Notes under the pieces: generated by a model
Databases searched by the model: none
Told to the model about the DNA's origin: nothing
Seen by the model: the letters and a program-made list of their open reading frames with translations, nothing else
Program-made: the position numbers and the translations under genes
NCBI GenBank assembly: GCA_029945725.1
Contig: JAQSDB010000011.1
Coordinates: 186,001-250,000, forward strand
Length of the DNA stretch: 64,000 bases
Direction of reading: 5' to 3'
DNA from: a bacterium
GTDB lineage: Bacteria > Pseudomonadota > Gammaproteobacteria > Pseudomonadales > Moraxellaceae
Shown: piece by piece, positions 1 to 64,000 of the stretch
How the letters are laid out: every line of letters starts with the position of its first letter
Numbering within the stretch: position 1 is the first letter of the stretch

Positions 1-2
1 GT

Positions 3-2000
3 ACCGACAGCCACACTCCGCATGTTGATGCGCTGGGCGTGATTGCCATCGGTGTCGGCGGTCTGGAAGCCGAAAGCGTGATGCTGGGTCGTGCTTCCTG
101 GATGCGCCTGCCGGACATCATCGGCGTTGAGCTGACGGGCAAGCCGCAGCCGGGCATTACGGCGACGGATGTCGTGCTGGCCCTGACCGAGTTCCTGCGC
201 AAGTCCAAGGTGGTGTCGGCCTATCTCGAATTCTTTGGCGAGGGCGCTGCCGCGCTGACGCTGGGTGATCGTGCGACCATTTCCAATATGGCGCCGGAGT
301 ACGGTGCGTCGGCGGCGATGTTCTCGATTGACCAGCAGACCCTCGATTACCTCAGGCTCACCGGCCGTGAAGATGCGCAGGTGAAGCTGGTCGAGATTTA
401 TGCGAAAGAGGCCGGACTCTGGTCCGACAGCCTGAAGACCGCCGAATACGAGCGCGTGCTTTCGTTCGACCTGTCCTCGGTGGTACGCACCATGGCCGGC
501 CCGTCGAATCCGCATGCGCGGGTGGCGACAGCCGATCTGGCTGCCAGGGGTATTGCCGGCAAGTGGGAAGATGTCCCCGGCCAGATGCCGGACGGCGCCG
601 TCATCATTGCCGCAATCACCAGCTGCACCAATACCAGCAACCCGCGCAACGTGATTGCTGCCGGCCTGCTGGCGCGCAACGCCAACAAGCTGGGCCTGAC
701 GCGCAAGCCGTGGGTGAAATCCTCGCTGGCACCGGGCTCCAAGACTGTGGCCCTGTATCTGGAGGAGGCGGGTCTGAAGTCGGAGCTGGAGGCACTCGGC
801 TTTGGCATTGTGGCGTTTGCCTGCACCACCTGTAACGGCATGTCGGGTGCGCTTGACCCGGTCATCCAGCAGGAAATCATCGATCGCGACCTGTACGCGA
901 CCGCCGTGCTGTCCGGCAACCGCAACTTCGACGGCCGCATCCATCCCTACGCCAAACAGGCCTTCCTGGCTTCGCCGCCGCTGGTGGTGGCCTACGCCAT
1001 CGCCGGCACCATCCGTTTCGACATCGAGAAAGATGTGCTGGGTGTGGTCGATGGACGTGAAATCCGCCTGAAGGACATCTGGCCGAGCGATGAAGAGATC
1101 AATGCCGTGGTCAAGGCGTCGGTGAAGCCGGAGCAGTTCCGCCAAGTCTACATTCCGATGTTCGCCGTGCAGGAAGACGACGGCGTGAAAGTTACGCCGC
1201 TGTACGACTGGCGGCCACAGAGCACTTACATCCGTCGTCCGCCGTACTGGGAAGGCGCGCTGGCCGGTGCGCGTGCGCTCCGTGGCATGCGTCCGCTGGC
1301 CGTGCTGCCGGATAACATCACCACCGATCACCTGTCACCGTCGAACGCCATCATGCTCGACAGTGCCGCCGGCGAGTACCTGCACAAGATGGGCCTGCCG
1401 GAAGAGGACTTCAATTCCTATGCCACTCACCGTGGCGACCACCTCACGGCGCAGCGTGCGACCTTCGCCAATCCGCAGCTCGTCAACGAGATGGCGGTGG
1501 TTGATGGCAAGGTGAAAAAGGGTTCGCTGACGCGCATCGAGCCGGAAGGCAAGGTGACCCGCATGTGGGAAGCCATCGAGACCTATATGGAGCGCAAGCA
1601 GCCGCTGATCATCATCGCCGGCGCTGACTACGGTCAGGGCAGCTCGCGTGACTGGGCTGCCAAGGGCGTGCGTCTGGCCGGTGTGGAAGCCATTGCGGCC
1701 GAAGGCTTCGAGCGCATCCACCGCACCAATCTGGTCGGCATGGGCGTGCTGCCGCTGGAGTTCAAGGCGGGCACCAACCGCCACACCCTGAACATCGACG
1801 GCACCGAGACCTACGACGTGATCGGCGAGCGCACTCCGCGTGCCACGCTGACTCTCGTGATCAACCGCAAGAACGGCGAGCGTGTGGAAGTGCCGGTCAC
1901 CTGCCGTCTTGATACTGCAGAAGAAGTGTCGATCTACGAGGCGGGCGGTGTACTGCAGCGTTTTGCGCAGGACTTCCTGGCATCGACGAAGTCGGCCTGA
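3..2000 (+). CDS. acnD: 2-methylcitrate dehydratase, Fe/S-dependent, AcnD (5' truncated)
   Basis: Only the C-terminal part is present. The frame is open from base 3, beginning T-D-S-H-T-P-H, so the gene starts before the window. AcnD dehydrates 2-methylcitrate in the methylcitrate cycle of propionate catabolism and yields the isomer that PrpF processes. Three likely [4Fe-4S] ligand cysteines are visible: one in the S-C-T-N-T-S-N motif (codon 624-626) and two in A-C-T-T-C-N-G, about 66 residues later. The C-terminal swivel domain follows, with D-H-L-S-P-S-N and G-A-D-Y-G-Q-G-S-S-R-D-W. The sequence resembles AcnD more than housekeeping AcnA or AcnB, and prpF lies next downstream. prpB and prpC would be expected to the left, outside the window. 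Confidence 0.95.
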   Translation, partial: TDSHTPHVDALGVIAIGVGGLEAESVMLGRASWMRLPDIIGVELTGKPQPGITATDVVLALTEFLRKSKVVSAYLEFFGEGAAALTLGDRATISNMAPEYGASAAMFSIDQQTLDYLRLTGREDAQVKLVEIYAKEAGLWSDSLKTAEYERVLSFDLSSVVRTMAGPSNPHARVATADLAARGIAGKWEDVPGQMPDGAVIIAAITSCTNTSNPRNVIAAGLLARNANKLGLTRKPWVKSSLAPGSKTVALYLEEAGLKSELEALGFGIVAFACTTCNGMSGALDPVIQQEIIDRDLYATAVLSGNRNFDGRIHPYAKQAFLASPPLVVAYAIAGTIRFDIEKDVLGVVDGREIRLKDIWPSDEEINAVVKASVKPEQFRQVYIPMFAVQEDDGVKVTPLYDWRPQSTYIRRPPYWEGALAGARALRGMRPLAVLPDNITTDHLSPSNAIMLDSAAGEYLHKMGLPEEDFNSYATHRGDHLTAQRATFANPQLVNEMAVVDGKVKKGSLTRIEPEGKVTRMWEAIETYMERKQPLIIIAGADYGQGSSRDWAAKGVRLAGVEAIAAEGFERIHRTNLVGMGVLPLEFKAGTNRHTLNIDGTETYDVIGERTPRATLTLVINRKNGERVEVPVTCRLDTAEEVSIYEAGGVLQRFAQDFLASTKSA

Positions 2001-2049
2001 GCAGCGCACTGATGCATCGCGGCGCAATGTCCGGCTGATGCATCGCCAC

Positions 2050-2085
2050 GGGGCGGTACGGCAACGTACCGCCCCGGTTTTTTTT
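2050..2085 (+). terminator. Intrinsic terminator between acnD and prpF
   Basis: A perfect 10-bp inverted repeat (GGGGCGGTAC / GTACCGCCCC) flanks the 6-nt loop GGCAAC and is followed by GG and eight T residues. It lies 50 bp after the acnD stop and 29 bp before the prpF start, so it could end or attenuate transcription inside what is usually one operon. Confidence 0.85.
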
Positions 2086-2114
2086 CAAGGCATCCTTTTT
2101 CAGGAGAACCGGCC

Positions 2115-3308
2115 ATGGCCCACGTAGCACAGATCAAAGTTCCCGCCACCTATATCCGTGGCGGCACCAGCAAAGGCGTGTTCTTTCGCCTGCAGGATTT
2201 ACCCGAGCGTTGCCAGGTGCCGGGTGCGGCGCGTGATGCGCTGCTGCTGCGCGTGATCGGCAGTCCGGACCCTTACGGCAAGCAGATTGACGGCATGGGC
2301 GGCGCCACCTCCAGCACCAGCAAGACGGTGATCCTCGCCAGGAGCCAGAAGGCTGACCACGACGTCGACTACCTCTTTGGCCAGGTCGCTATCGACAAGG
2401 CCTTTGTCGACTGGTCCGGCAACTGCGGCAATCTTTCTGCTGCCGTCGGCTCCTTTGCCATCAGCGCAGGCCTTGTCGATGCCGGCCGCATCCCGCAAAA
2501 CGGCATCTGCATCGTGCGCATCTGGCAGGCCAATATCAGCAAGACCATCATTGCCCATGTGCCCGTCACGGATGGCTCCGTGCAGGAAACCGGTGACTTC
2601 GAGCTCGACGGCGTGACCTTCCCGGCTGCCGAAGTGGCGATCGAGTTCCTGGACCCGGCGGATGAGGGTGAAGGCGAGGGCGGCGGTTCCATGTTCCCCA
2701 CCGGCAACCTCGTGGACGATCTTGACGTGCCGGGGGTTGGCACCTTCAAGGCGACCATGATCAATGCCGGCATCCCGACCATCTTCGTGAACGCCGCGGA
2801 CATCGGCTACACCGGCGCCGAGCTGCAGGATGCCATCAACGGCGATCCGAAAGCCCTGGCCCGGTTCGAAACCATTCGTGCCTACGGCGCGCTGCGCATG
2901 GGCCTGATCAAGGACGTGAGTGAAGCGGAAAAGCGCCAGCACACGCCGAAGGTCGCCTTCGTTGCCAGGCCGGCCGACTATGTGTCGTCCAGTGGCAAGA
3001 CTGTGAAAGCAGCTGACGTGGATCTGCTGGTACGCGCGCTCTCCATGGGCAAGCTGCACCATGCCATGATGGGTACGGCAGCAGTCGCCATCGGCACCGC
3101 GGCAGCCGTGCCGGGCACGCTGGTGAACCTCGCGGCCGGTGGCGGTGAGCGCACGGCCGTGCGTTTCGGTCATCCCTCCGGAACCTTGCGTGTCGGCGCC
3201 GAGGCCAGCCAGGTTGACGGTGAGTGGGTGGTGAAGAAGGCCATCATGAGCCGCAGCGCCCGCGTGCTGATGGAAGGCTGGGTCCGCGTGCCGGGTGATT
3301 CGTTCTAA
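2115..3308 (+). CDS. prpF: 2-methylaconitate cis-trans isomerase PrpF
   Basis: 397 aa, a normal length for PrpF, which converts the AcnD product into the substrate of the methylisocitrate-forming aconitase in propionate degradation. The N-terminus has the family signature Y-I-R-G-G-T-S-K-G-V-F-F. The lysine (K70, in G-A-T-S-S-T-S-K) and cysteine (C104, in W-S-G-N-C-G-N-L) correspond to the catalytic Lys/Cys pair known from Shewanella PrpF. The ATG is preceded by AGGAGAA at 2101-2107. Pairing with acnD is the classical arrangement in bacteria that lack prpD. The strong hairpin between the two genes is unusual. Confidence 0.95.
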   Translation: MAHVAQIKVPATYIRGGTSKGVFFRLQDLPERCQVPGAARDALLLRVIGSPDPYGKQIDGMGGATSSTSKTVILARSQKADHDVDYLFGQVAIDKAFVDWSGNCGNLSAAVGSFAISAGLVDAGRIPQNGICIVRIWQANISKTIIAHVPVTDGSVQETGDFELDGVTFPAAEVAIEFLDPADEGEGEGGGSMFPTGNLVDDLDVPGVGTFKATMINAGIPTIFVNAADIGYTGAELQDAINGDPKALARFETIRAYGALRMGLIKDVSEAEKRQHTPKVAFVARPADYVSSSGKTVKAADVDLLVRALSMGKLHHAMMGTAAVAIGTAAAVPGTLVNLAAGGGERTAVRFGHPSGTLRVGAEASQVDGEWVVKKAIMSRSARVLMEGWVRVPGDSF

Positions 3309-3324
3309 TTGTGCTACCGATGAA

Positions 3325-3361
3325 TCAACCACAAGAGTCGTGGATGAACTCTTGTGGTTGA
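3325..3361. repeat. 14-bp inverted repeat downstream of prpF
   Basis: TCAACCACAAGAGT and ACTCTTGTGGTTGA form a perfect 14-bp stem around a 9-nt loop, starting 16 bp after the prpF stop. There is no T-run after the stem, so it is not a classical intrinsic terminator. It may act as a Rho-assisted stop or an mRNA 3'-end stabiliser. Confidence 0.6.
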
Positions 3362-4013
3362 GCCTGACCAGCCTGCTGTTTTCTAGGCACGCCAAGGCAG
3401 TCCTGCATGACGGAAATAGCCCCCACGCCCTGCTAGGATGAGAGGATGCTGGAGGCGAAGGCTTGTTGTCTTTTAGTTTGGCGTGGCAAGCACTGCAGCG
3501 ACTATTAGCGACCTATGCCCCATCCCTGAATCCAGTCATTTTTGTTGGGCTGACAGGGCCTTGAGGGCAGGGCTCCCGGTTTTTGGCAGCAGGCCGCCCG
3601 TGAAGATTTAAGTGCTCCTGATTCGGGCCACAAGTTAGGCCGAGGGTAAAGATCAGGACCTTGCCAAGGCTTGAGCTCCCGTTTCGTACGGATGAGCAAG
3701 TACAGATTGCCCTCAAAGCGGGCGGCCCTGCCTTAAAAAGGTTGATACTGCCTCGCAGTAGTGGCAATCTCACCTCAAATAGCCTTGCTCTAACTGGATT
3801 CAAAGCGGAAGTTTATTGTCTTTGGAGACTTTTACCGGCTTGGAAAAAAAGAATTCAATAATAACAAAGGGATGCTGATGGTTTGGATCGAAAAGATCCG
3901 CCATGGCATAACAAGAAAACTGGCTGGCCCCACTGAATCAAACCCTGCTATCTCCCTGTTCTGGAGGATTTGTCAGGGCTTGAGCCAAAAAGGTCGAGCT
4001 GGAGATGCCACGC
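3362..4013. other. Gene-free stretch upstream of the FilA-like operon
   Basis: About 650 bp. The open frames here (for example 3505-3803 minus and 3661-3861 plus) have no recognisable content and no convincing ribosome binding sites. No tRNA or repeat was seen. The stretch presumably holds the promoter and a long leader of the downstream secreted-protein operon. A small hairpin (GGATC-GAAAA-GATCC) lies near 3886-3900. Confidence 0.4.
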
Positions 4014-5357
4014 ATGAAAAACTCTGCTCAACGTTCTTCCCTGCTGCAAGGTGCTTTTATCGTCTTTGTGCTGTGCTTTTCTGTTGGCGCGCAGAACGTA
4101 CGAGCCATGTCGGAGCTGGCTGACGGAGCACTCTCCGGCGTAACCGGTGAGGGCATTGCCTTCGGCCTTGAGAACTTCAGTTTTGAAATGGCTCCCACCA
4201 GCTTTATCGAATTGACCGGCACGGCACCGAATGCGGCAGCAACGGCTCAGGGCTGGAAAATTGGCGATGTCCGTTATTACGGACTGTCTCTCACCGGAAA
4301 CGAGACTGTCGCAGGCAAGGACTGGTTTGGTAATGGGTGCGTGGCCGGAACTGATGGCTTGGGGTGCGGCCTTGGTGCCGGCACTATCCGGGATTTTGCC
4401 TCGGTTTATAATCCCTTTGTGTTGCGTGTGTTCCAGTACCCGGGTTACGACTATACCGGTGCCGCCAGAACGGTGGCCTTGGCCAATATGCCTACCGTGC
4501 TTGAGTTTGTGGGGCCTAGCGCGAGTGATTCCTGGCGCTGGTCGTTCTGGGGAGCGATGAATATAGGCAGAGGAACGACCTATGCCACCTCGACAGCAGC
4601 AGGGGGCTGTCTTGTTGCTGGTAATGGCAATGTCGGTTATTGCGGCTTGCAGAGCCAGACCATCATTATTGGCAAGCCGATTACTAAAAGCGGTGCGCCG
4701 TCGATTTTCCGTTTATTGCCTACGGCGGATACGGTGGGGAACTCCACACTGGCTCTGACCTACCAGAGTGCGCTTTCCGGTAATTTCCGTTTTTCAGTAC
4801 AACAAACCACCAATACCAATACGGTTGGCGCAGCGCAGATCTATCGCGTTCCGGACTTCAATGACAATGAAGGTGTGTACTTCAAGAATGTAGACGCATT
4901 CCTGCCCATGGGTCGTTTGAATTACCAGGCCATGACCTTCAGTCGCGCCGATGCCAATGGCAATTTTGTGATCGACCTGACGGGCCTGCAGAACAACCCC
5001 AACATGTATAACGACTTCTATTGCGGCAATCAGGGCGTAGCCTGCGCCACCAATACGGTGGCTATAGGCTCACAAGCGGCGGACCCTCCACTCTATACGG
5101 GTGGTCCTTCCGGTGCAGATGCAACCAGCCTGGGGGCATTCAACATGACAGAGATTGTGATCACCTCACCCAATGTCAGCACTCACGGCTATGTGAAGTG
5201 GGGCGATACGAGTATCGCTGCGCCGGTTGCTACCGATGCAACCAATGGTATTTATTTCAAGAATACGGCGGGCACAGTGACCAATATTGGCACCGCCGAG
5301 CTGAGTGGTCTCACCATACAGCGGCTCAAGATTACTTCGCTGGGGGCGACGCCATGA
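4014..5357 (+). CDS. Secreted FilA-like surface protein 1
   Basis: 447 aa from ATG 4014, chosen because GGAG at 4001-4004 is 9 nt upstream; an in-frame ATG at 4005 is the alternative. A Sec signal peptide (Lys/Arg start, hydrophobic stretch, likely cut after V-R-A) leads directly into the motif L-A-D-G-A-L-S-G-V-T-G-E-G. The rest is Gly/Asn/Thr-rich with predicted beta character, several Cys, and no membrane segment after the signal. It is the first gene of four that share this N-terminal motif; its stop overlaps the next start (ATGA). The type resembles 'pilus system protein FilA'/DUF6160 annotations in Moraxellaceae. A role in surface filaments or adhesion is inferred only from that resemblance. 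Confidence 0.7.
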   Translation: MKNSAQRSSLLQGAFIVFVLCFSVGAQNVRAMSELADGALSGVTGEGIAFGLENFSFEMAPTSFIELTGTAPNAAATAQGWKIGDVRYYGLSLTGNETVAGKDWFGNGCVAGTDGLGCGLGAGTIRDFASVYNPFVLRVFQYPGYDYTGAARTVALANMPTVLEFVGPSASDSWRWSFWGAMNIGRGTTYATSTAAGGCLVAGNGNVGYCGLQSQTIIIGKPITKSGAPSIFRLLPTADTVGNSTLALTYQSALSGNFRFSVQQTTNTNTVGAAQIYRVPDFNDNEGVYFKNVDAFLPMGRLNYQAMTFSRADANGNFVIDLTGLQNNPNMYNDFYCGNQGVACATNTVAIGSQAADPPLYTGGPSGADATSLGAFNMTEIVITSPNVSTHGYVKWGDTSIAAPVATDATNGIYFKNTAGTVTNIGTAELSGLTIQRLKITSLGATP

Positions 5358-6070
5358 TCAGGTGGGCAACGGCTGTTGCAGGTTTGCTGATGATGACGGG
5401 CGTGAGCATTGCCGCCGTCGAGCCGCTTGCGGACACGGAGCTGGGCATGGTCAGCGGGCAGGAAGGGATTGCCCTGCAGCTGGATTTTTACATGAATGCC
5501 ACCCCCGACAGCAGCCGTGTGGCCAAACCGAATGATGATTCGGTGCCGCTGAGTGCCGCTCCTTTCAGTAATTGTACGGGCCTTGGTAATGGTTGCCGGC
5601 TTGCCCTTCAATTTAATAATCGTGCCCCGGACTGGCTGGTGTTCAAGGACTTTTACATGGGTGCGCGCATTTACCAGATCAATCTGGATGCCGGTGCCCT
5701 GTCCGCCGCCAGCCCGTCCGGGACTGGTTATTACGACGTCAGCAAGTTCCAGAGCGTAAGTGGCGCCTGCCTCTTGCCGGGTGGCGTTTGTTCCGTGGCG
5801 GCGATCAATGGGTTGAATGCCCTTGTCCTTTCCTATCCCGGCACCACACTCACGTATAACAGCACCGCCGCAGTCGTTGGCGGTGTGCCAGCATTCGGGA
5901 GTGATGGTTATACCAGCATGCAGTTGCAAATGAATATCGGCCGACTGCTGGTGGAAACGAGCACGGGAGACACCACGCTGAACTCCTATCTCGGGGCCAA
6001 AGTGGGAGACAATATTTCAAAGTTTGCGGGCATGGCTATTCGTGGCCAGGCTTACGTGTTCGGGTTTTGA
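5354..6070 (+). CDS. Secreted FilA-like surface protein 2
   Basis: 238 aa, starting at the ATG that overlaps the stop of the previous gene (ATGA), which signals translational coupling. The frame is open further upstream, but that part is only the overlapping frame of the previous gene. The signal peptide is M-I-R-W-A-T-A-V-A-G-L-L-M-M-T-G-V-S-I-A-A. The shared motif P-L-A-D-T-E-L-G-M-V-S-G-Q-E-G follows, then a beta-rich body with two Cys-containing loops (C-T-G-L-G-N-G-C and C-L-L-P-G-G-V-C). It is the smallest of the four and closest in size to FilA of Acinetobacter as I recall it. Function is unknown beyond a likely exported structural component. Confidence 0.7.
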   Translation: MIRWATAVAGLLMMTGVSIAAVEPLADTELGMVSGQEGIALQLDFYMNATPDSSRVAKPNDDSVPLSAAPFSNCTGLGNGCRLALQFNNRAPDWLVFKDFYMGARIYQINLDAGALSAASPSGTGYYDVSKFQSVSGACLLPGGVCSVAAINGLNALVLSYPGTTLTYNSTAAVVGGVPAFGSDGYTSMQLQMNIGRLLVETSTGDTTLNSYLGAKVGDNISKFAGMAIRGQAYVFGF

Positions 6071-6081
6071 GGGGCTGATGG

Positions 6082-7425
6082 ATGTATAAAATCACCAGGA
6101 AACAACTAGGCCTCATGCTTCGCCAGTGTCTGGCGGGGCTTTTCGCCATGTTGATTATGCTGACAAGCTGCATAGCTTCGGCAAATATGGTCTCCATGGA
6201 TGACAACGAGCTGTCAGACACGTCAGGGCAGGCACTCTTCGCCATCAATAAGCAGACTATTGGTCTTTTCACCTATTACCGCATGAGTCTGGATACCAGC
6301 CTTGATCTGAACATGAACATCGCCAGCATGCAGTTGGGCAGAACCAGCACCGGTACGGATATTTCGGCCACCAATGTCTCGTTTGGTTGTGTGGCAGATG
6401 CGGCCAATAACTGCATTACCAGTGGTTCAGCCACGGCGAGGTCCATACTGAAGCCTTTTACCCTTACGCGCCCCTACATGGAGTTTGCCATCAAGAATGA
6501 TGGGAGTGCCGTCACCCGTGAAGTTTCCGGGATTCGTCTGGGGGCAGAGAATGTCACGGGCCCTTTCAGTATCGGCACCCTTAACAGCTTCAGTGGTTAT
6601 CTTTCCGGCACTACCCAGATCACCATGTACGGTACCTGTAATGACCAGCAGGGCAACCGGTTTTGTAGCGGCGGCATTCCTGCTACGCCCAAGTGTGGAT
6701 CAGGCTCTCCAGCGTACGTCTGCGGATCGGCCAGTGCCTGGATAGGTGAGCCGGACGGACTGCTTCCCAACACAAATATGGGGTTGGTCGATGCCAGTGC
6801 TACGCTGCTTGGGATCGGTGCCTGGCTGCACGAGCTGGCGGTTGGCTTTCCGGATGCTACTGTTAAAGATGCGGGCGGCAATGCCGTTATTCCGGTCGCG
6901 GCGACAGGTCAACGCGTCAAGTATGCCTACATTAATAACGTTAATTTTGCCGGTGCGATCAGTGGCTTGGTGGGCGGCATAACAGTCCAGCGCACTACCA
7001 GTGGTTTGGGTACCGGCCTCATCAATCTGCTGTTACCAATCCTGGCGAGCGGCGTTACCAATACTATTTCAGGCCAGATACAAAATGGTATGAATCCTGC
7101 CAATCCTGGAAGTGTCAACCTGAACTCTTTGACTATTCCGTATAACCTTAAAAACATCCATCAGCTGGATATCAACTCGGCCAATTTCGGGCTTTCTTTC
7201 CAGAAAGAGGCGCTGACTTATCCGGGCTATACCGATGCCAGTGGTGCGGCGGTGAACATGCAGGCGGGCTGGTCCATGTATGCCAAGAATGCATTTAACC
7301 TCCTGATTCAACAGCCGACATGGAATTTCACCAATGGCATCACGAGCGGCGCGGCGCGTAACGGCAATATTGTTGCGCTGCCGGGGCCCTATGTGAACTG
7401 CTGGGGCACATCCGCCTTTTGTTGA
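6082..7425 (+). CDS. Secreted FilA/FilB-like surface protein 3
   Basis: 447 aa, 11 bp after the previous stop. A signal sequence of about 33 residues precedes the variant motif S-M-D-D-N-E-L-S-D-T-S-G-Q. Here the Gly after Gln is replaced (G-Q-A-L-F), so this is the most divergent of the four motifs. The body is rich in Asn, Gly, Thr and Ser. It has a Cys-rich segment around residues 180-215 and an Asn/aliphatic stretch near residues 310-360 that could be a beta-solenoid or beta-barrel-like region. No enzyme motif is visible. The operon context argues for co-export or co-assembly with its neighbours. Confidence 0.65.
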   Translation: MYKITRKQLGLMLRQCLAGLFAMLIMLTSCIASANMVSMDDNELSDTSGQALFAINKQTIGLFTYYRMSLDTSLDLNMNIASMQLGRTSTGTDISATNVSFGCVADAANNCITSGSATARSILKPFTLTRPYMEFAIKNDGSAVTREVSGIRLGAENVTGPFSIGTLNSFSGYLSGTTQITMYGTCNDQQGNRFCSGGIPATPKCGSGSPAYVCGSASAWIGEPDGLLPNTNMGLVDASATLLGIGAWLHELAVGFPDATVKDAGGNAVIPVAATGQRVKYAYINNVNFAGAISGLVGGITVQRTTSGLGTGLINLLLPILASGVTNTISGQIQNGMNPANPGSVNLNSLTIPYNLKNIHQLDINSANFGLSFQKEALTYPGYTDASGAAVNMQAGWSMYAKNAFNLLIQQPTWNFTNGITSGAARNGNIVALPGPYVNCWGTSAFC

Positions 7426-7434
7426 GAGCTGACT

Positions 7435-9879
7435 ATGAACCGTGTTCAAAAGAACAATAAAAACATGGCAGGCCAGATCATCCCGGCTTTCTGTCTGGGC
7501 AGCGCTATTTCGGCGTTACTGGTTTCTTCAGCTCTTGCGATAGAGCCGGTTTCCGATGCGGATCTTTCCGAGATCACGGGTCAGGATGGCGTCACCATTA
7601 TTGTCAATGGACAGGTGCGCGATCCAGGAACGCTGCAGATTAATCCGGATGCAGGTACGGCAGGGGTTTCTGCGACGTTGCAATACGCGGGCGCCAGTGC
7701 AACAGAGCCGCTGATAGGGGCCATTGGCAATAATGGCGTCAATACCGTCACTCTGGGTGGCAAGGTGGGATTTACCTCAACCATTGATCTGGATGCTGGT
7801 GTCAATGCAGCAGGTACTACGCCGGGGGTCAGTCTGGGGGTACAAAGCAGCTGGAACAGGATGCGTCTGCAAGTCGGCAATATGCTGGCCTATGCGGGGG
7901 ATGCGGGCTCCGCAACGCCCACTATTGGTTATGGCGCCTTGGCGCTGGATGGTGCGGGCACTGCTTCGTATTTGCAGCAGGCGGGGGCTTTATTGGGCAA
8001 CCCCATCAATATCGCGGCCAACAAGCTTCATCTGACGATCGGGGGCAAGCAGTTCGATCCAGCGGCGACGGTGTTGGCTAACAACCCCTACGGCCAGTTT
8101 TATTATCGCCAGGGTGTTGCAGGAACCGGTGCGGAACTGGTTCTGGATAAATTTTATTTTGATGTGGGCTTTACGCCTGGCACCGGAGGCATGATTGGCG
8201 CCTGTGGCAAATCAACCACCTGTGATCCATTGACCTATGGCGGGTTTACGGCGGGGCGATCGGGTCTTTACATCGGCACTCCCCATCTTGATTTCAACAT
8301 GACCTACGCCATCAATTTGCGTGCCCAGCCATTGGGTGGCGCAACAGGTGGATTCAGGACTGATCAAGCCGACTCGTTGGGGATGGCCTACTGGGGCTGG
8401 ACGGGTGGTTTTAATAATGCAGAGTTGCTGCTTTCCAGCGGCGGGCTCTGGACGCCATCAGCCGTCGCAGGTACCAAATATAATCCCGACAATCCTGAGG
8501 ATACAGCGGCTGGTTATACTGCAGCCACACGCTCACAGGGCTTGAACATTAGTTTTCATGCGGACTTTGATAATCTGTTTACGTGGGTTGTGGGTCAGGC
8601 CGGTGCCCGAGCTGTTATTGGATTCGGTGATTGGGCCAGCTTGACCAATGCCACCGGGGTTAACAAGGTATGGGGCCTTAATGCGCCAAACATTGCTATT
8701 GACGTTGTCAATGCGGGCTCACTGGCGCCGGGTGGCTTGTGCTGGGGCGGTAAGGCCTATGGTAACCAGAGCTTGTGTCAGGGAACGATCGGCGCAACAG
8801 GCCCTAGCACTGCATGGGCAAATGGGGCCTTGGCGCCAGGCTTGGCCGTTACCGCCACTAAACCTGGTACCTTCATGAGTCTTCCGCCTACGGCCACAGG
8901 GATTGCCCTTGCCGTGCGTGATCTCAGCCTGCAGGCCTACTCCCGTAATGTCACCATATACGATGACATGAATAATAATGGCCTCTACACGGATACCGTG
9001 GGTGGGGTGGCCGAGACTAAAACCTATCAGTGGGCACTGATTTATACGCTGGGTCAAATAGACGCCAACATTTTCTATTACCCAGGTGATACAGCGGGTA
9101 CGGCAAATGGTGTGACCAGCGATGTTGTGTTTATGAGCCAGTCTTTTTATCCGAATGGTTATGACAATAATAATGTCTTGTTGGGTAATACCAACCTGAT
9201 GATCCGGGACAGCGCAAAAACGCTTGGCATCGGTTTCGTTCAGTCCAACCTGCTGTTTGCGGCTAAAAAATTCAATATTGCCCTGATTGCAGGTGCTACG
9301 GGGCCTGCTGGAACAGGCGGTATTCAGCTAAGCTCCAATGATGTGCGATTCGAGTTTCAGGGTTTGCTGGCCGGCGGCCCGTCTCCAGTGCTGACACAAG
9401 CTTCTTTTGAGAAAATGTTCTACATGGATATGAATTTGGAAATGAGCAAGTTCGTTGCCTTGCTCTACCCGGATTCTTCGAACGGCTATCCCTTTCTCGG
9501 CTTCAGTGCCCGCATGACGTTTGGTGACACGACGGTAGCTCCGACAAATAGTTCGATTGGTGTGCCCGCCGCCGCAGATGGAACGTATATGTCTCTGGGC
9601 GAGCCGTCCAATCCGAAAACGGATTTCCGTATCGCCAATATTACCGGCGACGTCAATATGACCGCTGGCCGTGTTTTTCTCATTTCCGCTAACGACAGTG
9701 TGAATGCACCCGATAAAATCAGGCGCTTGCAAATTGCAGAAACCATTCAAATTGGTACTGCAGTTAGTGGTGGCGCTGCGCTGACGGGGCAGGTGAAGTT
9801 TGGCGGACAGCCATTGGGAGCCATAACAATTCCCAGTGGTCAGATATACAGTTCTTTCACGCTGAAACCGCAACTCTAA
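7435..9879 (+). CDS. Large secreted FilA-like surface protein 4
   Basis: 814 aa, 9 bp after the previous gene, and the last gene of the operon. The signal peptide ends near S-S-A-L-A and is followed by the motif P-V-S-D-A-D-L-S-E-I-T-G-Q-D-G-V. The long mature part is Gly/Asn/Thr-rich with repeated beta-strand-like alternation, few charged residues and few Cys (C-G-K-S-T-T-C near residue 260). The C-terminus (F-T-L-K-P-Q-L) carries no LPXTG, autotransporter or PEP-CTERM signal. Its size suggests the main structural subunit or a surface-exposed adhesin, but no function can be read from motifs. Confidence 0.7.
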   Translation: MNRVQKNNKNMAGQIIPAFCLGSAISALLVSSALAIEPVSDADLSEITGQDGVTIIVNGQVRDPGTLQINPDAGTAGVSATLQYAGASATEPLIGAIGNNGVNTVTLGGKVGFTSTIDLDAGVNAAGTTPGVSLGVQSSWNRMRLQVGNMLAYAGDAGSATPTIGYGALALDGAGTASYLQQAGALLGNPINIAANKLHLTIGGKQFDPAATVLANNPYGQFYYRQGVAGTGAELVLDKFYFDVGFTPGTGGMIGACGKSTTCDPLTYGGFTAGRSGLYIGTPHLDFNMTYAINLRAQPLGGATGGFRTDQADSLGMAYWGWTGGFNNAELLLSSGGLWTPSAVAGTKYNPDNPEDTAAGYTAATRSQGLNISFHADFDNLFTWVVGQAGARAVIGFGDWASLTNATGVNKVWGLNAPNIAIDVVNAGSLAPGGLCWGGKAYGNQSLCQGTIGATGPSTAWANGALAPGLAVTATKPGTFMSLPPTATGIALAVRDLSLQAYSRNVTIYDDMNNNGLYTDTVGGVAETKTYQWALIYTLGQIDANIFYYPGDTAGTANGVTSDVVFMSQSFYPNGYDNNNVLLGNTNLMIRDSAKTLGIGFVQSNLLFAAKKFNIALIAGATGPAGTGGIQLSSNDVRFEFQGLLAGGPSPVLTQASFEKMFYMDMNLEMSKFVALLYPDSSNGYPFLGFSARMTFGDTTVAPTNSSIGVPAAADGTYMSLGEPSNPKTDFRIANITGDVNMTAGRVFLISANDSVNAPDKIRRLQIAETIQIGTAVSGGAALTGQVKFGGQPLGAITIPSGQIYSSFTLKPQL

Positions 9880-9892
9880 TATTTTCAGGGGG

Positions 9893-9932
9893 AAAAGGCG
9901 GTCTGCTGGACACAGCAGACCGCCTTTTTTTT
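9893..9932 (+). terminator. Intrinsic terminator after the FilA-like operon
   Basis: A 16-bp stem (AAAAGGCGGTCTGCTG / CAGCAGACCGCCTTTT) around the GACA loop, followed by T residues, 13 bp after the stop of the 814-aa gene. Confidence 0.9.
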
Positions 9933-10402
9933 GAAAAATATTTTGTTAAGGGTGGGGAAATTAGCTGAGTATGCCATCTAATGTTCCCATGCTCTTTTCT
10001 GCGGGTATATGTGCCTGAGGCGGCCTGTAATGAGTGCTTCGATGTCGCTATTGTGGCCCCAAGTACTCGTGCTCGTATGCAAAGATTTTTTCTGCAGGTG
10101 CATTATGCAAAGGTATGGTGTGGCAGTTTTTTGTCATGTCTTTCCAGGGCGGTATTTTCTCTTGGGGTATTTGGTTCCTTCTGGATGGGGAGAGTGCAGA
10201 CATATACAGGCGTAACAGGGTGGTTAAATATATTTTTAGAGTGGGGATTGCCTGGCTTGCTCTGATGGAGGCCCCAGATGACGACTTGGAGGGATTGGTT
10301 GCGTGTCTAAAAGGATTGGGCGGCAGAGAGCTCTGGTAGTGTTTGGCTTGGTTGCTGCGATATGATTCCATTCTTGTGTGAAGTGATTTTTTAGAGGCTG
10401 TT
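9933..10402. other. Gene-poor spacer between surface operon and AT-rich islet
   Basis: 470 bp whose composition shifts from the GC-rich norm to the AT-rich islet. The open frame 10034-10339 has no recognisable sequence, no SD and Cys/Trp-rich low-quality content, so I do not call it. It may be a decayed junction. Confidence 0.35.
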
Positions 10403-12028
10403 GTGACAAAAAAAATCAAGAGAGGGCGCTCTGTGCTGTCTGCTCCTGGCGATATGCCTTTGGAGAAGTGCATATCCAGTGTTGAGGTGAATAAATATTT
10501 TCCCCAGGGAGTGGCTGTTTTTATAGTTTTTGTTCTTATTTTTCTTATGTATATCAGTGTGGCTGCAGCAACCACGCTGGGGCCAAAGTGGTATGTTTTT
10601 GATTTTGTCGAAAGATTCAGGATCTTCGGTGTTGACGAAGCGTATCGGTTTTATTTTTCAAAAGCAGCATGGTCAAATCCTGCTTTGTATTCGTGGAGTT
10701 ATATTCTCCCTGTGGGTCTTGTATTTGATGGGATTGTCTCGCTGATCTCTGCTGGGAATCTTTTTGCAGTAAGGTGTATTCATATAGCGGTAAATGTCAG
10801 TGGGCTAGCCTTGCTTTATTGTGCCGGCTTGAGGGTTGGCGTAAGTCGTTATGTAATGATTTTTTCAGTTTTAATAGCTGCTCTCATGCCTCTTTATGCC
10901 CTGGTCTCCATGAGCGTTCTGGGGGAAAGCTGGCTGATTTTTTTTGTATGTTTAATGATTTACTTTTTTTTCCATGAGAAATGGAGAAGTTGTGCATTTA
11001 CAGTGGCTCTGATGCCTTTAATCAGGGCCGAAGGGATTTTTTTCGTGTTGCCAATGCTTGTATTTTTTCTGGCGAAAAGAGATAGATGGAGTGCTGTTTT
11101 ATTGGTGTCGCCAGGTTTGTTATATTTGTTGTATTTATTTATTTCGCTTGACTCTATATTTGCATATATCAATTGGCGCCTGGCACTTAGGCAGGTGCTG
11201 AATATCATTACTAATCCATTGGCATTCAGGGTGGGGGTCCTTGGTACCTTTAATCCGGTTTGGCTGCTTCCGGCATTGGGAGCATTTTTTATGCGTGACA
11301 TGCGTAAATTTTGGCCGCTTTGGGTTGGTGCCTTGATTGTTTTATTGTGGTTTGTGGTTTTATTGCTGTTGAGGTTGGTTAATTACGAGCCACGTTATCT
11401 TCTGTTCATTATGCCTGTTTGTGTTATTTCATGGGCGATACTTGTACAGTCATGTCTCAGACTAAGGGCTCTTGAAGATATTAAAGCGGGAATGATTTTT
11501 TTATTGTGTGGAGTCACATTGTTTGTCGTTTTCGATAACCTGCTTCAGGTTGATGCGCTGCGCACTATTTACGGCGCGGGCAAGCGCTGGCCTGTAAAGG
11601 GTATTTCGCCTCGACAGGTCTCCTTTGGTTTTTATGAGCAAGACCACGTTAATCAGAGAAAGGAAATTGTCAGGAATATTTATGAGGCACTTGAGGGGAA
11701 TTCATCGATTCGTGCACTTATGATATTTAACCCGGAAATATTTATGGATCTTGATCCGCGACGTATTCCTGAATCTGTTAAGGTTGTTTTGTTGCAAATG
11801 GATAATGACACGGCTAACAAAATTTCAGATGGTAAAATGCTGGGGTTGTTTCCGGAGGGAGACCAGTTTTCTTTTTTTATTGTTGATAAAGTGACTGAAT
11901 TTTATGCTGCGAATGGTATATATGCTGGGCAGATGAATTGCGTTTCCTGTCGTCCTTTGGTGCGGGTGGGCGGGTTTGCATTATATTCGGTGAGTTATCA
12001 TGAGTCACTTTTACCGAACGGGTTGTGA
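10403..12028 (+). CDS. GT-C-like integral membrane glycosyltransferase (GT39/ArnT type fold)
   Basis: 541 aa from a GTG start preceded by AGAGG. About ten hydrophobic segments span residues 35 to 385 and a soluble C-terminal domain of about 150 aa follows. The acidic motif G-V-D-E-A-Y lies in the first extracytoplasmic loop (about residue 76). This placement is typical of GT-C enzymes that use polyprenyl-phosphate sugar donors in the periplasm. I see no closer family match. It heads a four-gene AT-rich islet with a GT2 enzyme (probable polyprenyl-P-sugar synthase) and an acetyltransferase, which fits a sugar-transfer module. The target could be lipid A, O-antigen or a surface protein; the sequence does not say. 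Confidence 0.6.
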   Translation: MTKKIKRGRSVLSAPGDMPLEKCISSVEVNKYFPQGVAVFIVFVLIFLMYISVAAATTLGPKWYVFDFVERFRIFGVDEAYRFYFSKAAWSNPALYSWSYILPVGLVFDGIVSLISAGNLFAVRCIHIAVNVSGLALLYCAGLRVGVSRYVMIFSVLIAALMPLYALVSMSVLGESWLIFFVCLMIYFFFHEKWRSCAFTVALMPLIRAEGIFFVLPMLVFFLAKRDRWSAVLLVSPGLLYLLYLFISLDSIFAYINWRLALRQVLNIITNPLAFRVGVLGTFNPVWLLPALGAFFMRDMRKFWPLWVGALIVLLWFVVLLLLRLVNYEPRYLLFIMPVCVISWAILVQSCLRLRALEDIKAGMIFLLCGVTLFVVFDNLLQVDALRTIYGAGKRWPVKGISPRQVSFGFYEQDHVNQRKEIVRNIYEALEGNSSIRALMIFNPEIFMDLDPRRIPESVKVVLLQMDNDTANKISDGKMLGLFPEGDQFSFFIVDKVTEFYAANGIYAGQMNCVSCRPLVRVGGFALYSVSYHESLLPNGL

Positions 12029-12059
12029 CTTTATGAAATATTTTATGGTATTTTTTTAA

Positions 12060-12779
12060 ATGGTTAATATTCCAATAGAAAAAATTACGATAATTTCAAC
12101 CGTAGATGCGAATGCCGAGGTAATGCATTATTTTCTTGAAAAAGTTAGTGATTATTCAAGAGGTAGGAAGTTTATTGTCGAATTGATTATCGTCGATGAT
12201 CTTGGCTTGGTGGGTGGTGATAATTGGCAGGTGCCAATACAAAACGAACTAATTAGCGTGATTTTCATGAGGAATACAGCTCCCATGGGGCAGTTAATGT
12301 CGGTTTTGCGAGGAATTCATGCCTCAACGGGAGATGTATTGGTAACTATTGATCCTGACATGGCGGAAAATCTAACCGATATTGATGTTTTTATTGAACA
12401 TTATATTCATGGTGCTGATGTTGTATATGGTCATCGAGTACGGCGTGATGGAGTGTCTTGGTGGAGGTTGTTTTTTTCAAAAATATTTGGATATTTTGTC
12501 CTGATCGCTTCCGGAGGAAGGCTTCATGATGTGAATACTCCGATGGTTTTGCTGTCTCGTTTTGCTCGTGCCGAGCTTCTCTCGTTGCCAGGAAACGTAG
12601 GGTCTTTGAAGCTATATATGGCCTATAGGTTTGGCAGAACCTTTGTGGAGGTACCTATAGTCGTAAAAGAGTTATCTAAAAAGAAATCAAGTTACGGATT
12701 TTTTGATATATGTTTTCTTTTTTTAAAAGATGTTTTCGCTATTTCAAAGTTTATATTTTATGTCGGACTTAAAAAGTAA
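12060..12779 (+). CDS. GT2 family glycosyltransferase, dolichyl/undecaprenyl-phosphate sugar synthase-like
   Basis: 239 aa, GT-A fold. The N-terminus carries I-I-V-D-D for nucleotide-sugar binding, then R-N-T-A-P-M-G-Q-L-M-S-V-L-R-G-I-H and the metal-binding T-I-D-P-D-M-A-E-N (D-x-D). The D-V-N-T-P-M-V-L-L-S-R segment matches the acceptor-site region of DPM1-like enzymes. There are no C-terminal TM helices, only a hydrophobic amphipathic tail. It probably makes a polyprenyl-phosphate-linked sugar for the upstream GT-C protein. No clear SD precedes the ATG. Its stop overlaps the next start (TAATG). Confidence 0.75.
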   Translation: MVNIPIEKITIISTVDANAEVMHYFLEKVSDYSRGRKFIVELIIVDDLGLVGGDNWQVPIQNELISVIFMRNTAPMGQLMSVLRGIHASTGDVLVTIDPDMAENLTDIDVFIEHYIHGADVVYGHRVRRDGVSWWRLFFSKIFGYFVLIASGGRLHDVNTPMVLLSRFARAELLSLPGNVGSLKLYMAYRFGRTFVEVPIVVKELSKKKSSYGFFDICFLFLKDVFAISKFIFYVGLKK

Positions 12780-13783
12780 TGCAGGCTGATTATTTATCGA
12801 TTGATCGTGGTGAGTTTTCTGGTTTTCTCGAAGGACTTCCTTCCCTTTCTGCATTTAGCAATTTTCGCGAGCATAGAATTTTTTCAGATGAAGAACTCGA
12901 TCGGATAACTCGTTATGGCTTGTTGCAGGCAGCTAAATCTCCAATGATGGTTTGTGGGGTAATGTTGGAGGAAAACACTGTTTTAGGTTTTTGTCTTTGC
13001 TCTCCCCTTGATTGGGATTCGGCTTACTTCAATATTTCGGCGGCAAAGATAACATGCTTTATGCTGTCCCAGTGTTCGGTGGAGAAAGTTGAGTTTTTAA
13101 TATCAAAAACTCTTGATGAGTCGGTCATTCGTCATAAATTTACTCATATTTCGTGTGAGATTAGCATGAACGATTATTCTTTGCTGAATGGGTTTTCTGC
13201 TTGTGGTTTTCAAATAATGGATGTAAAGAAAACATTTGTAGCGCATAAGGATATCAAGCTTGGGGTTAATAAAAATTACGGCTTCCCTGTCAGGGACTAT
13301 CAGTCGAATGATGCCGTTAGGCTTTATGGGCTTTATTTGGATCAGAGATTTGAGTCTAGATACACAAGAGATCCTTTTTTTGATGTAAAAAAAGTGGGTG
13401 ATATGTATAAGTCATGGATATCAAACATTATCGATGCTGGTCCTGGAAAAAGTTTGGTTAAGGTGGTGGAGCGCGGTGAAAAAATTATCGCCGCGGGAGG
13501 GATTATTGAGATTGATTTTTCGGCGGCGGGTGTCAATAAGGCGTTTATGGGTAATGGGGTATTTGCATGTTCTCGTGAGGCTACGGGGTCATATATGGGA
13601 GTTCTTCGCTCCTTGATTGAGGATGGGTGGAGACGGGGCTATGTGCTCATGGAGACAAAGGTCTCCATGAATAATACGGCAGCTAATCGTGTCCTTGAAA
13701 GATTGGGAGCTCGCTCTGCAGGGGTTTACTATGCTCTACATTTTAATACGAAAAAAACTATACGTAGGCAGAGTGAAGAATGA
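12779..13783 (+). CDS. WecD-like GNAT acetyltransferase
   Basis: 334 aa. The segment P-L-D-W-D-S-A-Y-F-N-I (residues 77-87) resembles the L-x-W-D-S-x-F-F region of WecD, the dTDP-fucosamine acetyltransferase. The C-terminal half has a GNAT-like core: a beta strand with A-A-G-G-I-I-E, G-S-Y-M-G-V-L-R-S-L-I-E-D-G in the acetyl-CoA region, and N-x-x-A-N-R-V-L-E-R-L-G-A at the end. A role in N-acetylation of an amino sugar is inferred from family and context. It overlaps the previous gene by 1 base and the next by 4, so the islet is translationally coupled. Confidence 0.65.
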   Translation: MQADYLSIDRGEFSGFLEGLPSLSAFSNFREHRIFSDEELDRITRYGLLQAAKSPMMVCGVMLEENTVLGFCLCSPLDWDSAYFNISAAKITCFMLSQCSVEKVEFLISKTLDESVIRHKFTHISCEISMNDYSLLNGFSACGFQIMDVKKTFVAHKDIKLGVNKNYGFPVRDYQSNDAVRLYGLYLDQRFESRYTRDPFFDVKKVGDMYKSWISNIIDAGPGKSLVKVVERGEKIIAAGGIIEIDFSAAGVNKAFMGNGVFACSREATGSYMGVLRSLIEDGWRRGYVLMETKVSMNNTAANRVLERLGARSAGVYYALHFNTKKTIRRQSEE

Positions 13784-14781
13784 ATTCACGAAAAGTCGGG
13801 TTTGAAGGTGCGGAAGGTGCGGAAGGTGCGGTAATAAGCTGGATGCGTCCCTCATCGCTCTTGTTTATTTATAGCGTCATTCCTATGGTCGCTGTATTTT
13901 TAACGCTTGACTGGTTTTTCTTCGATCTGAAACTCAGTCGAAGTCTTCCTGCTGATCCGCACGACATGCAATGGTTTAATATGTTTTTCATGTTGCCGCA
14001 TATTTTTGCAAGTCTGTTTACATTTTTTGATGCGGAGTACGTTGCATATTATGGGGTGCAGCTTGCCAGGTCAGTTGTTGTTATTTTAGCCATTATAATT
14101 TCTGTTTTTACCTTAAGGGCATTTGCACCATTTATGCTGATAATATCAATTTATACGGTTTATCACTTGGTAAGTCAGCAGACGGGTATCGCAGCAATGC
14201 TGGCAAGAAATGCAACGCCGATGTATAAAATATGGAAATGGGTAACCTTTTTTGCATTAACCATAGTTTATTTGGCGGCTATTATTGGTGATCAACGTTT
14301 GAAGGTGTTTTTGACGGGAATTTTGCCTTGGTTTTATGTTTTGTACTCCTTGTTGGCGTATTTTACGGCGAAGAAAGTGCTTGATAAAATCGGCTTTTAT
14401 TATACTTGCGCTAACTCCGTCATGATTATCTTTTCTTGTGTTCTTTATGCTTACAATTTTTCATTTTTCATGATTTTTATTCCAAGATTTGTTCATGATG
14501 TTACGGCTTTCTTTTTCTACATTTCACATAATGCAAATAGAAACTCAGCCGGTTCAAAAAATATGATTTCACGTCTTGGTGTGCGGCTAGGATTGCCGGA
14601 GTATTTCTATACGCCAGCAGTCGGTATTCTCTGTACGGTCATAGTGACTTTATTTTTCAAGAAATACATGATTGTACTGCTTTCTTTTATGGCCCTTTTT
14701 CACTACTACTGGGAGGGTAGGATGTGGAAGCGAGGCACGCCACACAGACGGTATATCCATATTGGGATGCCAAGAGTCTAA
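13780..14781 (+). CDS. Unrecognised His-rich polytopic membrane protein
   Basis: 333 aa with about 8 to 9 TM segments. I do not recognise the family. Conserved-looking polar residues sit inside or at the ends of helices: L-P-H74, F-F-D84, H129 with Q133-Q134 (Y-H-L-V-S-Q-Q-T-G), H239-D240, H250-N251, and the C-terminal F-H308-Y-Y-W-E312-G with H322. This pattern resembles His-ligated metal or heme membrane enzymes such as Brp/Blh dioxygenases, desaturases or hydroxylases, rather than a transporter. The N-terminus contains (G-A-E)3 encoded by a perfect 9-bp triplication. The start overlaps the previous stop (ATGA), so it belongs to the glycan islet. Confidence 0.6.
   Translation: MNSRKVGFEGAEGAEGAVISWMRPSSLLFIYSVIPMVAVFLTLDWFFFDLKLSRSLPADPHDMQWFNMFFMLPHIFASLFTFFDAEYVAYYGVQLARSVVVILAIIISVFTLRAFAPFMLIISIYTVYHLVSQQTGIAAMLARNATPMYKIWKWVTFFALTIVYLAAIIGDQRLKVFLTGILPWFYVLYSLLAYFTAKKVLDKIGFYYTCANSVMIIFSCVLYAYNFSFFMIFIPRFVHDVTAFFFYISHNANRNSAGSKNMISRLGVRLGLPEYFYTPAVGILCTVIVTLFFKKYMIVLLSFMALFHYYWEGRMWKRGTPHRRYIHIGMPRV
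13804..13830 (+). repeat. Three tandem 9-bp repeats (GAAGGTGCG)
   Basis: Three identical in-frame copies encode E-G-A-E-G-A-E-G-A at the N-terminus of the His-rich membrane protein. Copy-number change would alter length by 3 aa without shifting frame. Confidence 0.9.
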
Positions 14782-14792
14782 TCTTGGCCTGT

Positions 14793-15611
14793 TCATACGA
14801 GCCGCCGCTTTATCCCTGCAATCGCCAGTATCCGTGTCGAGATTTCCTCAATTGAAAGCTGCGTAGTGTTGATATAGGGGATGTTTTCCTTGTTGAACAA
14901 GGCCTCTACAGCACGCGTCTCCATTTCACATTGCTGGATGGAGGCGTACTTGCTGTTGGCTTTGCGTTCATTACGAATGGCGGACAAGCGATCAGCATCA
15001 ATGATCAGGCCGAACAGCTTTTTCTTGTGTTCCTTCAGGGCTGCTGGCAAGCGCAGATCATCGAAGTCATCTTCGGTCAGCGGGTAGTTGCCGACATGAA
15101 CGCCAAACTGGAGAGCCATATAAAGGGAGGTGGGGGTTTTCCCAGAGCGGGAAACGCCGGTCAGGATAATGTCGGCCCGGTCATAATGATGGGTGCGGGC
15201 GCCGTCATCATTGTCGAGCGCAAAATGCACGGCCTCGATACGGACGTTATAGGTCTCGTTATTGATGATGGAGTGTGATTTGCCAACGGTATTGACGGGT
15301 TTGGAGCAGAGCTCGGCGCCCAGCTTGCCGACAAAGGTCTCAAACACATCCAGCATGAAGCCGTTGGCCTTGGCAATAACATCGCGGATATCCTTGTTGA
15401 CGATGGTATCGATAATAATGGGGCGGGTACTTGAAGCCTCAGCCAGCTGATTGATCTGGTGGACCGTTGACCAGGCCTTTTCGACAGTATCCACATAAGG
15501 CATGGTCAGTTCTTCGAACTCCACGTCCTCAAATTGCGAAAGCAGACTGTGACCGAGTGTTTCTGCGGTAATGCCGGTGCCATCAGAGATAAAGAAAATA
15601 CTGCGCTTCAT
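14793..15611 (-). CDS. ppsR: Phosphoenolpyruvate synthase regulatory protein (bifunctional kinase/pyrophosphorylase)
   Basis: 272 aa from ATG 15611, preceded by AAGGACT; an upstream in-frame extension to 15743 has no support. The N-terminus [17 protein letters not shown] and the P-loop-like [11 protein letters not shown] are hallmarks of the DUF299/PpsR family. The protein phosphorylates a Thr on PpsA with ADP and reverses it with phosphate. It is divergent from ppsA with 232 bp between the starts, the usual arrangement, so the pair controls gluconeogenic PEP synthesis after transcription as well as by shared promoters. Confidence 0.95.
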
Positions 15612-15843
15612 CAGAATGAGTCCTTTTGGCGAGTTTATGAGCAGTAACCCCGGTGCTTTTCCACAAGCATTTCCCGGAAGTTTTGAGTACAATCCCCCGC
15701 CTCGGCAGGGTCGGGCTGGCACCCAGTGTATGTCCAAATCCACCGTGCTGAACAGCGGCCCCCCACAAGGAAATCCGCTTTCGTATCAAAAGCTTGGCTG
15801 CCTATCGCAGCCGACCAACCTCGTAATGCTAGGGAGTCACACC

Positions 15844-18216
15844 TTGGAAGCATCAGTCATCTGGTTTCAGGATCTTGGCAAGCATGATGTCGAGCGTGTA
15901 GGCGGCAAGAATGCCTCGCTCGGCGAGATGATCAGCAACCTCGCCCATGCCGGTGTATCCGTGCCTGGCGGCTTCGCGACCACGGCTCAGGCCTATCGTG
16001 ACTTTCTGGAGCAGTCCGGCCTCAACAAGCGCATCAAGGATGTGCTGGATAGCCTGGATGTGGACGATGTGGTGAAGCTGGCCGAAGTGGGCAAGCAGAT
16101 CCGCCAGTGGATCATCGAGACGCCCTTGCTGCCGTCCTTCGAGAAGGAAGTGCGCGAAGCGTTTATCAAGATGGCAGACGGCAATGAGCATATGGCCGTG
16201 GCAGTTCGTTCCTCTGCGACCGCCGAAGACTTGCCTGATGCTTCCTTTGCCGGCCAGCAGGAGACTTTCCTCAACATCCGCGGAATAGACAATGTACTCA
16301 TTGCTATCCGTGAGGTATTCGCTTCGCTGTTTAATGACCGGGCCATTTCCTACCGCGTGCATCAGGGCTTTGAGCACAGCCTCGTCGCTTTGTCTGCCGG
16401 CATTCAGCGCATGGTGCGCTCCGAGACCGGTGCGGCGGGTGTGATGTTTACGCTGGATACCGAGTCCGGCTTTCGTGACGCCATCTTTATTACATCATCC
16501 TATGGCCTGGGTGAAATGGTGGTGCAGGGAGCCGTTAATCCGGATGAGTTTTATGTGCACAAGGTGACACTGGAGGCAGGTCGTCCTGCAATCTTGCGTC
16601 GCAATCTGGGCTCCAAGGCCCAGAAAATGATTTATGGCGCCGACTTCAGCGCCGGCAAGTCCACACACATTGTGGATGTGGACAAGGCAGAGCGTACGCG
16701 TTTTTCCATTACCGATGCTGAAATCACCGAACTGTCCAAGCAGGCCCTGATCATCGAGAAGCATTACGGTTCGCCGATGGATATCGAGTGGGCGAAAGAT
16801 GGTGATGATGGCAAGATTTTCATTGTTCAGGCCCGCCCGGAAACGGTAAAGAGCCGCCAGAATGTCGGCACCATGGAGCGCTACCTGCTCAAGCAGAAGG
16901 GCAGAGTGGTGTGCGAAGGCCGTTCCATTGGCCAGCGCATTGGCTCCGGGGTAGTGCGTGTAGTGCACTCCATCAAGGAAATGGACAAGGTCCAGCCGGG
17001 CGATGTGCTCGTTTCCGACATGACGGATCCGGATTGGGAACCGGTGATGAAGCGTGCCAGCGCCATTGTCACCAATCGTGGTGGCCGGACCTGCCATGCC
17101 GCCATTATTGCGCGTGAGCTGGGTGTGCCTGCCATCGTTGGTTGCGGTAATGCCACGGAAGTGCTGAAAGATGGCATGAGCGTAACGGTATCCTGCGCTG
17201 AGGGTGATACCGGTTTCATTTATGACGGCATGCTGGACTTTGAAATCCAGAAAAACTCGATTGAGTCCATGCCCAAGCTGCCATTTAAAATCATGATGAA
17301 CGTCGGTAATCCTGATCGTGCCTTTGATTTTGCTTCCTTGCCCAATGAAGGCATTGGTCTGGCTCGTCTGGAGTTCATCATTAATCGCATGATTGGTGTG
17401 CACCCGAAGGCGCTGCTGAATTACGACAATCTGCCGCGTGACATCAAGCAGGCTGTGGATGTGCGCTGTTCAGGCTATGCCTCGCCAGTGGATTTTTATG
17501 TCGAGAAGCTGGTGGAGGGGATTGCTACTCTGGCGGCGGCTTTCTATCCCAAAAAGGTGATTGTGCGTATGTCGGACTTCAAGTCCAATGAATACGCCAA
17601 CCTTGTCGGTGGCAAGCTGTATGAGCCGGAAGAAGAAAACCCGATGCTGGGCTTTCGCGGTGCTTCGCGTTATATCTCCGACAATTTCCGTGATTGTTTT
17701 GATCTGGAAGTACGGGCTTTGAAGAAGGTCCGCAATGAAATGGGTCTCACTAATGTAGAAGTGATGATTCCTTTCGTGCGTACTACCGGTGAAGCCAAGC
17801 GCGTGCTTGAGTTGCTGGCCGAGAAGGGGCTCAAGCGTGGTGATAATGGCCTGCGAGTCATCATGATGTGTGAGCTGCCGACCAATGCTTTGCTGGCCGA
17901 TGAGTTCCTCGAACACTTCGATGGCTTCTCTATCGGCTCGAACGATCTGACCCAGCTTACCCTGGGCCTGGATCGTGACTCCGGTATCGTCTCGCACCTG
18001 TTTGATGAGCGTGATCCCGCTGTAAAGTTCCTGCTGGCACGTGCCATTCAGGCTTGCAAGAAAGCCGGAAAGTACATTGGTATCTGTGGCCAGGGTCCTT
18101 CGGACCACCCGGATCTGGCCAAGTGGCTGATGGATCAGGGTATCGACTCCGTATCACTGAATCCGGACTCTGTACTCGATACCTGGTTCTTCCTTGCGGA
18201 GAATCACGGCCAGTAA
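15844..18216 (+). CDS. ppsA: Phosphoenolpyruvate synthase
   Basis: 790 aa from TTG 15844, chosen because AGGGAG at 15831-15836 is 7 nt upstream and the length matches E. coli PpsA. An in-frame ATG at 15826 is the alternative, and the frame stays open to 15571. It converts pyruvate and ATP to PEP, AMP and Pi. Visible are the N-terminal ATP-grasp part ([21 protein letters not shown]), the swivelling phosphohistidine domain ([13 protein letters not shown]) and the C-terminal PEP-binding TIM barrel ([24 protein letters not shown]). It pairs with the divergent ppsR. Confidence 0.95.
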
Positions 18217-18232
18217 ATACTGCGCTGTAAAT

Positions 18233-18261
18233 AAAAAAGGCGGATATTTCCCGCCTTTTTT
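18233..18261 (+). terminator. Intrinsic terminator after ppsA
   Basis: A-rich run plus GGCGG / CCGCC stem, 7-nt loop, then six T residues, 17 bp after the ppsA stop. Confidence 0.85.
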
Positions 18262-18369
18262 ATTGCCTGGAAATAAGCTATTTCTGCAAGGGTGAGGCTG
18301 GCGTAGTGCCTGTCTGCTTTTTCCAGGACGATGTGGGCGTTACGACTTTCCACTTACAGGAGCATCTCA

Positions 18370-18678
18370 GTGGCATTTCACCGTCTGGAAAAGCTCATTA
18401 ATCTGCACGATGGTTATCGTCAGTTGTTTCGGGTCGAACATCTTCAGCTTTTGCTTATTCAGGAAAAAGGGCAACGTTATCTCTTGCGTAATATGTGTCC
18501 GCACAAGGGATTTCCTTTGCATACGGGAACCATGACAGGAACGAAGTTGCGCTGCGCGTATCACGCGATCGAATTTGATCTGGCGAGGGCCGGGAGTTGT
18601 GTACAGCATCCTTTGCAGCCGGGAGTGAAAATGTATGCGCTGCTTTACGAAGGAAGTGATGTGGGGGTCGAGTTATGA
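18370..18678 (+). CDS. Small Rieske-type [2Fe-2S] protein
   Basis: 102 aa from GTG 18370, with AGGAG at 18358-18362 seven nt upstream; an ATG at 18331 lacks an SD. A single Rieske domain is present: M-C-P-H-K-G (C-x-H) and R-C-A-Y-H-A (C-x2-H), spaced as in ferredoxin components of ring-hydroxylating oxygenases and NirD-like proteins. There is no signal peptide or TM segment, so it is cytosolic and probably an electron carrier. It is not next to an oxygenase; the nearest redox partner candidate is the P450 about 1.3 kb away on the other strand. It converges on the lytic transglycosylase gene with 18 bp between the stops. Confidence 0.85.
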   Translation: MAFHRLEKLINLHDGYRQLFRVEHLQLLLIQEKGQRYLLRNMCPHKGFPLHTGTMTGTKLRCAYHAIEFDLARAGSCVQHPLQPGVKMYALLYEGSDVGVEL

Positions 18679-18696
18679 GGTACGGCCTTAAACAAG

Positions 18697-19404
18697 CTAA
18701 GTCCGGGCAGGACTAAGTGAGGCTACTGCAGTTGATGAACCACCATAGAGATTACGATAACGGCTCATCACCCGTTTCACATAGTCTCTGGTTTCGGCAA
18801 ATGGCGGAATGCCGCCATATTTCTTCACATTCCCTTCGCCGGAATTGTAGGCAGCCAGAGCCAGTTCCAGACTCTTGTAGCGATCAATCAGGTATTTGAT
18901 GTGGCGCGCGCCGGCCGTGATGTTCTCGTTCGGGTTATAAGCATCAATCACGCCATACATGCCGGCAGTGGAGGGCATCAATTGCATTAGTCCCTGAGCG
19001 CCGGGTTTGGAGTGCGCACGAGGATTGAAGCCTGACTCGGTATGAATAATGGCTTTGATCAGGCCGTGATCGATGTTCTGGGCAAGTGCCGCATGTTTTA
19101 TCAGTTGATCAAACGCATCACGATTTTTGCTGAAGCTTGGGCTGACGGCAAACTCGCTATTGCCCCAGTTCCCGTATTTATGGACATTGGTGTCAGCAAA
19201 CCAAGTAACCTTTTCAAGCGTGTTGTATTGCTTGAAGTTCTCGCCGCGAGGTTTTTTGTGTTCATTGATAATGTTGGTGAAGAGCACGTTCCCGTTGGCG
19301 TCACTAAATTTATAGATGTTCGCCGCCATGGCTGGTAACGGCAAGCCGACCAGCAACATCAGGATGTAAGTAAGGCAGGGCAAGCGCATCTTCAACATCG
19401 CCAT
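18697..19404 (-). CDS. Periplasmic lytic transglycosylase with DUF4124-like N-terminus
   Basis: 235 aa. The signal peptide ends near P-A-M-A-A. A short N-I-Y-K-F-S-D-A-N-G-N-V-L-F-T-N segment of DUF4124 type follows, then a family-1 SLT domain: H-T-E123-S-G-F (catalytic Glu), G-L-M-Q-L-M-P-S-T-A and A-Y-N-S-G-E-G-N-V. It would cleave peptidoglycan glycan strands with formation of 1,6-anhydro-muramyl products. The length fits the small SLT proteins of Pseudomonadales. Several in-frame ATGs (19404, 19398, 19389) leave the exact start open. A striking inverted repeat lies about 60 bp upstream. Confidence 0.9.
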   Translation of the reverse strand: MAMLKMRLPCLTYILMLLVGLPLPAMAANIYKFSDANGNVLFTNIINEHKKPRGENFKQYNTLEKVTWFADTNVHKYGNWGNSEFAVSPSFSKNRDAFDQLIKHAALAQNIDHGLIKAIIHTESGFNPRAHSKPGAQGLMQLMPSTAGMYGVIDAYNPNENITAGARHIKYLIDRYKSLELALAAYNSGEGNVKKYGGIPPFAETRDYVKRVMSRYRNLYGGSSTAVASLSPART

Positions 19405-19463
19405 GGTGGTAGGGGTATCACCAAACAGGATTGTGCCTTGTGAGGCGGGGGTGGGTAAACCCG

Positions 19464-19498
19464 TTCATATAGTCCCTTTCCTTGGGAGACTATATGAA
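19464..19498. repeat. 11-bp inverted repeat upstream of the lytic transglycosylase
   Basis: TTCATATAGTC and GACTATATGAA form a perfect 11-bp dyad around a 13-nt centre, with possible inner CC/GG pairing. Each arm contains a TATAGT hexamer, so it could be a symmetric operator over a promoter or a hairpin. It is 60 bp upstream of the ATG at 19404. Confidence 0.55.
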
Positions 19499-19635
19499 AA
19501 TCAATAAAAAACAATAGCTTGCCATGATCTTCCATGATGACGCCTGGCCTTTCTGTTCGACAGGGTGGCATTCCGGCCCGAGGAACGGGAAGTTGCGGGT
19601 ATTACGCATAGGCACCGACACACAAGCTTATTACA

Positions 19636-19944
19636 ATGCTTTCATCATCATGCACGCAGACATTCATGGAAGAAGCTCTGTACCGGGTTATTATCACTGG
19701 GCATCCGCTGGGATGTGTGTCCCGGCACCACGCCATTTCTGCTTTTGCCAATCTCTTCAGCATTTCATATGAAGAGGCCATTCTCCGTTTTCATCATGCG
19801 CCCTGTGTGGTCAGGGGACGTCTGAGCCAGATACAGGCAGAGAAGTACTGCCGGGTAATGCAGCGTATGGGTATCCAGTGTGGACACGAGGCGGATGAGT
19901 CGACGCCCGAGCCGCCTGGTATTTATCCCCGACTCCGTGATTGA
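19636..19944 (+). CDS. Small conserved protein of unknown function
   Basis: 102 aa. The core (residues 12-80: L-Y-R-V-I-I-T-G, A-N-L-F-S-I-S-Y-E-E-A, then A-E-K-Y-C-R-V-M-Q-R-M-G-I-Q-C) has the beta-alpha-alpha-beta pattern of the ~70-residue domain found at the N-terminus of many gammaproteobacterial RDD/DUF805-type proteins ('Y-x-V-x-x-T-G ... A-E-x-Y-x-x-x-L-x-x-A-G'). No TM segment is present, so the domain stands alone. The start is uncertain: ATG 19636 or ATG 19666, neither with a good SD. It ends just before a shared bidirectional terminator. Confidence 0.5.
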   Translation: MLSSSCTQTFMEEALYRVIITGHPLGCVSRHHAISAFANLFSISYEEAILRFHHAPCVVRGRLSQIQAEKYCRVMQRMGIQCGHEADESTPEPPGIYPRLRD

Positions 19945-19961
19945 AGTTGATCTTTCTGTAT

Positions 19962-19991
19962 AAAAAAACGCCGGCTTGCCGGCGTTTTTTT
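19962..19991. terminator. Bidirectional intrinsic terminator
   Basis: A7-CGCCGG-CTTG-CCGGCG-T7. It serves the small protein gene on the plus strand and overlaps the stop codon of the P450 gene on the minus strand. Confidence 0.85.
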
Positions 19992-21324
19992 ATAGCTTGA
20001 ACAGTTGCACCGGCAGGCCGTCGCGTGGCTTGGCAATGGGGACGAGCTGATAGGGCATCTTGTAGTCGGCCGGGATTTCCCAGCGATAACGCAGCAATAC
20101 TTGATGCATGATGCTTTTGACCTGCAGATTGGCAAAGTGCTGCCCCAGGCACATATGGGCACCCCCTCCGAAAGGAATCCACTGGAACATATGTTTTTTG
20201 TGTTCGGCCCGGGCCGGTGAAAAGCGCTCAGGGTCAAACTTGCCTGGCTGGCTCCAGTATTCGGGCATGTTATGGGTGTGGATGGGGACGATGCCGATGG
20301 TGGTGCCCTTGTGCAACAGGTGCCCGTTAAACGTGCAGTCCTTGACGACCTGCCGCGGCATTGAGGTCAGGGGAGGGTAGAGGCGCAAGGCCTCTTTCAT
20401 TGCCCAATCCAGTCCTTCCATTTTATCCAGGTCTTCAAATTCCAGATGATTTTTGCCGACACGGAGGCTTTCATCGCGCAGCCGTTCCTGCCATTCCGGA
20501 TGTTTTGCCAGGGCATAAAAAAGTGTGGTGAGGGTGGAGGTGGTGGTGTCGTGAGCCGCCATCATGAGGAAGATCATGTGATCGACCACTTCCTTGTCGC
20601 TGAAGCGCCCGCCATCTTCATCAGTGGCATGACAGAACTGGCTGAAGAAATCGGGAGTTTCAGTGGTGCGTTTTTTGGGCAGCAGCCTCTGGAAGTACTC
20701 TTCCAGAAACCGTCGTGCCTTCATGCCTTTCCACATATTGAACGGCGGCAGTGGATAACGGATATAGGCCAGTGAGGCTTCGACAGTATCAATAAAGGCG
20801 CGATTAACCTTGTCGGCGGAGGCATCCTGGGCTTCGCCCATGAAAATCCCGGTGGCCAGATTCAGGGTGAGCTGTTTGATGTTGGTAAAAACTGAAAATT
20901 TTCGCTGTGCCTGCCATGCGGCAATGCCGCTCTCAATACGCGGATTCATGGCCTTGAGATAAGCAGTGAGAGCGGGTTTTTTGAACGCTTGTTGCATGAT
21001 GCGGCGCTGAAAGCGGTGTGCCGGATCATCCATGGACATGATGGCGCCGGGAAAAACCTTGCCGATGTAGTAGTCCCAGCCGCCATGGCTGGAGAAATTC
21101 CCTTCACGATCCTGCAGTACAAACTGATTGGCTTCGGGGCCCAGCATCAGCACAAAATTAGTACCCATGACACGTGTATCAATCAGCGGGCCATGTTTTT
21201 TCTCCAGCATTTCTGCCAGCGCCTGCGGGTCGCGCATGAACTCGCCTACATAGCCCAGGACCGGACGCCCCTTGTCTTTGGGAATGCTGGAGAGGTTTGT
21301 GGCAAGTGACGAAGTGTTGGACAT
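19990..21324 (-). CDS. Cytochrome P450
   Basis: 444 aa from ATG 21324 (AAGGA 7 nt upstream); the open frame reaches 21411 but without an SD. All P450 landmarks are present: I-helix M-A-A-H-D-T-T-T (about residues 255-262), E311-A-L-R314 (ExxR), P-E-R-F, and the heme loop F-G-G-G-A-H-M-C392-L-G. There is no membrane anchor or fused reductase, so it is a soluble bacterial class I enzyme that needs a ferredoxin and reductase. The substrate cannot be read; the general look is closer to CYP51/sterol-like bacterial P450s than to P450cam. A single Rieske protein lies nearby, but Rieske proteins are not the usual P450 partners. Confidence 0.92.
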   Translation of the reverse strand: MSNTSSLATNLSSIPKDKGRPVLGYVGEFMRDPQALAEMLEKKHGPLIDTRVMGTNFVLMLGPEANQFVLQDREGNFSSHGGWDYYIGKVFPGAIMSMDDPAHRFQRRIMQQAFKKPALTAYLKAMNPRIESGIAAWQAQRKFSVFTNIKQLTLNLATGIFMGEAQDASADKVNRAFIDTVEASLAYIRYPLPPFNMWKGMKARRFLEEYFQRLLPKKRTTETPDFFSQFCHATDEDGGRFSDKEVVDHMIFLMMAAHDTTTSTLTTLFYALAKHPEWQERLRDESLRVGKNHLEFEDLDKMEGLDWAMKEALRLYPPLTSMPRQVVKDCTFNGHLLHKGTTIGIVPIHTHNMPEYWSQPGKFDPERFSPARAEHKKHMFQWIPFGGGAHMCLGQHFANLQVKSIMHQVLLRYRWEIPADYKMPYQLVPIAKPRDGLPVQLFKL

Positions 21325-22591
21325 TGCGTTTCCTTCAGGCTGTCGCTGCGGAGGGGGGAGTTGATATCGAGCCCTCATGCTTTTGGGGCAAGGATAGTGT
21401 TTAGAGTACAAGCTCTAATTTGACCTTATGGTCATTGGTGATGGCAAGGGCTCTTTCTGGAAATTTTCGTGGAACAAAAGGGCTGGTAATCCGGTGAGGT
21501 TGTTCATTAATTCCGCAAGAGAAGGGGAGGGTGATGGCATTGCTTATCGACTTGTTACAGCGTTACGGGCTTTGCGGAAGGCTACTTGAGAGTTTACTTT
21601 AAGTTTTCTCAGCAATAAGCGCTAAGTGTGTTCCACGCGGCAGGTTATGCACTCTGTAGGACAGTTGCGATATTTACGATATGGCTTGACAAAAAACCTT
21701 GGCAATTTCCTGGCGGCCTCTCTGTATGAAAAATAAGCCGATGATTTTATTGGATATTATGGCTGTGATGAAAAAATCATCAAACTGTAGCGAAGGCCCG
21801 TGTCATGGGGCTTCCGGAGCTCCGGGTGAATCCTGTACACATATTTATCCACAGAAAATGTGGACAGAGTTTTCCTAGAAATGACATGAGCTTGCTCAGT
21901 AATCAGCCAGGTCTTGTGGCGAGCACCCGGAGTTTGTGTTTCTGGTGGATTTCATGGTCGTACCGGCAGCCACTTTGACCTCATGACGAGGCTCTTGTCC
22001 GGTTCCATGGTCGTGGATGGAAGGACTCACGGCGATTGACCGGCCTCAGGAAGGGTTGCACAAACATCACTGGGGCGAGTCACAGGGGAGTCCTTGATGA
22101 ATTCTGCGCGAGGGCTGTCCCGAGCAGCGATTGGATAACGCCGGGTCGTGCGTTGCCGGCGAGGCTGCTGGTTCAGCTTCGGCAATACTTCCCGCGTATC
22201 GGCAAGGCCTGATCTGGCGTGGCCGGGCGATTGAGCTGCCGGCTGGGGTCGCGGGCACCGGTCTTCATGGGCTTTGTTCGGCCGCATATTGTTGTGTGTA
22301 TGTTTTAATATATAAAACAATTAGTTATTGTTTAAACATAAAGTAATACTTTTACATTTATGCCAGTGATTTGTTCAAGTAAAAGGCCGCGCCTGCAGCT
22401 TTTAGCGGTGTCATGCCAATACCACGGTTTGTTTCTGCCCATGATATCGGTGCCCTCCAGCGGTTGTACGGTGAGCGTGTCCGTTGCTGACCGGGTTCAT
22501 GCGTTGCTTTCTCCTCGCCATTTTGACCCTGCCTGTATCTCTACTTGCAGGTGCCTTCATGCCATCATGCGCGCCTTAAAGAGGAGGCGGC
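21325..22591. other. 1.27-kb region without a supported gene
   Basis: No frame on either strand looks coding; the best (22027-22320 minus) is Arg/Pro/Ala-rich with no SD and no recognisable motif. The region holds a consensus DnaA box, a TGTACA hexamer at 21834-21839, a small hairpin TGATGA-A5-TCATCA (21766-21782) and an AT-rich stretch (22290-22356). That stretch contains the dyad AAACAAT-N5-ATTGTTT (22315-22333) and GTTTAAAC. It could carry promoters for the P450 and spmAB genes or a non-coding RNA. Confidence 0.4.
21845..21864. promoter_or_regulatory. DnaA-box-like dyad (TTATCCACA ... TGTGGA)
   Basis: TTATCCACA at 21845-21853 is a perfect consensus DnaA box. Five bases later TGTGGA (21859-21864) gives an inverted, degenerate second box (CTGTCCACA on the minus strand, two mismatches). 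The surrounding DNA is gene-free. Confidence 0.5.
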
Positions 22592-23824
22592 ATGCTGAAC
22601 CGGATATGGCTGGGTCTTTTTCTGATCGCGTTTGTGGTGTCACTGCTGCAGGCGACGCTGGGGGGGCAGCCAGAAATTTTTTCGATGGTGGTCGATGCCA
22701 GCTTCAAGGCTGCCAAAATGGCAGTGGAGGTTTCGATCGGTTTGATCGGCTTGCTCTGTCTCTGGCTTGGCCTGTTCCAGATTGCCGAGAAGGCGGGCCT
22801 GATTGAAAAAATGGCCTGGCTGTTGACGCCGCTGTTCGCCCGTCTCATGCCGGAAGTACCCGCAGGGCATCCTGCGATTGGTTCCGTTACCATGAATCTT
22901 GCCGCCAACATGCTGGGTCTGGATAACGCCGCTACACCGCTTGGCCTCAAGGCCATGCGTGACTTGCAGACACTCAATCCTGATCCAGAAACGGCGACCA
23001 ACGCGCAAATCCTGTTTCTGGTACTGAACACCGCTTCCGTGACGCTGATCCCGGTCACCATTTTCCTCTATCGGGCGCAATTTGGCGCCGCCAATCCGGC
23101 CAGTGTTTTTGTCCCCATCCTGATCTCCAGCGCTGCCGGCACCCTGGGAGGCGTATTGCTCACGGCCTGGCTGCAAAAGCTGCGGATATGGGATCGCGTG
23201 GTCCTTGCCTATGTTGCGGGGCTGGCGTTGTTCATGGGGGCGATGGTGGCGGCCGTCATTACTGCTCCGCCGGCGATGCTGGGTGTGCGTTCGGCCTTTA
23301 TCGGTAACCTGCTGCTGTTTTCCGTGATCGTGGTGTTTCTGCTGGCGGGCTGGCGCCGTGGCATTGATGTCTACGACACCTTTATTACGGGTGCCAGGCA
23401 GGGCTTTGAGGTCGGCATCAGCCTGATTCCGTTTCTGGTGGCCATGCTGGTGGCGATTGCCGTGTTTCGTGCCAGCGGGGCGCTTGAAGCCATCCTCAAT
23501 GGCATTGCGATGGCTCTGGGGGCGCTCGGGCTGAATACGGATTTTGTGCCGGCCTTGCCGACGGCTTTCATGAAGTCACTTTCCGGCTCCGGGGCCCGCG
23601 CCATGATGCTGGAGACCTTCCAGCATTACGGAGTCGACTCTTTCCCCGGCTATGTCGCGGCCATTGTGCAGGGTTCCTCGGAAACGACCTTGTATGTGCT
23701 GGCCGTTTATTTTGGGTCGGTCGGCATAAGACGTGAACGTTATGCGCTGGCCTGCGGGCTCTTTGCTGATCTGGTCAGTGTGGTCGTTGCCATCCTGGTG
23801 GCCTACTGGTTTTTCCATGCCTGA
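22592..23824 (+). CDS. Fused SpmA-SpmB (spore maturation protein-like, nucleoside-recognition/Gate domain) membrane protein
   Basis: 410 aa with a strong SD (GAGGAGG) 6 to 10 nt before the ATG. The N-terminal half carries the SpmA signature N-M-L-G-L-D-N-A-A-T-P-L-G-L-K-A-M. The C-terminal half carries the SpmB-type G-x-S-E-T-T-L-Y-V-L-A-V-Y-F-G-S-V-G-I-R-R. About 10 TM segments are present. In Firmicutes the two are separate sporulation genes; fused versions occur in many non-sporulating Gram-negatives, where function is unknown. Gate domains are thought to form small-molecule transport or gating modules. It is transcribed in the same direction as the ParA-like gene, 175 bp downstream. Confidence 0.88.
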   Translation: MLNRIWLGLFLIAFVVSLLQATLGGQPEIFSMVVDASFKAAKMAVEVSIGLIGLLCLWLGLFQIAEKAGLIEKMAWLLTPLFARLMPEVPAGHPAIGSVTMNLAANMLGLDNAATPLGLKAMRDLQTLNPDPETATNAQILFLVLNTASVTLIPVTIFLYRAQFGAANPASVFVPILISSAAGTLGGVLLTAWLQKLRIWDRVVLAYVAGLALFMGAMVAAVITAPPAMLGVRSAFIGNLLLFSVIVVFLLAGWRRGIDVYDTFITGARQGFEVGISLIPFLVAMLVAIAVFRASGALEAILNGIAMALGALGLNTDFVPALPTAFMKSLSGSGARAMMLETFQHYGVDSFPGYVAAIVQGSSETTLYVLAVYFGSVGIRRERYALACGLFADLVSVVVAILVAYWFFHA

Positions 23825-23999
23825 GTCCGGCGTAGCTCCGCTGCTGTTGGGCAGGTTGGCGGCAAAGACGGTCCGGAAGGTCATAATGGTCGTTTCATGA
23901 GGATGGCCGTGCCGCTACAATCCGGCCTCTGTTGGTTTGGCTGATTCAGGCCATCACCGCACGGGTAGTCACTGCATTAGTAGTCAGGGGGAATCAGGG

Positions 24000-24788
24000 A
24001 TGCGTCGCGTAATTTTCAATCAGAAGGGCGGAGTAGGGAAATCCAGCATTACCGTGAATCTGGCGGCCATCAGCGCAGCTCAGGGTAAAAGGACTCTGGT
24101 GGTGGATCTGGATCCGCAATGCAATGCCAGCCAGTACCTGCTCGGTGAAGCGGCCGAGTTCTCGCGTGACAAGGCCGAACTCTCCCCCAATATCGGGCAG
24201 TTTTTTGCACAGACCCTGTCCTTCAGCCTGAAGGAAAAGCCGATCTCCGAGTATGTGCACAAAACTCCGTATGAAAACCTGCATGTGATTCCGTCCAATC
24301 CCGAGCTGGGCGAGATCGAGCACCTGCTGCAAAGCAAGCACAAGATATTCAAGCTGGCCGCTTCGCTCAAAGCCCTGGGCGGCACGTATGACGCCATTTA
24401 TATTGATACGCCTCCGGCGTTTAATTTTTACACGCTCTCGGCCCTGATTGCGGCTCAACGCTGCCTGATTCCGTTCGACTGTGATGCGTTTTCGCGCCGT
24501 GCCCTCTATACCTTGCTGGAAAACGTGGGAGAGGCTCGTGCCGATCACAATGACGAGCTGGAAGTGGAGGGCATCATCGTCAACCAGTTCCAGCCACGCG
24601 CCAGTTTGCCGGTGAAGCTGGTCGAGGAGTTGCGTGCGGAAGGCCTGCCCATTCTGAGGTCTCCATTGTCATCGTCGGTCATCATGAAAGAGTCGCATGA
24701 GCGTTCATTGCCGCTGATTCATCTGTCGCCAAAGCACAAGCTCACCGAGGAGTATGTCGCTCTCTATCACGAGCTTAATCCGGCCTGA
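24000..24788 (+). CDS. ParA/MinD-family P-loop ATPase (orphan)
   Basis: 262 aa from ATG 24000, with AGGGGG upstream. The deviant Walker A F-N-Q-K-G-G-V-G-K-S-S is at residues 6-16, D-L-D-P-Q-C-N-A-S is the A' motif, and I-D-T-P-P-A-F-N is Walker B. It lacks the N-terminal HTH of plasmid ParA. No parB follows, so it is an orphan ParA of the chromosomal type that positions cellular cargo or acts with an unlinked partner. It ends before a bidirectional terminator shared with phrB. Confidence 0.85.
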   Translation: MRRVIFNQKGGVGKSSITVNLAAISAAQGKRTLVVDLDPQCNASQYLLGEAAEFSRDKAELSPNIGQFFAQTLSFSLKEKPISEYVHKTPYENLHVIPSNPELGEIEHLLQSKHKIFKLAASLKALGGTYDAIYIDTPPAFNFYTLSALIAAQRCLIPFDCDAFSRRALYTLLENVGEARADHNDELEVEGIIVNQFQPRASLPVKLVEELRAEGLPILRSPLSSSVIMKESHERSLPLIHLSPKHKLTEEYVALYHELNPA

Positions 24789-24808
24789 CCCCGATACGCA
24801 CTGAAACC

Positions 24809-24834
24809 AAAAGCCGCCCCCGGGCGGCTTTTTT
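24809..24834. terminator. Bidirectional intrinsic terminator
   Basis: AAAA-GCCGCC-CCCG-GGCGGC-TTTTTT between the convergent parA-like gene and the photolyase gene. Confidence 0.85.
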
Positions 24835-24859
24835 CATGGGCTGGTGTTGGGCGGGAAAC

Positions 24860-26320
24860 CTACAGTCTGGCTGGCGGGGACTTCAGGTCCTTGAAGTGTG
24901 CCAGCACCCGGTCTCGCGCCATGCGGTGATCGACCATGGGCAGGGGATAACCGGAAAACAGTATTGCCTGTGCCTTGCCTTCGGGCTCATGACCATGAGG
25001 CTCATGAATGGATGGCGTCGGCACGGTACTGAGTTCGGGCAGGTACTGGCGAATGAAGTGACCCTGAGGATCACATTTCCTGCCCTGTGATACCGGATTG
25101 AAAATGCGGAAGTAGGGCACTGCATCATTGCCGGTAGAGGCTGACCACTGCCAGCCGCCATTATTGGCCGACAGATCGCCATCAATCAGATGTTGCATGA
25201 AAAACTTTTCTCCCCAGCGCCAGTCGATAAAAAGATCCTTGGTCAGGAACATCGCGACCACCATGCGCAGTCGGTTATGCATCCAGCCGGTTTGCTGTAA
25301 TTGCCGCATGGCGGCATCCACCAGCGGGAAACCGGTGCGGCCCTCACACCATTGCCTGAATTCCTTTTCATCATGGCGCCAGGGAAGCGGATCGGTTTCC
25401 AGCTTGAACGGACGATGCTTGCAGACGCGTGGCCAGCCGACCATGACGTGCTTGTAAAAATCACGCCAGCCTATTTCAGCTATCCACTGATCTACGCCGG
25501 CACTTTCACCATGGCGGGCGCGATGGTTGAAGGCCGCATTGAGGCATTGGCGTGGCGAGAGGGTGCCTATGGCGAGATACGGAGAAAGCCGGCTGACACC
25601 TTCCTCAGCCGGCAGGTCACGCTTGTCGAGATAGTCATTCAGGTGTTTGGCGGAGAAATCGGCCAGCCGGTTTAACGCAGCGGTTTCACCGGCCGGCCAC
25701 CATGTCCTGGCTGTTTCCGGTTTTACATGGGAAAAAAAACCGGCAACCTTGTCCGGGATGGCATCACTTTCGGTGAATTTTCCCGGGCGCTTTTGCGGTG
25801 CAGGCTGAGGCTGACATCCTGCGGTGGCGAGTCGTGCCAGCCACATGCGCTTGAAGGGTGTGAAAACCGAATAAAACCCGCCGTCATTCTTGAAAAGGGT
25901 GCCGGGGGGAACGGCACATTGATCGTGATGCAGGGTCAGTGTAATTCCGGAGTTTTCCAGGACAGAAGCTACGGCATCATCCCGGACTGTTTCATTGAAT
26001 TCATATTGACGATTGGCATGAACGGCACTGATCCGGTGTTGTTGCGCGAGCTCGGCCAGTGCCTTTGGCAAACCCTTGAAATCCGGCACGTCCAGAATCA
26101 ACAGGGGAATATTCAGTGTTGCCAGGGTCTTTTGCAGGACCGCCAGCGTACGCAGTTCGAAATCCACCCGCACCCCGGCGACATCATGGGCCTGCCATTG
26201 CTGCGGTGTGATGGCGTAAACACAGGCCACTTCGGCATCCTTCTCCTTGCAGGCTGCCAGCAGGGCTGTGTTGTCGATGCTGCGAAGGTCCGCGCGCAAC
26301 CAGACCAGATATCGACTCAA
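24860..26320 (-). CDS. phrB: Deoxyribodipyrimidine photolyase (class I CPD)
   Basis: 486 aa. The start codon is TTG, overlapping the stop of the upstream regulator gene (TTGA), with AGGAC 9 nt before it. The N-terminal alpha/beta antenna domain is followed by the FAD-binding helical domain: [31 protein letters not shown] and [11 protein letters not shown]. The last motif holds the N-D near FAD typical of CPD photolyases. It repairs UV-induced cyclobutane dimers with blue light. It is the last gene of an eight-gene operon directly downstream of a B12-type photoreceptor regulator, so light induction is likely. Confidence 0.95.
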
Positions 26321-27267
26321 GGTTTTTTGTCCTGTGGCCGGCGCCAGGCCTGAATGGCCTTGCGTATGCTGGCCAGATCATGGAAGAGCTCAACGCCTTC
26401 GACGCTTCGACGTGTCGAACGCAGTGCGCTGCCGCCAGCCCATATTGCGACGGAAAGTGGCAGGCGAAAACGCAAGTCCTCCAGAAACTCGATGGCCTTG
26501 CTCGACGGGTACGAAGCGCTGAAAGACAGGGCCACAATATCCATGCGGTGTTTTTGCGCGGCTTGCACGATATCGCGCACTGGTGTTTGTGCGCCAAAAC
26601 AGACGGCGTCTACGCTGTCCAGGCGCAGCATGGCTTCGGTCATCAGGATGCCCAGCGTATGGGCTTCTTCCGGTGCGGTTGTGAGCATGATATGCGGCGC
26701 TGAAGTGGCTGCACGAAGACCGGAGATGGCACCGCGAATCAGGGATTGCACCTGCTCGGTGTACAGATGCTCTTCATGTACTTCGATAAGACCGCGCATC
26801 CAGGCATCACCCACCATGGTATTGGCATACTGCAAGAACTCGAGAATGAAGGACTGCAGACCCATCTTGACCAGCTGGTGCGAAAGATACTCGCGCAATA
26901 CATGGATGTCGTGACTCTTCAGGGCGGCAATCAGTTCGGTTTCAAGTTCGGGTTCTGACTCGACGCGCTTGGTGTATTTCGAGCGCAGCAGGTTTTCGAG
27001 TTCATCAACTTCCATGGAAATAATCTTTCCCGGGCGAAAACCGTTGTCGATAAGACGACGCAGCAGCCTGAGCTTGCTGACCTGTTCCTGGGGATAAATA
27101 CGGTCACCCTGATGATCACGCAAAGGCTGCGGGAAGTGATAGCGGCGCTCCCACATGCGCAAAAGCTCCTTGGAGACACCAGTTTCGCGTTCAACGGCCT
27201 GAATCGGCAGCATGGGGTTGCTACCCGCTTCAGTAGTGGCAATGGCAGCAGACATTTCTGTGTTCAT
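26317..27267 (-). CDS. litR: MerR-family regulator with B12-binding domain (CarH/LitR type photoreceptor)
   Basis: 316 aa from ATG 27267 (AAGGTG 6 nt upstream); a GTG at 27276 is in frame. The N-terminal MerR winged helix (residues 20-92) has R-M-W-E-R-R-Y-x-F-P. A helical bundle carries the W156-x9-E166-H167 motif, and the Rossmann part carries E201-A-H203-T-L-G206, the E/D-x-H-x-x-G lower-ligand motif for cobalamin. CarH/LitR proteins repress target promoters in the dark as AdoCbl-bound tetramers and release them on illumination. The residue right after the Trp is Met rather than the His that forms the second Co ligand in Thermus CarH. It lies inside the operon it probably controls. Confidence 0.88.
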   Translation of the reverse strand: MNTEMSAAIATTEAGSNPMLPIQAVERETGVSKELLRMWERRYHFPQPLRDHQGDRIYPQEQVSKLRLLRRLIDNGFRPGKIISMEVDELENLLRSKYTKRVESEPELETELIAALKSHDIHVLREYLSHQLVKMGLQSFILEFLQYANTMVGDAWMRGLIEVHEEHLYTEQVQSLIRGAISGLRAATSAPHIMLTTAPEEAHTLGILMTEAMLRLDSVDAVCFGAQTPVRDIVQAAQKHRMDIVALSFSASYPSSKAIEFLEDLRFRLPLSVAIWAGGSALRSTRRSVEGVELFHDLASIRKAIQAWRRPQDKKP

Positions 27268-27291
27268 GATAATCACCTTTTCCTGCCCGGT

Positions 27292-27723
27292 TTACGCTTG
27301 TGTCGTTCTCGTTTTTACTTTTTGCTTTATGCGTTTCAATAGCCAGCCCAGTACGGGAAGTTTTTCGTAGAACTCTTCAGCGGCATCCCAGTAGTCACGA
27401 TGAGACTGCACTCGGCCATCTTCAGCGAAATCAAAGTGGCTGCAGCCATGAATGCTCATGGTTTTGCCGCGAAAGCCGAACTCCATGCTCCATACCGCAA
27501 AAGCCTGACGGCCTTCCATGACGGTGCTTTTTATAAAAAACCGGGGATTATCCAGCGTCTCGAACATGTGGTTATAGGTCTGGCGTATGCCTTCCCGGGA
27601 CCTGAATTCATTGAACGGATCCTTGAAGAAGGCATCTTCCGTATAGAAGTCATTAATCCGGTCAACGGTTTCCGGGCCAAGGGTTTGATACCAGTCCAGC
27701 AGGGTGTCGAGGCGGGATATCAT
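27292..27723 (-). CDS. SnoaL/NTF2-like protein in the light operon
   Basis: 143 aa. The cone-shaped NTF2-like fold is suggested by Y-x-x-D-A-F-F-K-D-P-F-N-E-F, the central W-S-M-E-F-G-F-R-G and H-x-D-Y-W-D-A-A-E-E-F-Y-E-K-L-P-V-L-G-W. This is a recurring member of LitR- or ChrR-type light-responsive clusters. A ligand-binding or isomerase role is possible, but the substrate is unknown. The start codon overlaps the stop of the upstream SDR (ATGA), and 24 bp separate it from litR. Confidence 0.8.
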   Translation of the reverse strand: MISRLDTLLDWYQTLGPETVDRINDFYTEDAFFKDPFNEFRSREGIRQTYNHMFETLDNPRFFIKSTVMEGRQAFAVWSMEFGFRGKTMSIHGCSHFDFAEDGRVQSHRDYWDAAEEFYEKLPVLGWLLKRIKQKVKTRTTQA

Positions 27724-28499
27724 GATGCCTCCGCCACTTTAGCCAGAACACGGAATCTCAGCGTGTAAGGCAGGTGCCGCAGCAGCCGTAACCAGCGTGT
27801 GAAGCGCTTGGGGAAGTGTATTTCGAAATCGCCCGCTTCCAGTCCCTGCACGATTTCATGCGCGGCAATACCGGGCGTGATCAATGCCGGCATCCTGAAA
27901 TCGTTTTTCTGTGTCATTGCGGTGTCGACAAATCCCGGGTTAATGACAGACACCGCAATGCCCTTGTCGTGCACGTCAAGATAAAGTGATTCGCAAAAAT
28001 TGATCAGGGCCGCCTTGGTTGGCCCGTAGACCAGTGATTTTGGCAGGCCCGTATAACCGGCCACGCTGGCAATGATGCTGATCGAGCCGCTGCCGGCGGC
28101 CAGCATGTCAGGCAGTACGGTAGCCACCGCGATCATCGGTCCCTCCAGGTTGGTGTTGACCATCTGGCGTATGCGGCCAACATCCAGCGTCCAGGCGCGC
28201 ACGGCCTCATAATCAGCGGCACAAAAAACCAGATGATCAATCCCTTGCCACTTTTTTTGCAGCGCCAGATGAGCCACTGACCATGCCTTCTCGTCACAGA
28301 CATCCAGCGGCAGTACGGTCGATGTTTCTGCCCAGTCTCTTGCCAGTGCCTGCAGTGTTTCCGTGTGGCGTGCACTGAGGGCAACCCGGGCGCCTTTTTG
28401 CAGCAACAGGATTGCCAGTGCCTGCCCGATGCCGGAGCTCGCCCCAATGATCCATATGCGACGATTATCCCAGTTACTGATGCGTGGATTAAGGCTCAT
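27720..28499 (-). CDS. Short-chain dehydrogenase/reductase in the light operon
   Basis: 259 aa, classical SDR: G-A-S-S-G-I-G-Q-A for the cofactor, N-T-N-L-E-G-P, the catalytic S in S-I-I-A-S-V-A-G and Y-G-P-T-K (Y-x-x-x-K). The D-V-C-D-E position suggests the usual NAD(P) adenosine contact. The C-terminal amphipathic segment (F-P-K-R-F-T-R-W-L-R-L-L-R) may bind the membrane surface. ATGA overlaps couple it to the lipoprotein gene upstream and the SnoaL gene downstream. It probably acts on a modified lipid or fatty acyl intermediate together with Cfa and the FAD enzyme. Confidence 0.88.
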   Translation of the reverse strand: MSLNPRISNWDNRRIWIIGASSGIGQALAILLLQKGARVALSARHTETLQALARDWAETSTVLPLDVCDEKAWSVAHLALQKKWQGIDHLVFCAADYEAVRAWTLDVGRIRQMVNTNLEGPMIAVATVLPDMLAAGSGSISIIASVAGYTGLPKSLVYGPTKAALINFCESLYLDVHDKGIAVSVINPGFVDTAMTQKNDFRMPALITPGIAAHEIVQGLEAGDFEIHFPKRFTRWLRLLRHLPYTLRFRVLAKVAEAS

Positions 28500-29023
28500 G
28501 ACTGCGGTTCCGTCTTGCGAAAAAAGAGGGTTATTTCGCCAAGCCTGACGCCAAACTTTGACATCTCGGCACGATTCATCATGGTGTTGGCATCGTGCAG
28601 ATACATCCAGTCGTCAAAGGTCACATGCCATGTTTTTCCATTGACGGGCAAGGCCAGCGTGTAAGACCACTTCAGTGCCGGGCCTTGTACTTGTCCCCGG
28701 GCTTCACCCACTACATCGTCGGCGCGGCCGATATAGTGTCCATCCGGCAGGGCCGTCAAATGCCAGATGCGGGTCTGTTTTGTCCCGTCGTCATACTGGA
28801 AATGCTCTTCCAGTGTGCCTTCGTTGCCTTTCCACGAGCCGGTCATGTCGACCGTGAAGCGCTTGATGATTTTTCCGGAGCGATCCTGTACCTGCCCCCA
28901 GGCGGTGACCCTGCCATTGAAAAACTGGCGCAGATCCAGAGCCGGCTTCATGCCGTGATAATCATCAATAGTGGCACTGCAGGCTGTGATCAGGAGCAGC
29001 AGGGCATAAAAGATACCGCGCAT
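28496..29023 (-). CDS. DUF3833 family lipoprotein
   Basis: 175 aa from ATG 29023; upstream ATGs in the same frame lack SDs and would spoil the signal peptide. The lipobox L-I-T-A-C places the lipidated Cys near residue 15. The mature part carries F-F-N-G-R-V-x-A-W-G, G-x-W and D-D-W-M-Y-L-H-D, a lipocalin-like beta-barrel pattern typical of DUF3833. Members accompany cfa/DUF1365/SDR genes in many Proteobacteria. A role as a periplasmic lipid-binding partner is inference. It lies 14 bp after cfa and overlaps the SDR start. Confidence 0.85.
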   Translation of the reverse strand: MRGIFYALLLLITACSATIDDYHGMKPALDLRQFFNGRVTAWGQVQDRSGKIIKRFTVDMTGSWKGNEGTLEEHFQYDDGTKQTRIWHLTALPDGHYIGRADDVVGEARGQVQGPALKWSYTLALPVNGKTWHVTFDDWMYLHDANTMMNRAEMSKFGVRLGEITLFFRKTEPQS

Positions 29024-29037
29024 GGCATTTCTCTCTT

Positions 29038-30255
29038 TCAGGACGGGGTTCGGGAAGAAAGCAGAAGCTGGCAAACATCGGTACGCTTTGTCAGGAATCC
29101 GGCCTCGCAGTAGCAAAGATAAAAGCGCCAGAGTCGGGTAAAGGCATCGTCAAACCCCTGAGCCCGAACTTCCTCAAGATGGGCTTCGAAGTTTTCACGC
29201 CAGGCTCTCAAGGTGCGGGCGTAGTCAAGGCCAAAAAAGTGAATATCCTCCAGCGCAAGGCCGGCCTTTCCAGTTTCCCTGTCCAGAATTTCAGGCGAGG
29301 GCAGCATGCCGCCCGGAAAAATGTATTGCTGAATGAAGTCCGTGCCACGCTGGTAGTCGTCAAAACGATCATCGGCTATGGTGATGGATTGAAGCGCGGC
29401 TTTTCCACCCGGTTTCAGGCTGTCTTTTATTTTCCTGAAGTATTCAGGCCAGTAGTTCTGGCCAACGGCCTCCAGCATTTCTATGGAGACGATGGCATCG
29501 TATTGCCCCGAGATGTCACGGTAGTCCTGATAGACAAAGTGTGTGCGACCTTCAGCGGTAGTGCCTTTAACCCGTTCCCGTGCCCAGACGAGCTGTTCTT
29601 TTGACAGAGAAATTCCGGTGACATAGCAGCCGCGCTCAGCCGCCCGTTCGGCAAAAGCTCCCCAGCCACAGCCAATTTCCAGGACATGGTCGCCACGCTT
29701 GACTTCCAGAAGATCCAGAAGTCGATCATATTTGGCGTGTTGAGCATCAAGCAGCGACTGGTTTTCCTGCTGGAAAATGGCAGCAGAATAAGTCATCGAG
29801 CTGTCAAGCCAGAGGCGGTAGAAGGTGTTGCCTATATCGTAGTGGGCGTGAATGTTTTTCTGGCTGCCCTGGCGCGTATTGCGATTCATGAGGTGACGCA
29901 GGCGATAAAGGAGTGTTCCCCAGAAGCTGCCATGCAGGGTTTTTTCCAGAATATCCTGATTGGCCAGAGCCAGTAACAGGACCGAAAGCAGATCGGGTGT
30001 TTCAATCTTGTGGTCGCGGTAGGCTTCGGCAACGCCAATGTCACCGCTTTTAAGAATGTCGCTGCAGGCTGACCAGTCATTTATTTCGAGATGGGCGTTG
30101 GGGCCGCTGCTGTCACCATTAAACTGCAGACGTTCACCTTCGGGCGTAAGCAGTTCCATGCTGCCAACGCGGATACTTTCCATTATTTTGAGAAAGCCGC
30201 GCGCAAGGGCCGGAACCTTTGGGGTATCAGTAGCCGTGCTGGTCAGGCTGCTCAT
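29038..30255 (-). CDS. cfa: Cyclopropane-fatty-acyl-phospholipid synthase family methyltransferase
   Basis: 405 aa. The SAM-binding motif is V-L-E-I-G-C-G-W-G-A-F-A-E; other landmarks are H-Y-D-I-G-N-x-F-Y-R-L-W-L-D, M-T-Y-S-A, S-I-E-M-L-E-A-V-G and Q-Q-Y-I-F-P-G-G-M-L-P. It is expected to transfer a methyl group to unsaturated phospholipid acyl chains. In clusters with DUF1365 and an FAD oxidoreductase, such enzymes may give cyclopropane or methylated/furan fatty acids that protect against singlet oxygen. That specific product is inference. The start overlaps the stop of DUF1365 (ATGA). Confidence 0.92.
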   Translation of the reverse strand: MSSLTSTATDTPKVPALARGFLKIMESIRVGSMELLTPEGERLQFNGDSSGPNAHLEINDWSACSDILKSGDIGVAEAYRDHKIETPDLLSVLLLALANQDILEKTLHGSFWGTLLYRLRHLMNRNTRQGSQKNIHAHYDIGNTFYRLWLDSSMTYSAAIFQQENQSLLDAQHAKYDRLLDLLEVKRGDHVLEIGCGWGAFAERAAERGCYVTGISLSKEQLVWARERVKGTTAEGRTHFVYQDYRDISGQYDAIVSIEMLEAVGQNYWPEYFRKIKDSLKPGGKAALQSITIADDRFDDYQRGTDFIQQYIFPGGMLPSPEILDRETGKAGLALEDIHFFGLDYARTLRAWRENFEAHLEEVRAQGFDDAFTRLWRFYLCYCEAGFLTKRTDVCQLLLSSRTPS

Positions 30256-31016
30256 CGTGAAATCTCCTTGATAGGGGTGGATGGCTTGCGGTGGAAAGTC
30301 ATGCCTTTCAGCCAGATTTTGAGTGCCTGCCAGTGAATACGGACAACCACCATGACGGTAAACCAGCCGAGGGAAAAAAATAGCTTGAGCAGATTGTGGT
30401 CGTTGAGGGTAAGCGCCTTGCCCGTAATGGCAGTCTTGAGGACCAGCTGTCCATCTTCGAGATAATCGATGCTGGCACTGCGCAATGATTTTTTTTGCGT
30501 GAAACGGAAGTGGTAGTCACCCTTTACTTCAAAGAAAGGTGATACATGAAAAACCTTTCGTGCCCTAAGTGGCGTATGTTCATTAATAGGCAAGCCGTTT
30601 TCAGCTATCAGCAAGTAATAATGGCGCTCGCCAAAGGTGTTTTTCACCTCACAAATAATGGCCTTCAATGCTTCTTGCTGATCGTGGCAAAACCAGAAAC
30701 TGACAGGATTGAACACAAAACCCAGCATGCGCGGGAGTGTTAGCAACTCGATGCTGCCAGAGGCGCCGTTAATGCCTTCCTGCTGCAGTATCTGCCGTGC
30801 CCAGGATTCCCCGTCCCGGCCATCACCATGATCTGCTTCGTGGTAGCTGAAGAGGTTGAAGCGATTCAGGCTGAAAAAACGGCTGCGGAGTTTTTCTTTT
30901 TCATTCAAGGGAAAGCAGATGAAAAACGCAGGATAGGAAAACCGGTGCGTTCTTGGCAGCAGGCGGTTATGGGTCACGGTACCTCGATAGAGCCACGGCT
31001 TATCCATAATGGGCAT
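30252..31016 (-). CDS. DUF1365 family protein
   Basis: 254 aa. The N-terminus Y-R-G-x-V-x-H-x-R-x-x-P-x-x-H-x-F-x-Y and later N-P-V-S-F-W-F-C, E-V-x-N-T-F-G-E-R-H-Y-Y and K-x-F-H-V-S-P-F are the DUF1365 hallmarks. The family is nearly always next to an FAD amine-oxidase-like gene and cfa, which implies a shared lipid-modifying pathway; the reaction is not established. It overlaps the upstream FAD gene by 17 bp from ATG 31016, or by 8 bp from ATG 31007, and cfa by 4 bp. Confidence 0.9.
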   Translation of the reverse strand: MPIMDKPWLYRGTVTHNRLLPRTHRFSYPAFFICFPLNEKEKLRSRFFSLNRFNLFSYHEADHGDGRDGESWARQILQQEGINGASGSIELLTLPRMLGFVFNPVSFWFCHDQQEALKAIICEVKNTFGERHYYLLIAENGLPINEHTPLRARKVFHVSPFFEVKGDYHFRFTQKKSLRSASIDYLEDGQLVLKTAITGKALTLNDHNLLKLFFSLGWFTVMVVVRIHWQALKIWLKGMTFHRKPSTPIKEISR

Positions 31017-32271
31017 TCCACGGAATGGAGGAGCCCAGCAGCTGAGCGACTTTCATGCCTGCTTTAAGGCCGTCTTCATGAAACCCGTAACCGGCCCAGG
31101 CGCCACAAAAATACACGCGGTCCATGCCCTGGATGTCGATCAGTTGCTGTTGTGCCTTGTAGGCGTTGTCATCCAGCAGGGGGTGCGCATAGTCAAAGCG
31201 CTGGATGACCTGATCGGCCGCCGGTGCTGCCGGCGGGTTCAGCGTGACAAAGACATCCCGGGTAAACGGCAGTGACTGCAAGCGGTTCAGCCAGTAAGTC
31301 ACGGCGACAGGGCTGGTATTGTCAGGGGCGGCAGAAACGCCGTAGTAGTTCCACGCCGACCAGGCGCGTTTGCGCAGCGGCATCAAACGGGTATCGGTAT
31401 GCAGGTAAGCCGTATTCATTTGATAACGGATACCGGAGAGCACCTTGTGTTCTTGCGCATGCGCATCCAGCAGCAGCGCCCGGCACTGGTCGGTATGGCA
31501 GGCCATAATGACGCGATCAAACTTTTCGGTGGCGCTGGCTGTGCTGACGGCAACGCCGGTTTCTTCACGGCGAACCTCCAGCACGGGAGTGGATAGACGC
31601 ACATCCGGCAGCCTTTTCAGCATGGCCTGGACATACTGGCGTGAACCGTTTTTGATCGTGCGCCACTGTGGCCGGTCAAAAATCTGCAGGAGTCCGTGAT
31701 TAAGACAGAACTGCAGAAATGAGGCGGCTGGAAAAAACCGCATGTCCTTGAGGGGGCTGGACCAGATGGCAGCGCCCATGGGGTAGAGGTACCAGTCACG
31801 AAACTCCTGGCCGTAATGCCTGTCTTCCAGTAACTGGCCGAGGGTCATGCCGCTGGCCTGCGCTTTTAACAGCAGCACGGGGGCCTCGCGGTTAAAGCGC
31901 AGGATGTCGCTGACCATGTGCCAGAAGGCGGGGCGCCAAAGGTTGCGGGGCTGGGCGAACAGGGTGGCAAAACTGGCTCCGGCCCACTCCAGATCGGCCC
32001 GTGGCAGGCTGACCGAAAAGGTCATTTCGCTGGCGTGGGTTTCCACACCGAGCAGGGAAAGGAGCTGAATCAGGTTGGGATAGGTGCGTTCGTTATGCAC
32101 CAGAAACCCCGTATCGACCGGGTGAGTCAGGCCGTCCAGCGTGACATCCACGGTATTGCTGTGGCCACCGGCATAGTCATTGGCCTCGAACAGCACTACC
32201 TCATGGTCAGGTGCGAGCAGCCAGGCTGCACTCAAACCCGCAATTCCCGAGCCTATAACTGCTATGCGCAT
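31000..32271 (-). CDS. FAD-dependent amine-oxidase-like oxidoreductase, first gene of the light operon
   Basis: 423 aa. The Rossmann motif G-S-G-I-A-G-L-S-A-A-W-L-L is followed by E-A-N-D-Y-A-G-G-H-S-N-T, both for FAD, and the C-terminal Y-F-C-G-A-W-A-G-Y-G-F-H-E-D-G completes the site. This subfamily (NAD(P)-binding Rossmann, COG2907-like) always pairs with DUF1365 and cfa. It probably oxidises or desaturates a lipid-linked substrate. AAGGAAA precedes the ATG. The upstream intergenic region (32272-32685) carries three TGTACA palindromes that could be regulator sites. Confidence 0.9.
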   Translation of the reverse strand: MRIAVIGSGIAGLSAAWLLAPDHEVVLFEANDYAGGHSNTVDVTLDGLTHPVDTGFLVHNERTYPNLIQLLSLLGVETHASEMTFSVSLPRADLEWAGASFATLFAQPRNLWRPAFWHMVSDILRFNREAPVLLLKAQASGMTLGQLLEDRHYGQEFRDWYLYPMGAAIWSSPLKDMRFFPAASFLQFCLNHGLLQIFDRPQWRTIKNGSRQYVQAMLKRLPDVRLSTPVLEVRREETGVAVSTASATEKFDRVIMACHTDQCRALLLDAHAQEHKVLSGIRYQMNTAYLHTDTRLMPLRKRAWSAWNYYGVSAAPDNTSPVAVTYWLNRLQSLPFTRDVFVTLNPPAAPAADQVIQRFDYAHPLLDDNAYKAQQQLIDIQGMDRVYFCGAWAGYGFHEDGLKAGMKVAQLLGSSIPWNAHYG

Positions 32272-32398
32272 GACGGGTTTCCTTGTTTCATTGCCCTGCT
32301 TGCCTGTAGTCGCTGCTGTTTACTCTAGCCAATACGGAACAAAAGGCTGGGTGGATGCAGGATGGGTAAAAAAATCCTCATTTTTCGTGTCTTCGGTT

Positions 32399-32578
32399 TG
32401 TACAAGACGGAAAATGCGTAATCACCTGTGTAACGGGTTTTTTAAGGCGAGGCGGGCACCTTTACTACCGTATGTCCTGTACAAGCCGTGGCTCATATGG
32501 CGAACAGTAGGGTGTGGCTGGATCGCTTCGAACTCTACAAAGCCATGTTTTGTCCAGTGTTCGCCTTTTTTTTGTACA
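32399..32578. promoter_or_regulatory. Cluster of three TGTACA palindromes upstream of the light operon
   Basis: TGTACA occurs at 32399-32404 (TTTGTACAAG), 32478-32483 (CCTGTACAAG) and 32573-32578 (TTTGTACAGG). All three lie between the divergent FAD-oxidoreductase and phosphatase genes. On the minus strand the first site reads TTGTACAAACC-GAAGACACGAA, two ACA-containing units 11 bp apart, reminiscent of the direct-repeat half-sites described for CarH operators. Assignment to the operon's MerR protein is inference. Confidence 0.45.
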
Positions 32579-32685
32579 GGTCGCCGGGCTGCCGGAAGCC
32601 CGGTGTCATGGCAAAATGGGCGCTGCGACCACATGATGGATGACTGATGTTGCGGGCTTTTTTCTGACAGTTTCTGGAGAGCGGC

Positions 32686-33354
32686 ATGACCGAACTGCAC
32701 CCTGCGCTGGCGCCTGCCATGGCTTTGCTGCCAACAGACCGGCCCTTGCTGCTGCTCACCCGCCACTCTGTGCGCGAGACCGCCCCGAACGGGATTGCCA
32801 CCTATGATCTGGCCCTGACGCCCGAGGGGGTGGCACTGGCAGAGCACTGGGGCGGACAGTGGCGGTTTCCCCTGCATGGTTTGTATTCCAGCCCGGTAGG
32901 ACGCTGTGTCGATACGGCGACCGCGCTGGCACGCGGGGCAGGGGCTCCCGATCTGGCCGTGCAGACCACTTCCATGCTGGTGGAGCCAGGCTGTTATGTG
33001 CAGAGCATCAGCCATGCGGGGCCCCTGTTTCTGCAGCTGGGGCCGCTGGCTTTTGCCAACCGGCATTTGAGCGAGCCCCTGCATGGCATCCTGTCTCCCG
33101 AGGCGGGGGCAGAGCGCCTGCTCCGGCATCTTTACGGAAGCCAGGGGAGCGTCGGCAGCGTCACGGTGCATGTCACCCATGACACCATTCTGGCGGCCTT
33201 CATTTATCACCTGATGGGGCGTGAGCATCTGCAGGAGGATGACTGGCCCTGGATGCTGGAAGGTGCCTGGCTCTGGTTTGATGATGTCGACACCGTGCGC
33301 TGGGTCTGGCGTGGTGAGCTGGGGCAACGCACTATCGCGGCCTTGCGGGACTGA
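32686..33354 (+). CDS. Histidine phosphatase superfamily protein with variant RHS motif
   Basis: 222 aa, SD TGGAGAG. The phosphoglycerate-mutase-like fold is shown by L-L-T-R-H-S-V-R near residues 23-30 (the usual R-H-G is R-H-S here), Y-S-S-P-V-G-R-C-V-D-T-A and the second catalytic His in V-T-H-D-T. The substrate is unknown. It is divergent from the light operon and stands upstream of the YadG/YadH exporter genes, with 150 bp between. Confidence 0.8.
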   Translation: MTELHPALAPAMALLPTDRPLLLLTRHSVRETAPNGIATYDLALTPEGVALAEHWGGQWRFPLHGLYSSPVGRCVDTATALARGAGAPDLAVQTTSMLVEPGCYVQSISHAGPLFLQLGPLAFANRHLSEPLHGILSPEAGAERLLRHLYGSQGSVGSVTVHVTHDTILAAFIYHLMGREHLQEDDWPWMLEGAWLWFDDVDTVRWVWRGELGQRTIAALRD

Positions 33355-33504
33355 CGCCGGCCCCCGAAACAGCTGATGCATGCCGGCAGCACTGGCATGT
33401 CCGCCTGGATCGGGGTTTCTGGCATTCCTTCTTGGCATGCAGTACTGGAAAACACATTTCCCGCCCTCATATGGGCATCATTCTTTTTCTGGATTTCCCT
33501 GATC

Positions 33505-34458
33505 ATGACGGCAGCGCTCAGCATCCGTAATCTCACCAAAACCTATAAAAGCGGCGTGCAGGCGCTGCGCGGCATCAGTCTTGAGGTCGAGCCGGGCGAT
33601 TTCTACGCCTTGCTGGGGCCCAATGGCGCCGGCAAATCCACCACCATCAGCGTGGTGAGCTCACTGGTGAAAAAGACGTCAGGGGAGGTCAGTATTTTTG
33701 GCTACGATCTCGACCGGTATGTTTCGGAAGCCAAGCAGCAACTGGGAGTGGTGCCGCAGGAATTCAATTTCGGCATGTTCGAGAAGGTCATCGACATTGT
33801 GGCTACCCAGGCCGGTTATTACGGCATAGAGCGCAAACGGGCCTACTCACAAGCTGAAAAGTATCTCGAAAAGCTTGGCCTGTGGGAAAAACGCAACCAG
33901 CCGGCGCGCAGTCTTTCCGGCGGCATGAAGCGGCGGCTCATGATTGCACGCGCCCTCGTGCATGAACCCAAACTGCTTATTCTGGATGAGCCCACCGCCG
34001 GCGTGGATATAGAGCTGCGTCGCTCCATGTGGGAGTTTCTCACGGAGCTTAATCGCGGCGGCACCACGATCATCCTGACAACACATTATCTGGAAGAGGC
34101 GGAAAGCCTGTGTCGTGACATCGCCATCATTGATCATGGCATGATTATCGAAAACACGGACATGAAATCACTTCTGGCCAAGCTGAATCTTGAAACTTTT
34201 GTGCTTGATCTGCGCGATCCGCTGGGGGCTGCGCCGCTTATGCCGGGCTTTCCTGTGCACCTTGCCAATTCCCTGACACTGGAAGTGGGCGTGGAAAAGT
34301 CACAATCGCTGAATGCGGTATTTGCCCATCTGCAGGCTCAGGGCATCCAGGTGCTTAGCATGCGCAACAAGTCCAATCGTCTGGAAGAACTGTTTGTGTC
34401 GCTGGTGGAAAAAAACCTCAAGCATGACAGTGCCAAAAGCAGCGGGAGTAAAAACTGA
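33505..34458 (+). CDS. yadG: ABC transporter ATP-binding protein, YadG-like
   Basis: 317 aa from ATG 33505; the frame is open upstream but the ABC domain begins here. Walker A G-P-N-G-A-G-K-S-T-T, Q-loop V-V-P-Q-E, signature L-S-G-G-M-K-R-R-L, Walker B L-L-I-L-D-E-P-T-A-G-V-D and the H-loop T-T-H-Y-L-E-E-A-E are all present. A C-terminal extension of about 90 residues is typical of ABC-2 (DrrA/YadG) exporters. The permease follows after 1 bp. Confidence 0.9.
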   Translation: MTAALSIRNLTKTYKSGVQALRGISLEVEPGDFYALLGPNGAGKSTTISVVSSLVKKTSGEVSIFGYDLDRYVSEAKQQLGVVPQEFNFGMFEKVIDIVATQAGYYGIERKRAYSQAEKYLEKLGLWEKRNQPARSLSGGMKRRLMIARALVHEPKLLILDEPTAGVDIELRRSMWEFLTELNRGGTTIILTTHYLEEAESLCRDIAIIDHGMIIENTDMKSLLAKLNLETFVLDLRDPLGAAPLMPGFPVHLANSLTLEVGVEKSQSLNAVFAHLQAQGIQVLSMRNKSNRLEELFVSLVEKNLKHDSAKSSGSKN

Positions 34459-34459
34459 G

Positions 34460-35233
34460 ATGAACCGCCAACAGAACATGATTGCGCTGCAGACCATTGT
34501 GACCAAGGAGATCCGTCGCTTCATGCGTATCTGGGTGCAAACCCTGTTGCCTCCGGCCATCACCATGAGCCTGTATTTTGTGATTTTCGGCAACCTGATC
34601 GGCAACCGTATCGGTGTCATGGGTGGCTTTAACTACATGCAGTACATCGTGCCGGGCCTCATCATGATGAGCGTCATCACGAATGCCTATTCCAATGTGG
34701 TGTCCAGCTTCTATAGCGCAAAGTTCCAGCGCAGCGTTGAGGAAATGCTGGTGTCGCCTGTTCCCAACAGCACCATTCTGGTTGGCTATGTGCTGGGTGG
34801 CGTAGCGCGAGGCATTGCCGTTGGCCTGATCGTGACCCTTCTTTCGATGTTTTTCACCAGGCTGGGCATTCACCACATTTTCATCATCATCTATACGGTA
34901 ATCATGACAGCGGTGCTGTTTTCGCTGGGAGGATTCATCAATGCGGTTTATGCAAAATCCTTTGACGACATCTCGATTGTTCCCACCTTTGTACTGACGC
35001 CGCTGACCTATCTGGGCGGTGTTTTTTACTCCATCGACCTGCTGCCCGTGTTCTGGCAGAAAGTCTCACTGCTGAACCCGATTGTTTATATGGTCAATGC
35101 CTTTCGTTATGGCGTACTGGGCGTCAGTGACGTGGATATCCGGTTTTCACTGGGCATGATTACGATCATGTCGGTGCTGCTCTTCCTGTTTTCCCTGCGC
35201 CTGCTGAATCGTGGCACAGGCCTGCGTGAATAA
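34460..35233 (+). CDS. yadH: ABC-2 type transporter permease, YadH-like
   Basis: 257 aa from ATG 34460. Six TM segments and the ABC-2 signature region (P-L-T-Y-L-G-G-V-F-Y-S-I-D-L-L-P, N-P-I-V-Y-M-V-N-A-F-R-Y-G) match YadH/NodJ-type permeases. It forms an exporter with the ATPase encoded directly upstream; the substrate is unknown. queF follows 13 bp later in the same direction. Confidence 0.9.
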   Translation: MNRQQNMIALQTIVTKEIRRFMRIWVQTLLPPAITMSLYFVIFGNLIGNRIGVMGGFNYMQYIVPGLIMMSVITNAYSNVVSSFYSAKFQRSVEEMLVSPVPNSTILVGYVLGGVARGIAVGLIVTLLSMFFTRLGIHHIFIIIYTVIMTAVLFSLGGFINAVYAKSFDDISIVPTFVLTPLTYLGGVFYSIDLLPVFWQKVSLLNPIVYMVNAFRYGVLGVSDVDIRFSLGMITIMSVLLFLFSLRLLNRGTGLRE

Positions 35234-35246
35234 AGGGCGGATCATT

Positions 35247-36068
35247 GTGAGCATATTAAACAGCACGCTGGGACAGGTTACCGACTATCCGGACCGCTAT
35301 GCGCCATCCCTGTTGTTTCCCATTGCCCGGCGCGAGGGGCGCGCTGCCCTCGGCGTGAGTGATGCCGCCCTGCCGTTTCATGGTGTCGATGTCTGGACGC
35401 ATTATGAGGCGTCCTGGCTGGATACAAACGGCAAGCCGTGTATTGCCGTGGCCGAAATCAGGGTGCCTGCCGTATCACCCTGCCTGATCGAGTCAAAATC
35501 GCTGAAGCTTTATTTCAATTCACTGAATTTCCAGCGCTTTGCCTCGCCGGCTGAGTTCATGGCCTGTGTGGAAAAAGACCTTGGCGCAGTGGCGCAGGCG
35601 CCGGTACAGCTGCGGCTGGTGTTGCCGCATGAATATGCGGCCGTTGCCATTGGCGACATGAGTGGCGAGTGTCTGGACGAGTTGCCCTTGCACTGCACGG
35701 AATTTGTCCTCAATCCCGAAACCCTCCGGACGGATGCAGGGCAGGTAGTGGAAGAGACGCTGTATTCCCATCTCTTGCGCAGCAATTGTCCGGTCACCAA
35801 CCAGCCTGACTGGGGCAGTGTGATGATCCGCTATCGCGGCCCGGCGATTGATCGGACGGGGCTGCTGGCCTATCTCGTTTCCTATCGCAATCACGCAGAC
35901 TTCCACGAGCAGTGTGTTGAACGCATTTTCATGGACATCACCCGTCGTTGCCGTCCTGAAGCACTGACTGTGTATGCGCGCTATACCCGTCGTGGCGGTC
36001 TGGATATCAACCCCTTTCGTTCCAGTAGCGATACCTTGCCGCCAGCCTTGAGGCTATTTCGTCAGTAA
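35247..36068 (+). CDS. queF: NADPH-dependent 7-cyano-7-deazaguanine reductase
   Basis: 273 aa from GTG 35247, which has AGGGCGG 6 to 12 nt upstream; an in-frame GTG at 35211 would overlap yadH. It reduces preQ0 to preQ1 in queuosine biosynthesis. This is the long, two-domain (YqcD-like) QueF: E-S-K-S-L-K-L-Y-F-N-S-L-N is the QueF motif, and S-N-C181-P-V-T-N-Q-P-D188-W-G holds the catalytic Cys and Asp. R-I-F-M-D-I-T-R-R and Y-x-R-R-G-G-L-D-I-N-P complete the family pattern. Confidence 0.95.
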   Translation: MSILNSTLGQVTDYPDRYAPSLLFPIARREGRAALGVSDAALPFHGVDVWTHYEASWLDTNGKPCIAVAEIRVPAVSPCLIESKSLKLYFNSLNFQRFASPAEFMACVEKDLGAVAQAPVQLRLVLPHEYAAVAIGDMSGECLDELPLHCTEFVLNPETLRTDAGQVVEETLYSHLLRSNCPVTNQPDWGSVMIRYRGPAIDRTGLLAYLVSYRNHADFHEQCVERIFMDITRRCRPEALTVYARYTRRGGLDINPFRSSSDTLPPALRLFRQ

Positions 36069-36155
36069 GACAGGAAAATGCACACTCTCCGTCTTGCCAT
36101 GCCGCTGGCGCATGGGGACAATGCCGCGCATAAACTGTCTGACAGGATGTTTACC

Positions 36156-36821
36156 ATGACCACGTATTACGCTTTCAAACTTGCCGATGCCACCCAGCAG
36201 GGGATTGATGAGCTGCTGAAGAATCTGGATGCCGGCAGCAGTGCCCCCCAGCATGAGCTGCATACCCGCGTTTCCGTTGAAACCAGTGATGAAATCCTCA
36301 AGCATTCCGTGGAAGAGCTGATGCAGCGCTTTCAGTCGGGCGCGGAAGGTGCGGGCATCCTGTCGAGCCTGCTTGGCATTCTTAAAAGCACCTCGCATGT
36401 ACTGGTCCGGCAGTTGCTGGGCAAGCAGGACAACAAGGAAGTGGCGAAAATGGTGCAATACCTGCGCAGTCGCCGTGTTGTGCTTAAGGGTGAGGTTCTT
36501 TTCGGTTTTGAGATGCCGGCTGAGCTGGCGCAGCGCCTGAAAACCATTTTTGCCGCCATTGCCGCAGGTGATGGTGTGGCGCAGAAAGCCGGGCTGACGG
36601 CGGCCATGTTGTCCTTCACCGATGTGGCAGTGGCGCATTTCTATGATGATTTCACGGCACCCATGGAGCTTGGCTTTATCAAGCGCAAGGCCTCTGATAT
36701 CGGACGCAGCACCATCAGCAAAGGCCTGCACGTCGCCATGAACCGGCTTATTCCCCAGCTTGGACAAAAAGATCTGGTGGTGTTTGCCGGATTTTTTGAC
36801 GCCTTGTTTATTGATGCCTGA
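36156..36821 (+). CDS. Paralogue 1 of an unrecognised ~220-aa family
   Basis: 221 aa from ATG 36156, with AGGA 8 nt upstream (frame open to 36078 without support). The protein is soluble and largely helical, with no signal peptide. I do not recognise the family, but two relatives lie in this window. Shared anchors: Y-x-A-F at the N-terminus, a Q-x-x-L segment, D-E-I-L, L-K-S-T-x-x-x-L-V-R-Q-L-L-G-K-x-D-N, G-F-E-M-P, E-L-G-F-I-K-R-K-x-x-D-I-G and N-R-L-I-P. A tandem second copy starts 187 bp downstream. It follows queF by 87 bp, but function cannot be tied to queuosine. Confidence 0.7.
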   Translation: MTTYYAFKLADATQQGIDELLKNLDAGSSAPQHELHTRVSVETSDEILKHSVEELMQRFQSGAEGAGILSSLLGILKSTSHVLVRQLLGKQDNKEVAKMVQYLRSRRVVLKGEVLFGFEMPAELAQRLKTIFAAIAAGDGVAQKAGLTAAMLSFTDVAVAHFYDDFTAPMELGFIKRKASDIGRSTISKGLHVAMNRLIPQLGQKDLVVFAGFFDALFIDA

Positions 36822-37008
36822 TTAATGGCAGGGGGCAGGGCTGTCAGGCTTGCGGGGTCTTTTCAATAAAGGGCTCCGGGATGACGGCCGCTTCCCCGGC
36901 TTGTCTTTAAAGACACCCGGTTTGGTCTCTTTGGCCCTTTACTTCCCCGGCCTCTCCCTTAATCATCACGCACCGTGATACGACCTGCCTCCTTGAAGAG
37001 TGGTGCTC

Positions 37009-37680
37009 ATGAGCTGTTATTTTGCTTTTCGCGCTTCCGATGCCTTGCGCGATTCCAGTCTTGCCTTGCTGGACAATTTCGAGCGTCGCGACCCTGCGTC
37101 GCAAAGCGCCCTGTTTGTCAAAGTGGCGCAGCTGTTTGCCGATGAAATTGTTGATGTTCTTATTCTCAACATTGTCAGCGGCGCCGAATCGGGTCATTCC
37201 GGAGCCAGTGTGCTGGAACAGTTTGCCGGCGTTATAAAGTCCACAGTGAATACGCTGATCAAGCAGGTTCTCGGCAAGATGAACAACGATGAGCTGCGGC
37301 CATTGTCTTCCTATATGCGTGAGAGACTGCTGATACTGACAACGGCTGGTGTGACCAAGGAGTATGTAGCCTTTCCGATGCCGGCTGATTTCCATGAGCG
37401 TTTTCGTGCAGTACTGCATCAGGGCGCGCGCGGCGAGCAGAACCAGAAGGAGCTGCTGGCCTGCATGGAAATCTTTACCGAAATGGCGCATCAGGCTTTT
37501 TATGATGATTCGATGAAGCCGATCAAGCTGGGGTTTATCGGGCGCAAGGTCGTTGATATTGGCGGAGCCGCCATGCGCAAGGGCTCGCAAGCAGCGACTC
37601 GCCGTCTTGTTCCGGCGATGGACGGGGCCGAGCTCAAGCAGTTCTCGGAATACTTCTTGACCATGCTGATTACCGTCTAG
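37009..37680 (+). CDS. Paralogue 2 of the unrecognised ~220-aa family
   Basis: 223 aa from ATG 37009, with GAAGAG 8 nt upstream (a GTG at 37000 is in frame). Same anchors as paralogue 1: C-Y-F-A-F, S-Q-S-A-L, A-D-E-I-V, V-I-K-S-T-V-N-T-L-I-K-Q-V-L-G-K-M-N-N, A-F-P-M-P, K-L-G-F-I-G-R-K-V-V-D-I-G and R-R-L-V-P. Tandem duplication with strong divergence suggests an old event and distinct roles. A terminator follows immediately. Confidence 0.7.
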   Translation: MSCYFAFRASDALRDSSLALLDNFERRDPASQSALFVKVAQLFADEIVDVLILNIVSGAESGHSGASVLEQFAGVIKSTVNTLIKQVLGKMNNDELRPLSSYMRERLLILTTAGVTKEYVAFPMPADFHERFRAVLHQGARGEQNQKELLACMEIFTEMAHQAFYDDSMKPIKLGFIGRKVVDIGGAAMRKGSQAATRRLVPAMDGAELKQFSEYFLTMLITV

Positions 37681-37695
37681 GTTTTTTCTTGCCAT

Positions 37696-37724
37696 AAAAA
37701 AAGCGGGCTATGCCCGCTTTTTTT
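37696..37724. terminator. Bidirectional intrinsic terminator
   Basis: A7-GCGGGC-TAT-GCCCGC-T7 between paralogue 2 and the convergent selO gene. Confidence 0.88.
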
Positions 37725-37735
37725 ATGGCTCGTCG

Positions 37736-39196
37736 TCATGACGAGCAGCTGATTTCCAGATGCCGGCCCCAGTCCGGGGGCAGGGCGGCGTAGCTTTCCA
37801 TCTCCGGCTGCTCATCAAACGGCTTTTCCAGCAGCCGCCGCAACGTTTCAATCTCGCGGTAATCCCCTTTTTCGGCCTTGTCGATGGCGGTCTGCGCCAG
37901 ATAGTTTCTCAGGATGTATTTGGGATTGGCGGCATTCATGCGTATGGCACGTTCCGCATCCTGGCTGTTCTCCAGCAGCAGTCGTTGCTGGTAGCGCTGC
38001 AGCCAGGCATCAAAACTTTCCCGGTCGAGAAAATCATCACGCAGGGCGGGGAGCCTGTCATCACTGCGAACAGTGGCGAGTGCACGAAAGCTGCGGGTGT
38101 AATCCAGGCCGCCCTTCATCAACAGTTCCAGAAAATCTATTGCGAGCCCACGGTCCTCCGGCCTTTCTTCCTGCAGCCCCAGCTTGGCGCGCAGGCCGTC
38201 GGCATAAACGCCGACAAAAACCGCCTCATAGCCTTGCAGGGTCGCTACCAGCGCCTCGTGATCAATCAGGCCGGAAAGGGCATGCGCCAGTGCGTTGAGA
38301 TTCCAGAGGCCGATACTGGCCTGCTGGTTCCAGGCATAGCGGCCGCTATGGTCGCTGTGGTTGCAGACAAAGCCGGGCTCGTAGGCATCGAGAAAACCGT
38401 AGGGGCCATAGTCAAACGTGTGACCGGTAATGGAAAAATTGTCGGTATTCATCACGCCATGGGCAAACCCCACGAGTTGCCACTGCGCCAGCATGAGCGC
38501 CGTGCGCTGCACCACCTCCCTGAAAAAACGCAGGTACTTATCAGCGCCACCGGACGTCTCGGGAAAGTGCCGTGCTATCACATAGTCAGCCAGTGTTTTC
38601 AGCAGCTCAGGCTGGCCGCTGTGATACAGCCACTGGAAATGACCAAAACGGATATGGCTGTCGGCAACACGCAGGAGCATGGCGCCACGCTCTCGCGTTT
38701 CCCTTTGCACGGCTTCATCCGAGCCGACAATACACAGTGCGCGCGTGCTGGCGATGCCAAGGTGATGCATGGCTTCCGAGCCGAGGTATTCGCGGATACA
38801 GGAGCGCAGCACGGCACGACCGTCACCAAATCGCGAGTAGGGCGTTTTGCCGGCGCCCTTGAGATGCAGGTCCCAGCGTTCGCCTTTTGTGTTCAGCACT
38901 TCGCCGAGCAGAAGGCCGCGACCATCGCCAAGGTCGGGGTTGTAGCCGCCGAATTGATGGCCGGTGTATTTCATGGCCAGCGCTTCGCTGCCGGGCAGGA
39001 TTTTTTGTCCGCCAAAACAGGCGGCGAATTCAGGTGTGGCCGCTTCGGCAGGATCAAGATCCAGCAAGGCGGCTGCCTGGGGATTGAAGCTCACGAGATG
39101 GGGGTGCGCAAAGCCCTCGGGGCTGACGCGTGAAAACAGGGCATCCGGCAGGCGCGCAAAGGAGTTGTCAAAAGCAAGGGTGCGCAGTGTGGCCAT
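37736..39196 (-). CDS. selO: Protein adenylyltransferase SelO (YdiU)
   Basis: 486 aa, full length. SelO is a pseudokinase-fold enzyme that AMPylates Ser/Thr/Tyr residues of proteins, linked to redox stress. Visible: L-K-G-A-G-K-T-P-Y-S-R-F-G-D-G-R-A-V-L-R-S, Y-x-G-H-Q-F-G-G-Y-N-P-D-L-G-D-G-R, H-G-V-M-N-T-D-N-F-S-I-T-G-H-T-F-D-Y-G (metal and catalytic region), and the C-terminal C-S-S tripeptide, where eukaryotic homologues carry selenocysteine. Terminators on both sides make it monocistronic. Confidence 0.95.
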   Translation of the reverse strand: MATLRTLAFDNSFARLPDALFSRVSPEGFAHPHLVSFNPQAAALLDLDPAEAATPEFAACFGGQKILPGSEALAMKYTGHQFGGYNPDLGDGRGLLLGEVLNTKGERWDLHLKGAGKTPYSRFGDGRAVLRSCIREYLGSEAMHHLGIASTRALCIVGSDEAVQRETRERGAMLLRVADSHIRFGHFQWLYHSGQPELLKTLADYVIARHFPETSGGADKYLRFFREVVQRTALMLAQWQLVGFAHGVMNTDNFSITGHTFDYGPYGFLDAYEPGFVCNHSDHSGRYAWNQQASIGLWNLNALAHALSGLIDHEALVATLQGYEAVFVGVYADGLRAKLGLQEERPEDRGLAIDFLELLMKGGLDYTRSFRALATVRSDDRLPALRDDFLDRESFDAWLQRYQQRLLLENSQDAERAIRMNAANPKYILRNYLAQTAIDKAEKGDYREIETLRRLLEKPFDEQPEMESYAALPPDWGRHLEISCSS

Positions 39197-39218
39197 GGTC
39201 GACTCGTGGCGTGGAAAT

Positions 39219-39246
39219 AAAAAAGGGCCGCAATGCGGCCCTTTTT
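39219..39246. terminator. Intrinsic terminator downstream of the desaturase gene
   Basis: AAAAA-GGGCCGC-AAT-GCGGCCC-TTTTT between the desaturase stop and the selO start. On the minus strand it gives a stem followed by T residues, so it ends the desaturase transcript. Confidence 0.85.
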
Positions 39247-39258
39247 AGCGTTGGAACA

Positions 39259-40404
39259 TCAGGCAGAAGCGGCCTGTAATGCCAGTGCCCGCATGCGTTT
39301 GCGCTGCAGCTTCAGGCGGTATTCGATTTCCTTGAAGCGGTCGTGGAACTTGGCATCTTCCCATTTCTGCTGGAACTCCGCCTTCTTTCCGGCATACCAC
39401 TCTTCCTTGATCTTGGCCCATTCCTGCAGTGCAGCGCTGAAGGTTTCATATTCGTTGGCCATGCGCAGCTTCAGTGCTTCCACATCGGCCTTGCGCGCCT
39501 GGCGCTTTTCAATCTGCCGTTCGGTGCGCTTGAACTGCATGGTGAGCTGTGCTTTCTGGATGGCGAAGTTGGAGCAGCGCTTCAGGTTGCGCGTGATGCC
39601 CACCCACGACAGGGAAAGGATCAGCCATTTGGTGGGATCGAACTGCCACCATTTCACGCCGTTGCGGTAGTCGTACTGAAAGATGTGGTGGTAGTTGTGG
39701 TAGCCCTCACCGTAGGTCACCAGCGCCAGCACGGGATTGTCGCGTGCCGTGTTTTCGTCGGTGTAGGGGCGTGTGCCCCACATGTGGCAGAGGGAGTTGA
39801 TAAAGAAGGTGACGTGGTGGCTGACCACCAGGCGCAGCAGGCCGCCGAGCAGGAACACGCCCCAGACATCACCTGTCATCCAGCCCAGCGCCAGTGGCAG
39901 GCCGACATTCATGGCCAGCACGATGGCCAGGTAATGGTTGTGCTGGAACATCACGATCTTGTCGTTGCGCAGATCATTGGCATTACTGAAGTTGGCTTCG
40001 CCGGATGGGTATTTGCGCAGCATCCAGCCGATATGGGCAAACCAGAAACCGCGGTTGATGGAGTAGGGGTCGCTGTCCACCTCGTCGACATGACGGTGAT
40101 GGGTGCGATGGCCGGAGGCCCAGATCAGGATGCTGTTCTGGATCGCCATGGCGCCAAACAGCATGTAGAAAATCCGCAGGGACCAGTGCGCTTCATAGGC
40201 ACGGTGTGCCCACAGGCGATGGTAGCCGCCGGTGATCGACAGGCCGTTGAGCCAGAGCAGGGTGATGAAGCTGACCCAGGCCGAGGTGCTGAAATCGAAG
40301 TTGAAGGCATACCACGGGATGATGGTGGCGGCAGCGACGGGAGTTGCGGTCAGCACAATGGCTGCTGCCCAATTGATTGGCGGTCGCTCGGTAGCGGTCG
40401 TCAT
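39259..40404 (-). CDS. Membrane fatty acid (acyl-CoA type) desaturase with coiled-coil C-terminus
   Basis: 381 aa. Three His boxes of the delta-9 acyl-CoA/DesC desaturase family are present: H-R-L-W-A-H (62-67), H-R-T-H-H (99-103) and H-N-Y-H-H (near 240), which bind the di-iron centre. Four or more TM helices surround them. The last ~95 residues are highly charged and helical (K/E/R/Q-rich), an extension that the core family lacks but that I associate with some gammaproteobacterial desaturases. It introduces a cis double bond into acyl chains and so could supply substrate for the Cfa-type enzyme encoded elsewhere in the window. Confidence 0.92.
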   Translation of the reverse strand: MTTATERPPINWAAAIVLTATPVAAATIIPWYAFNFDFSTSAWVSFITLLWLNGLSITGGYHRLWAHRAYEAHWSLRIFYMLFGAMAIQNSILIWASGHRTHHRHVDEVDSDPYSINRGFWFAHIGWMLRKYPSGEANFSNANDLRNDKIVMFQHNHYLAIVLAMNVGLPLALGWMTGDVWGVFLLGGLLRLVVSHHVTFFINSLCHMWGTRPYTDENTARDNPVLALVTYGEGYHNYHHIFQYDYRNGVKWWQFDPTKWLILSLSWVGITRNLKRCSNFAIQKAQLTMQFKRTERQIEKRQARKADVEALKLRMANEYETFSAALQEWAKIKEEWYAGKKAEFQQKWEDAKFHDRFKEIEYRLKLQRKRMRALALQAASA

Positions 40405-40526
40405 GTCAGGTGTGTCCTCGGTTTATGGCGCTTGTTAACTATACCAACTACAGCGCGGCGCGGCGATGGCTGCCGGGTCATTGGTCACCCTGCACGGCCA
40501 TTCGTGTCAGCCCGGGTAGCGGCCGT

Positions 40527-41807
40527 TCAGGTGGTTTGCCAGTCGGGTCGGTTCGTCTGCTTGGCCGGACACTGGAATGAAGTGGCAGCCAGCAGCTTGC
40601 CCAGAGCAGGTATATGGGGGCCAAGCAGCGGTTTTCCAGTGGTGAGCAAGGCGATTGACGTATCGCGCTCGGGATCGGCCCAGCAGAAGATGTTGGACAG
40701 ACCGAGATGCCCGTAGGCGCGGCGGGTCATGGGGCCGTAAAGCCCGACCGGATTATTGCCCAGCATCAGTCCCATGGAATAGCGCATGGGCATCAGCAGG
40801 GTACGGTCGATTTCCGGGCGGCCGCATTCCAGGATGGCGCGCTTGATGGTCATGGCCTGGAAGATCTGTTTGCCCTGGTAGACACCGCCGTCCATGAGCA
40901 TCTGGAAGAAGCGGCTGGCCTCCTCGGCGGTGGCGTAGATATTGCCGGCCGGGCAGATGGTTTCCATGAAGCGCGGGTCGTTGGTCATGTCCACGGCCAG
41001 GTTCAGATCCCCCCCCAGCACGCTCTTGATGAACATGTTGACGGGGCCGACCGGCTTGAAGCCGGTGGCGTAGTTCATGGCGGCCAGTGAGCGGTCCTGC
41101 TCGGGCAGGCCGTAATTGAAAAAGCGCATGCCCATGGGTTCGGCAATGGTCTCGCGCAGGAATTCGCGCACGCTCATGCCGGTAACCTGCTCGATGATGC
41201 GGCCGAAAATATAGCCGGCAGAGAGGGCGTGATAGGCCACGCGGTGCCCCGAGGGCGATACCGGCCTGGCGGCGCAGAGCATTTTTACAATGCTGTCCAC
41301 GTCGTAGAGCAGCTCGGGATCAAAGTCGCCGCTGATGCTGGGGATGCCGCCCCGGTGTGCCAGCAGGTGGTAGATGGTGGCGTTGCGCTTGCCGTTGACG
41401 CCGTATTCCGGAAGGTAGTGGCTGATCGGGTCCAGCAGGTCAATCAGGCCGCGCTCGTCCAGCAGGTGGATGAGCATGGCGGTAACGACCTTGGAGGCCG
41501 AGAACAGGCAGATGGGCGTGTCCGGCGTGGCCAGTTCGCTCGGCGTGCCGACGGCATCGTCCGGGCCGTTGCCATAGCGGTGGCCCAGGGCGCGGTTGAG
41601 CACAATCCTGCCTTCACGGCGCAGGCAAAATGTCAGGGCCGGCGAGATGCCGGTACGGTACAGGCCCTCGACCGCTGACCAGATCTTGTCGACCTGGCCC
41701 GGCTTGAAGCCGGCAGCGGCTGCCGGGGTTTCACTGGCAAAATCAATGGTGGTGACACTGGAAAGATCGGCAGGAACGCGGCAAGTATTGGTGGACAGCA
41801 GCTTCAC
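40527..41807 (-). CDS. Serine hydrolase, beta-lactamase/EstB-like family
   Basis: 426 aa from a GTG start with AAGGGG upstream. The S-x-x-K motif is S103-A-S-K106, the Tyr motif is in V-A-Y-H-A-L-S-A-G-Y, and H-L-G (near residue 385) occupies the K-T-G position. These are typical of class C-like esterases and D-aminopeptidase relatives such as EstB/LACTB-type proteins. No signal peptide is visible, so a cytosolic esterase or lipase role is more likely than beta-lactam resistance. A 9-bp inverted repeat lies about 67 bp upstream. Confidence 0.85.
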   Translation of the reverse strand: MKLLSTNTCRVPADLSSVTTIDFASETPAAAAGFKPGQVDKIWSAVEGLYRTGISPALTFCLRREGRIVLNRALGHRYGNGPDDAVGTPSELATPDTPICLFSASKVVTAMLIHLLDERGLIDLLDPISHYLPEYGVNGKRNATIYHLLAHRGGIPSISGDFDPELLYDVDSIVKMLCAARPVSPSGHRVAYHALSAGYIFGRIIEQVTGMSVREFLRETIAEPMGMRFFNYGLPEQDRSLAAMNYATGFKPVGPVNMFIKSVLGGDLNLAVDMTNDPRFMETICPAGNIYATAEEASRFFQMLMDGGVYQGKQIFQAMTIKRAILECGRPEIDRTLLMPMRYSMGLMLGNNPVGLYGPMTRRAYGHLGLSNIFCWADPERDTSIALLTTGKPLLGPHIPALGKLLAATSFQCPAKQTNRPDWQTT

Positions 41808-41832
41808 GAAAACCCCTTCACTAAAACGTCAG

Positions 41833-41897
41833 GACAGTCCTGTCTGTGATTGCGCCGCAATCTAGCACGGCCGTTCACATACAGACCAGTATGTGAA
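41833..41897. promoter_or_regulatory. Two dyads upstream of the serine hydrolase gene (possible operators)
   Basis: GACAG-TC-CTGTC at 41833-41844 and TTCACATAC-AGACCA-GTATGTGAA at 41874-41897 lie in the 157-bp gap between the serine hydrolase start and the peroxiredoxin stop. The larger dyad looks like a TetR-family operator, but no regulator gene is adjacent. Neither has a T-run. Confidence 0.4.
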
Positions 41898-41964
41898 AAG
41901 CCGTTCGGCGCTCCCATCGGAGCTTCATGCAGTTTCTTGCCGGCCTGCTCGGGAGGCGGGCGTT

Positions 41965-42492
41965 TCAGGGCTTTGCCGACAGGCGCGCCACATCGTTCAG
42001 CACCTGTGCCGCGTGGGTGCCGGTATCCACGTCCGGGTAGTGATAGACGATGGTGCCTTCGGGATCGATGAGAAAGGTCTGGCGGCTGGCATAGCTGACC
42101 GGCCCGAAACCGCGCAACACGCCCATGGCCTTGGCGAGCTCGTGTTTGTCATCGGCGAGCAGCGGGTAGGGCAGCGCGAGACTGCGGGCAAAGTCCTTGT
42201 GCGAGGCGACATCATCCACGCTCACTCCCAGCACCATGACGCGGGCTTTGCGGAAATCGGCCCAGCGATCACGAAATTTTTTCGCTTCCTCGGTGCAGCC
42301 GGCTGTTTTGTCTTTCGGATAAAAATACAGCGCCACCCACTGGCCCCGGTAGTCCTGTACCGAACGCAGCTTGCCGTCCTGATCCGCCAGCTTCAGCGTT
42401 GGCGCCGGCGTGCCCACCCATTGGCCGGCAGCAAAAGCGCCAAGGGGCAGGGCGAGCAGCAGTGCGAAGAAAAGCAGGCCGGGGGTTTTCAT
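41965..42492 (-). CDS. Exported Bcp-like 1-Cys peroxiredoxin
   Basis: 175 aa with a clear Sec signal peptide (cut after A-F-A-A, about residue 22), so it is periplasmic. The AhpC/TSA fold has Y-P-K-D-K-T-A-G-C66-T-E-E-A, the Bcp active site with Ala in place of the usual Pro. No second Cys exists in the chain, so resolution must use an external thiol. F-L-I-D-P-E-G-T-I-V-Y-H-Y is the conserved C-terminal strand. It would reduce peroxides in the envelope. Confidence 0.9.
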   Translation of the reverse strand: MKTPGLLFFALLLALPLGAFAAGQWVGTPAPTLKLADQDGKLRSVQDYRGQWVALYFYPKDKTAGCTEEAKKFRDRWADFRKARVMVLGVSVDDVASHKDFARSLALPYPLLADDKHELAKAMGVLRGFGPVSYASRQTFLIDPEGTIVYHYPDVDTGTHAAQVLNDVARLSAKP

Positions 42493-43021
42493 AGTGTTTC
42501 CTTGGGGGCGGAATCGGTTTCTGGAGGATTGGTCTGGTTAGTCCATACCGCGGGAGCTCCTTCTGGGATTCCAGCGGTACGGCTTCAGTTTATTGCCTTG
42601 TCTTTACAGGGCTCTGGCAACAGGTTTTTCGGTAAAGCCTTAACGGCCATGAAAAGCCTGCTCACTGCGATACGTCAATCGTTATCAGTGTCTCGGCAGT
42701 CCCGGATGCTGCAGCATGTTTCAGCCGCCAGGCGGGCCGCTTAATGATCAGTCTCGTGCGCCAGCCTCTTTCTCTCTTCAGGCCATGGTGCGCTTGCGTG
42801 GCATCGCCTGCGGCTTCTACGAATTGCCAGTCCCCTGCAGCCCGACGACACTGCTCACGTTCCGCTTTTCCCTGCGCTGCCTCGTAATGGGGGCCATCAA
42901 GGATGCTGCCACGCGGCTTGTTGTTATTGCCCGTCAGTTGCCGGCAGGTTTGACAAGTGATCACGTTAAAAAATGGAACTGAAGCATGATTTTCAAGGAA
43001 TCAGGAAAAGGAGTGGCCAGG
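42493..43021. other. Spacer of ~530 bp without a supported gene
   Basis: Short frames on both strands (for example 42662-42964 minus) have no recognisable content or SD. It presumably holds promoters for the peroxiredoxin and the RCC1-like lipoprotein genes. No hairpin with a T-run was found. Confidence 0.35.
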
Positions 43022-44200
43022 ATGCTGACAAAAACAATTTCCCATTTTCTGGCTGGGGTTGCGCTGTCTGCGGCGGTCAGCGGGTGCAGTGGCTTGCCCA
43101 ACTTAAATGAAAAACCGGATTTGCGGCCTTTTGAAAAACCGTTAGCGATTAATACACGGCCCAAGCGCATGGCCATTGGTAACGGCTTTGTCGTGGCGAT
43201 CAAGGAAGATGGCACGGTATGGTCCTGGGGGTCTGGTTATTATGGCCAGTTAGGCACAGGCAAAGAAGACTGGCGGCATTTTCAACCCAAGCAACTGCCG
43301 CAATTGAGTGAGATGGTTGAGGTGGCTACAGGTATTTATCATGTGCTGGCGTTAAAAAGTGATGGCACGGTATGGGCATGGGGTAAGGGGTGGGAGTGGG
43401 TGCATAAGCCCCCTTTTTCGGTGAAAACAGGAGACAAGAAGGTTTATATCCCTACGAAGATAGTGGGGGTTGCTAATGTAAAACGTATTGCGGCTACGTC
43501 TAATGGCTATGTTTTCTTAACGAAAGACGGCGATTTAATTGGCTGGGGAAATAATGAGGGTGATCCCTTTAATAGCCCTGAAAAGATTGTCGCCACACCA
43601 ACGGTCTATGCCCATGTGCCCGATGCGGTGTCGTTATTTTCGGGTGTCGACGTCACGGGGGTGATTCGTGCAGATGGCTCCATAGTGACATGGGGGAGGC
43701 TGAATCAGGTCGATGAGAAAACCTTATCTACGATAAAAATAGCGGATATTAATACGGTCGGATTTTTGACTCAGATTCTTGCACAAGATGGCTTTGTGTA
43801 TGCCGCAACGTCGACGAGCACGGAGGTTCTTGGTCAAGGCAAGCCCATAAAAGGCGGCGGCTTTATGCGTGTAAAAAACCTGGGGCGCATTGTACAAATT
43901 GCAGATGTCATGGGGCCTATGGCTTTGGATGAAACCGGAAGGGTCTGGCAATGGGGCGCAAGTGTATTGTCGGAGCCAGATCCGGGTGGCAATGGTGTGA
44001 CTCGTGAATATACGCCGATCGTGACTTTTAAGTTAACGGGTGTTTCGGAGATATATCCATGGGCCGCTTTTACCAGGGATGGATCGGTGTATTTTTGGGG
44101 GCAGGGCCAGGGAGGAGTGCGCACCCGTGATTGGCAGGATCACCGGCCTTCACAGGAAGAGTGGACACAGCCCGAAAAGATTAACTGGACGTGGAAGTAA
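43022..44200 (+). CDS. RCC1-repeat beta-propeller lipoprotein
   Basis: 392 aa from ATG 43022 with AAGGAG 8 nt upstream (frame open to 42986). The signal peptide ends in a lipobox V-S-G-C, so it is lipid-anchored. The body is built of RCC1-type repeats, several with the I-K-E-D-G-T-V-W-S-W-G / G-Q-L-G-T-G pattern, forming a predicted seven-bladed propeller like the extracellular BLIP-II type. Such proteins bind other proteins; the partner is unknown. Codon use is visibly more AT-rich than in its neighbours, which hints at transfer. Confidence 0.85.
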   Translation: MLTKTISHFLAGVALSAAVSGCSGLPNLNEKPDLRPFEKPLAINTRPKRMAIGNGFVVAIKEDGTVWSWGSGYYGQLGTGKEDWRHFQPKQLPQLSEMVEVATGIYHVLALKSDGTVWAWGKGWEWVHKPPFSVKTGDKKVYIPTKIVGVANVKRIAATSNGYVFLTKDGDLIGWGNNEGDPFNSPEKIVATPTVYAHVPDAVSLFSGVDVTGVIRADGSIVTWGRLNQVDEKTLSTIKIADINTVGFLTQILAQDGFVYAATSTSTEVLGQGKPIKGGGFMRVKNLGRIVQIADVMGPMALDETGRVWQWGASVLSEPDPGGNGVTREYTPIVTFKLTGVSEIYPWAAFTRDGSVYFWGQGQGGVRTRDWQDHRPSQEEWTQPEKINWTWK

Positions 44201-44246
44201 CTGATCATGGCCGGGAGAGCAAGCCTGACGGCCAGTTGCCGTGGGT

Positions 44247-44310
44247 TGGGCTTTGCAGCCCAGCCTTTAAATGCCAGTCCATCAATCAAGCCCGGTCGCT
44301 GGGCTTGATT
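44247..44310. terminator. Two stem-loops in a convergent intergenic region
   Basis: TGGGCT-TTGC-AGCCCA at 44247-44262 and AATCAAGCCC-N7-GGGCTTGATT at 44284-44310 lie between the RCC1-like gene and the convergent DUF2804 gene. T-runs are weak, so termination efficiency is uncertain. Confidence 0.55.
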
Positions 44311-44361
44311 TCATTCCGCCCCGGTTGCAGCGCCACAGGGAATACACCTCGGTATTAACGC

Positions 44362-45381
44362 TTACCACTTCGCATACTGGTCTTCGACAAAACCCGGCAG
44401 GGCCTTGAGGGTGATGATCTTGCCGTCGACGCGCAGCTGGCCGTCAAAACGGCCGAAAAGCTGTTTGAAATTGCTGGCGACGAGGCCGAAATTCATTTGC
44501 TCGCGATGCAGGCCGACGGCGGTGAATACCAGATCCACCTGGCCGTCATCGGAATGCACGCGCCACGGCTGCATCAGTTCGTTCTGGTTAAAATCAAAGC
44601 GGGTGAGATTCACCTTGACCAGCTTGCCATCGAGCCACAGGCAGTTTTCGGTAAAGCTGGTTTCGTTGACGCCGCAGGAAAGATTGAGGCCGAGGCGATG
44701 ACCGCCACTGACGCCGGAAAAACAGGCCCAGTTCCAGAAGGTTTCCCGGCGCATGAAACCGCAGGAAAAATCGTGATGGCCCATGGCACCAATGCCGGCC
44801 AGATCAACGCTTAGGCCTTCCAGTGACAAGGTTCCCTGCAGATCGAGGCCTGCCGTTTTGTTTGCGTAGACCCAGCCGGAGTAGGCGGCGCGCGTGCACA
44901 GCGACATGGGTTCAAAACCGGTTTCCGGCATGCGTGCATCAATCGTAAGTTGCGTGCCGAGCTTGATGCTCAGCGTCTTTTCGCGCGGGCTGGCCTGATA
45001 GCCCATGCGGATATCCACGCCGGGCAGCCGGAAGCGGCTTTCGCCGCTGACCGGGTTATCGCACAGGCTCATGCCCAGGCCGAGCGGGCTGCGGTAGGAG
45101 CGTGAAAACAGCGCGCCGGTTTCCAGATCGTGCACATAGACAAAGGCGACACCGACGTGGCGCAAATGGGCGAGGGCGCAGCCGAAAATCAGCTTGCCAC
45201 TCATGCCGCCAAAATACTGGAACTGCTTGAAGCCCATCCAGTTGGCAAATCGCCCGGCGGGTTTGTTGAACGGTGTGTGCAGGCGGAAATCCCGGTGCCG
45301 GATGTCGCGCAGGGAATCGGAAAACTGGCCGAAGCGGGGAGTGCCATTGACGATCAGGGCGGTGGGAGCAAGCAGGGTCAT
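44362..45381 (-). CDS. DUF2804 family protein
   Basis: 339 aa from ATG 45381, which overlaps the DUF1853 stop as ATGA; an upstream ATG at 45405 would give a longer overlap. The sequence is rich in aromatic and beta-type segments with motifs such as N-K-P-A-G-R-F-A-N-W-M-G-F-K-Q-F-Q-Y-F, F-W-N-W-A-C-F-S-G and L-G-L-N-L-S-C-G-V-N-E-T. These are the landmarks of DUF2804, which may adopt a lipocalin-like double-barrel fold. No enzymatic function is established. It is translationally coupled to the DUF1853 gene. Confidence 0.88.
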   Translation of the reverse strand: MTLLAPTALIVNGTPRFGQFSDSLRDIRHRDFRLHTPFNKPAGRFANWMGFKQFQYFGGMSGKLIFGCALAHLRHVGVAFVYVHDLETGALFSRSYRSPLGLGMSLCDNPVSGESRFRLPGVDIRMGYQASPREKTLSIKLGTQLTIDARMPETGFEPMSLCTRAAYSGWVYANKTAGLDLQGTLSLEGLSVDLAGIGAMGHHDFSCGFMRRETFWNWACFSGVSGGHRLGLNLSCGVNETSFTENCLWLDGKLVKVNLTRFDFNQNELMQPWRVHSDDGQVDLVFTAVGLHREQMNFGLVASNFKQLFGRFDGQLRVDGKIITLKALPGFVEDQYAKW

Positions 45382-46388
45382 ACAGAATCCGGACTGAGAG
45401 GCCATGAAGGCGGGGTGACAAAACCGCGGGTAATTTCCCGGTAGCGCGTTGTATCTGTGTGCGGGCTGGCCTCGGCCTGCAGCCCGATCACCGCGATGGC
45501 GCGATTATCGGCAGATTGCTGCAGCGTCTCAACAAAGTCGCGGGCACTTCGGGCGTCACGAATCGGGACAGACGGGGGAAAGGACGCCTCCGCCGGATCG
45601 GCCTGTATCGGCGTCAGCCAGTGTTCCTTGGGCAGGCGTATCCAGCACAGCCCGCTGTCGCCGTAGCGTTGCAGGAATTCCGCCTGGTGCATCCACCAGC
45701 CGGCGGGATGATCCGGGCTGGCCGCTTCCGGTGCCCAGGTTTGCCGGTCCGCTTGCGGCGGATAGAAAAGCCGGCCCTTGAGCAGGCAGACGGGAACCGG
45801 TGGCGCCAGTCCCATGTCCCGTATCAGCTGTGCCGCTACCGGCGTGGCGGCGAGGCGCAGCTGGTGCTCCAGCAGGTGGCTGACCTTGAGATCAAGACGG
45901 TCGCGCATGCCGGGACCGATCCAGTTGTCGCGGCCGCGTCCGGCGCGTATGCCGAGATAGAATTTCACCGCCACTTCCCAGTGCTGGATCTCGCCGCTCT
46001 GGCGGTCTTCCACCAGAAAATCCAGCTCGCCCAGCGTGCGCTGGCTGCTGCGAATGGCCAGTCCGTGCGCGATCAGGCGATACAGCGGGTTGGCCGGCCA
46101 GGCCAGCCAGAAGGCGAGCAGGCTTTCAAAATAGCTGCCGAGGCGATGGTCATTGTCCTGGGCGAGGGCGTCCAGCAGCGGCGCAGGATCGCGATCAAGC
46201 GCCGCCAGCCAGGGTTCGCTGCTGAGCCAGGCACGATCGGCCCAGGCGGTGTTCAGCCAGCGGATTTTTTGCGGCGCGCGCTGCACCGGTGCCAGCAGGG
46301 GCGGGCTCGCCAGTACCCAGGCCAGATCCCGCACCACGGCATGTTGCCAGCGGCGCCAGCGCTGCTCGTCTGACTGATCGGTTTTCAA
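45378..46388 (-). CDS. DUF1853 family protein with PD-(D/E)XK nuclease-like core
   Basis: 336 aa. The region R-L-G-S-Y-F-E-S-L-L-A-F-W (residues ~82-94), G-E-L-D-F-L-V (~119-125) and W-E-V-A-V-K-F-Y-L (~137-145) matches the E ... D ... E-x-K geometry of the restriction-endonuclease-like fold, which fits the DUF1853 family. The activity is not known experimentally as far as I know. It overlaps DUF2804 by 4 bp; the two are a common pair in Gammaproteobacteria only in some lineages. Confidence 0.85.
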   Translation of the reverse strand: MKTDQSDEQRWRRWQHAVVRDLAWVLASPPLLAPVQRAPQKIRWLNTAWADRAWLSSEPWLAALDRDPAPLLDALAQDNDHRLGSYFESLLAFWLAWPANPLYRLIAHGLAIRSSQRTLGELDFLVEDRQSGEIQHWEVAVKFYLGIRAGRGRDNWIGPGMRDRLDLKVSHLLEHQLRLAATPVAAQLIRDMGLAPPVPVCLLKGRLFYPPQADRQTWAPEAASPDHPAGWWMHQAEFLQRYGDSGLCWIRLPKEHWLTPIQADPAEASFPPSVPIRDARSARDFVETLQQSADNRAIAVIGLQAEASPHTDTTRYREITRGFVTPPSWPLSPDSV

Positions 46389-46508
46389 TGTTGCGCCTTC
46401 CCGGTATGCTGCGCCGCCTTTCCGGGAAGCGCCTGTGTGCAGGCTTTGCGCCCCGAGGCTAACGCGGCTTTCCCGCCCTGTCTTCAGAATCGTTGTCGGA
46501 GATCACGC

Positions 46509-47321
46509 ATGAACAAGACTAACACCGCCCTCGTTACCGGCGGCGGCTCCGGCATCGGCCGCGAGCTGTGCCGGCGGTTTAACCGCGACGGTTACCGTCT
46601 GGTGATTGTCAGCCTGCTGGAAGACGAGCTGGCCTCGGTGAAGGCCGAATTGCTGGCCGAGCGTGCCGACGCCGACATCCTCACCATCCAGCAGGATCTG
46701 TCGCTGGTCGATGCCGGCGAGACGCTTTATGCCGACATCAAACAGCGCGGCATCCACGTTGATGTGCTGGTGAACAATGCCGGCTTCGGTCTCTGGGGCG
46801 AGCATCTCGGGATTCCGCATGAGCGCGTGAAGTCCATGCTGCTGCTGAACATGGTCACGCTGACCACGCTGTGCACGAAGTTCGGTGCCGATATGCAGGC
46901 CGGCGGTGCCGGGCGCATTCTCAACATCGGTTCCACCACTTCGTTCCAGCCGCTGCCGTATCTGGCCGCGTATGCCGCGACCAAACATTATGTCGTTGCC
47001 TTCAGCGAAGCCCTGGCCGAGGAAATGAGCCATCACGGGGTGCAGGTGACCTGTGTGTGCCCCGGCACCACCCAGACCAAATTCCTCAGCACCGCCGGCG
47101 TTGTGCCTTCACAGAAATTCGGTTCCGTGGGTTACTGGGCCGACAAGGCCGCCATGTCCGCAGAAGAGGTGGCACGGGTGGCGTATCAGGGCCTGCATGC
47201 CGGCGCGCGCAAACCGATTCCGGGTTTTTCCAACCTGCTGCATTTTGCCGGCAGCCGTGTGGTACCCAACCGCAGCATGTCCTGGATCATGCGCCAGCTC
47301 TACCAGGTGAAGGCGGGTTGA
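46509..47321 (+). CDS. Short-chain dehydrogenase/reductase
   Basis: 270 aa from ATG 46509 with GGAG upstream; the frame is open to 46437 without an SD. Classical SDR motifs: T-G-G-G-S-G-I-G, N-N-A-G, catalytic Ser in N-I-G-S-T-T-S and Y-A-A-T-K. It resembles DltE/YqjQ-like SDRs that accept acyl or carbonyl substrates. It is monocistronic, with a terminator right after. Confidence 0.9.
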   Translation: MNKTNTALVTGGGSGIGRELCRRFNRDGYRLVIVSLLEDELASVKAELLAERADADILTIQQDLSLVDAGETLYADIKQRGIHVDVLVNNAGFGLWGEHLGIPHERVKSMLLLNMVTLTTLCTKFGADMQAGGAGRILNIGSTTSFQPLPYLAAYAATKHYVVAFSEALAEEMSHHGVQVTCVCPGTTQTKFLSTAGVVPSQKFGSVGYWADKAAMSAEEVARVAYQGLHAGARKPIPGFSNLLHFAGSRVVPNRSMSWIMRQLYQVKAG

Positions 47322-47363
47322 GTGGCGCGGCGTCACTGCCAAGCCACGGATAACGTCGTCCAC

Positions 47364-47392
47364 AAAAAAGCCGGGAATTTCCCGGCTTTTTT
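47364..47392. terminator. Intrinsic terminator after the SDR gene
   Basis: AAAAAA-GCCGGG-AATTT-CCCGGC-TTTTTT, 42 bp after the stop. It can also serve the convergent small gene on the minus strand. Confidence 0.9.
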
Positions 47393-47425
47393 GTCACTTT
47401 TTTTCGCGCGTTCAGTGCCGTTGTT

Positions 47426-47713
47426 TCAGCCCTGGGCCAGTTCGAGGATTTTGACAAAATCGCTCGAACGCGGATGCGTTTTCACGATCTCCAGCAGGGT
47501 CTTTCCTTCGCGGCCACGGGCATTGATATCGCGCCCGGCCGCCTGAAAAAACGCCACAAAGCGCTCGAAGTCGACGCTGCGCATGTGCTTGTAGGCTGTC
47601 ATCAGGGCATGAAAATCGGCATTGTCGCCAGCAGGGGCAATCTGGTTCAGATAGCCCTTGACGCGCTCGTCGCTCCAGTCTTCACCAAAACGGGCCGGTT
47701 GGCTGACGCCCAT
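47426..47713 (-). CDS. PA4642 family protein
   Basis: 95 aa from ATG 47713, with GGAG 7 nt upstream; the frame continues to 47755 but the family starts here. The pattern W-S-D-E-R-V-K-G-Y-L-N-Q-I, A-Y-K-H-M-R-x-x-D-F-E-R-F-V-A-F-F and G-R-D-I-N-A-R-G-x-x-G-K-T matches the small conserved pseudomonad family named after PA4642. The last part resembles one ankyrin-like repeat. Function is unknown. It is third in a same-strand row after the voltage-sensor-like protein and paralogue 3. Confidence 0.82.
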   Translation of the reverse strand: MGVSQPARFGEDWSDERVKGYLNQIAPAGDNADFHALMTAYKHMRSVDFERFVAFFQAAGRDINARGREGKTLLEIVKTHPRSSDFVKILELAQG

Positions 47714-47816
47714 AACATTCTCCGCAAGTTTTTCAGGCCCTGAGCGATGGCTCAAAAGCGGTCATCAGAAGGGGCGCCAATTTAGGACCGCCGGCCGGCC
47801 CGGTCAAGCGCGAATG

Positions 47817-48512
47817 TCAGCGATAGGGGCGGCCGTTGAGCAGCACCATGTCGTGAAGATATTCCGTCACGGCCTGCAGGTGTTCGGTGGTGAGATCAGG
47901 GACCAGGCGCCGGATCATCAAATGCACGGCACCGCGAATGATGGTGACCGAGCCTTCGCTCAGCTTGCGCAGGATGAAGCCGAGCTTGAGCAGTTCGATC
48001 GGTGTGATCAGATAGGCTTCCAGCGCCAGATCGGTGATTTCATTCAGCATGTCCGTGAGTTCGGCGACATGCGTATGTGGATCGCTGCCCTTCATGTCGG
48101 ACACCAGTATCTGCATGCGCAGGCGCGTGGCATCACTGATGGGGAAGCCGATATAGGGCTTTTCCACGCCATCGGCAGCGGCCGCTACCAGCATGATGTT
48201 GCGGATGTAGTCGGCGAGCGGGATCAGTTGCTTGTTGTCCAGCTTGTGAATCACGGTGCGCGAGACGCTGTGTATCGTGCTCTTGATGGTGCTGACGGCA
48301 CCTGTCACCACTTTTTCCATGAAGTGACTGAGGCCGAGCAGTTCGGTCAGGTCGAGGAAAAAGACCTTGAGGATCTCGTCGGTGAAATCAATGATGATGC
48401 TGGTCATCAGGTCAGCCTGCGAGGCTGACGTGCGCGCGTCGATATTCTTCACCAGTTCGAGGGAATCGCGACGCAGCTCGGGGCTGGAGACAAAGGCAAT
48501 ATAAACGGTCAT
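47817..48512 (-). CDS. Paralogue 3 of the unrecognised ~220-aa family
   Basis: 231 aa from ATG 48512. The initiation region (CAGGATGTTTGC-ATG-ACC) closely resembles that of paralogue 1 (CAGGATGTTTACC-ATG-ACC). Protein anchors are shared: V-Y-I-A-F, S-Q-A-D-L, T-D-E-I-L-K, I-K-S-T-I-H-S-V, K-L-D-N-K-Q-L, G-F-P-I, L-K-L-G-F-I-L-R-K-L and I-R-R-L-V-P. It lies 61 bp downstream of the voltage-sensor-like gene on the same strand, so it is probably co-transcribed with it. No function can be assigned. Confidence 0.7.
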   Translation of the reverse strand: MTVYIAFVSSPELRRDSLELVKNIDARTSASQADLMTSIIIDFTDEILKVFFLDLTELLGLSHFMEKVVTGAVSTIKSTIHSVSRTVIHKLDNKQLIPLADYIRNIMLVAAAADGVEKPYIGFPISDATRLRMQILVSDMKGSDPHTHVAELTDMLNEITDLALEAYLITPIELLKLGFILRKLSEGSVTIIRGAVHLMIRRLVPDLTTEHLQAVTEYLHDMVLLNGRPYR

Positions 48513-48573
48513 GCAAACATCCTGATAACGATAGGCAGGGAGCGGTCGGGAAACTTTTTCGCGACCGGAAAGT

Positions 48574-49626
48574 CTAGGTAAGCGCGTCAGGGCTGGCAAG
48601 CGGGCTGTCGGGGCCATCGTTACCGGCCCCGGGCGCCTGCTTCCATTGCTGTATGCCGACCTGGGTCTTGAGCAGCTCCAGGGCATCCAGAACGATGCTG
48701 CGCAGGGCGGTATCCATCGCCGCATGCGGCTCGGTCAGCGTATCAAAAAGAGCGGTGGCCACATCGTGTACGGCGACATTGTCGCGGCGGCCGATGTCGC
48801 TCAGGACATCATGCAGCACCTGGGTGAGCAGGCTGCTGATGATGCTTTGCAGCTCGGTTTCAATGGCGGGGCCGGCAAACAGCAAACGCTTTTTCAGCTT
48901 CTGCAGATCCGCGTTGCAGGCAATGGCATGGCCTACGGTGTCGTCAAGATAGGGGCCGAGACGCTCCTTGTGCAGCTCGTGTACTTGTGTGCTGCTTTGC
49001 GCCAGCAGTCCTGCCAGCCACGGCACGATGATATGACGCTGTGGCTTCAGGACATCATCGGCCAGGCGGTGCGTCAGCGGGCCGCCGCTGCGGACTTCGC
49101 GCTGCACGCCTTCCAGTACATTGATGACGATGCGGTCCGACAGCTCCTCGATGACAATGTGGTAGTACTTGTACATCGCCACAAAGGGACTGCTTTCGGA
49201 AAGATCAATGACACCGATTTTTTGCAAGCGATACAGAATCGAGATCAGGCGCAGCAGGCGCAGGGCCCGGAAGGTCGGCAGCGGAATGCAGCCCAGCACG
49301 TCATACCAGTGCACAAAGGGATAGAAAAACCAGCGGTAATAGGTTTTCCGGTGGATCGCCAGCGCCCAGCGCAGACAGAGCTCGGTGATCAGGAAAAAGG
49401 TGAAGAAGGTGTCGTACACCAGCAGCTTGTTGTGCCAGTTGCGCTGATAGCCTTCGATCAATCCCGGGACATGGTCTTTCAGCAGGATGCCAAGACCACT
49501 GTTGAGCAGAATGACATCGGTCAGCAGCCACAGCAGATTGAGGGAGATCATCGCAATCAGCAGCAGGTCCAGCACCAGAGCCGATGCTTCGCTTTTACCC
49601 TTGAGCGCACGCCAGTAAATTTTCAT
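48574..49626 (-). CDS. Voltage-sensor-like membrane protein without a pore domain
   Basis: 350 aa. Four N-terminal TM helices have the layout of a voltage-sensing domain. S1 is at about 17-40. S2 at 68-91 has D72, E82 and R86. S3 at 101-115 has D109 in H-W-Y-D-V. S4 at 118-136 has R120, R123, R126 and R133 spaced every third or so residue. In an ion channel S5, a pore loop and S6 would follow, but residues 140-350 are soluble, helical and rich in L-A-D-D-V-L / V-H-D-V-A patterns, with no selectivity filter. It could be a voltage-gated proton channel-like sensor or a sensor coupled to its own cytoplasmic domain. Paralogue 3 is downstream. Confidence 0.65.
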   Translation of the reverse strand: MKIYWRALKGKSEASALVLDLLLIAMISLNLLWLLTDVILLNSGLGILLKDHVPGLIEGYQRNWHNKLLVYDTFFTFFLITELCLRWALAIHRKTYYRWFFYPFVHWYDVLGCIPLPTFRALRLLRLISILYRLQKIGVIDLSESSPFVAMYKYYHIVIEELSDRIVINVLEGVQREVRSGGPLTHRLADDVLKPQRHIIVPWLAGLLAQSSTQVHELHKERLGPYLDDTVGHAIACNADLQKLKKRLLFAGPAIETELQSIISSLLTQVLHDVLSDIGRRDNVAVHDVATALFDTLTEPHAAMDTALRSIVLDALELLKTQVGIQQWKQAPGAGNDGPDSPLASPDALT

Positions 49627-49689
49627 CGTGAAACTCGTTCAGAACGTGTGAATGTTCAGGCTCGCCGTCAGGTCTTGCGCTGCCGGAAC

Positions 49690-52251
49690 TCAGCTTTTGC
49701 GCAATACCAGCATGGGGCTGACCGCCCAGGCCTGGCGTGCTCCCGGCAAGCCGGCCATGACCACCAGCAGCGCGCCCGTCAACGGCGCCTGCCACCACAG
49801 CGTCGGGTGCAGTACCGGAGCAAGATCGAGAATGTTCCAGTAAATCACGGCTGCCAGAATTTCATTGAGGGCGGCCGCTATCACACCGGCGAGGGCGCCG
49901 AGCAAAAGGAATTCGCCCAGCAGGCGTTGTTGCAGCTGGCGCCGGCTGATGCCGGCCACGCGCAACAGCGCCGCTTCAAACCGCCGTGAATCCAGATTGG
50001 CAATCACCTGTGCCCAGATCACCAGCATGCCGCCGGCCAGTACGAAGACCAGCACGGCCTCAATGGCATGCGAGAGCTGATCCAGTATCTGCCTGATCTG
50101 GCCCATGATGCTGGCGACATCAATCAGGATCACGGTGGGAAAGGTACGCACCAGGGTATTCAGCACATCACGCTGTTCCGGGGGCAGATGGAAGCTGGTG
50201 AGATAACTGGCCGGAAACGCGTCCAGGGCGGCGGGCGGGAATACAAAATAGAAATTGGGCTGAAAGCTGTCCCAGTCGACATGGCGCACACTGGCGACGG
50301 ATGCCCTGAGTTCCCCCTCGGCCAGGGTAAAGACCAGGGTGTCGCCCAGCGTGATGCCGAGACGTTTCGCCAGTTTTTCTTCGACGGATACCGGCGCGGT
50401 TTTCGCGCCGGCCTGCCACCATTGCCCGCTGGTCAGCGTGTTGCCTTTGGGCAGGTTTTTACTCCAGGTCAGGTTGAGTTCGCGGTTCAGTGATTCATCC
50501 CGGTCACTTTCCTTTTCCTTGCTGACCGCAGTTTGCACGGGTTTGCCGTTAATCAGGGTCAGGCGCGCGCGCACGATGGCAAAGGGGGCGCTGGCGCTGA
50601 CGTGGTTTTTTTCCAGAAAATCCAGCAAGGGTTTGCGCTCGTCGGGTGCGATGTTCAGGGCAAACTGGTTGGGCGCATCGGCCGGCAGCTTTTTCAGCCA
50701 CGCTTCCATGAGTTCGCCGCGCAAACTCACCACCAGCAGCAGGGCGGTCAGGCCCAGCGCCAGCCCGAGAATCTGCTTGCTGCTGCCGGCAGGATCACGC
50801 ACCACCGCCAGTACCGCCGGGTTGCTGAAACGGTGCCGGCTTTTTCCCAGCAGCCAGACCAGGCCGCCATAGGCCAGTGCAACCAGCACGCTGCCGCCGG
50901 CCATCACGATCAGGGTCAGCACGGTCTGTCCGGTTTCCAGCATGAGCAGCAGCATCAGTGCCAGCCAGGCCATGGCCAGTGTTGCCAGCAGGGACCAGGA
51001 GGGCGGCAGCAGTTCGCGGCGCAACACGCGCAGCGGTGTCACGCGTCCGAGCTCGGCCAGTGCCGGCAGCGCAAAACCCGCCAGCGTCAGGGTGGCGGTG
51101 GCAATGCCGGTGAGCAGCGGGTGCACGAGTGACAATAACGGAGTGCCACCCGGCAGCAGGCCGCTAAGGACATGACTCAGCAATTGCGAGGCCAGTAAAC
51201 CCAGTGCGGCGCCCAGCAGGATGGCGAACAGCCACACCCAGAAAATTTCTCCCAGCAGGCGCTGCAGGGATTCGCGGCGCGATGCGCCGACGCAGCGCAT
51301 CAGCGCCAGCATGTCGAAATGGCGTTCGGCAAAACGCCGCGCGCTGGTGATGATGGCAAGGCCGGAGAGGATGACGGCGACGATGGTGGCGAGACTGAAA
51401 TAACTCTGGCTGCGTGCCAGCGGTGTGGAGATTTCCGGCCGGCCTTCGTTGACATCAAGCAGGCGCATGCTGACGCCGAGCTTCGGTTTTACCCAGCGCC
51501 GATAGGCATCCACCGCCGCTTCGTTGCCGCTGGTGAGCAACTGGTAATTCAGGCGCGAACCCGGCTGGATGATGCCGGTACCGGCAACGTCATCACGATT
51601 CATCAGTGCGCGGGGCGAAAAACCCGGAAAGCCGGATTGTCCCGGCTCATAGGTGATGATTTCGGCAATGCGGAAGTTTTTTTCACCGAGCTGGATGCTG
51701 TCGCCGACCGATGCCTTGAGCAGCACGATCAGGCGCTGGTCCAGCCAGACCGTACCCGGGGCCGGAATGCGCCGGACGATTTTTTCCCGCACAGTGGCGG
51801 CTGGTGGTTGCGCCGTATTTTCTTTTTTCAGTAAGGCGGTCGCCGTGGCAACGCGCATCTCGCCGCGCAGCGGATAGGCGGCGCTCACGGCTTTTACCTG
51901 GGCCAGCTGGAACTCGCCCTTGTTCACCAGCACGCTGGAAAATTCCAGGGTGTGGGCAATGGCGAGTTTTCTGCCTTGTGCCGCGCTGACAAAATCCACC
52001 GGAATCGGACGTGAACTGCGAATCACCAGATCACCCGCGATCAGGCGCGCCGCATCCTGCTGCAGGCGCTTGTCCAGACCACTGCTGAAAAAGCGCAGGC
52101 TGGTGGTGGCGGCAACCGCCACGATGAGGGCGACCAGCAGCAGCGTCAGTTCACCATGGCGCAAGTCGCGCCAGAACCAGATCCAGGATTCACGTGCACT
52201 GTTCATGCGAGGTTCAGTCATGCGTGGCTCAGTCATGAGTGGTCCTGTCAT
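49690..52251 (-). CDS. ybbP: FtsX/LolE-like ABC permease, YbbP family
   Basis: 853 aa. The layout is one N-terminal TM, a large periplasmic domain, a FtsX-type three-TM block, a four-TM central block, a second periplasmic domain and a C-terminal three-TM block, as in E. coli YbbP. Key segments are F-W-R-D-L-R-H-G-E-L, R-R-F-A-E-R-H-F-D-M-L-A-L-M-R-C-V-G-A-S-R and the C-terminal R-R-F-E-A-A-L-L-R-V-A-G-I-S-R. The first ATG overlaps the ybbA stop (ATGA). In-frame ATGs at 52236, 52221 and 52206 create a short M-T-E-P-R repeat, so the true start may be 52206. The role is ATP-driven transport or lipoprotein/envelope work; substrate unknown. Confidence 0.9.
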   Translation of the reverse strand: MTGPLMTEPRMTEPRMNSARESWIWFWRDLRHGELTLLLVALIVAVAATTSLRFFSSGLDKRLQQDAARLIAGDLVIRSSRPIPVDFVSAAQGRKLAIAHTLEFSSVLVNKGEFQLAQVKAVSAAYPLRGEMRVATATALLKKENTAQPPAATVREKIVRRIPAPGTVWLDQRLIVLLKASVGDSIQLGEKNFRIAEIITYEPGQSGFPGFSPRALMNRDDVAGTGIIQPGSRLNYQLLTSGNEAAVDAYRRWVKPKLGVSMRLLDVNEGRPEISTPLARSQSYFSLATIVAVILSGLAIITSARRFAERHFDMLALMRCVGASRRESLQRLLGEIFWVWLFAILLGAALGLLASQLLSHVLSGLLPGGTPLLSLVHPLLTGIATATLTLAGFALPALAELGRVTPLRVLRRELLPPSWSLLATLAMAWLALMLLLMLETGQTVLTLIVMAGGSVLVALAYGGLVWLLGKSRHRFSNPAVLAVVRDPAGSSKQILGLALGLTALLLVVSLRGELMEAWLKKLPADAPNQFALNIAPDERKPLLDFLEKNHVSASAPFAIVRARLTLINGKPVQTAVSKEKESDRDESLNRELNLTWSKNLPKGNTLTSGQWWQAGAKTAPVSVEEKLAKRLGITLGDTLVFTLAEGELRASVASVRHVDWDSFQPNFYFVFPPAALDAFPASYLTSFHLPPEQRDVLNTLVRTFPTVILIDVASIMGQIRQILDQLSHAIEAVLVFVLAGGMLVIWAQVIANLDSRRFEAALLRVAGISRRQLQQRLLGEFLLLGALAGVIAAALNEILAAVIYWNILDLAPVLHPTLWWQAPLTGALLVVMAGLPGARQAWAVSPMLVLRKS

Positions 52252-52958
52252 GAGGCTTCATGCAGGTCGCTCAGGTGGCCGCCGTCAATGCGCAGCTGGC
52301 GCTGGCAGCGTGCCGCCAGTTTTTCATCATGCGTGACCAGTACCAGCGTGGTGCCGGCATCGGCATTGAGCGCAAACAGCAGGTCAATGATCTGGCCACC
52401 GGTTTTGCTGTCGAGATTGCCGGTGGGTTCATCGGCAAAAAGAATGGCGGGATTGCCGGCAAAGGCGCGCGCCAGCGCCACACGCTGCTGCTCGCCACCG
52501 GATAACTGCCGCGGTGTGTGCTGCAGGCGGTCACCGAGACCAACGCGGGTCAGCCATTCGCGTGCCGTGTTCGCATCGCCGCGGCCATTTACGGAAAGTG
52601 CCAGCATGACGTTTTCCAGTGCGGTAAAAGTCGGTACCAGCAGAAAGGACTGGAACACAAAACCCACGTACTGTTTGCGCAATGCCGCACGACCGTCTTC
52701 ATCGAGTGTGTTCAACTCATGGCCACAGAGCGTGATGGTGCCGGCACTCGGCGTATCAAGCCCGGCGAGCAGGCCGAGCAGGGTGGTCTTGCCGGAACCG
52801 GAGGCGCCAATGATGGCGACACTCTCTCCGGGTTTGATGACGAGATTGATGTCGTGGAGAATGCTCAGTGCCGCGGCAGGATTTTTTTCTCCGCCGGCGT
52901 TACCGGTGGCTACGGTTTTACAAACGCCTTGTGCGGTAATCAGGGCTTGGGAAGGCAT
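52248..52958 (-). CDS. ybbA: ABC transporter ATP-binding protein, YbbA family
   Basis: 236 aa from ATG 52958, which aligns with the YbbA N-terminus (M-P-x-x); an in-frame GTG at 53003 adds 15 residues but would overlap tesA more. Walker A G-A-S-G-S-G-K-T-T-L, signature L-S-G-G-E-Q-Q-R-V-A-L-A-R and Walker B I-L-F-A-D-E-P-T-G-N-L-D mark a LolD/MacB-type ATPase. V-G-F-V-F-Q-S-F-L-L-V-P-T is the Q-loop. It works with the YbbP permease. Divergent from tesA as in E. coli, with only 2 bp between the start codons. Confidence 0.92.
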   Translation of the reverse strand: MPSQALITAQGVCKTVATGNAGGEKNPAAALSILHDINLVIKPGESVAIIGASGSGKTTLLGLLAGLDTPSAGTITLCGHELNTLDEDGRAALRKQYVGFVFQSFLLVPTFTALENVMLALSVNGRGDANTAREWLTRVGLGDRLQHTPRQLSGGEQQRVALARAFAGNPAILFADEPTGNLDSKTGGQIIDLLFALNADAGTTLVLVTHDEKLAARCQRQLRIDGGHLSDLHEAS

Positions 52959-52960
52959 GA

Positions 52961-53620
52961 ATGACACATCACGGTCGGAGAGGTTTTTTTGCGGTACTGC
53001 CACAGGCCTGTTGCGTGCTGCTGTTTATTTGCAGCGCCCTCGGCAGTGCGGGTATGGCGCAGGCCGCCACGATTCTGGTCTTCGGGGATAGTATCAGCGC
53101 CGCCTACGGGCTGGAAGTAAAGCAGGGCTGGGTGGTACTGCTGCAACAAAAGCTCGACAAAACAGCGCATGGCAGACATATCGCGATTAACGCCAGTCTC
53201 AGCGGGGAAACCACGTCGGGCGGAAAGACACGCCTGCTGCCCCTGCTGAAAAAGTACCAGCCTGATCTTGTGATCATCGAACTGGGTGCGAATGATGGTT
53301 TGCGCGGACAGTCACCGCCGTTGATGGCGGCCAATCTGAAAAGCATGATTGCCGATGCCCGTAGCCAGAAAGCCCGGGTGATTTTACTCGGCATGAAAAT
53401 ACCGCCCAATTATGGCCGCACGTACACGCAGGCGTTTGAACAGGTTTTTGTGAGTGTGAGCCGGCAGGAAAAAGTGCCCTTGCTGCCGTTCTTTCTGGAG
53501 GGTGTGGGCGGCCGGCCGGAACTGACGCAGGCCGATGGCCTGCATCCGCTGGCAAAAGCGCAGCCGCGCCTGCTGGACAATGCCTGGCCCCTGATTGAGG
53601 CCGAGCTGAAAAAACTTTAG
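52961..53620 (+). CDS. tesA: Periplasmic acyl-CoA thioesterase I/protease I/lysophospholipase
   Basis: 219 aa, GGAAGG 5 nt before the ATG. The signal peptide ends at M-A-Q-A-A (about residue 36). SGNH hydrolase motifs: F-G-D-S44-I-S (catalytic Ser), S-L-S-G-E-T-T-S-G-G, G-A-N-D-G-L-R-G and D-G-L-H-P (Asp/His of the triad). It hydrolyses acyl thioesters and lysophospholipids in the periplasm. The tesA/ybbA/ybbP arrangement is conserved widely in Gammaproteobacteria. Confidence 0.95.
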   Translation: MTHHGRRGFFAVLPQACCVLLFICSALGSAGMAQAATILVFGDSISAAYGLEVKQGWVVLLQQKLDKTAHGRHIAINASLSGETTSGGKTRLLPLLKKYQPDLVIIELGANDGLRGQSPPLMAANLKSMIADARSQKARVILLGMKIPPNYGRTYTQAFEQVFVSVSRQEKVPLLPFFLEGVGGRPELTQADGLHPLAKAQPRLLDNAWPLIEAELKKL

Positions 53621-53664
53621 CACCTTACAGAAAAACCAGCTGCAGGTGCAGCCATCAATAAACT

Positions 53665-56376
53665 TCAGCTCCCGGTTTTTTCCAGCACGACACGCAAACG
53701 CGCGGCCAGCGGCGCGACAGCTTCTTCGGCCAGGGGACCGGTCTTGAGGAATTCCTTGAGCAGGGCGTTGGCCTGATGGTCTTCGGCTCTGCTGCGCAAT
53801 CCTTTCTTTTGCAGCAATACAATCTGGCGCTCGCGCCGTGCTGACTGCTGCGCCTCAGGCGTGGGCAGGCCCAGCATGATTTCCATATCCAGCATCAGGG
53901 TTTCGGCTTTTTCGGTGTGCAGGGGCGCATCGTCATAGCGCAGCAAGGCAATGCCGCTTTCCCAGTCGCTCACGGTGCTTTCACGACGGGCAAGGTGCTC
54001 CTGCCCGGCACGGGTGCGCAAAGCGTGCTCGATATGCTGGCGTGCGGCGCTGAAGGTCTGGCGCAGCGCTTCTGATTTTTCACGTGGCAGGCTGAGCGCC
54101 CTGAAGGCCTCATCCAGTTGCGCCAGTTCGGCACTGATGGTTTTGCTGTTCGCACTTTCGCTGCCTGCCGTAACCCCCAGGTTTTCTGTGGCCGCTATCA
54201 GGCGGCCGGCTTCGGTGACGGCGGCATCGCGTGTGTCCTGGCGGGTCTTGAATTCGGCATCGCGCCGGGCAAAGACCACGTCACAGGCGGTGCGAAAGTT
54301 GTCCCAGAGTTTGCGGTCTGCTTTGGGGTTGGCCTGCCCCAGGCCTTTCCACTGCTGTTGCAGCAGCTTGGTCTGGTCACAGGCAGCGCGCAGGTCAGCG
54401 CTGTCAGCCAGGGCCTGCACTGTTGCAATCAGTGCACGCTTTCCGGCTTCATGCTTTTTCTGCTCCTCATGCAGCAGGTCTTCCAGCATCTGCAGCACCT
54501 TGTTGAAACGTTCCTGCACCGGCTGGTTTTTCTGCCGGTCCACCGGCATCAGGCTTTGCCATTCCCGGCGTGCGGTGCGTACGATGCTGTCGTGGTTTTT
54601 CCAGTCCATGACGGCGGGCAGGGCGGCCTGATAACTCTCGAGCTGCTCGCAGAGGGTGAGGCGTTTTTGCAGGTTCTGCTGGCGCAGTTCACGTTGAGCG
54701 GCAAAGTGCACGCGGCAGGGTTCAAAGGCCTTGTCGCCGGCAGCCTTGAAGGTTTCCCACAGGGGCTGCTCAACGGCGGAATCGGCCACGCCCAGCGCCT
54801 TCCAGCTTTCCTGCAGGGCATGAATGGCATCGGCCTTGTCGTCGGGCTCCATCTCGCGTTCGATCAGGGCCTGCATCTGCGCAATCAGCGCTTCCTTTTT
54901 CGGCTGCACCGCAAAACCGGCCCAGCTTTTCAGTTCATGAACACGCTCAGCCAGTTCGGCAAGACGCGCATCCTGCACATGATGTTCACGTGCAAACTCC
55001 TGTGTCTTGCGCAGTTGTCTGGCGGCATCACGGCTGTTGCCGGCATCCACCGTGGCAGTGAGCGTGGCGAGCAGGGTTTGCAGTGTTTCGCGCGCTGCCT
55101 GTTTGTCCTGCGCGGCCGGTGACGGGGCTTTTTCCTTCGCGGTTACGGCCACACTGCCGGTGAGGGTGATCACGTCCTGCAAGAGCGCAGGCAGTGGCAG
55201 GGCAAAGGCCTGATAGCCGGCCACGGTTTCCTTCAGGGTTTGCAGCGAAAGTGCCTTGTCTTCCGCGCCCAGCGTGTCGAGTGCGGCAACAGTGGTCTCA
55301 ATCACGGCCTTGTCCTGTTGCCACTGGCTGAGCAGTTGCTCAAGACCATCGAGTGCGTGGCTGGCTTTTTCATAACGTTTGGCCAGATCGCCCGGCGGTG
55401 TTTGCAATTGTGCAGCGAGATCCCAGCGCAGGCGCTGCGTTTTACGCAGGGCAGCGAGGGACGGTAAATCAAAATCCTCCTGGCCCTGATACTCACCCAG
55501 TGTGGTTTCCAGTGTGCTGACGCTTTCCTGCATTTCCTCGCGCGCCTGGGTTTCGTCCGCCTCGCGCTGTTCGCGCGCGGCAATTTCACTGACCTGTGCA
55601 AAGGCGATGGCAAACGCGGTTTCAAAGCGCTCCGACAGCTCCACAGGGGCAGGTTCGGCATCCAGATCCTGCCATTGCTGGCGCAGGCTGCTGGCTTTGG
55701 CGGCATAGAGCGGATTCAGTGCCGCGCGGGAGTGGGCTTCCATTGCCCTGCACAGTGCTTCGCGTTTTTCCTGCTGCAGCTGCTGCTGTTTTTCGCCCTG
55801 ACTGATGTGGTCAAGACGGGCGCGTATGGCCTTGTACACATTCTTGTCTTTCTGCCGTGACACCTCGGCCAGTGCTTCGAGGATTTTCGGTGTGGTGATG
55901 CGCTCGGCAGCGGCCTGACGCAGGCGCGCCACGCTGGAGTGGCGCACGATATCGTCCAGATACATCTCGTCCTGCAGCTGGGCAATGGCGGCCAGACGCA
56001 CCTCGACCACATCGCCTTCGCGAATCAGGTGCACCAGTGTGACCGGCGTGGTGATGCGCTGGATATGTTCCAGGCGCTGTGCCAGCGGCAGGGCCGTGCC
56101 GTCCTTGCCGGCGAGAAGGTCATGCAGGCGGCCGGCGGCGGCTTCGCGCACCGAGGCATCCAGATCACGTTTTTGTATCTGCGTTATGACATCGAAATCG
56201 TGCAGGTATTTCACGGCGGCACGGCGCACGGCCGGCTCGCCGTCTTCGCGTGCCAGCTTGAGCAGCACCCAGGCATCCTTTTCATTGCCGGGCTTGAGTT
56301 CGGCCAGTGCCTCGATACGCTTTTGCGCTTTCGGGCTCTGCCATTTCGGCACACTGCTGAACAGGCGGCTTAACAT
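53665..56376 (-). CDS. DUF349 domain-containing protein
   Basis: 903 aa, normal for the family. Residues 1-200 form HEAT-like helical repeats (K-L-A-R-E-D-G-E-P-A-V-R-R-A-A-V-K-Y-L, then V-V-E-V-R-L-A-A-I-A-Q-L). The rest is coiled coil with several DUF349 units, recognisable by W-K-x-L-G and F-R-T-A-C-D-V-V-F-A-R-R-D-A-E. No membrane segment. DUF349 proteins are cytosolic and of unknown function in Proteobacteria. It overlaps the stop of the upstream acyltransferase by one base (TAATG), so the two are coupled. Confidence 0.88.
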   Translation of the reverse strand: MLSRLFSSVPKWQSPKAQKRIEALAELKPGNEKDAWVLLKLAREDGEPAVRRAAVKYLHDFDVITQIQKRDLDASVREAAAGRLHDLLAGKDGTALPLAQRLEHIQRITTPVTLVHLIREGDVVEVRLAAIAQLQDEMYLDDIVRHSSVARLRQAAAERITTPKILEALAEVSRQKDKNVYKAIRARLDHISQGEKQQQLQQEKREALCRAMEAHSRAALNPLYAAKASSLRQQWQDLDAEPAPVELSERFETAFAIAFAQVSEIAAREQREADETQAREEMQESVSTLETTLGEYQGQEDFDLPSLAALRKTQRLRWDLAAQLQTPPGDLAKRYEKASHALDGLEQLLSQWQQDKAVIETTVAALDTLGAEDKALSLQTLKETVAGYQAFALPLPALLQDVITLTGSVAVTAKEKAPSPAAQDKQAARETLQTLLATLTATVDAGNSRDAARQLRKTQEFAREHHVQDARLAELAERVHELKSWAGFAVQPKKEALIAQMQALIEREMEPDDKADAIHALQESWKALGVADSAVEQPLWETFKAAGDKAFEPCRVHFAAQRELRQQNLQKRLTLCEQLESYQAALPAVMDWKNHDSIVRTARREWQSLMPVDRQKNQPVQERFNKVLQMLEDLLHEEQKKHEAGKRALIATVQALADSADLRAACDQTKLLQQQWKGLGQANPKADRKLWDNFRTACDVVFARRDAEFKTRQDTRDAAVTEAGRLIAATENLGVTAGSESANSKTISAELAQLDEAFRALSLPREKSEALRQTFSAARQHIEHALRTRAGQEHLARRESTVSDWESGIALLRYDDAPLHTEKAETLMLDMEIMLGLPTPEAQQSARRERQIVLLQKKGLRSRAEDHQANALLKEFLKTGPLAEEAVAPLAARLRVVLEKTGS

Positions 56377-57281
56377 TATGACTTCTCCATGGCGCGCAGC
56401 TGTGCAAGCTCGGCATCTTTTTCGGCCCAGAGGGCGGCGGTCCAGTTCTGGAATTCGGCACGGAATCCGGCATCGTTTTCGTAATCGCGGCTGAATGCCC
56501 CGGCGGGAATCTCGCGCTGGCGCACACGAACGCGCACCTCGCGGATACGGCCGCAGGCAAAATCCATGAAGGTCGGAATGCCGCCGGGATAATAAATGGT
56601 CACATCCATCAGGCAGTCCATGCGGTCGCCCAGCGCGGACAGCGTAAAGGCCATGCCGCCGGCTTTGGGTTTGAGCAGATGCTGGTAGGGTGATTCCTGT
56701 TGCTGATGCTTGCGCGGGGTAAAGCGTGTGCCTTCGAGGAAATTCATGACGGACACGGGTGTGTGGCGGAATTTTTCACAGGAGCGGCGCGTGGTCTCGA
56801 CATCCTTGCCCTTGAGCTCCGGATGTTTTTCCAGTTTTTCTTTCGAATAGCGTTTCATGAAGGGAAAGTCGAGCGCATACATGCACGGCCCCAGGAACGG
56901 CAGCCAGATCAGTTCCTGCTTGAGGAAATACTTGAGAAAGGGAATGCGGCCGGTAAATACATAAAACAGCACATGGATGTCGACCCAGCTCTGGTGATTG
57001 GCAATCACCAGATACCAGCTGTCTTGCGCCAGTGAGGGCGGCAATTGAATGTCCCATTCTATTTGCGGCAGAAAGCCGTTGATGATGCGCTTGTTGAATT
57101 CGCACCAGGTGCTGGCCAGGAAAATCAGCAGGGCGGTAATGGCGACACGCGAGTCATGCGTGGGCATGAGAAAACGCAGCGGCATCAACACGACAATCAG
57201 GCTGGCGAAAATCACCACATTGCCCACCAGTACGGGCAAAAAAAACAGCGCAATCAGTGGCGCAGGAAAAAAGCCGGGCAT
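56376..57281 (-). CDS. 1-acyl-glycerol-3-phosphate acyltransferase-like (YihG/LPLAT family)
   Basis: 301 aa from ATG 57281, with GAGG 6 nt upstream; the frame is open to 57434 but the added residues do not look like a signal. Two N-terminal TM helices precede the PlsC-like domain: N-H-Q-S-W-V-D (H-x4-D), I-P-F-L-K-Y-F-L-K-Q-E-L, E-G-T-R-F-T-P and G-G-I-P in the later block. This matches the YihG-type subgroup that adjusts acyl composition at the inner membrane. It is coupled to the DUF349 gene. Confidence 0.9.
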   Translation of the reverse strand: MPGFFPAPLIALFFLPVLVGNVVIFASLIVVLMPLRFLMPTHDSRVAITALLIFLASTWCEFNKRIINGFLPQIEWDIQLPPSLAQDSWYLVIANHQSWVDIHVLFYVFTGRIPFLKYFLKQELIWLPFLGPCMYALDFPFMKRYSKEKLEKHPELKGKDVETTRRSCEKFRHTPVSVMNFLEGTRFTPRKHQQQESPYQHLLKPKAGGMAFTLSALGDRMDCLMDVTIYYPGGIPTFMDFACGRIREVRVRVRQREIPAGAFSRDYENDAGFRAEFQNWTAALWAEKDAELAQLRAMEKS

Positions 57282-57578
57282 GTGCAACCTCGGTAGCAAA
57301 ATCCGGAATAGTGTTGTTCCAAACGGGTCTGCGAAAACGGGTAACGCTGACAAGGGGCGTTGTTCCGGCTTCCTGCCTTTGCCCGTTCCATGTGATGGCC
57401 CTGAAAAACTCCAGAGGTGCCGGATACTTGCCATGAAGCGGGCAATAGTAGGGAAGCGGCGGCCAATTATCCATGGGGGACTTCACCCGACGGCCCGATA
57501 CGGACGACTGCCGGATATCAGCCGGCAGTCGTCATGAACCTGCCGGGGGTGAAGAGGCGCCCTGGGCATGCCGGAATG

Positions 57579-57609
57579 AAAAGAGGCCATGCCGGGGCAT
57601 GACCTCTTT
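57579..57609 (-). terminator. Terminator-like hairpin after the dehydratase-like gene
   Basis: AAAGAGG-C-CATGCC-GG-GGCATG-A-CCTCTTT, a 13-bp stem with one mismatch, 24 bp beyond the minus-strand stop, followed on that strand by a short T-run. Confidence 0.6.
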
Positions 57610-57632
57610 ACCTGCTTCAACCCGCCTGCCGT

Positions 57633-59153
57633 TCAGTCGACCTGCTGGATGCCTGCCAGGCGGCGGGCATACCACTTTTTCTGCTCGACATTCATCTGGC
57701 GCTGGATCTGGATGCGCTGGGCCTGCGGTGAGCCGGCGCCGTGCATGGACTCGGTGAGATAGCCCACGGCATTGCGCCCGAGCGTCATGTTCTCAATGAG
57801 GCGCAGCATGCGCACACGGGTTTCGGTGGGGATGTCGCCACGGCCGCGCAGGTATTTTTCCAGCAGCGGGCCGATTTCCGCACTGGCGAAATCCTGCTCC
57901 GAGGGCAGGGTGACCATGAGGCCGCCGGCAATGTCCTGCGCCAGGCGCGCAATCTCGTAGGGAAAGCGCGTGACGTTGTGCTTGCAGACATTGGCGAGCA
58001 TGGAATCGTTCATGAAGATGCCGGACGGCAGTTGTCTGGCCTCGTGCGAGGAGGCGATGCCGGAGGAATAGATGGTTTCGTTGAGATGCGTCATCTCCAC
58101 CAGCTTGTCCCTGATGTGCGAGACGCTTTCGACGCCGTTGTATTCCGCCACGGCCGCCGCCGCACCCACCATCACGTCGCCGAGGCCGGTTTTGCAGACA
58201 TAGCTGGCGCGGTGATAGGAGGTGAAGCGCGCCACCATGTCCTGCGCGAATTCGTATTCGCCGTCCATGAACACGTGCTCGAAGGGAATGAAGACATTGT
58301 CGAAGAGCACCAGGGTTTCCTGGCCGCCGAATTCGGCGTTGCCGACATCAATGCTGCCGCCTTCGAGCGCACGCGTGTCGCAACTCTGGCGGCCGTAGAT
58401 ATAGGTCATGCCTTCGGCATCGGCCGGCACGGCGCCGACCACGGCATATTCACGGTCTTCCGGCGTCAGGTTCATCGTCGGCATCACGAAGATCCAGTGC
58501 GAATTCAGGCCACCGGTCATGTGCGCCTTGGCGCCGGTGACGAAAATACCCTGCTCGTTGCGGCCGGTGACATGCAGGAACATGTCGGGATCGACCTGCT
58601 CGTGCGGACGCTTGCTGCGATCGCCCTTGGGGTCGGTCATGCCGGCGCCGATGATGACGTTGTGCGCCTGCGCCTTTTTCAGGAAATCGAGAAAGCGCGC
58701 GTGGTAGGGCGTGCCGTGTTTCTGGTCGATGTCATACGTGATCGAGTGCATCACGCTGATGGTGTCGAGGCCGGCGCAGCGCTGGAAACAGGTGCCGGTG
58801 AGCTGGCCCATGCGGCGCTGCATCTTGTTCTTCATCACCAGATCCGCCGGTGATTCGACGATATGCAGGAAGCGGTTGACGCGGGCATTGATCAGCGGCG
58901 AATGCGCGGTGGCCAGTTCCGGGTCTTCAATGGCCAGGTCATAGGTCTGGCGCAGCGCGTTCATCGACGGGCGAATCAGCGGGTTGTCGACCGGGCTGGT
59001 TTCCAGCTTGCCGAACAGATAGAGCTTGATGGCGCGGCCACGCAGGCTGTTGAGGTAATCCTCGCCGGTCTTGATGGGCGTGAAGCGCGCCCAGCGCGCA
59101 GCGGCGGTTTCCTGTTTGGGCAGTGGTGTTTGCGGCGTGTTGCTGGTGTTCAT
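57633..59153 (-). CDS. 4-hydroxybutyryl-CoA dehydratase / vinylacetyl-CoA isomerase-like protein (HpaB superfamily)
   Basis: 506 aa. Automatic annotation would say '4-hydroxyphenylacetate 3-hydroxylase', but the sequence follows the clostridial 4-hydroxybutyryl-CoA dehydratase (AbfD) closely: R-P-S-M-N, K-M-Q-R-R-M-G, C122-F-Q-R-C126, T-D-P-K-G-D-R, G-A-K-A-H-x-T-G, Y-G-R-Q-S-C-D-T-R, Y-H314-R-A-S-Y-V-C320-K and T-E-S-M-H-G-A-G-S-P-Q-A-Q-R-I. C122, C126, H314 and C320 fit the three Cys and one His that bind the [4Fe-4S] cluster. It would use FAD and the cluster for dehydration or for 3-enoyl to 2-enoyl isomerisation of a CoA ester. It stands near a racemase, thiolase and MaoC genes. Confidence 0.8.
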   Translation of the reverse strand: MNTSNTPQTPLPKQETAAARWARFTPIKTGEDYLNSLRGRAIKLYLFGKLETSPVDNPLIRPSMNALRQTYDLAIEDPELATAHSPLINARVNRFLHIVESPADLVMKNKMQRRMGQLTGTCFQRCAGLDTISVMHSITYDIDQKHGTPYHARFLDFLKKAQAHNVIIGAGMTDPKGDRSKRPHEQVDPDMFLHVTGRNEQGIFVTGAKAHMTGGLNSHWIFVMPTMNLTPEDREYAVVGAVPADAEGMTYIYGRQSCDTRALEGGSIDVGNAEFGGQETLVLFDNVFIPFEHVFMDGEYEFAQDMVARFTSYHRASYVCKTGLGDVMVGAAAAVAEYNGVESVSHIRDKLVEMTHLNETIYSSGIASSHEARQLPSGIFMNDSMLANVCKHNVTRFPYEIARLAQDIAGGLMVTLPSEQDFASAEIGPLLEKYLRGRGDIPTETRVRMLRLIENMTLGRNAVGYLTESMHGAGSPQAQRIQIQRQMNVEQKKWYARRLAGIQQVD

Positions 59154-59240
59154 GACGAGCCTCCCGATTTTTATTGTGATATGCCCACAGTGTTTTCGCC
59201 TTTCGCCTTTCGTTCGCAGGAGCGGCTAGTGCCCTTGCCC

Positions 59241-59321
59241 GTAGGAGCGGCTTCAGCCGCGAACCGTTGACCATGACGCGGGCGATACAAGCCGAAGGTT
59301 CGCGGCTGAAGCCGCTCCTAC
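59241..59321. repeat. REP-type 25-bp inverted repeat (REPIN-like)
   Basis: A 25-bp element at 59241-59265 (begins GTAGGAGCGGCTTCAGCCGC) has its perfect reverse complement at 59297-59321. Each arm has its own small hairpin (GCGGCT-TC-AGCCGC). A partial further copy (AGGAGCGGCT) is at 59219-59228. This is the classic sequence of dispersed REP elements in pseudomonads and relatives. Confidence 0.85.
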
Positions 59322-59330
59322 AAACAATCC

Positions 59331-59358
59331 TGTCATCCCGGCGAAGGCCGGGGCGACA
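59331..59358. repeat. Second dispersed-repeat-like hairpin
   Basis: TGTC-AT-CCCGGC-GAAG-GCCGGG-GC-GACA, a palindromic element of the 'TGTCATCCCGGCGAAGGCCGGG' kind seen scattered in many proteobacterial genomes. It lies 11 bp before the stop codon end of the racemase gene and could also act as its transcript end. Confidence 0.65.
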
Positions 59359-59369
59359 GCTTCCTTTTC

Positions 59370-60518
59370 TTACTTGTTCGCCACTGCACCGGCAGCAAAC
59401 AGTTTTTCAATGTCAGCTGCGCTGAAACCGAAATCACGCAGCACGGCTTCGCTGTCCTGTCCCATCGGCACCATGGGCGATGGCGCGGCGGCCGGGGTGC
59501 GTGAGAAACGCGGTACCGGGGCCGGCTGGGTGCTGCCGCCGACATCGATAAAGGTCTTGCGTGCCTTCATGTGCGGATGCTGCGGTGCTTCTTCCAGATC
59601 CAGCACGGGCGCCACGCAGGCGTCGGTGCCGTCGAAAATCTCCGTCCACTGCGCGCGTGTCTTCTGCTTGATGATGGCAGCGATTTTCAACTTCTGTTCC
59701 GGCCACTGCGCGGTGTTCATCTGCACACCGAAATCGGCTTCGGGCAACTGCGCCTTTTCTTTCAGGATGGCGTAGAACTGCGGCTCGATGGCGCCCACGG
59801 AAAGGAACTTGCCGTCAGCGGTTTCGTACACGTCGTAGAAATGCGCGCCGGTATCAAGCATATGCGTGCCGCGCTCGCCGTTGAACATGCCGACGTTTTT
59901 CAGGCCGTAGAACATGGCCATCAGCGAGGCGGCGCCATCGACCATGGCGGCATCGACCACCTGACCCTTGCCGCTCTTTTGCGCCTCGAGCAGGGCGCAG
60001 ACGATGCCGTAGGCCATCATCATGCCGCCGCCGCCAAAATCGCCCACCAGGTTCAGCGGTGGCGAGGGCACATCGGCGGTGCGGCCCATGGCATGCAGCG
60101 CGCCGGTGAGGGCGATGTAGTTGATGTCGTGGCCGGCCTGCCTGGCCATCGGGCCTTCCTGGCCCCAGCCGGTCATGCGGCCGTACACCAGTTTGGGATT
60201 GCGGGCGAGGGCAACCTCGGGGCCAAGACCAAGGCGCTCGGTGACGCCGGGACGAAAGCCTTCAAACAGGGCGTCGGCGCCCTCGCAGAGACGGAGAACG
60301 GTTTCCACGCCTTCGGATTTTTTCAGGTCGACGGCCAGGGTGCGGCGGTTACGGAACAGGATGCCGTGGCCGGAGACTTCGGCAATCATCGGGTTGACGC
60401 CGGGGCGGTCAATGCGGATGACCTCGGCGCCCTGATCGGCCAGCATCATGCCGCAGTAGGGGCCGGGGCCTATGCCGGCCAGTTCGATAATGCGAAAACC
60501 TGAGAGCGGACCTGCCAT
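59370..60518 (-). CDS. Alpha-methylacyl-CoA racemase (CaiB/BaiF family)
   Basis: 382 aa from ATG 60518 with GGAG upstream; longer frames lack an SD. The class III CoA-transferase fold carries the racemase residues rather than the transferase Asp: H130 in A-G-H-D-I-N-Y, D160 in V-G-D-F-G-G-G-G and E245 in G-A-I-E-P-Q-F-Y. These match the catalytic His/Asp/Glu of mycobacterial MCR with an offset of 4. It interconverts (2R)- and (2S)-methylacyl-CoA so that branched chains or sterol side chains can enter beta-oxidation. A REP element separates it from the dehydratase-like gene. Confidence 0.92.
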   Translation of the reverse strand: MAGPLSGFRIIELAGIGPGPYCGMMLADQGAEVIRIDRPGVNPMIAEVSGHGILFRNRRTLAVDLKKSEGVETVLRLCEGADALFEGFRPGVTERLGLGPEVALARNPKLVYGRMTGWGQEGPMARQAGHDINYIALTGALHAMGRTADVPSPPLNLVGDFGGGGMMMAYGIVCALLEAQKSGKGQVVDAAMVDGAASLMAMFYGLKNVGMFNGERGTHMLDTGAHFYDVYETADGKFLSVGAIEPQFYAILKEKAQLPEADFGVQMNTAQWPEQKLKIAAIIKQKTRAQWTEIFDGTDACVAPVLDLEEAPQHPHMKARKTFIDVGGSTQPAPVPRFSRTPAAAPSPMVPMGQDSEAVLRDFGFSAADIEKLFAAGAVANK

Positions 60519-60628
60519 GTAAATCTCCGGGCGGTGGCGAAAAAGAGGCGGCATTCTGGCATGAAGTGACCTTCCGGTCAGCATGTAATACGATGGCCGC
60601 CGCTCGCAGCCGCCTCCGGAGAAAAAAC

Positions 60629-61321
60629 ATGACCCAGCCCCTGTCCAGTCCCGCCACCATGAGTCTGGAAGACGCCATCCGCCAGCGCCGTTCGGTGCGC
60701 GGTTTCCTGCCGGAAGCCGTGCCGGCCGAAACCCTGGCCGCGATCTTTGAAGGCGCCCAGCTGGCGCCGTCCAACTGCAATATCCAGCCCTGGAAGGTGT
60801 ACGTGGCCTCCGGTGCCACGCGTGATGCGCTCCGGCAGCGCATGGTGGAGCGCGCCATGAGCGGTGCGCCGATCAATCCCGATTTCGAGCACCTGCCCAA
60901 GTTTGAAGGCGTGTACCGCCAGCGCCAGGTTGATTGCGCGGTGGAGCTGTACAACAACATGAACATCGCGCGTGACGACAGCGCCGGCCGCATGCGCGCC
61001 ACGCTGCGCAACTTCGAACTGTTCGACGCGCCCCATATCTGCTTTATCGGCATGGACCGCAGTTTTGGCGTGATCGTGGCGCTGGATGTGGGTATGTACG
61101 CGCAAACCCTGATGCTGCTGATGACGGCGTACGGCGTCGGCTCCTGTGCCCAGGGTTCCATGCGCTATTACCCGGACGATGTGCGCGAGATTTTTGGCGT
61201 CGGCGATGATGTCGCCATCCTCTTCGGCATTTCCTTCGGCTACGAAGACACGGCCGTGGCCGCCAACCGCACCCGCGTCGGCCGTGCGCCGCTGGGCGAT
61301 AACGTGGTGTTCAGGAACTGA
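60629..61321 (+). CDS. Nitroreductase family protein
   Basis: 230 aa from ATG 60629, with GGAG upstream. N-terminal R-Q-R-R-S-V-R-G-F and A-P-S-N-C-N-I-Q-P-W contact FMN; G-V-G-S-C-A-Q-G-S is the glycine-rich segment; the end is R-x-G-R-A-P-L-G-D-N-V. FMN-dependent, NAD(P)H-using reductase. It is divergent from the racemase gene, 110 bp apart, so the two may share control. The substrate is unknown; related enzymes reduce nitro groups, quinones or enones. Confidence 0.9.
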   Translation: MTQPLSSPATMSLEDAIRQRRSVRGFLPEAVPAETLAAIFEGAQLAPSNCNIQPWKVYVASGATRDALRQRMVERAMSGAPINPDFEHLPKFEGVYRQRQVDCAVELYNNMNIARDDSAGRMRATLRNFELFDAPHICFIGMDRSFGVIVALDVGMYAQTLMLLMTAYGVGSCAQGSMRYYPDDVREIFGVGDDVAILFGISFGYEDTAVAANRTRVGRAPLGDNVVFRN

Positions 61322-61330
61322 GCGGGCAAC

Positions 61331-61367
61331 GGCTTGTCCCTGCGCAGATGAAAGCGCAGGACAAGCC
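61331..61367. repeat. Strong hairpin between nitroreductase and tetR genes
   Basis: GGCTTGTCC-(C)-TGCGC with GCGCA-GGACAAGCC: a 14-bp stem with one bulged base and an 8-nt loop, 10 bp after the nitroreductase stop. No T-run follows on the plus strand. It is probably a transcript end signal for the convergent pair. Confidence 0.6.
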
Positions 61368-61511
61368 GAGTGGCAGTTTGGATTGGTCGTTCGCTGCGCG
61401 CGGGTTTTTCAATGAGCTCATCGCCGCTTGTGAAAAGCGCAAAACAGGCCGCCGGGGTACACAAGCCTTAATGGACCAGCTGCTGTTTCTTTACCACGCT
61501 GCCAGGATTCT

Positions 61512-62183
61512 TCAGGGCACAGTCGCCAATTGCAGGACCTGGTGGCGGATGGCATCTTCCATCTGTTTGCGACTGAGGGGCGAAGTTCCCTCGTGCGGTA
61601 TCTGCACCATCAAGCCATGAATGAGCATTACGCTCAGCGCAGCTCGCTGCTTGCATTCTTTGGCGCCAATCACTGGGTTCATGCCGTACATCAGCTTATA
61701 GAACTCTTTGCGTTCGCGTTCCTGAATCTGTTCCATTACTTGCGCTGCAAAAGGCAGGCGCTGCCCCAGTGCCCATGCCTCAACAAAAACACCGCAGACT
61801 TCGGTCTTGCGTCCCTCTGAAAGTAACAGATCCATGACCGCGAGCAGGCGTTCACGCTGAGTGCTGTCCCCCATGGACTTTATGACTGTTTCGATCTGCC
61901 TCTGATAGCCATCCATCAGATAGATAAGCAAAGCCTCCATTAGCGCATCCAGACCTTTGTAGTAGTGCTGCACGTTGCTCAGGCTCGCATTCACCCGCAT
62001 TGCTATCCCGCGCAGGGTTAAGCCTGCATAGCCTTCAGCAACGAGAATGTCCCGTGCGGCCATCAGTATCTCTTCGGCACGCTGTAGCCCTCTGTCAGTC
62101 GTCAAGGAGGGCTTGTCACCCAGAGAGCTCAGGATCGGTGACGTCATGGAATTTAACTCGGTGGTAAAAAGCCTGTTTGTCAT
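61512..62183 (-). CDS. TetR-family transcriptional repressor
   Basis: 223 aa from ATG 62183 (AGGGG upstream on the minus strand); ATG 62147 is possible, while a GTG at 62240 would lie between the operator repeats and is unlikely. The N-terminal HTH is A-E-E-I-L-M-A-A-R-D-I-L-V-A-E-G-Y-A-G-L-T-L-R-G-I-A, then A-S-L-S-N-V-Q-H-Y-Y-K-G as the recognition helix. The all-helical ligand domain follows. It is divergent from the thiolase/MaoC operon, and two inverted repeats lie between them, so autoregulation and control of the operon by a CoA-ester or fatty acid ligand are likely. Confidence 0.9.
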   Translation of the reverse strand: MTNRLFTTELNSMTSPILSSLGDKPSLTTDRGLQRAEEILMAARDILVAEGYAGLTLRGIAMRVNASLSNVQHYYKGLDALMEALLIYLMDGYQRQIETVIKSMGDSTQRERLLAVMDLLLSEGRKTEVCGVFVEAWALGQRLPFAAQVMEQIQERERKEFYKLMYGMNPVIGAKECKQRAALSVMLIHGLMVQIPHEGTSPLSRKQMEDAIRHQVLQLATVP

Positions 62184-62202
62184 TGTGGCATGCCCCTGTG
62201 CA

Positions 62203-62256
62203 TTGACAAATAGGTCTATCGACCTATATTGTTCGACCACTAGGTCATCTGACCTG
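62203..62256 (+). promoter_or_regulatory. Sigma70-type promoter overlapping a double TetR-type operator
   Basis: TTGACA at 62203-62208 and TATATT at 62225-62230 with a 16-bp spacer face the thiolase gene. Operator 1 (62210-62227) is the perfect dyad ATAGGTC-TATC-GACCTAT and fills the spacer and part of the -10. Operator 2 (62241-62256) is TAGGTC-ATCT-GACCTG, 30 bp downstream, where the transcript would start. The nearby TetR gene is the obvious source of the repressor. Confidence 0.8.
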
Positions 62257-62281
62257 TTTTAACCGGCTGGGGGTGTCGATA

Positions 62282-63463
62282 ATGGGGCGCAAGGCATTTG
62301 TGGCGGGAGTCGGCATGATTCCCTTTGTCAAACCGGGTCAGAACAAGCCCTACGATGAAATGGGCGCCGAAGCGGGCCACCTGGCCCTGGCCGATGCCGG
62401 GATTTCTTACGCACAACTGCAACAGGCCTATGTGGGCTATGTCTATGGTGACTCCACCTGTGGCCAGAAGGCGCTCTACCATCTGGGCAAGACCGGCATT
62501 CCGGTGGTGAACGTCAACAACAATTGCTCCACGGGCTCGACGGCCCTTTTCCTGGCCCGTCAGGCCATCGCCAGCGGCGCGGCGGACTGCGTCATCGCCC
62601 TTGGTTTCGAGCAGATGAGTCCCGGAGCGCTGGGCTCAAGCTTCGCCGACCGCGCCAGCCCCTTTGAGGCTTTCGACAAAGTGACCAACGAACTGGTCGA
62701 CATGCAGTTGCCGCTGGCCTTGCGCTACTTCGGTGGCGCCGGCCTGAGCCATATGCAGAAATACGGCACCAAAATGGAAACCTTTGCCAGGATTCGCGCA
62801 AAGGCCAGCCGTCATGCCGCCAACAATCCCCTGGCCATGTTTCGCAAGGTTGTCAGTGTCGAAGACGTGATGAACGAGCAGTTGATATGGCCCGGCGTCA
62901 TGACCCGTTCCATGGCCTGTCCTCCCACCTGTGGTGCAGCGGCGGCCATTCTGGTGTCGGAAGACTTCGCGAAAAAACACGGGCTGCGCACCGATGTCTT
63001 CATCAGTGCACAGGCCATGACTACTGACACGGCGAGCACGTTTGAAGCGCGCGACATGATCCAGCTCGTGGGCTTCGACATGGCGCAGGCGGCGGCGAAC
63101 CAGGTGTACGAGCAGGCTGGCATCGGCCCGCAGGACATCAACGTCTGCGAGTTGCACGACTGCTTTGCGCACAACGAACTGCTGTCTTACGAGGCACTCG
63201 GCTTTTGTGGCATTGGTGAAGCCGAAAAATTCGTGGAAACCGGCGCCAACACCTATGGCGGCCAGGTTGTCACAAATCCCTCAGGCGGCCTGCTCTCCAA
63301 GGGCCACCCGCTCGGCGCCACCGGCCTGGCCCAGTGCTATGAGCTGACGCATCAGTTGCGCGGCACCGCAGATGCCCGTCAGGTGGAAGGCGCCCGTACC
63401 GCACTGCAACACAATTTGGGCCTGGGCGGCGCCTGTGTTGTCACTCTCTACCAGAAAACCTGA
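62282..63463 (+). CDS. SCP2-type thiolase (acetyl-CoA acyltransferase)
   Basis: 393 aa from ATG 62282 (GGGGG upstream); a GTG at 62273 is in frame. The nucleophilic Cys is C82 in N-N-N-C-S-T-G-S-T-A-L-F, and the C-terminal G-H-P-L-G-A-T-G holds the active-site His. The H-D-C-F-A segment is typical of the sterol-carrier-protein-X type. It lacks the second Cys motif of the classical biosynthetic thiolases at the usual place, which fits SCP2 thiolases that cleave branched 3-ketoacyl-CoA. First gene of an operon with MaoC-type proteins. Confidence 0.92.
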   Translation: MGRKAFVAGVGMIPFVKPGQNKPYDEMGAEAGHLALADAGISYAQLQQAYVGYVYGDSTCGQKALYHLGKTGIPVVNVNNNCSTGSTALFLARQAIASGAADCVIALGFEQMSPGALGSSFADRASPFEAFDKVTNELVDMQLPLALRYFGGAGLSHMQKYGTKMETFARIRAKASRHAANNPLAMFRKVVSVEDVMNEQLIWPGVMTRSMACPPTCGAAAAILVSEDFAKKHGLRTDVFISAQAMTTDTASTFEARDMIQLVGFDMAQAAANQVYEQAGIGPQDINVCELHDCFAHNELLSYEALGFCGIGEAEKFVETGANTYGGQVVTNPSGGLLSKGHPLGATGLAQCYELTHQLRGTADARQVEGARTALQHNLGLGGACVVTLYQKT

Positions 63464-63471
63464 GGCCGACC

Positions 63472-63915
63472 ATGATCGACAAATCCCATATCGGGAAGAC
63501 ATTTCCCAGTCACTCCGTTGCTGTTGAAGCGGGACGCCTGCGTTTTTTCGCCACAGCCATCGGTGAAACCAGCTCCGTTTATGTAGATGAGGTCGCCGCG
63601 CATGCGGCTGGCTATCGCTCTCTGCCCGTGCCTCCCACCTTTCTGTTTGGGCTGGAGATGGAAAGGCCGGATCCGCTGGGCTGGCTCGACGAAGTGGGGA
63701 TGAACCTCGCCCGGATACTGCACGGCGAGCAGGGCTTCGTTTACCACCACCCCGCCTGCGCGGGTGATGTGCTCACCTTCGAGACCTGCATCAGCGATAT
63801 CTACGACAAGAAGAACGGCGCCCTGGAGTTTGTGGTCAAGAACTCCCGCGTCACCAATCAGGACGGCGTACACGTGGCCGATCTGAAAACCGTACTCGTG
63901 CAACGCAACGGCTGA
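63472..63915 (+). CDS. MaoC-like dehydratase N-terminal domain protein (FAS1-like)
   Basis: 147 aa, 8 bp after the thiolase stop. Hot-dog fold: G-K-T-F-P, Y-V-D-E-x-A-A-H-A-A-G-Y, P-V-P-P-T-F-L-F-G and H-G-E-Q-G-F-V-Y-H-H-P-A-C-A-G-D are the landmarks of the N-terminal half of split MaoC hydratases. It probably pairs with the next gene to form a heteromeric enoyl-CoA hydratase. Confidence 0.9.
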   Translation: MIDKSHIGKTFPSHSVAVEAGRLRFFATAIGETSSVYVDEVAAHAAGYRSLPVPPTFLFGLEMERPDPLGWLDEVGMNLARILHGEQGFVYHHPACAGDVLTFETCISDIYDKKNGALEFVVKNSRVTNQDGVHVADLKTVLVQRNG

Positions 63916-63926
63916 GAATCTGAACC

Positions 63927-64000
63927 ATGACACTTTCCTATGACAACGTATCCGTAGGCCAGACTTTACCAGTGTTGAAGCTGCCCCCGATCAACCGCAC
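63927..64000 (+). CDS. MaoC-like dehydratase (3' truncated by window end)
   Basis: The first 24 codons run M-T-L-S-Y-D-N-V-S-V-G-Q-T-L-P and then L-P-P-I-N-R. This matches the start of catalytic MaoC hydratase subunits (V-G-x-x-L-P ... the R-x-D-x-V-x-Y-A motif would follow outside). Position right after the N-terminal-domain partner supports the call. ATG 63927 is 11 bp after the previous stop. Confidence 0.75.
   Translation, partial: MTLSYDNVSVGQTLPVLKLPPINR

Follow-up and report, generated by a model that had tools for sequence, protein, structure and literature searches.

In a 64,000-nucleotide stretch of a Moraxellaceae genome, hereafter the window, we identified a gene whose product belongs to a previously unnamed bacterial family, in which a voltage-sensing module without a pore is joined to an intracellular helical domain. 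The best-supported mechanism, to which we assign a probability of a little under one half, would be voltage sensing by the S1–S4 helices with output through the cytoplasmic helical domain. Such a small, stand-alone and expressible sensor may represent a new route by which a bacterial cell monitors the voltage across its membrane, and the family bears both on how membrane potential is read in bacteria and on the evolutionary recombination of sensor domains.

Predicted structure of the sensor protein

The sensor gene occupies an entire ORF at 48574..49626 on the minus strand and encodes 350 residues. On the basis of the ORF call, its membership in a family and the substitution pattern, it is read as protein-coding and under purifying selection, with a pN of 0.0065 against a pS of 0.157 (pN/pS about 0.04) in the closest pair of congeners (G003 and G005) and about 60% identity among congeners. 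Stops or frame breaks interrupt the gene at L009/L065 (G008) and at G033:C17, and it may therefore be dispensable in some species.

An AlphaFold2 model built from a 67-sequence alignment (mean pLDDT 86.5, pTM 0.62) was combined with residue counts and, for S1, S2 and S4, with the hhalign register to delimit the helices, all encoded on the minus strand. S1 spans residues 14–42 (49501..49587) and includes D20, N30 and D37; S2 spans residues 68–92 (49351..49425) and includes D72, L79, E82 and R86; S3 spans residues 102–112 (49291..49323), includes D109 and carries the family motif [FY]PF[VIA]HWY[DE]; and the S4 segment covers residues 118–137 (49216..49275), with the model helix at 121–137. Two outer helices lie between S1 and S2. 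After S4, the model shows soluble helices alone, from residue 146 on, which form a well-predicted, all-helical C-terminal domain of residues 146–330 (48637..49191) with conserved residues at Y154, E160, E161, D164, R165 and W328. The earlier note had read S1–S4 features followed by a soluble domain in place of a pore from the sequence, and the model helices and the profile match to six-transmembrane (6TM) channels described below bear this out, with D72, E82, R86, D109, R120, R123, R126 and R133 each at the position given there and with the S4 helix recovered by structure prediction.

The C-terminal domain gave no significant sequence or Foldseek match and no identifiable activity. No Pfam phosphatase match was obtained, and the CX5R motif is absent from residues 146–350. 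A relationship of this domain to the family of the neighboring paralogue 3 was also considered and rejected (hhalign probability 6%, not significant).

Homology to voltage-sensor domains

The N-terminal 142 columns of the family profile were compared by hhalign with 29 6TM Ion_trans channels from the same order, which gave probabilities of 92–93% and E values of 3e-7 to 7e-7. The alignment spans 96–97 columns with S1–S4 in register, pairing the S2 Glu with the S2 Glu, the S3 Asp with the S3 Asp, and R120, R123 and R126 with S4 arginines. Negative controls consisting of reversed profiles and 30 hydrophobicity-class-preserving shuffles scored 20–28, compared to 48 for the real profile, and the C-terminal profile did not match the same channels (probability 0.2%). 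By this comparison, the S1–S4 segment of the window protein is homologous to the S1–S4 module of the voltage-gated ion channel superfamily.

Pfam searches with single sequences agreed in direction, as Ion_trans was the Pfam family matched most often across members of the sensor family, in 20 of 67 members (best E 7.6e-4) and in 9 of the 23 members of a motif-independent set. The window protein itself has a sub-threshold Ion_trans match over residues 20–137 (E 0.63), and its 9.6 bits miss the PF00520 gathering cut-off of 25. Conversely, the family HMM matched an additional ORF besides the family's own members in two genomes (E 7e-6 to 9e-6); in one of them, G327, this second-best match (E 7e-6) overlaps a PF00520 ion-channel match. 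The top rows in VIA were NavAb/CavAb chains, with 3rvz_A superposed at 3.3 Å over 102 residues (model residues 13–137, Z 7.4), Z values of 7–8 being not decisive for helical bundles. A Foldseek search of the full model against the PDB yielded no match at E <= 0.001 and only generic helical and weak NavAb/NavMs rows, and comparison of the family sequence profile with PDB sequences returned nothing credible. Since the VIA Z value is insufficient alone and Foldseek gave no match at that threshold, the homology claim rests on the profile comparison with its controls.

Conservation of sensor residues

Residues were counted in a 67-member set gathered with the search motif and in a 23-member set, A1, gathered without it. 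In the larger set, D72 and E82 are invariant (67/67 each) and R86 is present in 64/67, whereas the S4 positions R120, R123, R126 and R133 are retained in 63/67, 67/67, 67/67 and 66/67, respectively. Position 79 is Phe or Tyr in 60 of the 67 members and Leu in the window protein; lying three residues before the S2 Glu, it is placed like F56 of NavAb. The count for D109 in this set is biased, because D109 and its neighbors fall inside the collecting motif; in A1, this position is Asp in 12 members and Glu in 11. A1 also retains E82 in 22/23 and both R123 and R126 in 23/23, with D72 in 14/23, and it is in the clade containing Acinetobacter that D72 is often missing and D109 is replaced by Glu. 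A charge-transfer center is thus represented by Phe, Tyr or Leu at position 79, by E82 and by Asp or Glu at position 109, and these positions together with two to three S4 arginines are nearly invariant in the family. The spacing of D37, D72 and E82 additionally fits that of E32, N49 and E59 of NavAb, which are the ENC/INC residues of that channel (PMC13095418).

Within S4, R120, R123 and R126 follow a three-residue register, a serine (S129) occupies the next place, the fourth, and R133 falls outside this register; Pro/Gly is found where the helix begins. Three in-register arginines would in principle suffice for a sensor, with a gating charge that would be small because of their number, the serine at the fourth place and the Pro/Gly at the helix start.

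Absence of a pore and distribution of the family

No S5-P-S6 segment follows S4. In the window protein, no 19-residue window past residue 145 exceeds a KD value of 1.03, and a membrane segment after S4 was found in 0 of 90 aligned members, none of which has a 19-residue window above KD 1.6 there. Intact members are about 310–430 residues long among the pattern-scan matches listed, and HMM searches across the order and the phylum agree with a pore-less family. The absence of a pore claimed in the earlier note is thus upheld by hydropathy and the model, and no homologue with a normal pore was found; as an S4 helix is present and the pore is missing throughout the family, the reading as a voltage-sensor fold without a pore stands.

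A single-sequence query for related loci returned no matches, and the family was found with an alignment query. One pattern scan confirmed at least 595 relatives, from Moraxellaceae, Marinobacter, Alcanivorax, Ketobacter and Halomonas relatives and from metagenome-assembled genomes named as Bacteroidota, Calditrichota, Rhodothermota and Bdellovibrionota. The tree joins the rows of Bacteroidota, Calditrichota and Rhodothermota with two Pseudomonadota and two unassigned rows (98/98), leaving one Bacteroidota row unplaced. A contig filed under Rhodopirellula (L128) is probably misbinned, its sensor gene being nested inside Marinobacter. Among sampled genomes, the gene was present in 56 of 244 of the order and 20 of 398 of the phylum.

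Neither Pfam nor NCBIfam has a model that covers or consistently names the family. In Acinetobacter, some copies bear the annotation SecA; one of these (L026:7863-8909), labelled 'preprotein translocase subunit SecA', lies directly before minCDE and is mislabelled, as no result here supports that name. AdvA was also considered as the identity of the Acinetobacter homologue and was rejected as a separate protein.

Gene neighborhood

The sensor gene is followed, 61 bp downstream as the earlier note had it, by the ORF of paralogue 3 (47817..48512, minus strand, 231 residues), which is related by tblastn to two further ORFs of the window at 36078-36821 and 37000-37680 (E 2e-20 and 2e-29, respectively). 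These two, paralogues 1 and 2, stand in tandem on the plus strand just after queF. Members of the paralogue-3 family occur in 36 of 58 relative genomes, often two in tandem, and have no credible Pfam match.

Gene order in the window's genus runs from an acyltransferase through a DUF349 protein and tesA/ybbA/ybbP to the sensor gene, after which come paralogue 3, in some species, and an ankyrin-like gene. The other Moraxellaceae genera examined show an acyltransferase, in some cases the DUF349 protein, then the sensor gene, minC, minD and minE and, in most cases, the ankyrin-like gene, so that paralogue 3 sits where relatives have minCDE. The ankyrin-like gene, found at the end of the min cluster elsewhere, still adjoins the sensor gene in the window's genome (G000). 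Scans of the intergenic spacers for promoters and terminators gave results near chance, except for one strong terminator-like hairpin at 47362-47394 (15 pairs with a T tail) between the convergent SDR and ankyrin-like genes. A secreted-looking RCC1-repeat protein is encoded at 42986-44200 on the plus strand.

Orthologues of paralogue 3 (53–56% identity) were found in G000, G001, G004 and G007, and the orthologue adjoins the sensor gene in all three cases that could be checked on the contig. However, in G003, G005 and G008 the sensor gene is directly followed by the ankyrin-like gene without paralogue 3, and the further copies of the paralogue family in other genera do not adjoin the sensor gene in any of the loci examined. 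The coupling of the sensor to the third paralogue, which the earlier note had proposed along with a check of neighborhood conservation, is weak and is not supported by this check, since the adjacency is limited to some species of the window's genus and is lacking in the other genera and phyla examined. Paralogue 3 is therefore a genus-level neighbor and neither a conserved nor an obligate partner. Of the proposed arrangement of sensor, effector and partner family, the voltage-sensor homology without a pore holds family-wide, and the coupling to the third paralogue as a system is not supported.

Outside Moraxellaceae, the sensor gene stands alone and its neighbors vary by lineage. An amidase gene is adjacent in many Marinobacter, a DUF1631-GGDEF-EAL-PilZ protein is encoded next to it in some Pseudomonadales, and the Bacteroidota loci show no constant neighbor.

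Proposed mechanism and alternatives

In the mechanism we favor, the sensor bundle would sit in the inner membrane, where S4 would move, or be held, according to the membrane potential. The charge-transfer center would be formed by the Phe, Tyr or L79 side chain with E82 and D109, and D37 and D72 would lie on the outer side. S4 is predicted to run through a short linker into helix 146–179 of the cytoplasmic helical domain, so its displacement could reposition this domain toward a putative binding partner. The computations establish the S1–S4 homology, the lack of a pore, the retention of sensor residues and a folded C-terminal domain in the model; we infer the movement of S4 with voltage, the role of the C-terminal domain as output and its binding target. 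On a broader and more tentative reading, which we hold somewhat more doubtful than even, this would be the first prokaryotic family of pore-less voltage receptors, converting potential into a protein–protein or lipid-linked cytoplasmic signal without ion flux in several phyla.

An unlikely though serious alternative is that S1–S4 is a retired voltage sensor, serving as a membrane anchor and dimerization platform with static salt bridges and no voltage response. The few in-register S4 charges, the serine at the fourth place and the short S3 would suit such a role, as would the conservation of the S2–S3 loop (W99 and H106-W107, which the search motif covers in part) and of the start of the C-terminal helix (E160, E161, D164 and R165), which is as strong as that of S4. 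An S1–S4 module also persists in CNG channels, which are regarded as conducting independently of the membrane potential (PMC4256070). However, distant members keep E82, R86, R123, R126 and a mostly aromatic position 79, as a working charge-transfer center would need, and a plain anchor would allow more drift.

Conduction of protons, or of cations, through the sensor itself in the manner of Hv1 is improbable. The pore-less architecture agrees with it, and the position of N30, which by helix spacing could correspond to the selectivity Asp of Hv1, is Asp in 7 of the 23 A1 members, within the clade to which the relatives of Acinetobacter belong (e.g., L038 and L044). Against it, this position is Asn in the window protein and in all 67 members of the larger set, and FRALRLLRLISILYRL contains no Trp, so the S4 Trp that is a conserved feature of Hv1/VSOP (PMC10377628) is missing; an Hv-type channel has also been reported to be absent from prokaryotes (PMC10377628). 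Proton conduction is perhaps worth attention in the A1 members with Asp at the mid-S1 position.

A role as accessory to Min-based cell division is more improbable still. The placement of the sensor gene directly before minCDE in the other Moraxellaceae genera examined points to such a role, but the window's genome, which is 99% complete, retains the sensor gene and MinD was not detected in it (best match 27%, E 2e-9). The sister species G002 and G004 keep MinD at another place in the genome, and for G002 the search for the sensor gene gave no match. Min is thus not an obligate partner; in addition, the Marinobacter, Alcanivorax and Bacteroidota loci lack a conserved neighbor, and no min gene was noticed there. 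Finally, a detached sensor subunit assembling with a separately encoded pore protein is highly improbable: the genome shows no Ion_trans channel and has one Ion_trans_2 pore protein, but this lies on another contig without linkage, no S4–S5-type linker was seen, the well-folded C-terminal domain would be unexpected in such a subunit, and several relatives bearing the gene (e.g., G042, G055 and G057) own complete 6TM channels.

Comparison with known systems

Pore-less voltage sensors, namely Hv1, voltage-sensing phosphatases and TMEM266, are documented in eukaryotes, and according to a 2023 review all known prokaryotic voltage-sensing domains come with a pore (PMC10377628). The present family contradicts this rule; it does not contradict the statement in the same review that prokaryotes have no Hv, because the Hv1 S4 Trp is missing. 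Our literature search, with most subscription papers outside its reach, found no report of a bacterial sensor-only protein.

The bacterial channels of NavAb type (PF00520) share with the present family the four-helix module, the charge-transfer-center residues and three in-register S4 arginines, but the present family has no S5-P-S6 and no tetrameric pore assembly and carries a soluble helical domain instead. Hv1/VSOP likewise has a sensor domain without a separate pore and differs in its S4 Trp and, at what may be the corresponding mid-S1 position, in having Asp where the window protein has Asn. AdvA, a division protein of A. baumannii, resembles the window protein as an Acinetobacter membrane protein of a poorly known family and differs in its two predicted transmembrane helices and its DUF4175 assignment (PMC7481262). 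Voltage-sensing phosphatases such as Ci-VSP join a sensor domain to a cytoplasmic domain, although the window protein has no phosphatase domain and no CX5R motif in its C-terminal part. Vertebrate TMEM266, which is not known to conduct, combines a pore-less sensor domain with a following cytoplasmic helix (PMC13095418); it is eukaryotic, it is likened here by description only, and its S4 runs into a coiled coil in place of the multi-helix domain of about 180 residues. The closest architectures are TMEM266 and the voltage-sensing phosphatases minus their phosphatase.
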